The notes under the pieces: model-generated
Told to the model about the DNA's origin: nothing
What the model saw: the letters and a program-made list of their open reading frames with translations, nothing else
The model's database searches: none
Position numbers and translations under genes: made by a program
Assembly: GCA_903916755.1 (NCBI GenBank)
Contig: CAIWXW010000157.1
Span: 1 to 32,656, forward strand
Direction: 5' to 3'
Length of the DNA stretch: 32,656 nucleotides
DNA from: an uncultured Opitutaceae bacterium
GTDB lineage: Bacteria > Verrucomicrobiota > Verrucomicrobiia > Opitutales > Opitutaceae
Part shown: piece after piece, positions 1 to 32,656 of the stretch
Numbering within the stretch: position 1 is the stretch's first letter
How the letters are laid out: every line of letters starts with the position of its first letter

Positions 1-500
1 TCATCCCCGGCGGCTCCTCCGCCAAGGTTCTCAAGTTCGGCGAGCGCTTCAAGGGCAAGCGCAAGGTGGGGGCCGAGATGGTCGACTACGACTGGGGCCT
101 CGAGGACGTCCCGATGGACTTCGATTCGCTGGCCATGATCGGCTCGATGGGCGGCTCCGGCGGCGTCATCGTGATGGATGACACCGTCAACATGGTGGAG
201 GCCCTCGCCAACATCAACGCCTTCTACGCCCACGAGAGCTGCGGGCAGTGCACGCCCTGCCGCGAGGGCTCGCTGTGGATGAAGCGGATCACGACCCGGA
301 TGGTGCACGGCGACGCCCGGACCGAGGACGGCCAGTTGCTGAAGAGCGTGGCCGACCAGATCGCGGGCCGCACGATCTGCGCCTTTGGCGAGGCCTGCGC
401 CTGGCCGACCCAGAGCTTCGTCGCGAAGTTCGGCGATGAATTCAAGGACTACGCCAAGACCAAGGCCGAAGGAAAGGAAGCGGCGCTGCCGCTCATCTGA
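1..500 (+). CDS. nuoF: NADH-quinone oxidoreductase subunit F, 3' part
   Basis: This is the C-terminal part of the NADH-binding subunit of complex I; the gene begins left of the window and the reading frame is already open at base 3. NuoF carries FMN and the N3 [4Fe-4S] cluster and takes electrons from NADH on the cytoplasmic side. The visible part has the N3 signature ESCGQCTPCREG and, about 45 residues later, the TICAFGEACAWP segment that supplies the fourth cysteine. A glycine-rich GGSGGVIV stretch lies before it. The FMN and NADH sites lie upstream and cannot be checked. The stop codon overlaps the nuoG start (TGATG), so the two are probably translationally coupled. Confidence 0.95.
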   Translation, partial: IPGGSSAKVLKFGERFKGKRKVGAEMVDYDWGLEDVPMDFDSLAMIGSMGGSGGVIVMDDTVNMVEALANINAFYAHESCGQCTPCREGSLWMKRITTRMVHGDARTEDGQLLKSVADQIAGRTICAFGEACAWPTQSFVAKFGDEFKDYAKTKAEGKEAALPLI

Positions 501-2233
501 TGATTGCTCCGCCCAAACCCGAGTTAGTCACCGTCAACATCGACGGCCGCGAGATCGCCGTGCCGAAGGGCACGAACGTCATCGAGGCCGCGCGGCTGCT
601 GGCGATCGACGTGCCGCACTACTGCTACCACCCGAAGCTGACGGTGGTGGGCAACTGCCGCATGTGCCTGGTCGAGATGGGCATGCCGGCGGTGGATCCG
701 GCGACGAAGACGCCGATCCTGGATCCGGCGAGCGGGAAGCAGAAGATCAACTGGTCGCCGCGCCCGACGATCGCGTGCGCGACCAACGCCTCGCCGGGCC
801 TGCACATCCGGACGACGACGCCGCTGGTGAAGGACTGCCGCGAGGGCGTGATGGAATTCCTGCTGGTGAACCACCCGCTCGACTGCCCGATCTGCGACCA
901 GGCCGGCGAATGCCGCCTGCAGGAGCAGGCGACGGGCTATGGCCGCGGCTACTCGCGCTACATCGAGCAGAAGAACGTCAAGCCCAAGCGGACCCGGCTC
1001 GGGCCGCGGGTCACGCTCGATGACGAGCGCTGCATCCTCTGCTCCCGCTGCGTCCGGTTCAGCCAGGAGGTGGCCAAGGACGACGTCCTCGGCTTCATCG
1101 ACCGCGGCAGCTACTCGACGCTGACCTGCTTTCCGGGCAGGCAGCTCGAGAACAACTACTCGCTCAACACGGTCGACATCTGCCCGGTGGGCGCCCTGAC
1201 CAGCACCGATTTCCGGTTCAAGATGCGCGTCTGGTTCCTCAAGGAGACCGACAGCATCGACGCCGAGAGCAGCGTCGGCGCCAACACGGTGGTCTGGTCG
1301 CGCGAAGGCGTGATCTACCGGATCACCCCGCGCCGCAACGACGACGTGAACGACACGTGGATGGCGGACAGCGGACGCATCCTCTACAAGGAGGTCCGGG
1401 CCGACAACCGGCTGGCGGGCGTGACGGTCGACGGCCTCGCCGTGCTGCCGGCGGCCGCGCTGGCGGCGGCGGCGGAATTGATCCGCGGCGGCGGCGTCGC
1501 GGTGGTCGGCTCCGGCCGCAGCTCCGTCGAGGAGCAGTTCCTGACCAGGAAGCTGGCCGAGGCGGCCGGCGCGCCGGCGTATCTCGTGGCCCGGAGCGGG
1601 GCGGGGGATGGGATCCTGATTTCCGCCGACCGCAACCCGAACGTGCGCGGCGCCCTCGTGACCGGCCTCATCCGGGGGCTGCCGGCGGCCGCCCTGACGG
1701 AGCTCGCCGGCCAGATCGACAGCGGGGCGGTCAAGACGGTGGTCGCGGTGAACGAGGACCTGGTGGCCGCCGGGCTGACGCCCGCCCAGCTGGCCAAGGT
1801 GAAGGTCGTCTATTTCGGCACCCACGCCAATCCGACCAGCACGGCGGCCCAGGTGGTCGTGCCCACGCTGACCGTCTTTGAGAAATCCGGCAGCTTTGTG
1901 AACCAGCAGTTCCGCCTGCAGAAATTCGCGGCGGCGGTGCCCGGCCCGGGCGGAGCCCTCGACGACCTTGAGGTCCTGGCCAAGCTGACGGTCGCCGTCG
2001 GCGGCAAGCTGGGCGAGACGCCCCTGTACCAGGCTTCCGGCCGGGTCGAACTCAACGCCCTCTGGGAACTGATCGGCCAGGCGGTCCCGGCCCTGGGCAC
2101 GGTTCGCTACGGCAACCTTCCCTCCACCGGCCTCCTGCTCGACGGGACGCCCTGGGCGGCCCTGGCCTTCCCGGAGGGGAAGACCCTCCATTACACGCCG
2201 CCGGCGGCGCCCGCCGCCGTTCCCGCCCCGTGA
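500..2233 (+). CDS. nuoG: NADH-quinone oxidoreductase subunit G, short form lacking N7 ligands
   Basis: This is the iron-sulfur electron-wire subunit of complex I (577 aa). The N-terminal [2Fe-2S] domain shows C42, C53, C56 and C93. The His-Cys3 motif follows at H125, C129, C132 and C138, and a [4Fe-4S] site at C178, C181, C184 and C228. The molybdopterin-oxidoreductase-like domain is present but much shorter than in the roughly 900-residue E. coli protein. Where family members with an N7 cluster have CxxCxxGC and a later cysteine, this one reads DSIDAESSVGANT (251-263) and WMADSGR (287-293), so all N7 ligands are gone. It overlaps nuoF by one base and the next small gene by four. Confidence 0.95.
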   Translation: MIAPPKPELVTVNIDGREIAVPKGTNVIEAARLLAIDVPHYCYHPKLTVVGNCRMCLVEMGMPAVDPATKTPILDPASGKQKINWSPRPTIACATNASPGLHIRTTTPLVKDCREGVMEFLLVNHPLDCPICDQAGECRLQEQATGYGRGYSRYIEQKNVKPKRTRLGPRVTLDDERCILCSRCVRFSQEVAKDDVLGFIDRGSYSTLTCFPGRQLENNYSLNTVDICPVGALTSTDFRFKMRVWFLKETDSIDAESSVGANTVVWSREGVIYRITPRRNDDVNDTWMADSGRILYKEVRADNRLAGVTVDGLAVLPAAALAAAAELIRGGGVAVVGSGRSSVEEQFLTRKLAEAAGAPAYLVARSGAGDGILISADRNPNVRGALVTGLIRGLPAAALTELAGQIDSGAVKTVVAVNEDLVAAGLTPAQLAKVKVVYFGTHANPTSTAAQVVVPTLTVFEKSGSFVNQQFRLQKFAAAVPGPGGALDDLEVLAKLTVAVGGKLGETPLYQASGRVELNALWELIGQAVPALGTVRYGNLPSTGLLLDGTPWAALAFPEGKTLHYTPPAAPAAVPAP

Positions 2234-2421
2234 GCTTCGAACTTTTCCATACCTGCCTGCTGCCCGCGGCCTGCCTCCTCTGGGCCGGGGTCGCGATGCA
2301 TTCCTGGGTGCGGCTCAAGCGCGGCGTGGGTTCGGACGCGCGCAACCTGACTCTGCTGGCGCTCCATCTGGCGCTGGCGGTGGTCAATCTGGTCGTCTGG
2401 ACCGGCGGAGGGATCGAGTGA
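2230..2421 (+). CDS. small two-helix membrane protein inside the nuo operon
   Basis: This 63-aa protein of unknown family starts with GTG inside the nuoG stop (GTGA overlap) and ends three bases before nuoH. It has two hydrophobic segments, roughly residues 5-25 and 41-58, joined by a basic loop (WVRLKRGVGSDARN). That loop would lie in the cytoplasm by the positive-inside rule. No cofactor motif is visible. Both junctions are tight and the codon use resembles its neighbours, which argues for a real gene. An accessory or assembly factor of complex I is a reasonable guess, but nothing in the sequence proves a role. It does not resemble any standard Nuo subunit I know. Confidence 0.75.
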   Translation: MSFELFHTCLLPAACLLWAGVAMHSWVRLKRGVGSDARNLTLLALHLALAVVNLVVWTGGGIE

Positions 2422-2424
2422 CCC

Positions 2425-3570
2425 ATGGTTGATTTTTGGTTCAGTCTCCCGCTCGTCGTCCAGGGCCTGCTGAAGGGCCTGGCGGTCATCCTCGTCGTTT
2501 TCCCGATGTCCAGCCTGTGCACGATGGCCGAGCGCAAGGTCTCGGCCTGGATCCAGGGCCGGCCCGGCCCGAACCGGACGATCGTGCCCTGGGCCGCCTA
2601 TGTGCCGGTCATCGGGCCCCTCCTGCAGCGGATGGGCCTGTTCCAGCTCGCGGCCGACGGCCTGAAGTTCCTGGTCAAGGAGGAGCCGGTGCCCGGCCAC
2701 GTCAACAAGCCCTACTTCACGCTGGCGCCCCTGATCGCGATGATCCCGGCCTTGACGACCGTCACGGTCGTGCCGTTTGGCGCCTACCTGTCGGGCGGGC
2801 AGGTCGTGCCGCTCGTCCTGGCCAACGTCGACGTGGGCCTGCTGGCCGTCTTTGCCGTCTCCTCGCTCGGCATCTACTCGCTCATCCTGGCCGGCTGGGC
2901 CTCGAATTCGAAGTATCCCTTCCTGGGCGGCGTCCGCGCCTCGGCGCAGCTGATCTCCTACGAGCTTTCGCTCACCCTGGCGGTCCTGCCGGTCTTCCTC
3001 TGGATCAACGCCCCCGGCACCGCCGGCACGCTTAGCCTGGCCAAGGTGGTGGAATTCCAGAGCCAGCCCGGGTTCTGGGGCGGCACCTGGTTCATCTTCA
3101 CGATGCCGCTCTCGGCGCTGATCTTCATCATCGCGCTGTTCGCCGAGACCAACCGCCAGCCGTTCGACATGCCGGAGTCGGAGTCCGACCTGGTGGGCGG
3201 CTTCCACACCGAATACGGCGCCTTCAAATGGGCCCTCTTCTTCGTGGCGGAATACGCCAACATGATCGTGGGCTCCGGGGTCTTCACGCTGCTCTTCCTC
3301 GGCGGCTGGAATCCGCTGCCGTGGATCCCGCTCGCGACCCTCGCCGGCTGGCTGCACCTCGGCGGCCATCCGCTGATCCTCGGCCTCCTTTCGATCGGCA
3401 TCTTCATCGGGAAGATCGCCTTCCTGATCTTCTTCTTCATGTGGGTGCGCTGGACCGTGCCGCGGTTCCGCTACGACCAGGTGATGAAGATCGGCTGGCA
3501 GAAGCTGCTGCCCCTCGCCATCGCCAACCTGCTGGTCTACGCGCTCGGCATCGCGTTCCTGACCAAATAA
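2425..3570 (+). CDS. nuoH: NADH-quinone oxidoreductase subunit H
   Basis: This membrane subunit (381 aa) helps form the quinone-binding site where the peripheral arm meets the membrane arm. Visible family signatures are AERKVSAWIQGRPGPNR at about 35-51 and AETNRQPFDMPESESDLVGG in the second half, followed by HTEYGAFKWALFF. Multiple hydrophobic helices run along the length. The ATG is preceded by CCC; a GGAGGG lies 13-18 bases upstream, one of the few purine-rich stretches near a start in this operon. It sits in the usual place before nuoI. Confidence 0.96.
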   Translation: MVDFWFSLPLVVQGLLKGLAVILVVFPMSSLCTMAERKVSAWIQGRPGPNRTIVPWAAYVPVIGPLLQRMGLFQLAADGLKFLVKEEPVPGHVNKPYFTLAPLIAMIPALTTVTVVPFGAYLSGGQVVPLVLANVDVGLLAVFAVSSLGIYSLILAGWASNSKYPFLGGVRASAQLISYELSLTLAVLPVFLWINAPGTAGTLSLAKVVEFQSQPGFWGGTWFIFTMPLSALIFIIALFAETNRQPFDMPESESDLVGGFHTEYGAFKWALFFVAEYANMIVGSGVFTLLFLGGWNPLPWIPLATLAGWLHLGGHPLILGLLSIGIFIGKIAFLIFFFMWVRWTVPRFRYDQVMKIGWQKLLPLAIANLLVYALGIAFLTK

Positions 3571-3586
3571 CCGGAAGCCCGTCCGC

Positions 3587-4126
3587 ATGGCCATCATCAC
3601 CATCCCGCGCAAGCCGCTCACCTTCTCCGAGCGCGCCTACCTGCCGCAGATCGCCGCCGGCCTCCGCATCACCCTGCGCCATCTCTTCAAGCCGAGCGAG
3701 ACCCTGCAGTACCCCGAGGAGCGCCCGTCCATTCCGCCGGGCTACCGCGGCGCCCCGACCCTGGTGATGGATCCGAACGGCCGGGAGAAATGCGTCTCCT
3801 GCCAGCTTTGCGAGTTTGTCTGCCCGCCCAAGGCGATCCGGATCGCGCCCGGCGCGGTGCCGGAGGGCAGCGGCGTCGAGCACGTGGAGAAGGGCCCGCA
3901 GGCCTTCGACATCGACATGCTGCGCTGCATCTACTGCGGCCTGTGCGAGGAGGTCTGCCCGGAGGAGGCGATCGTCCTGCAGACCCAGTACTCGATGTGC
4001 GGCACCTCCCGCGAGGAGATGGTCAACCACAAGGACAAGCTCTACGAGATGGGCGGCACGCTGCCGGACCAGCACTACAAGTGGGACAAGAAGAAGGCCG
4101 CCGAGGAGGCGGGCAACGCCCACTAA
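3587..4126 (+). CDS. nuoI: NADH-quinone oxidoreductase subunit I
   Basis: This is the TYKY-type ferredoxin subunit of complex I (179 aa), which passes electrons to the terminal N2 cluster. Two [4Fe-4S] motifs are complete: C69, C72, C75, C79 (CVSCQLCEFVCP) and C114, C117, C120, C124 (CIYCGLCEEVCP). The N-terminal 50 residues contain the amphipathic region that docks on the membrane arm. The start is 16 bases after the nuoH stop, and nuoJ follows after 11 bases. Confidence 0.96.
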   Translation: MAIITIPRKPLTFSERAYLPQIAAGLRITLRHLFKPSETLQYPEERPSIPPGYRGAPTLVMDPNGREKCVSCQLCEFVCPPKAIRIAPGAVPEGSGVEHVEKGPQAFDIDMLRCIYCGLCEEVCPEEAIVLQTQYSMCGTSREEMVNHKDKLYEMGGTLPDQHYKWDKKKAAEEAGNAH

Positions 4127-4137
4127 GCCGCGATCCC

Positions 4138-4659
4138 ATGGGCCAATTCCTCTTTTCCGTCTTCGCCTGCCTGACCGTCGTGTGCGCGGCCGGGGTCGTC
4201 GTGTGCAAGAACGTCGTCAACGCCGCGATGTGCCTGCTGCTGTCGCTGCTGGGGGTCGCGGCGCTCTTCGTGCGGCTCGACGCCTTCCTCTTGGCCTTCC
4301 TGCTGCTCCTGGTCTACGCCGGCGCGGTCGTGGCGCTCTTCCTCTTCATCATCATGCTGCTCGACACCCGCGGGCAGCAGGCCCCGCAGGCGCGCCGCGG
4401 CCTCACGGTCGCCCCCCGGATCGCGGCGGCGGCGCTGGTGGTCGCGGGCCTGGCCTCGCTTTTCGTCAAGGGCCGGCTGGCGACGCCGGCCGTCGGCACG
4501 GTGCCAGCCCTGGGCGCCTCGCTCAAGCTGCACGCCTATCTCCTCTTCACCACCTATCTCCTGCCGGTCGAAATCATCAGCTTCCTCCTCCTGATCGCCA
4601 TGCTGGGCGTCATCGTCCTCAGCAAGCGCGAGGGCGAGCACTCCGGCTACGGCAACTGA
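4138..4659 (+). CDS. nuoJ: NADH-quinone oxidoreductase subunit J
   Basis: This small membrane subunit of the proton-pumping arm (173 aa) begins [12 protein letters not shown]. The family core is visible: [22 protein letters not shown], then [21 protein letters not shown]. It has about five hydrophobic segments and ends with a hydrophilic [11 protein letters not shown] tail. The open frame extends upstream through nuoI, but the ATG at 4138 gives the family-typical N-terminus and sits 11 bases after the nuoI stop, so it is the chosen start. The stop is one base from nuoK. Confidence 0.94.
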
Positions 4660-4660
4660 C

Positions 4661-4969
4661 ATGGTCCCCGAGACGCTCAACGCCTACATCGGCCTCAGTG
4701 CCGCGCTCTTCGCCCTCGGGTTCCTGGGGGTCCTGGTGCGGCGCAACACGCTGGTGATCTTCATGTGCCTCGAGCTCATGCTGGTGGCCTCGACCCTGGC
4801 CCTGGTGGCCTTCTCCCGCTACAACGGGACGATGGAGGGGAATGTCTTCGTGTTCTTCATCCTCACCGTCGCGGCCGCGGAGGTCGCGGTCGGGCTGGCC
4901 ATCATCGTGGCGCTCTTCCGCCGGACGCAGACCATCCGGGTCGACCGGCTCGACACCCTCAAGCGCTAA
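4661..4969 (+). CDS. nuoK: NADH-quinone oxidoreductase subunit K
   Basis: This is a three-helix antiporter-like subunit of complex I (102 aa, the usual size). The two conserved membrane glutamates of the proton path are present as E38 (CLELML) and E74 ([10 protein letters not shown]), corresponding to E36 and E72 of E. coli NuoK. The start follows the nuoJ stop by one base, and nuoL begins three bases after its end. Confidence 0.95.
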
Positions 4970-4972
4970 CCC

Positions 4973-6853
4973 GTGACCGCCGTGTCTCCCTCCCATCTCG
5001 CGTTCCTGGTCCTGGCCGTGCCGCTCGCCTCGGCCGGCTTTATCGCGCTTTTCCTGCGCCGGCAGGGCGGCCTGGCCTCCGCGCTGTCGGTGGGGACCGC
5101 GGCCGCGGTCGCGCTCGGCGCCTTCTGGCTCGCGCTGCACCCGGCGCGCTTCGAGGCCTCGCGCGAATGGCTGTCGCTGGGCGGCCTGACGGTCTCCTTC
5201 GGCTTCAATTTTGACGACCTGGCCGCCCTGATGATCTCGATCGTGGGGCTGGTCGGCCTCTGCGTGCATGTCTTCTCGCTCGGCTACATGCACGACGACG
5301 CGGCGAAGGCCCGGTACTTCGGGGGCTTGTCGATCTTCATGTTCTCGATGCTGGGCATCGTCCTGGCCGACAATCTTTTCATGATGTTCATCTTCTGGGA
5401 GCTGGTTGGATTCAGCTCCTGGCTCCTGATCAACCACTGGTACGAGCGGCCGCAGGCGGCGGCCGCGGCCAAGAAGGCCTTCATCGTGAACCGGGTGGGG
5501 GACTTCGGTTTCCTCCTCGGCATCATCCTCTGCTACCACCTGCGCGGCACGGTCAACTTCAGCGCCCTGGCGGCGCAGGCCTCCTCGGGGACGGCGCCGT
5601 ACAGCCGCGCGATCCCGCTGCTCCTTTTCTGCGGCGCGGTCGGCAAGTCGGCGCAGCTGCCCCTCCAGGTGTGGCTGCCGGACGCGATGGAGGGCCCGTC
5701 GCCGGTGTCCGCCCTGATCCACGCCGCCACGATGGTGGCCGCGGGCATCTACATGCTCTGCCGGATCCAGGTCGTGATGGTGCTGCCGGCCCTCGACGTG
5801 ATCATGTGGGTCGGCACGGCCACGGCGCTCTATGCCGCCCTCTGCGCGATCGTGCAGCGCGACATCAAGAAGGTCCTGGCGTATTCCACCCTGTCGCAGC
5901 TCGGCTACATGGTCGCCGCCTTCGGCCTCGGAAACCATTACCAGCCGCAGGCGGACGGCACCTACCATCTCTCGAGCGGCGCCAGCGCCGCCATGTTCCA
6001 CCTGACGACCCACGCCTGCTTCAAGGCGCTGCTCTTCCTCGGGGCCGGCTCGGTGATCTACGGCTGCCACCACGAGCAGGACATCTTCAAGATGGGCGGC
6101 CTGGCGAGGCGGATGAAGTTCACGTTCGCGACCTTCACGATCGGCGTCGCGGCCATCATCGGGTTTCCGTTCCTGGCGGGCTTCTTTTCCAAGGACGCGA
6201 TCCTCGCGCTGGCCTTCGCGAACAACCGGGCGGTCTTCGGGGTCCTGGCCCTCACCGCGATCCTGACCGCCTTCTACATGGTGCGGCTCTGGAAGATCGT
6301 CTTCTTCGGGACGGCCCGGTCGCACGGAGCCGAGCACGCCCATGAAGGGGGCGTCGTCCTGACCCTGCCGCTCCTGGTCCTGGCCATCTGCGCCGTCTTC
6401 GCCGGGTACCGCCGGCTTTATCCCGCGGGCTTCGACGGCATCCTGGGCGCCATTCCCGAGGCCGAGGGCCGGGCCCATGGCATCGTCTTCGGGGTCTCGC
6501 TGGCGGTCCTCCTGATCGGCGCCCTGGCGTCCTGGGCTTTCTACGCCGCTTCCGCCGCCGACGAGCTGGAGCGCCGGTTCCCGGGCCTCTTCGCCGGCCT
6601 GAACGCCCTCCAGGAGAGCTTTGACCGCCTTTACGCCTGGTATGTGGCCAAGGTCCAGGAACGGCTGGCCATGGCGCTCAACTTCATCGACGTGATCGCG
6701 ATCGCGGGCCTTCTGGTGCGCGGCGTGGCGGGCCTGACCGGCCTGGCCGGCCTCGGGGTGCGGGCCCTGCATGTCGGCCGGATCAACGTCTACGTCTACT
6801 GGTTCCTGGCCGGCGTCGTTGTCCTTTGGCTCTTCGCCGCGGGAGTCCTCTGA
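4973..6853 (+). CDS. nuoL: NADH-quinone oxidoreductase subunit L
   Basis: This is the large Mrp-antiporter-like subunit (626 aa) at the distal end of the membrane arm. The proton-antiporter core is clear: FIFWELVGFSSWLLINHWYE carries the conserved glutamate, and LPLQVWLPDAMEGPSPVSALIHAATMV is the classic motif. VLAYSTLSQLGYMVAAFGLG and the discontinuous helix near FPFLAGFFSKDAIL also match. The C-terminus includes the long lateral-helix region and a final transmembrane segment. Translation starts at GTG (TAACCCGTG), three bases after nuoK; no better upstream start exists. Confidence 0.96.
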   Translation: MTAVSPSHLAFLVLAVPLASAGFIALFLRRQGGLASALSVGTAAAVALGAFWLALHPARFEASREWLSLGGLTVSFGFNFDDLAALMISIVGLVGLCVHVFSLGYMHDDAAKARYFGGLSIFMFSMLGIVLADNLFMMFIFWELVGFSSWLLINHWYERPQAAAAAKKAFIVNRVGDFGFLLGIILCYHLRGTVNFSALAAQASSGTAPYSRAIPLLLFCGAVGKSAQLPLQVWLPDAMEGPSPVSALIHAATMVAAGIYMLCRIQVVMVLPALDVIMWVGTATALYAALCAIVQRDIKKVLAYSTLSQLGYMVAAFGLGNHYQPQADGTYHLSSGASAAMFHLTTHACFKALLFLGAGSVIYGCHHEQDIFKMGGLARRMKFTFATFTIGVAAIIGFPFLAGFFSKDAILALAFANNRAVFGVLALTAILTAFYMVRLWKIVFFGTARSHGAEHAHEGGVVLTLPLLVLAICAVFAGYRRLYPAGFDGILGAIPEAEGRAHGIVFGVSLAVLLIGALASWAFYAASAADELERRFPGLFAGLNALQESFDRLYAWYVAKVQERLAMALNFIDVIAIAGLLVRGVAGLTGLAGLGVRALHVGRINVYVYWFLAGVVVLWLFAAGVL

Positions 6854-6854
6854 A

Positions 6855-8396
<1,542 letters not shown>

Positions 8397-8412
8397 CCTC
8401 CACCGCCCTTCG

Positions 8413-9918
8413 ATGGACCTTTCCCTTCTCCAGCACCTGGCCGCCGGCAATACCTGGGGTGCGATCCGCCCCGAGCTGGCGCTCGGGTGCCTCGCCCTGG
8501 GCCTGCTCGTCCTCGATCTGCTGTTTCCGAAGCGGGCGGGCGGGCTGGTGGCCTGCGTTTCGCTGGCGGGCCAGCTGGCCGTCCTGGCCGATGTCCTCTG
8601 CCATTTCCACTCGGTCTGGCTGAACCAGGACACTTTCAACGGGCTGCTCCATCCCTCGCTGGCCGGACAGGCCATGCGGGTCTTCCTGCTGCTGTCGTCG
8701 ATTTTGGTCGTGCTGCTGGCGCGCGTGACCCTGGCGAAGCACCCGGCTCCGCGGATTGAGTTTTACCACATCGTCCTTGTCGTGACCGCCGCGCTCATGC
8801 TGCTCGTGCAGAGCAATCACTTCGTGATGCTCTTCCTCGCCCTCGAGACGGTCACGGTCGGCTTCTACATCCTCGTCAGCTATTTCCGGACAAGCACGGC
8901 CTCCCTGGAAGCCGGCTTGAAGTACCTGATCCTGGGGGCCCTGAGCTCGGCTCTCCTGCTCTTCGGGATCGCGATCCTCTACGGCGTGGCGGGCAATCCG
9001 TTTCTGCCGGGGCATTCGGCCGATGCGATGCGCTACGCGGAACTCGCGCAGTTCCTCACCCTCAATCCCCACAACTTCCTGGCCAGCGTCGGCATCGTCC
9101 TCGTGCTGGCCGGCGTGGCCTTCAAGGTTGGCGCCTTTCCCTTCCAGATCTGGATTCCGGATGTGTACCAAGGCGCTCCGACCCCGGTGACGGCCTTCCT
9201 CGCGGTGGCCTCCAAGGGCGCGGGCTTCGCGGTCCTGCTGGGCCTGGTCCTGCGGGCCTTTCCGTCCTATGGCTGGCTGGTGACCCCGGTGATCACGGCG
9301 ATGGCCGTGGCGACGATTCTCTTCGGCAACCTGGCGGCGCTGACCCAGCATAACGTCAAGCGGCTGATCGGCCTGTCGGGCGTCTCCCACGCGGGCTTCC
9401 TGCTCCTGGGCGTGGCCGCGGCGCCGTATGCCCCCCTCGCGGTGGGCGCCATCTATTTCTACCTCCTGGCTTACCTCATCGCCTCGTTCACGGTGTTCGG
9501 CGTGATGGCCCATCTGGCGGGCCCGGAGGATTCCGACCAGGAGCTCGAGCACTACGCGGGCCTGGCGAAGGATCATCCGTTCCTCGGTGCGGTCCTCGCG
9601 ATCGGCCTGGGCTCGCTGGCCGGCATCCCGCCCCTGGCGGGGTTCATGGGAAAGTTCTTCGTCTTTGTCGCCGCCTACCAGGCGGGGATGCACGGGGCGC
9701 TCGTGGTCGCGATCGCCGGCGTGGTGGTCTCGATTTATTATTACTTTGGCTGGATCAAGGCGGCTTACTTCGAGGCCTGGAAAGCCCCGGCCGCGGGGTC
9801 GGTGCCCGTGCCCACGCCGGTCGGCAAGCTTTTCGGCTTGGTGCTGGGCGTCCTGGCGCTGGGTTCGATCGTCCTGGGCTTTTACCCGGGACCGCTGGGC
9901 CATTGGCTGCAGTGGTAG
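8413..9918 (+). CDS. nuoN: NADH-quinone oxidoreductase subunit N
   Basis: This is the third antiporter-like subunit (501 aa) and the last gene of the nuo operon. Signatures include FLALETVTVGFYILVSYFR with the conserved glutamate and GVAFKVGAFPFQIWIPDVYQGAPTPV with the conserved lysine. VKRLIGLSGVSHAGFLLLG and LAGIPPLAGFMGKFFVF also match. The start at 8413 lies 16 bases after the nuoM stop; the frame is open farther upstream, but that part overlaps nuoM and is not family-like. No U-tract terminator follows on the plus strand. Confidence 0.95.
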   Translation: MDLSLLQHLAAGNTWGAIRPELALGCLALGLLVLDLLFPKRAGGLVACVSLAGQLAVLADVLCHFHSVWLNQDTFNGLLHPSLAGQAMRVFLLLSSILVVLLARVTLAKHPAPRIEFYHIVLVVTAALMLLVQSNHFVMLFLALETVTVGFYILVSYFRTSTASLEAGLKYLILGALSSALLLFGIAILYGVAGNPFLPGHSADAMRYAELAQFLTLNPHNFLASVGIVLVLAGVAFKVGAFPFQIWIPDVYQGAPTPVTAFLAVASKGAGFAVLLGLVLRAFPSYGWLVTPVITAMAVATILFGNLAALTQHNVKRLIGLSGVSHAGFLLLGVAAAPYAPLAVGAIYFYLLAYLIASFTVFGVMAHLAGPEDSDQELEHYAGLAKDHPFLGAVLAIGLGSLAGIPPLAGFMGKFFVFVAAYQAGMHGALVVAIAGVVVSIYYYFGWIKAAYFEAWKAPAAGSVPVPTPVGKLFGLVLGVLALGSIVLGFYPGPLGHWLQW

Positions 9919-9992
9919 GGCGCACGGCGATCAGCTGCTGCAAGGGTCGGGTTGGTGCCTGCCGGCCATAAGCAAAGGCTGGCTGGGCGTAC

Positions 9993-10020
9993 AAAAAAGG
10001 CGGGCCCTGAGGCCCGCCTT
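9993..10020 (-). terminator. intrinsic terminator of the YXWGXW gene
   Basis: A perfect 10-bp inverted repeat (AAGGCGGGCC, loop CTGA, GGCCCGCCTT) spans 9997-10020. It is preceded on the plus strand by six A bases at 9993-9998, two of which also lie in the stem. Read on the minus strand this is a GC-rich stem followed by TTTTTT, a textbook intrinsic terminator placed 22 bases after the stop of the minus-strand gene. On the plus strand the stem is followed by GAAGAGG, so any effect on nuoN transcripts would be weaker. Confidence 0.85.
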
Positions 10021-10041
10021 GAAGAGGTGAACTAACAACGC

Positions 10042-10677
10042 TCAGCGCCAGTAGCCGCGGACGTAGATCGTCCGGCCATCGCGATGATCATAGCGGGGGC
10101 CAACCCACTCATGGCGGCCATGCGGCGGAAGCTCCCAGTGCGCGTTGTACCAGCGGCGCCGGCCGTTCTCCCAGCCCCAATAGCCGCCGATCCACACGTG
10201 ATAGGGGGACGGACGGGGCCCGATGACCACCTCGGCCACGGGCGGCGGCGGCGGCGGGCCGTCAACCACGACTTCCTCGGTCGGCGGCGGCGGAGCGTAT
10301 TGGGGCGGCGGGGGCGGGGGCGGCGGCGCGGCCTGCGCCATTTCCCAGTGACCATCGATCCAGTTGCGGTTCGGATCCCAGTTGCCGGCGACCCAGTAGG
10401 CGCCGGGTTGGGGCGGCAGCATCCACTGGCCGCGGTACCACACCCACTGGCCATTCATCCATGAATAGTGGCCCGGGACCCACATGTAGCCGGGACCAGG
10501 GGCCGCGTATACGACCTCCTGCATGGGAGGCGGCGGCGCGGCATAGACCCGCACGGGCGGCGGGGGGCCAAAGCGGAAGCCGAGGCCGACGCTCACGTGC
10601 TGGGCCTGGGCCGCCAGCGGGAGCGAAAAGGCGAGGGCGAGAAGGGGGACCTTCGCGGAATTGAGGGCAGATTTCAT
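10042..10677 (-). CDS. secreted proline-rich YXWGXW-repeat protein
   Basis: This 211-aa protein has a clear signal peptide (MKSALNSAKV..., cleavage likely after AQA near residue 25). The mature part has two aromatic repeat blocks (YMWVPGHYSW, GQWVWYRGQW, YWVAGNWDP, WIDGHWE, then VWIGGYWGWENGRRRWYNAHWE) separated by long proline runs of up to eight residues. W/Y-x-x-G-x-W/Y spacing of this sort is typical of the YXWGXW family of exported or outer-membrane-associated proteins with no known biochemical role. It is flanked by its own terminator. No Shine-Dalgarno motif precedes the start (CACTCCTATG). The function is unknown; a cell-envelope structural role is a guess. Confidence 0.8.
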   Translation of the reverse strand: MKSALNSAKVPLLALAFSLPLAAQAQHVSVGLGFRFGPPPPVRVYAAPPPPMQEVVYAAPGPGYMWVPGHYSWMNGQWVWYRGQWMLPPQPGAYWVAGNWDPNRNWIDGHWEMAQAAPPPPPPPPQYAPPPPTEEVVVDGPPPPPPVAEVVIGPRPSPYHVWIGGYWGWENGRRRWYNAHWELPPHGRHEWVGPRYDHRDGRTIYVRGYWR

Positions 10678-10707
10678 AGGAGTGAAGGAGGCGATGGGAT
10701 GAAGCTG

Positions 10708-10721
10708 GTGACGGGCGTCAC
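10708..10721. promoter_or_regulatory. palindrome GTGACG-GG-CGTCAC, possible operator
   Basis: This is a 14-base inverted repeat with 6-bp arms and a 2-base centre. It lies 31 bases upstream of the YXWGXW start and just downstream of a candidate minus-strand promoter. It could be an operator or a small 5'-UTR hairpin. A single copy was seen, so it may be chance. Confidence 0.25.
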
Positions 10722-10735
10722 GCCTGGAAGTTACG

Positions 10736-10765
10736 TGGATAGAGCGAGGCTGGAGCTACTGACAA
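10736..10765 (-). promoter_or_regulatory. candidate sigma-70-like promoter for the YXWGXW gene
   Basis: On the minus strand TTGTCA (10760-10765) is followed after 18 bases by TATCCA (10736-10741). The -35 box matches the consensus well, the -10 box only partly. The block is AT-richer than its surroundings and lies about 60 bases upstream of the start codon. Confidence 0.3.
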
Positions 10766-10893
10766 TCAGAAATCGCAATTGTTTCGTGGGCGATTTCGGG
10801 GAACTCTTGCCTTGGAGGGGAACCTTTCGGTTGATCGTCGCGATGCCCGCGCCTTTCTCCCGATTCCCGACCGCCCCGGCCCGCTGACGTCCC

Positions 10894-12240
10894 ATGAAAA
10901 TCACCGGGCTTGCCCTTGTCCCGCCCCCGTCCGCCGCGAGCCTGCCGCAGGTCACGCCGGAACTGCTCGCCTCCGTGCTCGCCCGGTATTCGCGCAGCAA
11001 TGAGGGCATCGGCGCCATCCTGGCGAAGGTGGACGTGCAGAACCCCGACGCCTCGATCGACCGCATCCTGAAGTTCGTGGACTATGGCCATGCCTCGATT
11101 GGCGGCCTGACGGGCGGGCTCGCCATCGCGCTCGACGGGATATCGATGTGGCTCGCCTACAAGATTTTTGAGATCGCGCAGATGGCGGACGGCCAGGAAT
11201 CGAGCACGCGCTACATCACGATGGACGCGGCAAACGTTCCCTCCGCCGAGGCGCTCGGCCTTCCCGCCGATCTCGCGCCCCGCTGGTCGAGCGTCCTGGC
11301 CAAGGCCTTTGCCGCCTATCATGCCGAGTACGCGCGGCTCGACGCCTTGGCGGTGGCCGAGCCGGCCCGCGTGCGCACGCCGGCCGACGCCAAGCCGGCG
11401 GTCGCGGCCCGGCTGCGCAAGAACTACGCCCTGGACCGGGCCCGGTATTTCATCCCGTTTGCGACCCGCACCAATCTCGGTCTGGTGCAGACCTCGCGGA
11501 TGTGGGCCCAGACGGTGAAGCAGCTGGCGTCCCTGCCGCATCCGGAGGCCCAGGCCGCCGCGGGCCTGATCCGCGACGAGCTGCTGAAGCAATCGCCCCG
11601 GCTCATGCGCCACAGCTTTGCGGAAAAATCCTGCGAGGAGCAGGCGCGCCAGGAGCTCGCGGCGAGCCTGGCCCTGGGCCGGGAGCGGCTTTCCACCGCC
11701 GCCCTGCCCGACGCGGTCTGGGTTAAGGTGGACCGGACCGTCCCGCCGTGGCTGGCCGAGGAGCAGACCGTGCCGGAGGCCCTGCGCCACCGGCAGAACC
11801 GCTATGGGCTGCAGGGAACCGCGACCCGCCGCATGCGGGTGGCCTTCGCCTGGAACAACATGGCCCTGGCGGAACTGCGGGACCTGAACCGGCACCGCAC
11901 CGGCCACCGGCACACGCCGCTGATCCAGGCGGGATTCTACCTGCCGCCGGAGATCGATCGCGCCGCGCACGCGGAGCTGCTGGCGGAGCAGGCGGAGCTG
12001 ACCCGGGAACTGCTGGAGCGCCGCTCGCCGGCCTATGTCTATTCGCTGCTCTTGGGGGCGCAGACGCCCTTCGAGCACAGCACCCACGCCGACAAGTTCA
12101 TCTACGAGGCGGAACTGCGGACGGGGATGGGCGCACACTTCCGCTACGCCGAGCACCTCAGCGCGGCGCTGAAGTCATTCCTCGACCAGGTGCCCGAGGC
12201 GCGGGAGTGGGTGGTCGAGGGCACGGCCGAGCCGGAGTGA
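10894..12240 (+). CDS. thyX: double-length ThyX-like flavin-dependent thymidylate synthase
   Basis: This 448-aa protein is about twice the usual ThyX length and reads as two ThyX-like halves in tandem. ThyX methylates dUMP to dTMP using FAD and methylene-tetrahydrofolate. Half 1 (about 20-230) has YGHASIGGL and QESSTRY (101-107), matching the second part of the ThyX motif (NELSGRY in Thermotoga maritima, from memory), but IAQ (94-96) where RHR should be. Half 2 (about 290-430) has RHR at 333-335 and FYLPPEI, but lacks the NExSxRY part (HTPLIQA). Arginines equivalent to R147 and R174 of T. maritima appear as R202 in half 1 and R409 in half 2. The start ATG follows GACGTCCC with no Shine-Dalgarno motif. 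Family confidence is high; activity is inferred. Confidence 0.85.
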   Translation: MKITGLALVPPPSAASLPQVTPELLASVLARYSRSNEGIGAILAKVDVQNPDASIDRILKFVDYGHASIGGLTGGLAIALDGISMWLAYKIFEIAQMADGQESSTRYITMDAANVPSAEALGLPADLAPRWSSVLAKAFAAYHAEYARLDALAVAEPARVRTPADAKPAVAARLRKNYALDRARYFIPFATRTNLGLVQTSRMWAQTVKQLASLPHPEAQAAAGLIRDELLKQSPRLMRHSFAEKSCEEQARQELAASLALGRERLSTAALPDAVWVKVDRTVPPWLAEEQTVPEALRHRQNRYGLQGTATRRMRVAFAWNNMALAELRDLNRHRTGHRHTPLIQAGFYLPPEIDRAAHAELLAEQAELTRELLERRSPAYVYSLLLGAQTPFEHSTHADKFIYEAELRTGMGAHFRYAEHLSAALKSFLDQVPEAREWVVEGTAEPE

Positions 12241-12243
12241 CGC

Positions 12244-12525
12244 TCAGGCCCGGCGGACCTTTTCCTTCTCGGCCTCGCGCTCCTCTTCCAGGCGGGCCCG
12301 CTCGTGGGCCATCTGCTGCTTGATCTTCTCGATCTCGTCGGGCTTCTGCGCGGCGAAGGCGTCATCGAGCTGCTTTTTCAGGAAGATTTCGCGCTCGGCG
12401 ATCTTGCCCTGGTAGATTTTGCCGATCTCCGTGAGCCGCGCCTTTTGCCCGGCCGTGAGCGGCTGGTTCGCGCTGGGATCGGACTTGGCCAGCCGCTCCA
12501 TGGCGAGTTCGTAGGATGATTTCAT
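12244..12525 (-). CDS. small charged helical protein, unknown function
   Basis: This 93-aa soluble protein has no signal or membrane segment. The second half is dense in K, E and R with heptad-like spacing (KQLDDAFAAQKPDEIEKIKQQM, then HERARLEEEREAEKEKVRR), so a coiled coil or long helix is likely. It is convergent with thyX, their stops only 3 bases apart. I do not recognise the family. Codon use resembles the neighbours, and the reading frame on the opposite strand is less convincing. Confidence 0.65.
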   Translation of the reverse strand: MKSSYELAMERLAKSDPSANQPLTAGQKARLTEIGKIYQGKIAEREIFLKKQLDDAFAAQKPDEIEKIKQQMAHERARLEEEREAEKEKVRRA

Positions 12526-12576
12526 GGCCCCAGGGTGGGGCGGACGGGGCGGAAACGCAACGCCGGCGCCGCGGCC

Positions 12577-12628
12577 GGGCCCCCGCGGCTGGCAGCCGCG
12601 AAATGGGGTCGCCAGCCCGCGGGGGCCC
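12577..12628. repeat. strong hairpin with a competing inner hairpin
   Basis: The left arm GGGCCCCCGCGGCTGGC (12577-12593) pairs with the right arm GCCAGCCCGCGGGGGCCC (12611-12628), 17 bp with one bulged C and a 17-base loop. A second perfect hairpin, CGCGGCT-GGC-AGCCGCG (12584-12600), uses part of the left arm, so the two folds exclude each other. It lies between the divergent starts of the 93-aa protein and the acyltransferase, about 35 bases before the latter. There is no U-tract, so it is not a standard terminator. Confidence 0.6.
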
Positions 12629-12663
12629 GCGGTAGCGTGCGCCCTTAACCGACGGCTACTTCA

Positions 12664-14001
12664 TTGGAAAATTTCGACACGAAAAAGAGGGTGCGGCACC
12701 TCGATGGCCTGCGCGGCCTCGCCATCCTGGCGGTGGTCCTCTTCCATTGTTATTCACGGGGGCCCGACCTGCCCGGGCTGAATACGAACCTCTTCCGCCA
12801 GGGCTATCTCGGCGTCCAGCTTTTCTTCCTGCTGTCGGGGTTCCTGATCCTGCACAGCCTGGAGACCAGCTCCTCGCTGGGGCACTTCTACCACCGGCGG
12901 TGGCTCCGGCTCTTTCCCGCGATGGTGGCGGCCTCCTGGCTTATCTTCGTCAGCGCGCCCTTCATGTACGATCGGATGGATTCCCTGCCGGGATACCTCG
13001 ACGCGCTTCCCGGCATTCTCTTCGCGGATCCGCACTGGCTGCGCGATTGGGCCCGGCTGCCTGTGACGGGCCCGATCGAGGGCGATTTCTGGACGCTCTT
13101 CACGGAGGTTAAATTCTATCTGCTGTTCGGGGCCGCGTATTTCCTGGTGCGCCGGAAGGCGATCGGCCTGCTGGCGCTGCTGGCGGTGCTCGGGGTGGTG
13201 ATCTACGTCGGGCCGGCGTACGGCTTCGATTTCAACGCGAGCCTCCTGGGCCGGGCCGCCGCCGGCGTCTCCGACGAGATGAACGCCCGCTGCTACGGCT
13301 GGTTTGCGGCGGGCGCTTTCTTCTACCTGTATTTCGATTCGGAGCGACCCGCCTTCCTGGCGGCTTCGGCGGGATGCGCCGTGCTGGGCATCGTGGCGAG
13401 CACGAGCACGGCAGATGTCGGCGGGATGGTGTTTTGCACGGGCGTCTACCTGGTCTTCATCGCGCCGTTTTTCTGGGAGCCGCTGAAGCGGCTTTTTTGC
13501 CACCCCTGGGGGGTGTTTCTCGGGTTCATCAGCTATCCGCTCTACCTGCTGCACCAGAATATCAGCTGGTCGCTGGCAGCGAAGCTGCATCGCGCCTTTC
13601 CCGACGTGCCGGCGAAACTGCTGATGGCCGGCCCGGTCGTCCTGGTGGGCGTCCTCGCCTGGCTGAGCGCCGGGTTTATCGAGCCGCTGGGGCGGCAGCT
13701 GCTGGCCTGGTCCCCGAAGTCCGCGGCGCCGTCGGCGCCGCGGCCGCTGGGGCGGGACGGACGGGCGGGGGCGTGCGCCCTCTTCGCGGTGCTGGCGGCC
13801 CTGGGCGTCACCGCCGGCCAGCTGCGGCCCGTCGCGGGCGCGCGGCGGGCGCTCGAAAGCCGGATCCTGGCCGAACAGCAGGGATCGCTGGATGCGCTCG
13901 AGCAGAAGCTCGCCGACAGCCGGCGCGCGCTCGCCGGCATCCACCTGGCGCGCGCGCAGGCGCAGGCGTATCTGGAGTCGATGAAACGGAATGCGCCCTG
14001 A
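12664..14001 (+). CDS. membrane acyltransferase (acyltransferase-3 / OafA-like) with coiled-coil tail
   Basis: This 445-aa polytopic protein of the acyltransferase-3 family O-acylates surface sugars or lipids. The N-terminus has the signature HLDGLRGLAILAVVLFH with H28, then GYLGVQLFFLLSGFLI (48-62) and FYHRRWLRLFPAM. About ten hydrophobic helices reach to roughly residue 350. An extra segment follows: one more hydrophobic stretch (ACALFAVLAALGVTAGQL), then a helical, coiled-coil-like tail (RALESRILAEQQGSLDALEQ...). The start is TTG, chosen because it gives the usual short leader before the DGLRG motif and no ATG or GTG lies in frame just upstream. The substrate is unknown. The next gene begins three bases after its stop. 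Confidence 0.85.
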   Translation: MENFDTKKRVRHLDGLRGLAILAVVLFHCYSRGPDLPGLNTNLFRQGYLGVQLFFLLSGFLILHSLETSSSLGHFYHRRWLRLFPAMVAASWLIFVSAPFMYDRMDSLPGYLDALPGILFADPHWLRDWARLPVTGPIEGDFWTLFTEVKFYLLFGAAYFLVRRKAIGLLALLAVLGVVIYVGPAYGFDFNASLLGRAAAGVSDEMNARCYGWFAAGAFFYLYFDSERPAFLAASAGCAVLGIVASTSTADVGGMVFCTGVYLVFIAPFFWEPLKRLFCHPWGVFLGFISYPLYLLHQNISWSLAAKLHRAFPDVPAKLLMAGPVVLVGVLAWLSAGFIEPLGRQLLAWSPKSAAPSAPRPLGRDGRAGACALFAVLAALGVTAGQLRPVAGARRALESRILAEQQGSLDALEQKLADSRRALAGIHLARAQAQAYLESMKRNAP

Positions 14002-14004
14002 CCG

Positions 14005-14265
14005 ATGAAGACCGACGCCGTTTTCACTGCCCGGCGCAACCGCCTCCTCCTCGGCCTGGCGCTGGCGGCCGCGGTCGCCAGCTCCTTCGCCTGCGCCTAT
14101 TTCATGTCGCGGGAGTGGGAGTACCTTCGCGTCAGCGCCGCGCAGAAAAGCCGGCTGTTGCGCCTGCCGGGGATCCTGGCGGAGACGGACCGGGAGATCG
14201 TGCACGAGCAGCAGGAGTTGGTGCGGATCCATGGGGAGATCAGGACGCGGCTTGGGCAGAAGTGA
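14005..14265 (+). CDS. small membrane-anchored coiled-coil protein
   Basis: This 86-aa protein begins with a basic leader (MKTDAVFTARRNR), has one hydrophobic helix (about 14-34) and then a charged helical region (SAAQKSRLLRLPGILAETDREIVHEQQ). No lipobox is evident. It starts three bases after the acyltransferase and has the same membrane-helix-plus-coiled-coil plan as that protein's C-terminal tail, so the two may act together. The family is not recognised. No terminator was seen in the 22-base gap to the convergent ComEC-like gene. Confidence 0.65.
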   Translation: MKTDAVFTARRNRLLLGLALAAAVASSFACAYFMSREWEYLRVSAAQKSRLLRLPGILAETDREIVHEQQELVRIHGEIRTRLGQK

Positions 14266-14287
14266 GCCCGCGGCGGATCGCCCCGGC

Positions 14288-15844
14288 TCAGGCATACGCG
14301 ACGCCGAGGAGGAGGACAGCCGCCACGACGGCGAAGGGTGGCCAGAAGCCGCCGCGGCGGGCCCGCCAGTCGCTCGCGTAGCCAAAGAGACAGGCGGCGA
14401 GCAGGAGGATCAGGGCGGCGGGCCCGATCCAAGCGGCGCGAAAATGAGCCTGGAATGCCACCGCCGGCGCCCGGGTCGCCAGCCGGGCGGTCGCCGTCAT
14501 GCCGGAGAGCACCACGGCGGCGGCGCCATTGCAGAAGCGAGCGGCGGACAGGGCGCCGGCGAGCCCGGCGGCGATTGCGGCCACCCCCGCGACGATCACG
14601 AGCAAGGCCGGGGGGACGAGGAAGAGGTTCGTGATCAGGCCTCCCGGCACGAAGAGGTGAAAGAATTCAATCCCGCTGACGGCCCCCACCGCGGCGGCCG
14701 CGCTGCCGATCCCGAGCGCGTCGATCAGGTGATGCCGCAGGCCGGCCCACAGGCGCTGGCGGCGGTTCCAGGCGACGCGCGGCAGCCAGCGGTAGGGTGC
14801 GAATCGCTCGCGGGCCCGGGCGGCGAGCGGCAGCCCGAGGGTGGCGAGTCCGGTCATGACGCCATAGGACATCTGGAAGCTGGCGCTGAAGAGGGCGCTG
14901 GGATCGACCAGGAGAACGAGCAGCGCCGCGGCCGAGAGGGAGGCGAGCGGGTTGGAGGGCCGGTGGAGCACCCAGGCGGCTTCCGCCGCGGCCGCCATCA
15001 GGAAGGCGCGAACGGCCGAGGGACTGGCGCCCGTCGTCTCGACGTCGAGCCAAAGGCAGGCCAGGACCAGGCCGCTGGCCGCGGAGCGGGGCAGGCGGAG
15101 GAGCGCGGCGATCGCATGGAGGGCCACGGCGACCGTGCCGATGTGGATGCCGTTCACCGCGAAGAGGTGCATCGCGCCCGCATGGAGGAAGAGGGTCCGC
15201 TGGTCCGGCGTCAGGTCGCTTTTCCGGCCCAGCAGCATCGCGCCATAGAGGGCGCGGAGCGCGGGGTGACCGTCAAGGCCCAGGCCGAGCAGGACCGTCA
15301 GCTGGGCGGTCAGGCGGGCGCAGAAGCGGCGATAGGCCGTGGGCGGCCGGTCTTCGCACAGGAGGCGGCCCCGGATCAGCCGGAAATTGACGCCCTCGGC
15401 CGCCAGGCTGGCGTCAAAACTGCCCGGGGTCGGGTTCCGCGGGCCCGCCAGAAGGACGCCGACCACCCGGACAACCTCGGTCTGATCCGGCGGCGCCGCC
15501 GCCGCGCGCAAAGCGACGGAATAGTACACCCGCTGGCCGAGCCATTCGCGGAGGTGGGGCTCCGTCCGGACGATAGTCGCCCAGCCGGTGGCGCCGCGGC
15601 CCCGGGCTGACGGCGTGAAGGCGCGATCAATCCGGAGCGACAGCCGGGCCTCCCGCGGCGGACGCTCCGGCCACGGGGGCGGGGCGGGACGCTCCCAGGC
15701 GCCCCATTGGGCACCCGCCAGGACGAGCGCCAGCAGGAGGGCCGCTGCCCAGGCGGTCCGGCTTCGATCGGCGAACGCCCAGGCCGCGGCCGCCAATGCG
15801 GAGGCCGCGAGAGCCAGGCCGGGGCTCGGGCCGGCCTGGGCCAT
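14288..15844 (-). CDS. ComEC/Rec2-like membrane protein without the metallo-beta-lactamase domain
   Basis: ComEC forms the inner-membrane channel for DNA uptake. This 518-aa version has an N-terminal ComEC soluble domain (about 65-170, with PRNPTPGSFDASLAAEGV) and the Competence-domain core: HLFAVNGIHIG at 226-236 and, later, SPSAVRAFLM and SASFQMSYGVMTGLATLGLP. It ends in hydrophobic helices; the C-terminal metallo-beta-lactamase domain of classical ComEC is absent. Coding character extends upstream of the ATG at 15844 (RAPLLWLVLPLTAGLGLGR), typical of a ComEC N-terminus, yet no ATG, GTG or TTG is in frame before the stop at 15971-15973. An ATC at 15920-15922 (minus strand) is one possible non-standard start. 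The listed start is therefore conservative. Confidence 0.82.
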   Translation of the reverse strand: MAQAGPSPGLALAASALAAAAWAFADRSRTAWAAALLLALVLAGAQWGAWERPAPPPWPERPPREARLSLRIDRAFTPSARGRGATGWATIVRTEPHLREWLGQRVYYSVALRAAAAPPDQTEVVRVVGVLLAGPRNPTPGSFDASLAAEGVNFRLIRGRLLCEDRPPTAYRRFCARLTAQLTVLLGLGLDGHPALRALYGAMLLGRKSDLTPDQRTLFLHAGAMHLFAVNGIHIGTVAVALHAIAALLRLPRSAASGLVLACLWLDVETTGASPSAVRAFLMAAAAEAAWVLHRPSNPLASLSAAALLVLLVDPSALFSASFQMSYGVMTGLATLGLPLAARARERFAPYRWLPRVAWNRRQRLWAGLRHHLIDALGIGSAAAAVGAVSGIEFFHLFVPGGLITNLFLVPPALLVIVAGVAAIAAGLAGALSAARFCNGAAAVVLSGMTATARLATRAPAVAFQAHFRAAWIGPAALILLLAACLFGYASDWRARRGGFWPPFAVVAAVLLLGVAYA

Positions 15845-15979
15845 TCGGCCCAGGCCCAGCCCGGCCGTCAGCGGGAGGACGAGCCAGAGGAGGGGCGCGC
15901 GATGTCCGAGGCAGCGGTGGATGCAGGGAGGGTAGCAAGTACGTTTGCTTCCTGGGGTGCGGTCGTTCTCCTATGGGTC

Positions 15980-17350
15980 ATGCCCGATCCCGACCAAGGC
16001 AGCCTATTTGGCGAGGAGCCCGCATCCGAGGCGGGCGAACCACTCGCGACAGCGGCGGCCAGTCGGGCGCACCAGCCGCTGGCGGCGCGGATGCGCCCGC
16101 GGCGATTGAGCGAGGTGGTCGGACAGGAGCACCTCCTGCGGCCGGGCAGCCTGCTGCCGCGGCTGGTCGAGCAAAACCGCTTCGGCTCGCTGATCTTCTA
16201 CGGCCCCCCTGGCTCGGGCAAGACGAGCATCGCGGAGGCGATCGCCAACGAGACCAGGAGCCGGTTCGTCCGGATCAACGCGGTCATGTCGAACGTGGCG
16301 GAGATGCGGGAAATCCTCGCGGCGGCGCGCCGGCGGCCGGAGGCGGGCACGCTCCTTTTCATCGATGAGCTCCATCGGTTCAACAAGTCGCAGCAGGACC
16401 TGCTCCTGCCCGACGTCGAGGAGGGCACCATCCGCCTGATTGGCGCGACGACCCACAACCCGGGCTTTTACGTCAACCCGCCGCTGCTTTCCCGCAGCCA
16501 CCTCTTCCGGCTCGAGCCGCTGGCGCCGGAGGCGATCGCCGGGGTGCTCGCCCGCGCGCTGCAGGATCCCGAGCGGGGCCTCGGGGGCCACCGGGTGACG
16601 GCCGAACCCGCCATCCTGGCCAGTCTGGCGGTCCTCTGCGACGGCGACCTGCGGCGGGCGCTGAACGCCCTCGAGGTGGTGGCCCTGAGCCTCCCCGAGG
16701 GCGCGGCCATCACCGCGACCGAGCTCGAGACCTTCGCCCGCGAGCGCCGCGTCCGCTACGACGCGGACGAGGACGAGCACTACGACACGATCTCCGCCTT
16801 CATCAAGAGCTGCCGCGGCGGGGATCCGGATGCCGCGCTCTATTGGCTGGCGAAGATGCTGGCCGGGGGCGAGGACCCCCGCTTCATCGCCCGGCGGCTG
16901 GTCATCCTGGCGAGCGAGGATGTGGGCCTCGCGGATCCGCAGGCGCTCCCCCTGGCGGTCGCGGCGCATCACGCGGTGGATTTCATCGGGCTGCCGGAGG
17001 CGGAGCTGACCCTGGCCCATGCCACGCTGTACATCGCCACCGCCCCGAAGAGCAATTCGGCGACCCTGGCGATCGGCGAGGCGAAGCGGGCCCTGGCCGA
17101 GAAGCCGGTCCAGGCGATCCCCCCGGCCCTCCGGTCCAAGAGCGGGCAGGCCAACAAGCGCGCGGGGCAGGGGAAGGGCTACCTTTATTCCCACGACTAC
17201 CCGGAGGCGATTTCACCCCATCAGGTTTACCTCGATCCACCGCTGAAGCTTTATGCGCCCAGAGGCGCCGGGGCCGAGGCGGCCATTGGCGAGCGCCTCG
17301 CGCGCTGGCGGCTCCTGCGGGCCGGAGGCCCGGCCCAAGTGCAAAAGTGA
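15980..17350 (+). CDS. rarA: replication-associated recombination ATPase RarA (MgsA)
   Basis: This clamp-loader-like AAA+ ATPase (456 aa) acts at stalled replication forks. Walker A is GPPGSGKTS (75-83) and Walker B is LLFIDELHRFNKSQQD, where the family usually has DEIHRFNK. Sensor 1 lies in IGATTHNPGFYVNPPLLSRS. The C-terminal MgsA domain is present (SEDVGLADPQALPLAVAAHHAV, NSATLAIGEAKRAL, GYLYSHDYPEAISPHQVYL). The N-terminus contains QGSLF (6-10), which fits a beta-clamp-binding pentapeptide. The start ATG at 15980 was chosen because the upstream open frame overlaps the divergent ComEC-like gene and is not family-like. Confidence 0.92.
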   Translation: MPDPDQGSLFGEEPASEAGEPLATAAASRAHQPLAARMRPRRLSEVVGQEHLLRPGSLLPRLVEQNRFGSLIFYGPPGSGKTSIAEAIANETRSRFVRINAVMSNVAEMREILAAARRRPEAGTLLFIDELHRFNKSQQDLLLPDVEEGTIRLIGATTHNPGFYVNPPLLSRSHLFRLEPLAPEAIAGVLARALQDPERGLGGHRVTAEPAILASLAVLCDGDLRRALNALEVVALSLPEGAAITATELETFARERRVRYDADEDEHYDTISAFIKSCRGGDPDAALYWLAKMLAGGEDPRFIARRLVILASEDVGLADPQALPLAVAAHHAVDFIGLPEAELTLAHATLYIATAPKSNSATLAIGEAKRALAEKPVQAIPPALRSKSGQANKRAGQGKGYLYSHDYPEAISPHQVYLDPPLKLYAPRGAGAEAAIGERLARWRLLRAGGPAQVQK

Positions 17351-17366
17351 CCGATTTTGTTGGTTC

Positions 17367-17394
17367 TTGCGGCGGCCGGGCCAGGGGCTAGCTT
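17367..17394 (+). promoter_or_regulatory. candidate promoter for the Na/Pi cotransporter-like gene
   Basis: In the 59-base gap, TTGCGG (17367-17372) and TAGCTT (17389-17394) are spaced by 16 bases. The transporter ATG is at 17410, so the leader would be very short. Both boxes match the consensus only partly. Confidence 0.22.
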
Positions 17395-17409
17395 GGGTCC
17401 GATCAAGCC

Positions 17410-19038
17410 ATGGTTCTTTTGAATATCCTGGGCGGCGTCGCCCTGATCCTCTTCGGCATCCGATTCCTGCGCAAGGGGTTGGAGCGAATGCTGGGTCATG
17501 GACTTCATGCCTGGCTCGAGCGGATGTCGCAGCGTTCGTGGACGACGGTCCTTTCCGGCGCGGCGATCGGCGCGGTGGCGCCCTCCTCGACCGCCCAGAC
17601 GCTCCTTTCGCTGCAATTCCTTAGCTCCTCCCAGATCCCGCCGGAGCGGGTCCTGGTCTTCCTGCTGGGGGCCAATATCGGCATCACGGCCATGGTGCAG
17701 CTGATCGCGCTGCACTTCTTCGACTATTACGCCGTTTTCCTGATCGTCGGTGTGATCGGGTTCCAGTTCTGCCGGGGCGAGACGATCCGCGGGATCGGCC
17801 AGTCGCTCCTGGGCCTGGGCTTCATCTACCTGGCGATGGCGATCATGAGCGACGCGGCGCGGGCTCTGACGCACAGCGCCGACTTCGAGACGGTCTTTGG
17901 CGTGCTCCTGCACCATCGGCTGCTGCTGCTCCTATTCTCCACGATCATGACCTTCGTGACGCAGAGTTCCACGGCCGCCATCGGCCTGGCGCTGGCCCTG
18001 GGCGAGGCGGGCGCGGGTTCCCTCGGGCTGCTGATTCCCGTCGTCCTGGGCGCCAATCTCGGCATCGGCTTCAATTCGCTGGTGGCGGGGTGGCCCACGC
18101 CGGCCGGTCGGCAATTGGCGTTCTCCAACCTGATCTTCAAGGGCGCGGCCATCCTGCTCTGCCTGGCCGGGTTCTCCTATCTCGAATCCTGGCTCGGCCA
18201 TTCCCCGGGCTCGATCACCCGCCAGGCCGCCAATTTTCACAGCCTCTTCAATATCGGCGTCGCGGCGGCGGGCCTGGCCTTCGGCGGGCTGGTGACCAAG
18301 CTGGTCCAGCGGGCGCCCCAGGGGGCGCCGGTGGGGATGCGGCCGGTCGCCACCCATCTGGATCCGGCCGCGCTGGCGAGCCCCGTATTCGCCCTGGCCA
18401 ATGCCGCCCGGGAGAGCCTGCGGCTGGCCGACGAGGTGAAGATCATGTTCGAAGGCTCCTGGCGGGCGATGATCGAGCACGATGTCGCGCTCGCCCGGGA
18501 GGTGCAGAAGCACGATGACCGGATCGACGACCTGCACACGGCGATCAAGATGTACCTGAGCCGAATCCCGACCGACGCCATGACGCCGCGGGACAGCCAG
18601 CTGCAATTCGGCCTGCTCAATTTCTGCAGCCAGCTCGAGTCGATCGGCGACATCATCGACAAGAACCTCTGCACCGCCCTGATCAAGCACGCCCACGACA
18701 AGATGGTGCTCCACCCGGACGACCGGGCCATCCTTCAGTCCCTCTACGAGAAGGTGCTGCGCCGGATGGACGCGGCCATCTCGGTCCTGGCCTCGCGCGA
18801 CCGCGCCCTGGCCAAGCAGTTCCTGGCCGACGGCGACCAGCTGAAGAACTGGTGCATCGAGGTGCAGAAGGTCCACTACCAGCGCCTGGTGGGCGCCGAC
18901 CCGGAGTCGGTGGCCTCCAGCCAGATCTTTCTCGACCTCATCAATGTGCTCCGCCGGATCAGCGGCCAGTTGAACACGATCGGCCACACCTTCGCTCTCG
19001 ATCCGGCCGAGGACCTGCCCGAGACTGCGGAAACCTGA
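17410..19038 (+). CDS. Na/Pi cotransporter family protein with PhoU-like C-terminal domain
   Basis: This 542-aa protein belongs to the NptA/YjbB type of sodium-phosphate cotransporters. The membrane part (about 1-310) is an inverted repeat with two signature loops: APSSTAQTLL (about 57-66) and TQSSTAAIGLALALG (about 178-192). The first loop has P where most members have QSS. GANIGIT and GANLGIGFNSLVAG accompany the two loops. The last 210 residues are hydrophilic helices of PhoU-like character (ANAARESLRLADEVKIMFEG, LESIGDIIDKNL). Phosphate import or export is likely; direction and regulation cannot be read from sequence. ribBX follows after 7 bases. Confidence 0.88.
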   Translation: MVLLNILGGVALILFGIRFLRKGLERMLGHGLHAWLERMSQRSWTTVLSGAAIGAVAPSSTAQTLLSLQFLSSSQIPPERVLVFLLGANIGITAMVQLIALHFFDYYAVFLIVGVIGFQFCRGETIRGIGQSLLGLGFIYLAMAIMSDAARALTHSADFETVFGVLLHHRLLLLLFSTIMTFVTQSSTAAIGLALALGEAGAGSLGLLIPVVLGANLGIGFNSLVAGWPTPAGRQLAFSNLIFKGAAILLCLAGFSYLESWLGHSPGSITRQAANFHSLFNIGVAAAGLAFGGLVTKLVQRAPQGAPVGMRPVATHLDPAALASPVFALANAARESLRLADEVKIMFEGSWRAMIEHDVALAREVQKHDDRIDDLHTAIKMYLSRIPTDAMTPRDSQLQFGLLNFCSQLESIGDIIDKNLCTALIKHAHDKMVLHPDDRAILQSLYEKVLRRMDAAISVLASRDRALAKQFLADGDQLKNWCIEVQKVHYQRLVGADPESVASSQIFLDLINVLRRISGQLNTIGHTFALDPAEDLPETAET

Positions 19039-19045
19039 ACCGACC

Positions 19046-20140
19046 ATGTCCGCCGCCCTGCCGTTTGACCCCATTGAAAGCGCGATCGCCGACGTCGCCG
19101 CGGGCAAGCTCGTCATCGTCACCGACGACGAGAACCGCGAGAACGAGGGCGACCTGATCATGTCCGCCTCGCGGGTCAACCCGGAGGCGATCAGCATGAT
19201 GATCCGCTATGGCAGCGGCATCGTCTGCGTGCCGACGGTGGAGCCGCAGCTGCGGCGGCTGGGCCTGGGGCCCATGGCGGTCAGCAACCGCGAGGCCCAC
19301 CGGACGGACTTCACGGTGAGCGTCGACGCGGCCGAGGGCATCACGAGCGGGATCAGCGCGAACGACCGCACCTGCACGATCCGGATCCTGGCCGATCCCG
19401 CCGCCCGGCCGGAGCAGCTCGTGCAGCCCGGCCACGTCTTTCCGCTGCGGGCCCGTCCCGGGGGGGTTTTGGAGCGCGCGGGGCACACTGAGGCCGCCGT
19501 CGATCTGGCGATCCTGGCCGGCCACGAGCCCGCGGGCGTCCTCTGCGAGCTGGTCAACGACAACGGCACCGTCCAGCGGATGCCGGAACTGATGGAATTT
19601 CGGCAGAAGTTCGGGCTGAAGCTGATCTCCATCGCCCAGCTGATCGAGCATCGCGCCCGCCGGGACCGGCTGGTCGTGCCGGTGGGCTCCCGGCCCTTCC
19701 CGTCGGAATTCGGGGAGTTCACCCTCCACGTCTTCCGCAGCGTCCTCGACCAGCGCCATCACATCGCGCTCACCATGGGGGACCTGGGCCCGGAGCCGAC
19801 CCTGGTCCGCGTGCAGTCCGAGAACACCCTGGGCGATGTCTTCCGCCTGCGCGGCCTCGACTCCCACCGCGTGCTCGAATCCTCCCTGGAGGCCGTGGCG
19901 CGCGCGGGCCGGGGCGTCGTCCTCTATCTCGAGCGGCCGGCCGGCGCCGCCGACCTCCTCCGCCACGTGGCCGCCCAGCCGAAGGCGGCTCCGCCCATCA
20001 ACTTCCGCGACTATGGCGTCGGCGCCCAGATCCTCGTGGCGCTCGGCCTGCGCAAGATCCGCCTCCTCAGCAACAATCCGCGCAAGGTCGTCGGGCTCGA
20101 CGGCCATGGCCTGGAGATCGTGGAGCAAATTTCCCTTTGA
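19046..20140 (+). CDS. ribB: 3,4-dihydroxy-2-butanone-4-phosphate synthase with degenerate GTP cyclohydrolase II domain (RibBX type)
   Basis: The first 205 residues are a complete RibB domain that makes 3,4-dihydroxy-2-butanone 4-phosphate from ribulose 5-phosphate for riboflavin. Seen motifs are DDENRENEGDLIMSA (27-41), PGGVLERAGHTEAAVDLAILAG and CELVNDNGT. The C-terminal half resembles RibA but lacks its catalytic features. Where GTP cyclohydrolase II has HSECLTGD and a CDC pair binding zinc, this protein reads QSENTLGDVFRLRGLDSHR (257-275), with all three cysteines missing, and the EGRGIGL segment is also gone. DYGVGAQIL and NNPRKVVGLDGHGLEIVE survive. This matches the RibBX variants described in Proteobacteria. 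A separate ribA should exist elsewhere. ribH follows after 7 bases. Confidence 0.92.
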   Translation: MSAALPFDPIESAIADVAAGKLVIVTDDENRENEGDLIMSASRVNPEAISMMIRYGSGIVCVPTVEPQLRRLGLGPMAVSNREAHRTDFTVSVDAAEGITSGISANDRTCTIRILADPAARPEQLVQPGHVFPLRARPGGVLERAGHTEAAVDLAILAGHEPAGVLCELVNDNGTVQRMPELMEFRQKFGLKLISIAQLIEHRARRDRLVVPVGSRPFPSEFGEFTLHVFRSVLDQRHHIALTMGDLGPEPTLVRVQSENTLGDVFRLRGLDSHRVLESSLEAVARAGRGVVLYLERPAGAADLLRHVAAQPKAAPPINFRDYGVGAQILVALGLRKIRLLSNNPRKVVGLDGHGLEIVEQISL

Positions 20141-20147
20141 CCGCCGC

Positions 20148-20627
20148 ATGAGCCTGCTCGCCCCCGCCTCCCTCGCCGTCTCCGGCGCCGCCCTCCGGGT
20201 CGGCATCGCCGCCGCCCGCTACAACGACCGCTTTGTCGAGCCGCTGCTCGCCCAGGTGGTCTCCGCCCTCCGCGCGGCCGGGGTCAGGGAGAAGGCCCTG
20301 ACCGTCCTGCGCGTCCCCGGCTCGAACGAGCTGCCGACCGCGGCGCAATGGCTCGCCGCCGGCCGGCCGCATGTCGTGATCGCCCTCGGGGTCATCATCC
20401 GCGGCGACACGATCCACTACGAGCTGATCTCCTACGCCTCGGCCCACGCGCTGCAGCGGGTGGCGCTCGACGCCCGGCTGCCGGTGATCAACGGCGTGAT
20501 CGCGGTGGAGAACGAAAAGCAGGCCGAGGACCGCTGCCTGGGCCGGATCAACCGCGGCGCCGAGTTCGCGCGCGCCGCCCTGGAGATGGCCGAATTGGGC
20601 CGCCGCCGGAAAAAGGGCCGCGCATGA
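20148..20627 (+). CDS. ribH: 6,7-dimethyl-8-ribityllumazine synthase
   Basis: Lumazine synthase (159 aa) condenses the RibB product with the pyrimidine intermediate of riboflavin synthesis. Motifs are ARYNDRF (23-29), VPGSNELP (56-63) and GVIIRGDTIHYELI (81-94), with the catalytic histidine at 90. NRGAEFARAALEM lies near the C-terminus. Most family members have VPGAxELP, so SNELP is a mild variation. The ATG at 20148 was preferred over the long upstream open frame, which overlaps ribBX. Its stop overlaps the nusB start (ATGA). Confidence 0.94.
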   Translation: MSLLAPASLAVSGAALRVGIAAARYNDRFVEPLLAQVVSALRAAGVREKALTVLRVPGSNELPTAAQWLAAGRPHVVIALGVIIRGDTIHYELISYASAHALQRVALDARLPVINGVIAVENEKQAEDRCLGRINRGAEFARAALEMAELGRRRKKGRA

Positions 20628-21070
20628 GCAAGGCGCAATTCCTCCTCCGGCGCGACGGCCGCGTCGCGGCCGTGCAGTACCTCTACGCCTGGAGCCTCAA
20701 CCGCCCCGACAACCTGGCGAACGACCTCGTGGTGTTCTTCTCCAGCCTGGAGCAGCCGCGCGAGCACTACGCCTTCGGCGAGGAGCTGATCCAGGGCGCG
20801 ATCGGGAAGGCGGACGAGATCGACGGCCGGATCCGCACCCTGGCCAAGAACTGGGAGTTCGACCGGATCGCCAAGATCGACCTGGCGATCATGCGGGTCG
20901 CGATCTACGAGATGCTCTACCGGAAGGACATTCCTCCGGTCGTCTCGATCAACGAGGCGATCGACCTCTCCAAGGAATTCTCCAATGCGGACGCGAAGCG
21001 GTTCATCAACGGCATCCTCGACCGGCTGAAGGACGACCTGGGCCGCGACGCGCGCAAGGCCACGGAGTAG
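20624..21070 (+). CDS. nusB: transcription antitermination factor NusB
   Basis: NusB (148 aa) binds boxA RNA with NusE/S10 and supports rRNA antitermination. The all-helical family pattern is present: RRDGRVAAVQYLYAW at the N-terminus, NWEFDRIAKIDLAIMRVAIYEML in the middle and PPVVSINEAIDLSKEFSNADAKRFINGILD at the end. It overlaps ribH by four bases; ribH-nusB is a common bacterial pair. ftsY starts seven bases downstream. Confidence 0.95.
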   Translation: MSKAQFLLRRDGRVAAVQYLYAWSLNRPDNLANDLVVFFSSLEQPREHYAFGEELIQGAIGKADEIDGRIRTLAKNWEFDRIAKIDLAIMRVAIYEMLYRKDIPPVVSINEAIDLSKEFSNADAKRFINGILDRLKDDLGRDARKATE

Positions 21071-21077
21071 GCGAGCC

Positions 21078-21998
21078 GTGGCGTCGTTCTTCCAGAAGTT
21101 CAAAAGCGGATTCGCGAAGACGGTCTCGGCGATTGCCGCCAAGACCGGCGGGCTGTTCGGCGGCCGGAAGATCGCGGCGGCTTCCCTCGAGGAGCTCGAG
21201 GAGGCGCTGTTTGCCGCCGACTTCGGGGTCGAGACGACGGCCGAGATCGTCGACGAGATCAAGACCGCCTACCGCAAGGACCCGGATCTCCGCGGCCGGC
21301 AGGCGGCGGAGATCGGGGCCGCGGTGCTGGAGCGGGTCCTGGAGGGCAGCGAGGGCCGGCTGGCTGCGGCGGCCGCGCCGCCGACCGTCATCTGCCTGGT
21401 GGGGGTCAACGGCTCGGGCAAGACCACGACCGCGGCCAAGCTGGCGTGGCGGCTCAAGCAGGAGGGCAAGACCACGGTCCTGGCGGCGGCGGACACGTTC
21501 CGCGCAGCGGCGGTCGAGCAACTCAAGGTCTGGGGCGCCCGCCTCGAGCTCGACGTCGTGGCCAGCCACAGCGGGGCGGACCCGGCGGCCGTGGCCTTCG
21601 ACGGCTGGCAGGCGGCCAAGGCCCGCGGGCGGGACTATCTGATCGTGGACACGGCGGGCCGGCTGCACACGAAGGACAACCTGATGGAGGAGTTGTCGAA
21701 GATCCGGCGCGTCCTGCGCAAAAACGATCCGACCGCTCCGCATCATTCCTGGCTCGTGGTCGACGGCTCGCTGGGGGGCAACTCGATCGAGCAGGCCAAG
21801 GTGTTTCACCAGAGCTTCGGCCTGACGGGCGTCATCGTGACGAAGCTCGACGGGACCAGCCGCGGCGGGGCGTTGGTCGGCATCTGGCGGCAGCTCAAGC
21901 TGCCGATCTGCTTCGTGGGCCTGGGCGAGCAGCCCGAGGACCTGCAGCCCTTCTCGGTGAAGGACTACGCGGAGGCCGTCTTCGGGCTGGGCGATTAG
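21078..21998 (+). CDS. ftsY: signal recognition particle receptor FtsY
   Basis: FtsY (306 aa) is the SRP receptor GTPase that delivers nascent membrane proteins to the translocon. It has the NG domain only; the acidic A domain of E. coli FtsY is replaced by a short N-terminus (MASFFQKFKSGFAKTVSAIA) that could form the membrane-binding amphipathic helix. GTPase motifs are GVNGSGKTT (109-117), DTFRAAAVEQL (139-149), DTAGR (191-195), TKLDGTSRGG (255-264) and GLGEQPEDLQPF (281-292). The closing-loop segment, usually DATTGQN, reads DGSLGGN here. It starts with GTG. Its stop overlaps the convergent glycosidase stop by four bases. Confidence 0.95.
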   Translation: MASFFQKFKSGFAKTVSAIAAKTGGLFGGRKIAAASLEELEEALFAADFGVETTAEIVDEIKTAYRKDPDLRGRQAAEIGAAVLERVLEGSEGRLAAAAAPPTVICLVGVNGSGKTTTAAKLAWRLKQEGKTTVLAAADTFRAAAVEQLKVWGARLELDVVASHSGADPAAVAFDGWQAAKARGRDYLIVDTAGRLHTKDNLMEELSKIRRVLRKNDPTAPHHSWLVVDGSLGGNSIEQAKVFHQSFGLTGVIVTKLDGTSRGGALVGIWRQLKLPICFVGLGEQPEDLQPFSVKDYAEAVFGLGD

Positions 21999-24775
21999 TC
22001 GCCCGCGTTGGTCAGGGTGATCGGGCCCATGAGGCCCGCGGGAATCGCGCGGATCTCGTTCATTTCCTGCGGCTGGAACCGCTCGCCGTACCGGGCGTTG
22101 AGCGCCTTGTAGTCGGGCAGGGGATGGGCGGCCATCTCGTTCAAGGCGAGGTTGGCGACCTCGATCCGGAGCTGGTTTTCGCCCACATGGAGGAAGGGGG
22201 CGAGGTTGAGCCGGTACGGCGCGCACCAGACTGAGCCAGCGCGGGCCCCGTTGACCGTGACGACGGCGGCCTCGCGGACGGGGGCGTCGAGCAGGGCCTG
22301 GAAGCGGTTGCGGCCGCGTCCGCTGGCGGCCGCCGCCTTGGCGGGCCCGAAATCGAGCCAGACCGGCTCGCCCGGGTTGAGCAAGGCGGCTGGAACCTCC
22401 ACCGACTTGTCATAGGTCGCGACTCCGGAGAAGTTTTTGGTCTCCGACGAGTCGGTCCAAGACGCGAGCGAGGCGACTGGCTTCGCCGGGCTTGAGCCGA
22501 AAGCGACGGTCCAGTCGTGGCTGAGATCGACGGTGACGCGGCGGCTCAGGATGTCGCCGCCCACATGGCCAAGGTCCACGCGTGCCTGATGGGGCGGGAA
22601 AACGAGGACACGGGAAGCATAGGGGGCCAATTCAAGACGGACCGTTTCCGAAGAGGGAGATCTCCCGGCCACCGCGGCGTACGCCATCTTCCCGGTCATG
22701 GGATCCCACCATTGGGGATAGCCGTCGGTCGATACCCGAAAGGTGGCCCGCGTCCTGACCGGGGTATTGCCCGTGTTGGCGACGAAATAAGCCTCGGTGT
22801 CGCCGATGTGCCGATGGACGAAACCGACGTCCGGCGCCGGCGAGGAGAAGGCCACGTCGGGCGCCAGCCGCTTGGCCAGCGCCGCGCCGGTTTGCGCTTC
22901 GAGCGGCAGGAAGATGCCGGGGGCGCCGGGACCGGTGAACAGCCGCTGCACGATCGCGCGGACCTCCGCCTGGTCCGCATCCGTGGCGGTGAAGCCCGGG
23001 GCGAGCGCGGGCAGCCGGCGGGTCGCGATGAGGATGCCACCCTGGTTGGCGAAAGTCTCGAGTTGCCGCAGCGTGGCGAGCGGCATTCGCTCCACCCCGG
23101 CCAGAATCACGACCTTGTAACGGAGGTCGCCAAAGGCGAGGGCCCCGCCGTCCACCCGGCCGCGCTTCGCCAGGAGGACATCGTCGAAGAAATCCAGATC
23201 GTACCCGGCGCCCAGGATGGCGGGGATGATTTCCGTGCCGAGGCCCTGGCTGACCAGGGCGCTCAGGGCGACGTGGCCGGCGCTAAACCGCGACCAGGCG
23301 TCGTCCTCGCCGAGGTAGAGCGCGACGTCATTGGCGGGCTGGCCCTGCCGCAGGATGAAGCTCACGCGCTGCAGGTAGGCGGTGACGTCCGGCATCACGA
23401 TCCACCACGGGTTCTTCTCGTCGAACACCGCGGAGGCATAGAACCGCCAGCCCGGGTAGGGGACGCCCTCGGCGGTGTAGGGCCAGCCGTGCCCGATCAA
23501 TTGGTTGCTGCCCTGGAGGAAGTAGGTGTCCGCCGCCGCCTTCATGTCGAGCGGGGTGGCGCGGAAGACCGGCGAATGCAGCCAGGTCCAGGTCTCCGAC
23601 GAGGTGACCGGGCGGCCCAGCAGATGGCTGGCGGAGGCGGCCCAGCGCGCGGTCCGGAAACCCTTCCAGCCGTCCCCCTCGCCCTCGGGCAGGGCGGCGT
23701 CCAGGTAGCTGAAGAGGGCGGCGGGGGGCGTGCCGTAGGCCTGGATCCGGAAACGGGTGCCGTGCGCGGCCGCCCAGGTCTGGATCGGAGCGATGAAGTG
23801 ATCATCGAAGACTTCGGTCAGCGTCTGTCCCCAGTCGTGGCGGATGTCCGCCGTCTTTGGGCCATTCTCGCCGATGAGCGCCGGCAGGTAGGGTGTCAGG
23901 TCGTAGCCGCGCCGCCGCTTGAATTCCGCCAGGAGGGCGGGGGTCCAGTCGGTGTTGAAGACCTCAAGGCTGTCGCAGAAGACTGAATACGGAACATTGG
24001 GCCCGAAGGCCGCCAGTTCCGGCTGCGCCACCGTCCGGATGAATTTGCCGACGGCATCGGCATCATAGTGGTCGAGGACGTTGCCCTCGGCGCCCACGGA
24101 CGCGCGCTTCACCTTCATGCCGGTCCGGCTGGAAATGAAGAAGACGACGGGCGCCGGCCCCTTGATCGCGTTGGGCAGCCACGCCGCCTGGCCGCGGATT
24201 GCCATCGGCTGGTGGAAGTCGCGGTAGGCGTCGGTCACCGCCTGGGCGCCCGGCGCCGGCCCCATGAAGGCCGCTAGCAGGCTTTCGCCGGCGCGCAGCG
24301 TGGGCAGCGGCACGGAGGCCTCACCGGGGGCGACGGAGGTGTTCTGGACCCTCAGGGCGCCGGCCCCCTCCGCCGCGGAAAACATCGGGCCGCCATAGGG
24401 CCAGCCGCTGCCCAGAGTCAGGTCCATCCGCAGGTCCAGCTCCTTCGCCTTCAGCGAGGCGAACCGGAGCATGTCGAGAAACTCGGGCGAAAGGAACCGG
24501 AGGTTCTTCAGCCCCGGCTGCTCGCCGTCGAGGGCCAGCGGATAGACGGGGTTGACCTCGAAACCCCCGAAGCCGCCGGCCTTCATCAGCCGCATCTCCC
24601 GCTCGATCTCGGGCTTGGTCACCGCCGCTCCGAACCACCACCAGCGCATCATGACACGGCTGTCGTCGGGCGGCTGGGCGAAGGCGCGCTGGAGCGACGC
24701 CGAATCGCCCCGGGCCGGGGCGATCAGCGCGAAAACCAGGGAGAGCAGGGGCAGGGCGCGGGCGGGGTGGGCCAT
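21995..24775 (-). CDS. secreted glycoside hydrolase, GH106 alpha-L-rhamnosidase-like
   Basis: This 926-aa protein has a signal peptide (MAHPARALPLLSLVFALIAPARG). The N-terminal catalytic region carries the GH106 pattern: PPDDSRVMMRWWWFGAAVTKPEIEREM, then GGFGGFEVNPVYPLALDG and LTLGSGWPYGGP. The last 200 residues form a beta-sandwich of the GH2 sugar-binding type (VDLSHDWTVAFG, KNFSGVATYDKSVEV, VTVNGARAGSVWCAPYRLNL). The likely substrate is alpha-L-rhamnose in plant or algal polysaccharide such as pectin; catalytic acids were not assigned. A short insertion (AAAASGRGRNRFQALL) interrupts the C-terminal domain. It lies 52 bases after the TonB receptor and is probably co-transcribed with it. Confidence 0.83.
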   Translation of the reverse strand: MAHPARALPLLSLVFALIAPARGDSASLQRAFAQPPDDSRVMMRWWWFGAAVTKPEIEREMRLMKAGGFGGFEVNPVYPLALDGEQPGLKNLRFLSPEFLDMLRFASLKAKELDLRMDLTLGSGWPYGGPMFSAAEGAGALRVQNTSVAPGEASVPLPTLRAGESLLAAFMGPAPGAQAVTDAYRDFHQPMAIRGQAAWLPNAIKGPAPVVFFISSRTGMKVKRASVGAEGNVLDHYDADAVGKFIRTVAQPELAAFGPNVPYSVFCDSLEVFNTDWTPALLAEFKRRRGYDLTPYLPALIGENGPKTADIRHDWGQTLTEVFDDHFIAPIQTWAAAHGTRFRIQAYGTPPAALFSYLDAALPEGEGDGWKGFRTARWAASASHLLGRPVTSSETWTWLHSPVFRATPLDMKAAADTYFLQGSNQLIGHGWPYTAEGVPYPGWRFYASAVFDEKNPWWIVMPDVTAYLQRVSFILRQGQPANDVALYLGEDDAWSRFSAGHVALSALVSQGLGTEIIPAILGAGYDLDFFDDVLLAKRGRVDGGALAFGDLRYKVVILAGVERMPLATLRQLETFANQGGILIATRRLPALAPGFTATDADQAEVRAIVQRLFTGPGAPGIFLPLEAQTGAALAKRLAPDVAFSSPAPDVGFVHRHIGDTEAYFVANTGNTPVRTRATFRVSTDGYPQWWDPMTGKMAYAAVAGRSPSSETVRLELAPYASRVLVFPPHQARVDLGHVGGDILSRRVTVDLSHDWTVAFGSSPAKPVASLASWTDSSETKNFSGVATYDKSVEVPAALLNPGEPVWLDFGPAKAAAASGRGRNRFQALLDAPVREAAVVTVNGARAGSVWCAPYRLNLAPFLHVGENQLRIEVANLALNEMAAHPLPDYKALNARYGERFQPQEMNEIRAIPAGLMGPITLTNAGD

Positions 24776-24827
24776 GGGGTAGGGTATGGCCAGCTAGACG
24801 TCCGGAGCCAAGGGCCGTTGCGCGGTT

Positions 24828-26963
24828 TCAGAAGAGCAAGGTCGTGCTGCCGTAAAAGCCCCTCCGCTGGCCGTATTGGGGCGCGAACACCCCGATGCCG
24901 GAACCATCCCGCAGGGCGTAGACCTCGTCGAAGACGTTCACCACGTCGAACCGCGCCTTGAGCTGGCGCCGGCGCGTCCACGTGAACGTGTGCTCGAACC
25001 CGATGTTGAGCGGGTGGTATTCCGGCAGGTGGTCCGTGTTGGCGAACCCGCTCCGGAGTCCCGACCCGTAGAGCAAGTCCAGGTAGGCCAGATTGCCGTG
25101 GAGATGCCAGGAGGCCCCCGTGGATCCGGTCAGGCTCTGGTCATGGTCGAGATGCACATCGTGGGCCCCGATGTAGGCCAGCTCGGCGGCGCTGAACTGG
25201 TATTGGCCCGAAATGATGCCCGTCCCCATGGCCCGGCTGCGCGCGAGGTTCACATAGGCGGAGAACGTCTTTCGGGTGTAGTCGGCGCTCAGTTCGACGC
25301 CGTAGATCCGGCCGCGGGCATAGTTGAACGGGGCGTAGATCGGCGCGGCTCCGAACTGCCCCTCGTCCAACTGGTCGGTCGCCGCCTTGTCATAGCCATC
25401 GAGGGCCGCGCTGAAATCCGGCGTGAAATCGTGCGAAATCCCGACGTCAAAATAGTGGGAGCGCTCGGAGCGGACCGGGGCGTCCGCGCTGACCTCGGGC
25501 GCGTTCGTCGTGCCCGCAAACTTGGCGAGGTCGCCGGGCTGCACGAGTTCCAGCGGCGGCGGGGTGAAATAGCGGGCGTAGCCGCCATGCACGGTGGTCG
25601 AATCGCCGAGCTTGTACGAGGCGTTGAGCCGGGGGCTGAGCTGGCTTTCCGTCAGGTAGCCCTTGGAGCGGTCGGCCCGGGCCCCATAGTTGATGGTCAG
25701 GCCGGAGAGCGGCTTCCATTCGTCCTGGGCATAGACGCCATAGACCCAGCCTAGCTTGTGGCTGTCGTCGGCGATCAGCAGCGGGATGGTGCTGGTCGGG
25801 TTGCCGGACGCATCGACGGGAAAGACCGAATCCGCCGTGCGGGTGTTGGCATTGTCGGCGGTGACCAGGGCGCCGGCCCGCAGGGTATGCGTCGCGCCGA
25901 GCGACCACTTCATGTCGCTCTCGAAGCCGTTGGCGTCGACGTCCTGGTGGACGCGGCTGGCCACGCCGTTGAAGATGAGGTCGCCGGCGGGATCCGGCAG
26001 GAACTTGACCAGGCTGTACCGGCTGAAGGCGGAAAACTGCCCGCTGAAGTCCCCCGCCGTCTTCTGGTAGGAAACGATGGTGTAGGCGTTGTCCTCGCGT
26101 TGGTTCTCATTGAGCCCGGCGGAATCGAACCCGGGCACTCCGGCCAGCTGAAAGACCGGTGCCTGGCCGGGATTGTCGGGGATCTGGAACGTCGCGAACG
26201 AACCGCTGGCCATCACGCTGAGACGGCTGGTGGAATCGAGCGTCAGGTCGGCATCGCCGAAGAGCTTGGCCTGCCGGGTGTGGTCATGAAGGGCGTCCGT
26301 GGCCGCGGTGGGATTTTCGATGCCCAGGTCATTTTGCAGAACGCTGGCGGTGACGAAGCCGCTGAGGCGCCCCTGGGTGCCGGAAAGCTCCAGATCCGTC
26401 CGCTCCGTGTCATGGCTGCCGCCGAAGGCCGTGACGGCGCCCCCATCCGGGAGCGAGGCTCCGGTCTGGGTGCGGATATCCACGATCCCGGCCGTCCGAT
26501 AGCCATATTGGGCGGGCAGCGACCCCGTCAGGACTTCCAGGCTCTGCACAAAGCGCGGGTCGAGCTCCTGGCCAAAGCCGGAGAGGCCTTCGGGCAGGAG
26601 AACGCCATTGATGCGGTATTGCAGTTCGGCGTGCTCCCCCCGCAGGTGGAGTTGCCCGTCCGAATCCTGGGCCATGCTGGGGGCCCGGAGGAGGACTTGG
26701 TTGAAACCGGCATCGCCCCCCAGGGGCTGGGCGGCGATTTGCCCGGGGGAGATGCTGAACTGGGTGGCCCCCAGGGCCGGGACGATGTCATCGCGATCCT
26801 TGTCGAGATGGTCGCTGATGACGAAGGGCTCCATGGTGACCGTGGCCCCGGCGCCGCCCGGGGGCGGCGCGGGGACGACGGGGTCGGAGGCGGATGGCGC
26901 GGTCTGCGCCCGGAGGGACGCGGCCGAGGCGAGGATGAGCAGAAAAAGAAAACGGGAGGACAT
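24828..26963 (-). CDS. TonB-dependent outer-membrane receptor
   Basis: This 711-aa outer-membrane barrel has a signal peptide (MSSRFLFLLILASAASLRAQ). A TonB-box-like EPFVIS segment follows at about residue 45, then a plug domain (LLRAPSMAQDSDGQLHLRGEHAELQYRINGVLLPEG and the conserved GSLPAQYGYRTAGIVDIRT). About 500 residues of alternating beta strands end in an aromatic terminal strand, GFYGSTTLLF. No carboxypeptidase-like N-terminal extension is present and no SusD partner lies nearby, so it is not a SusC-type importer. The ATG at 26963 gives a clean signal peptide; an upstream in-frame start would precede it by 33 non-signal residues. The substrate is unknown; glycosidase linkage suggests a sugar, the upstream His/Cys protein a metal. 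Confidence 0.88.
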   Translation of the reverse strand: MSSRFLFLLILASAASLRAQTAPSASDPVVPAPPPGGAGATVTMEPFVISDHLDKDRDDIVPALGATQFSISPGQIAAQPLGGDAGFNQVLLRAPSMAQDSDGQLHLRGEHAELQYRINGVLLPEGLSGFGQELDPRFVQSLEVLTGSLPAQYGYRTAGIVDIRTQTGASLPDGGAVTAFGGSHDTERTDLELSGTQGRLSGFVTASVLQNDLGIENPTAATDALHDHTRQAKLFGDADLTLDSTSRLSVMASGSFATFQIPDNPGQAPVFQLAGVPGFDSAGLNENQREDNAYTIVSYQKTAGDFSGQFSAFSRYSLVKFLPDPAGDLIFNGVASRVHQDVDANGFESDMKWSLGATHTLRAGALVTADNANTRTADSVFPVDASGNPTSTIPLLIADDSHKLGWVYGVYAQDEWKPLSGLTINYGARADRSKGYLTESQLSPRLNASYKLGDSTTVHGGYARYFTPPPLELVQPGDLAKFAGTTNAPEVSADAPVRSERSHYFDVGISHDFTPDFSAALDGYDKAATDQLDEGQFGAAPIYAPFNYARGRIYGVELSADYTRKTFSAYVNLARSRAMGTGIISGQYQFSAAELAYIGAHDVHLDHDQSLTGSTGASWHLHGNLAYLDLLYGSGLRSGFANTDHLPEYHPLNIGFEHTFTWTRRRQLKARFDVVNVFDEVYALRDGSGIGVFAPQYGQRRGFYGSTTLLF

Positions 26964-26998
26964 GACGAGACTGAGTGGGTGAAGAACGGGACTGACCG

Positions 26999-27021
26999 CT
27001 GCGGGCGCACGGACGCCGCAG
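26999..27021. repeat. imperfect inverted repeat upstream of the TonB receptor
   Basis: CTGCGGGCG (26999-27007) pairs with CGCCGCAG (27014-27021) around the loop CACGGA with one bulged base. It lies in the 107-base gap before the receptor gene. There is no U-tract on either strand. It could be a 5'-UTR structure or chance in GC-rich DNA. Confidence 0.3.
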
Positions 27022-27070
27022 CCCAACAACGCGGGGCGCGCCTGCGCCGGCCGCGGATTCACGGATCAAC

Positions 27071-27388
27071 TCAGCTCGACGGCGGGCCGCAGCCCGGAGG
27101 GAGGTCGAAGGCAGGCTCCGCCACCAGGATCGGGGCGGGAAGGGGGAAGACGGCCCGGCGCGGGGCCAGGGCGAGCGCCAGGAGGGTGAGCGCGGTCAGG
27201 GCCGGGGTCAGGCCGTGCGCAAAGAGGACGACGGCGCAGCTGTCGTTCGGGTCCAGCTGGGTTTCACCATGCAACCAGGCGTGGAGGGTGGGGCTCACCG
27301 CCAGCACGGCCAGCGCCAGCACCAGCGCCGCGGCTCCGGCGGCCAGCAGGCGCTGGAGCGGGGAGGGCGTGGTGGAGCGGTGATTCAT
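27071..27388 (-). CDS. small membrane protein with His/Cys segment
   Basis: This 105-aa protein has two hydrophobic helices (about 10-34 and 59-75). Between them lies a short exposed loop with HAWLHGETQLDPNDSCAVVLFAHG, containing three histidines and one cysteine. I recall similar small proteins in Verrucomicrobia near TonB-dependent receptors, and the layout resembles DUF2946-type proteins associated with metals, but the match is weak. An upstream in-frame start six codons earlier (27406) is possible; the ATG at 27388 follows GTCCGCC. It lies upstream of the TonB receptor in the same direction. Confidence 0.6.
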   Translation of the reverse strand: MNHRSTTPSPLQRLLAAGAAALVLALAVLAVSPTLHAWLHGETQLDPNDSCAVVLFAHGLTPALTALTLLALALAPRRAVFPLPAPILVAEPAFDLPPGCGPPSS

Positions 27389-27448
27389 GGCGGACGCGCG
27401 CATCATAACAGCGGTGTCAAGACGCCCTCGCTGCAGGAAGGATGCCGA

Positions 27449-28348
27449 TTATTTGGTTTCGGCGGGGGAAGTCGGCTGCGCGTCAAACTGCCGGACGAGG
27501 CCCATCACCTCGCTCATCGCGGCCTGCTGCCGGAGCGCCTGCAGCTGGGGTGCGGAGAGGAATCCCGTCGCCTGGACGGCGACCTTTTCCCATGCCTCGG
27601 GCGAGGGATCCGCCGCGCCCTTGGGGACGGCGGCCTCGATCAGGGGCGCCAGTTGCGCGGCCTGCGCGCCGGTGAACGGCGTCGGGCTGAGCGCGACCAG
27701 GCTGGCCACGTGGGCGACAACATCTTGGGTGTGGGGACTGGGCTGCGCCGCCGATTCCTGCTTGAGCTGCAGCGGGGAAATGCCCGCGGTGACCGCCAGC
27801 TCTCCGGCGGCGACCCGGTATTCCTGGTTGGATTGCTGGCGCAGCGCGGCGATGCCGGGATCGGACGTCGTCAGTCCCTGCGCTTCCGCCGCCGCCTGGA
27901 GGTCCATGATCTCCCCCGTATGCGCGGTCGTCAGTTCCTCGAACTTGCCGATCGCGGCGGGGCTCAGGTGATAGCGGTCGTAGTACACCCCGAACCGCAG
28001 GAGGAGATTGGCCCGGAATGACCGCAGGAAAAGGTCCATCAGCTTTGGATCGGCGGCGAGCAGGGTGGCGATGCTGGGTGGCTTGGCCGCCGCGCCCGGA
28101 TCCGCCGCGGGCGCGGATTCGCCCCGGGAAGCGGCTGCGGCCAGGGCGGCCTCGAGCGCAGCGTTCTCCCGCTCGCGCGCGGCCGCGAGCTCCCGCGTCC
28201 TTTGGACGGAGGCGTTGAACAGGCCCCGCCGTTGCGTCATGGCGCGGAGGGAGGTCTCGGCCATCCGGGCATAAATGAGACTTCCGGCGGCCAAGCCGAG
28301 GGCCAGGACCAGAAGGGCGAGGGAGGCAAGGCGAAGGGTCGCTCTCAT
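27449..28348 (-). CDS. membrane-anchored protein of unknown function, paralogue B
   Basis: This 299-aa protein has one N-terminal helix (about 8-27) that anchors it or acts as a signal. A coiled-coil-like stretch (RTRELAAARERENAALEAALAAAA) and an Ala/Pro linker lead to a helical domain from about residue 95 to the end. It resembles its upstream neighbour in size and plan. Matching segments are LFLRSFRANLLLRFGVYYDRYHLSP, TPFTGAQAAQLAPLIEAA and GFLSAPQLQALRQQ. No enzyme motif is seen. The recurring LSPxQ-type helix starts are loosely reminiscent of Spy/CpxP-like helical proteins, but I do not claim homology. It starts three bases after its paralogue's stop. Confidence 0.75.
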   Translation of the reverse strand: MRATLRLASLALLVLALGLAAGSLIYARMAETSLRAMTQRRGLFNASVQRTRELAAARERENAALEAALAAAASRGESAPAADPGAAAKPPSIATLLAADPKLMDLFLRSFRANLLLRFGVYYDRYHLSPAAIGKFEELTTAHTGEIMDLQAAAEAQGLTTSDPGIAALRQQSNQEYRVAAGELAVTAGISPLQLKQESAAQPSPHTQDVVAHVASLVALSPTPFTGAQAAQLAPLIEAAVPKGAADPSPEAWEKVAVQATGFLSAPQLQALRQQAAMSEVMGLVRQFDAQPTSPAETK

Positions 28349-28351
28349 GTC

Positions 28352-29245
28352 CTAGCGGGCCGCCATGGCGGCGCGCTGGGCCTGCCCCAGGCTCGCCTGG
28401 CACTGCCGGGTGAGGAAGACGCGCTCCGCCGCCTGCTCCTGGGCCGGCGAGAAACTGCCGTTGGCGCGCAGGGCGGACAGCGCCGCGTCCCAGTCCTCCT
28501 CGCCCAGCGCGATCCGCTTTCCATCCTGGTAGGCCGGGCTGGCCGCGGTGACGATTTTCGCCAGCTGGTCAGCCTGATTGTCGGAGAGCGGCGCGTCGGC
28601 GAAACCGGCGCCGGTGGCGGCCTGCCGCACCACCACCTGCGCGGGGAGCGTGCGGTTGTAGTCCTGCCATTGCTGGAATCCGGCGTCGCCCAGAATCCCC
28701 TTCACCTGATCATCCGGCGGCAGCAGGGAGTCGGCGTGGAGGCCGCCTTGGGGGGCGATGGCGATCGTCTGCAGCCAGTTCGCAACGGTGGAATCCTCCA
28801 ACTGCTGGACCTGCACCGTGCTCAGGGCGCCCGAGCGCAGCAGCGGGGCATAGATCAGCTCGAATTGGGTGCGTCCGGTCCCGAGGAGCAGTTCCCGGGC
28901 GCGCGGAAAGGCGGCGAGGAACTTCTGGCCGGCCGCCCGCTCGCGGCTGGAGCCGTCACCGGAATTCTGCGTCGCGCCCGGCGTGACCGGGTCCGGCGGC
29001 GCGGGTGCAGGCGTGCGGCCGTGGAGTTCGCCCCGCCGCTGGTCGGCCTGCCGGAGCCGCCGGCTGGCGACGCGGAGATCACCGACCTGGCGCTCGTATT
29101 GGATCTCAGAGGTGGCGAGCGCCGCCCGGGCGACCTGGCCCTGTCGCCAAGCCACCGCGGCCACGCCCAGGAGGATGAGGGCCGCCCCGAAGGTCGCAAT
29201 CGTCCCGCCGCTGACGCACCGGCCGGAGGGTGAGACGGGAGGCAT
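28352..29245 (-). CDS. membrane-anchored protein of unknown function, paralogue A
   Basis: This 297-aa protein has one hydrophobic helix (about 14-33), then a coiled-coil-like region (SEIQYERQVGDLRVASRRLRQADQRR), a proline-rich linker and a helical domain. The domain has two helix blocks. One is around LLLGTGRTQFELIYAPLLRSGALS; the other includes ILGDAGFQQWQDYNRTLPAQVVV, APLSDNQADQLAKIVTAAS and SFSPAQEQAAERVFL. The second paralogue follows after three bases and modB precedes it by 12, so all are likely co-transcribed. I do not know a function. A periplasmic helical adaptor or sensor is one possibility. Confidence 0.75.
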   Translation of the reverse strand: MPPVSPSGRCVSGGTIATFGAALILLGVAAVAWRQGQVARAALATSEIQYERQVGDLRVASRRLRQADQRRGELHGRTPAPAPPDPVTPGATQNSGDGSSRERAAGQKFLAAFPRARELLLGTGRTQFELIYAPLLRSGALSTVQVQQLEDSTVANWLQTIAIAPQGGLHADSLLPPDDQVKGILGDAGFQQWQDYNRTLPAQVVVRQAATGAGFADAPLSDNQADQLAKIVTAASPAYQDGKRIALGEEDWDAALSALRANGSFSPAQEQAAERVFLTRQCQASLGQAQRAAMAAR

Positions 29246-29257
29246 GGGGCGGAAACG

Positions 29258-29935
29258 CTAGCGGTGCTGCCGCCGCTGCAGCAGGGTCACGGCGAGCAGC
29301 AGGCAGAAGGAAACGGCCAGCAGCAACGCCGCGAAGCGATGGGCCTCCCCGTAGTTCAGGAGCTGGACGTCGTCGTAGAGCGCAATGCTGGCCACACGGG
29401 TGACGCCCGGGATGGAGCCGCCGATCATCAGCACCACCCCGAATTCCCCCAGCGTGTGCGCGAAGCCGAGGGTCAGCCCGGCCGCGATCCCGCGCGAGGC
29501 GAGCGGCAGGTGCAGCCGCCGCCAGACCCGCCAGGGCTCGGCCCCCAGGCACGCGCCCGCGTCCAGGAGTTCCCGCGGCACGCCGCGCAGCGCCGCCTGG
29601 AACGGCTGCACGGCAAAGGGGAGGGAATAGCACACCGAGGCCACGACCAGGCCGGTAAAGGTGAAGGCCAGCGGCTGCCCGGTCAGCTCCCGCCACCAGC
29701 TGCCGGGCGCGTGATCGGGCGAAAAGGCCACCAGGAGGTAAAACCCGATGACGGTCGGCGGCAGCACGACGGGCAGGGCGAAGATGGTCTCGAAGACCGG
29801 GCCCAGCCGCCAGCGGGTGGTGTTGAGCCAGTGGGCGAGGGGCAGGCCGACCAGCGCCAGAACCAGAGTGGTGATCGCTGCGAGCCGCAGTGTCAGTCCG
29901 AGCGCCTGCCAGAGCGGCCAGGATAATCCCATCAT
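29258..29935 (-). CDS. modB: molybdate-type ABC transporter permease (orphan ModB)
   Basis: This 225-aa inner-membrane permease has about five helices. The cytoplasmic EAA loop lies at about 124-165 (LLDAGACLGAEPWRVWRRLHLP...GFAHTLGEFGVVLMIGGSIPGVT) and is characteristic of ModB. The start ATGATG overlaps the glmS stop (ATGA), giving probable translational coupling; the second ATG is an alternative. No modA or modC is adjacent, which is unusual because these genes are normally clustered. Tungstate or another oxyanion remains possible. Confidence 0.87.
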   Translation of the reverse strand: MMGLSWPLWQALGLTLRLAAITTLVLALVGLPLAHWLNTTRWRLGPVFETIFALPVVLPPTVIGFYLLVAFSPDHAPGSWWRELTGQPLAFTFTGLVVASVCYSLPFAVQPFQAALRGVPRELLDAGACLGAEPWRVWRRLHLPLASRGIAAGLTLGFAHTLGEFGVVLMIGGSIPGVTRVASIALYDDVQLLNYGEAHRFAALLLAVSFCLLLAVTLLQRRQHR

Positions 29936-31785
29936 TCCACGGTGACCGACTTCGCTAGATTCCGGGGCTTGTCGACATCGCAGCCCCGCTCGAGCGCGAT
30001 GTAGTAGCTGAGCAGCTGGACGGGAATGGACGCCACGATCGGCAGCACCGCCTCGTGGCAGTCCGGGATCCGGATCACCTCGTCGGCGAGCCCGGGCGGC
30101 AGTTCGCTGCCCTCGGTCGCGATCGCGATCACCGGGCCCTTGCGCGCCTTGATCTCCTGCATGCTGGAGACGATCTTGTTGAAGATCTCCCCTTTCGGCA
30201 CGAGGAAGACGCTCGGGCACTTGTCGGTGATGAGCGCGATCGGGCCATGCTTGATCTCGGCCGCGGGATAGCCCTCGGCGTGGATGTAGGAGATCTCCTT
30301 CAGCTTCAGCGCGCCCTCCAGGGCGATGGGAAAGAGCGACAGCCGGCCGAGGAAGAGGAAGTCGGTCGCCTTGGCGTAGCGCTTGGCCACGGCCTGGATG
30401 TGGGGGGCGCCCTTGAGGATCTGCCGCACGAGGTCCGGCACGCCCTTCAGGGCCTCCACGTACTGCACGCCGTCGTTGAAGCTCATGTCGCGCAGGCGCC
30501 CGAGGTAGAGCGCCACCATCGCGCCCAGGAGGAGCTGCGAGGTGAACGCCTTGGTCGAGGCGACGCCGATTTCGGGCCCGACGTGCTGGTAGATGCCGCC
30601 GTCCGCCTCGCGGGCGATGCTCGAGCCGACGACGTTGTTGATCGCCAGGACGCGGTAGCCCGTGCGCTTGGCCTCGCGGAGCGCGCCGAGCGTGTCGATC
30701 GTCTCGCCCGACTGGCTCATCACGAAGAAGAGCGTCCGGCGGTCCAGGGGAGAGTTGCGGTACCGGAACTCGGAGGCGTAGTCGACCTCGACCGGCAGCC
30801 GCGCGAAGCGCTCGATCAGGTGCTCGGCCACCAGGCAGGCGTGCCAGGCCGTGCCGCAGGCGCAGAAGGCGAGGCGGTCGACCTGCCGGAACTCCGCGGC
30901 GGAGAGGTTCAGGCCGCCGAACTGGGCGGTGCTGCCGTCCTCGGCGAAGCGGCCGCGCATGGTGTTCTCGAGCGCCTGGGGCTGCTCGAAAATCTCCTTC
31001 TCCATGAAGGTGCCGTAGCCGTTCAACTCCGCATCGGCGATCGACCAGGTGATCCGGTCGACCACCGGCGAAACGTCGGCCTGGTCGAGGGTGATGATCG
31101 AGAAGTTCGCCGTGGTGACGTGGACCAGCTCGCCGTCCTTCAGATAGACGACATTGCGGGTGCGGCTGATCAGGGCCGAGGCGTCGCTCGCCAGCAGGTA
31201 TTCGCCGTCGCCCACGCCCAGGATGAGGGGGGAGGCCTTCCGGGCCGCGACCATCTCGCCCGGGAAGTCCACGCAGAGGACCGCGATCCCGTAGGTGCCC
31301 TCGACATGGCGGAGCGCCTTGCGGACGCTCTCGAGCAGCCGGTTGTGGCCATTGTTGTCGGCGATCTCCTTGGCGTAGTGGTAGGCCACCAGGTTGCACA
31401 GGACCTCGGTGTCGGTCTCGGACAGGAACGTGTAGCCCTTCGTGAGCAGGAACTTTTTGATCTGGGAATAGTTCTCGATCACCCCGTTGTGGATCAGCGC
31501 GAACTTGCCGTCGCTGCTGATGTGGGGGTGGGCATTGGCGTCGGTGACGCCGCCATGGGTGGCCCAGCGGGTGTGGCCGATGCCGGTCGTGCCCGTGAAA
31601 TGCCTTTGCGCGGCAACCTTGGCCATGACCTCCACCCGGCCGGCCTTCTTGGCGAAGGCGATGCCGCCGTCCTGGAGGACCGCGACGCCGGCGGAATCAT
31701 ACCCGCGGTATTCCAGCCGCCGGAGCGCCTCCACGATAATGGAGGCCGCCTTTTGCTGTCCCACATAGCCGACAATGCCGCACAT
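29932..31785 (-). CDS. glmS: glutamine-fructose-6-phosphate aminotransferase (isomerising)
   Basis: GlmS (617 aa, normal length) makes glucosamine 6-phosphate for peptidoglycan and LPS. The N-terminal glutaminase domain begins MCGIVGYVG with the catalytic Cys2 and contains RLEYRGYDSAG and HTRWATHG. Two SIS domains follow (FVMSQSGETIDTLGALREAK, ASTKAFTSQLL, KEISYIHAEGYPAAEIKHGPIALI). It ends KPRNLAKSVTVE, the typical C-terminus. No Shine-Dalgarno motif lies before the ATG (CCAGTCAAATG). No GlmS ribozyme is recognisable in the 65-base leader. Confidence 0.97.
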   Translation of the reverse strand: MCGIVGYVGQQKAASIIVEALRRLEYRGYDSAGVAVLQDGGIAFAKKAGRVEVMAKVAAQRHFTGTTGIGHTRWATHGGVTDANAHPHISSDGKFALIHNGVIENYSQIKKFLLTKGYTFLSETDTEVLCNLVAYHYAKEIADNNGHNRLLESVRKALRHVEGTYGIAVLCVDFPGEMVAARKASPLILGVGDGEYLLASDASALISRTRNVVYLKDGELVHVTTANFSIITLDQADVSPVVDRITWSIADAELNGYGTFMEKEIFEQPQALENTMRGRFAEDGSTAQFGGLNLSAAEFRQVDRLAFCACGTAWHACLVAEHLIERFARLPVEVDYASEFRYRNSPLDRRTLFFVMSQSGETIDTLGALREAKRTGYRVLAINNVVGSSIAREADGGIYQHVGPEIGVASTKAFTSQLLLGAMVALYLGRLRDMSFNDGVQYVEALKGVPDLVRQILKGAPHIQAVAKRYAKATDFLFLGRLSLFPIALEGALKLKEISYIHAEGYPAAEIKHGPIALITDKCPSVFLVPKGEIFNKIVSSMQEIKARKGPVIAIATEGSELPPGLADEVIRIPDCHEAVLPIVASIPVQLLSYYIALERGCDVDKPRNLAKSVTVE

Positions 31786-31850
31786 TTGACTGGCGAAAAT
31801 AACGGAGGTGACAAAGGTTGAGCAAGATAAGAAGAGTCATAACCCCCAGC
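31786..31850. promoter_or_regulatory. divergent glmS/glgC promoter region
   Basis: This 65-base AT-richer gap separates the divergent glmS and glgC starts and must hold both promoters unless they reach into the genes. On the minus strand TTGCTC and TTATTT are spaced 17 bases apart and would serve glmS. On the plus strand TTGAGC and CATAAC are only 14 bases apart. Neither is a strong consensus match. No Shine-Dalgarno motif precedes either start. Confidence 0.4.
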
Positions 31851-32656
31851 ATGAGCATCCAGAAACGCGTATTGGCGGTCATCATGGGCGGCGGACGGGG
31901 CACCCGCCTGTCGCCGCTGACGCAGGAGCGCTGCAAGCCGGCCGTGCCCCTCGCGGGCAAGTACCGGCTCGTCGACATTCCGATCAGCAACTGCCTGAAC
32001 TCGGAGATCAACCGGATCTTCGTGCTGACGCAGTTCAACACCGCCTCGCTTCACCGCCACATCCAGACGACCTATGTCTTCGATCCCTTTGGCGGCGGCT
32101 TCGTGGACATTCTCTCCGCCGAGCAGACCGAGAAGAACGTGGAGTGGTACCAGGGCACGGCCGACGCGGTTCGCCGCAACCTCAACCATTTCCGGTCCGC
32201 GCCGCATGACTTCGTGCTGATCCTGTCGGGGGACCAGCTGTACCGGATGGATTTCCGGAAGATCATCGAGGCGCACATTGCCAACCAGGCGGATGTCACG
32301 GTCGCGGCCATCCCGTTCCCGGCCTCGAAGGCCGAGTCCTTCGGCCTGATGAAGGTCGCGGAGGACCTGACCATCCAGGAATTCGTCGAGAAGCCCAAGG
32401 ATCCGGCCGTGATCGCGGCCTACACGCTGAGCCCGAAGCTCGAGGGCCTCCTGCACGAGAAGACGACCGAAAAGCACTGCCTGGCCTCGATGGGCATCTA
32501 TGTCTTCAACCGCCAGGCCCTGGCCGATGCGCTCGACAACCACCAGGCGGATTTCGGCAAGGAGATCATCCCGGCCCTCCTGGGCAAGAAGCGCCTCTTC
32601 GCCTACATCTTCGAGGGCTACTGGGAGGACATCGGCACGGTCCGGGCCTTCTTCGA
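31851..32656 (+). CDS. glgC: glucose-1-phosphate adenylyltransferase, 5' part
   Basis: GlgC makes ADP-glucose for glycogen. The first 268 residues are present; the gene runs off the right edge. Visible are the nucleotide-binding GGGRGTRLSPLTQERCKPAVPLAGKY region (start about residue 13), FQGTADAVR-like WYQGTADAVRRNL, SGDQLYRMD, SFGLMKV, EFVEKPKDP and GYWEDIGTVRAFF. The wording PAVPLAGKYRLVDIPISNC and VLTQFNTASLHRHI recalls the cyanobacterial/plant group more than the E. coli type, an impression from memory. The start ATG follows CCCCCAGC. Confidence 0.94.
   Translation, partial: MSIQKRVLAVIMGGGRGTRLSPLTQERCKPAVPLAGKYRLVDIPISNCLNSEINRIFVLTQFNTASLHRHIQTTYVFDPFGGGFVDILSAEQTEKNVEWYQGTADAVRRNLNHFRSAPHDFVLILSGDQLYRMDFRKIIEAHIANQADVTVAAIPFPASKAESFGLMKVAEDLTIQEFVEKPKDPAVIAAYTLSPKLEGLLHEKTTEKHCLASMGIYVFNRQALADALDNHQADFGKEIIPALLGKKRLFAYIFEGYWEDIGTVRAFF

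Follow-up and report, generated by a model that had tools for sequence, protein, structure and literature searches.

A tandem ThyX protein of Opitutaceae, large phages and plasmids with complementary active-site residues in its two domains

The 448-residue protein encoded by a 32,656-nucleotide stretch of DNA from an uncultured Opitutaceae bacterium (hereafter the window) consists of two ThyX (Thy1) domains in one chain, confirmed by profile and structure searches. The contact residues of the ThyX active site are split between these domains in a complementary manner, and genomes of the family that carry the gene lack full-length ThyA. We conclude that the protein very probably works as a flavin-dependent thymidylate synthase in which two ThyX domains have been fused and subfunctionalized, with sites built from unlike halves. 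The gene, its two halves and the residues discussed below are listed in Table 1.

ThyX, a target for antibacterial agents, has active sites shared by three identical subunits, and its mechanism is debated. Because of this sharing, a mutation in an ordinary ThyX always affects every role simultaneously. In a natural variant whose roles sit on separate domains, role-specific mutation would become directly testable; if our reading is true, each contact of the debated mechanism could be changed in one role only.

Table 1. Coordinates of the tandem thyX gene, its halves and the aligned active-site residues in the window (Tm, T. maritima; Mtb, M. tuberculosis).
Feature	Position	Strand	Basis
Tandem thyX, 448 aa	10894..12240	+	ORF, ATG to stop; conserved in relatives
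Half 1, residues 1–242, ThyX domain with SxRY/HxS side	10894..11619	+	Pfam Thy1, residues 22–235; model
Half 2, residues 243–448, ThyX domain with RHR and R174 equivalent	11620..12237	+	Pfam in relatives, PDB profile, AF2, Foldseek
H66-A67-S68, equivalents of Tm H53/T55 (Mtb S71)	11089..11097	+	Half 1, alignment
I94-A95-Q96, degenerate RHR position	11173..11181	+	Half 1, alignment
Q101-E-S-S-T-R-Y107 (Q101, E102, S104, R106, Y107 = Tm N85, E86, S88, R90, Y91, respectively)	11194..11214	+	Half 1, alignment
R184 = Tm R147	11443..11445	+	Half 1, alignment
R202 = Tm R165/Mtb R190	11497..11499	+	Half 1, alignment
R333-H334-R335 = Tm R78-H79-R80, RHR motif	11890..11898	+	Half 2, alignment
R409 = Tm R174/PBCV-1 R182/Mtb R199	12118..12120	+	Half 2, alignment

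Two ThyX domains in one chain

The open reading frame was confirmed as a real gene. The best 80 of 182 relatives from genome contigs, all with titles naming Opitutaceae or other Verrucomicrobia, were 77–89% identical to it, and identity was 63–85% across 33 other genomes of the window's family. The genome from which the window comes (3.35 Mb, 93% complete) gave a single Thy1 match.

In the window protein, Pfam Thy1 matched half 1 only (E 2e-10), leaving half 2 unmatched; PHROGs likewise recognized half 1, and a scan with NCBIfam gave no matches. Pfam Thy1 did match half 2 in the copies of genomes G088 (E 2.3e-4) and G143 (E 9.7e-4), both below the curated score cut-off. A second Thy1 stretch was recognized in four of ten double-length relatives (L006, which is the G088 copy, L169, L170 and L171), as well as in both of two further relatives scanned (L180 and L184). 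Searched against PDB sequences, the single window protein yielded chance matches only, so that profiles were required. A first profile matched ThyX through half 1 only; a half-2 profile, searched at E up to 10, matched three distinct sequences, all of them PBCV-1 ThyX (E 5e-4), and aligned R409 with PBCV-1 R182.

The AF2 model of the full-length protein, calculated as a single chain with 37 aligned relatives, had a pLDDT of 91.3 and a pTM of 0.89, and the helix and strand order in it occurs twice. When this model was compared with the PDB, the best 50 of 229 matches were all ThyX (best E 8e-5). Half 2 modeled alone (pLDDT 93.3) gave the same result by Foldseek, the best 50 of 207 matches being ThyX (best E 1e-6, TM 0.47–0.66). 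The full-length model could also be aligned over 493 columns with the 491-aa enzyme of phage Ma-LMM01 (TM 0.60–0.65) and over 477 columns with a 461-aa viral protein (TM 0.72–0.74). A looser match, 432 columns at TM 0.42–0.45, was seen with BFVD entry A0A127AWA5, a 413-aa "thymidylate synthetase" of Bacillus phage SP-15, a phage described as having hypermodified bases in the available part of PMC5977210.

Alignments of the halves by hhalign were weak (E 5e-4, 0.06 and 0.03), and the fold assignment therefore rests on Pfam, the PDB profile and Foldseek. By these, both halves belong to the Thy1/ThyX superfamily (PF02511), half 1 by Pfam and half 2 by profile and Foldseek. An earlier note, made from the DNA letters alone, had described a 448-aa protein with two ThyX-like halves; the profile and structure searches bear this out, and the contrary outcome that it had named, a ThyX fold in one half only, was not what profile, AF2 and Foldseek gave.

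Distribution of the contact residues between the halves

Residue equivalences were taken from the T. maritima PDB sequence and profile alignments. The equivalents of RHR, R174, E86, S88, R90, Y91, H53, T55, R147 and R165 occur once each in the protein, spread over the two halves, so that the FAD/dUMP contact residues are present in the polypeptide except for Tm Q75, where half 2 has Asp (D330). At the RHR position of half 1, hhalign introduces a gap of one residue, giving E93-A95-Q96 as an alternative to I94-A95-Q96, and Arg is absent from the R174 position. S33 of half 1 was equated with Tm S30 by eye only, the profile alignment beginning at residue 44. In half 2, the R147 and R165 positions hold V382 and D400, and neither Ser nor Arg is found at the ungapped S88 and R90 positions. 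The hhalign alignment of half 2 with ordinary ThyX scored weakly (E 0.06) and had the S88 segment gapped, and the exact half-2 counterparts in this segment are uncertain for that reason. A second RHR, at residues 299–301 of the window protein, falls outside the aligned motif and is found in many, though not all, family members.

These alignments agree with most of what the earlier note had assigned by eye: QESSTRY kept in half 1, with IAQ in place of RHR and no Arg at R174; RHR at 333–335 and the R174 equivalent R409 kept in half 2, with SxRY and R147 lost. Its identification of R202 as the R147 equivalent was wrong, as the alignment places R202 at Tm R165 (Mtb R190) and R184 at R147.

The generality of the split was assessed in a set of related proteins. 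The window protein, 129 loci (one of them phage Mvi-JY20) and seven further named phage and plasmid records made up 137 proteins, or 132 after removal of five duplicates; with four rescued Opitutaceae loci and seven more distant proteins (L179–L184 and L174), 143 were compared. The fragment L024, the 102 other relatives of the 182, further family genomes and near-copies among the named records were left out. The set spans Opitutaceae, viral contigs, named phages and plasmids of three phyla.

All 143 proteins have S104, R106, Y/F107 and S/T68 in half 1 and R333, H334 and R409 in half 2; R335 is present in 139, with Asn in the other four. RHR was found at the half-1 position in none of the 143, and none of the 132 has, in the 17 residues that follow RHR in half 2, an SxR with an aromatic residue or His behind it. 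A full contact set inside one half, the other finding that the earlier note had named as contrary to its reading, occurs in 0/143. Among the 132, E102, S104, R106, S68, D330, R333, H334, R335 and R409 are invariant and residue 107 is always Y or F, followed by R184 (131), S33 (131, one protein being truncated), H66 (130), Q101 (129) and R202 (123). H66 is replaced by Asp in 3 of the 143. The contribution assigned below to subunit B is thus not universal, since R202 is missing in 9/132 and H66 is Asp in those three.

Conservation of the half-1 motif is partly a product of selection, because the viral scan patterns contained GQESSTRY and DYGH and our own filter required GQExSTRY; conservation of RHR and R409 was selected by neither, and the tblastn searches that yielded the named phage and plasmid proteins used no motifs. 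Four Opitutaceae loci dropped by the pattern (L044, L054, L065 and L090) have GQESSSRY and retain all scored residues. The seven distant proteins, which include L174 of genome G004, retain S104, R106, Y107, R333, H334 and R409; four of them have RHN and one has Asp for H53, and L184 and L174 lack E102 and have Arg, without Ser, at the half-2 R90 position. The RHN proteins are L180–L183, all four from Bacillus and Paenibacillus plasmids of 203–229 kb. L174, from another family of the phylum, is a distant two-domain ThyX with no RHR in half 1 (HNH is nearby) and QRHR in half 2. The contiguous RHR and SxRY of a canonical ThyX domain lie in separate halves in 143/143 tandem proteins; among 30 ordinary ThyX loci retrieved from the window's phylum they are contiguous in 28, L140 and L142 being unmatched by the pattern. 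In one of the ordinary proteins, L138 (G020), a 3'-5' exonuclease domain (PF01612, E 3e-24) is fused to the C-terminus, and L137, L139 and L141, judged by eye, have the same fusion.

Carriers, gene context and routes to dTMP

Within the window's phylum, the tandem form was found in 22/240 genomes, namely 20 of the 21 sampled genomes of the window's family and two others (46 and 44%). Among the 99 other Thy1-bearing genomes, 94 gave a strong match of the single-domain type (30 loci were fetched). The earlier suggestion of a form shared across the PVC group is correct only in part, nearly all of these carriers being from the window's own family; the tandem form also extends well beyond PVC, to phages and to plasmids of three phyla.

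Other families of the same order had ThyA in 18/18 sampled genomes and Thy1 in none of the 18. In Opitutaceae, tandem ThyX is present in 34/41 genomes, and full-length ThyA is found in 0/34 carriers and 4/7 non-carriers (Fisher P 3e-4); the three genomes with neither are 80–84% complete. Three carriers (G010, G099 and G269) encode a divergent ThyA-like protein whose match to the PF00303 profile is partial but above the Pfam cut-off, and G122, in the 240-genome sample, encodes another (E 4e-19). The family protein (L185 of G099, L187 of G010, and copies in G269 and G245; 4/41 genomes) is about 295 aa long, with a PF00303 E-value of 2e-9. It occurs together with full-length ThyA in G245 and with tandem ThyX in the other three.

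No match to ThyA, thymidine kinase (TK) or the ThyA-like protein was found in the window's own 93%-complete genome, where tandem ThyX is the sole recognizable route to dTMP. A TK match is present in 16 of the 34 carriers and absent from 18, and 16 lack both TK and ThyA-like matches. DHFR_1 was matched in 28/41 family genomes, including the window's own; ten carriers have neither TK nor DHFR_1 matches, among them G088, which is one contig listed as 100% complete. ThyX chemistry yields tetrahydrofolate, and the absence of DHFR therefore fits ThyX.

A viral scan with the single window protein gave no matches, and with an alignment it found 31 relatives in IMG/VR contigs, of which 17 exceed 100 kb and the largest reaches 479 kb. 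The named phage carriers are Mvi-JY20, BONAISHI, Yong MS32, Tunturi_5, Ma-LMM01 and My-WqHQDG, together with an unannotated faecal phage contig; the plasmid carriers are from Parabacteroides, Euzebya, Miltoncostaea, Bacillus and Paenibacillus. A tblastn search with the window protein at 1e-3 recovered none of the plasmid proteins. ThyX is noted in jumbo phages, without domain detail, in the accessible part of the jumbo-phage overview PMC7824862. Nucleotide metabolism genes lie close to several of the related copies: on the viral contig L106, a dUTPase ORF overlaps the start of tandem thyX by 4 bases, on L169 a dCMP deaminase gene immediately precedes it, and on L171 a dCTP deaminase gene lies three genes ahead. 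Among the neighbors scanned, those near the copy on L107 include genes for a clamp loader, head closure and an exonuclease. We also observed a DHH phosphoesterase gene ending just ahead of tandem thyX on L120 (1999–2985) and another about 1.2 kb ahead on L117 (771–1748), with a similar ORF, by appearance only, on L127.

Among the 52 family loci with full flanks, the small ORF at 12244 was matched in 40, a nuoN-like gene in 38, nuoM in 37 and the comEC-like gene in 31 (as paralogues, nuoM and nuoN may cross-match in these counts); the neighboring acyltransferase gene was found in 0/52. A Pro- and Trp-rich, repeat-like ORF between nuoN and thyX (10042–10677, minus strand) had no Pfam match and is present in only 5/52. 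In a tree of 50 rows, using 12 of the 94 family rows, the Opitutaceae copies formed one clade (100/100), with 11 viral rows as sister at weak support (92/57); long branches caution against further reading. The single family clade and the often shared neighbors led us to reject a recent phage-to-host transfer of the window copy. An older transfer may have occurred, the weakly supported sister rows being viral.

Site assembly, alternatives and comparison with known systems

In Mtb ThyX, subunit A contributes RHR (95–97) and R199 to the site, subunit B contributes S71 and R190, and subunit C contributes Q103, S105, R107 and Y108 (PMC6514825). In the PBCV-1 enzyme, Q75 and R182 are supplied by monomer A, S88 and Q89 by its monomer B (PMC3498832), and in T. 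maritima ThyX H53 is supplied by a third monomer (PMC11940539). According to the alignments, half 2 of the window protein retains the A contact set and half 1 retains those of B and C; Mtb R87, of subunit C, has no Arg counterpart. Since the split matches the published subunit origin of the contacts, A can be assigned to half 2 and both B and C to half 1. A complete site would then need two chains, as half 1 stands for both B and C, which are separate subunits.

In the proposed assembly, two fused chains would form a pseudo-D2 tetramer. Half 2 would act as subunit A, providing the RHR and R174 side for the FAD phosphates, flavin N1/O2 and uracil; one copy of half 1 would act as subunit B, with the S68 and R202 side, and another as subunit C, with E102, S104, R106 and Y107 for dUMP and the active-site lid. 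Each fused chain would have one complete site, so that a dimer would have two rather than four, and the remaining two site positions would be dead, combining degenerate sides. This is essentially the fused pseudo-dimer of the earlier note, which would rebuild sites while losing half of them; the folds, the lack of a complete half among 143 proteins and the published contacts support it. The assembly, the single FAD/dUMP site per chain and the conversion of dUMP to dTMP are what we infer from that evidence. More broadly, it seems likely that the ThyX branch found in large phages, plasmids and most Opitutaceae, in which it would be the only thymidylate synthase, is an obligate pseudo-heterotetramer with one live and one dead site per chain, in which the A and the B/C roles evolve in separate domains.

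Recognition of half 1 by Pfam and PHROGs in the window protein would also be expected if half 1 alone were catalytic, as an ordinary homotetramer, with half 2 a structural or regulatory appendage. This is very unlikely given that every protein compared lacks RHR in half 1 and has Arg-His and R409 in half 2; one would not expect an appendage to preserve just those contacts that are missing from half 1. Chance decay in one lineage, leaving a degenerating pseudo-enzyme, would account for the degenerate look of each half in isolation, but we give it practically no weight. The order of the split is identical across all 143 proteins, with identity to the window protein down to 18% (among the 37 aligned first), and conservation within the family is 63–89%; as read from these sequences, the split is not decay.

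An enzyme of ThyX fold could also have a different job, acting on another pyrimidine or a modified base. The relatives in 31 IMG/VR contigs and the replacement of Tm Q75 by Asp are compatible with such a role, and phages may make modified pyrimidines according to the part of PMC7824862 available. We nevertheless consider it unlikely: the dUMP- and flavin-contacting residues are retained, tandem ThyX excludes full-length ThyA within the family, and some enzyme must make dTMP in the 16 carriers without TK and ThyA-like matches.

A thymidylate synthase with sites built from unlike halves would illustrate cleanly how fusion can be followed by complementary loss. The split would also explain why domain models often miss half of such proteins and why certain phage copies are labeled hypothetical. 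Relatives already carry the annotation thymidylate synthase; what is new is the split, how widely it occurs and how it fits the three-subunit site. In the portions of the open-licence literature on tandem, fused, long, phage and chlamydial ThyX that were available, we found no account of a complementary split, although parts of it may already appear in Griffin 2005 or Liu & Yang 2004. Isolated C. trachomatis ThyX is mentioned in the available text as having been used in activity assays.

In fused archaeal tRNA-splicing endonucleases, a homotetramer is reduced to a dimer of fused, subfunctionalized halves. This unrelated enzyme, with an unrelated fold, may serve as an analogy. Closer at hand, the two-domain order and the complementary split are shared with WP_009276148.1, a 539-aa Parabacteroides protein annotated as FAD-dependent thymidylate synthase, with the plasmid proteins of Euzebya, Miltoncostaea, Bacillus and Paenibacillus, and with the 491-aa thymidylate synthase of phage Ma-LMM01; some long annotated relatives differ from the window protein in carrying RHN at the RHR motif or Asp at the H53 position. 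Like the homotetrameric ThyX (FDTS) enzymes of T. maritima (TM0449), Mtb and PBCV-1, the tandem protein has the ThyX fold in both halves, and its RHR, SxRY, HxS and R174 contacts would meet across subunit borders. Unlike them, it has its domains fused, each with a different part of the site, and is predicted to form two sites per four domains instead of four.
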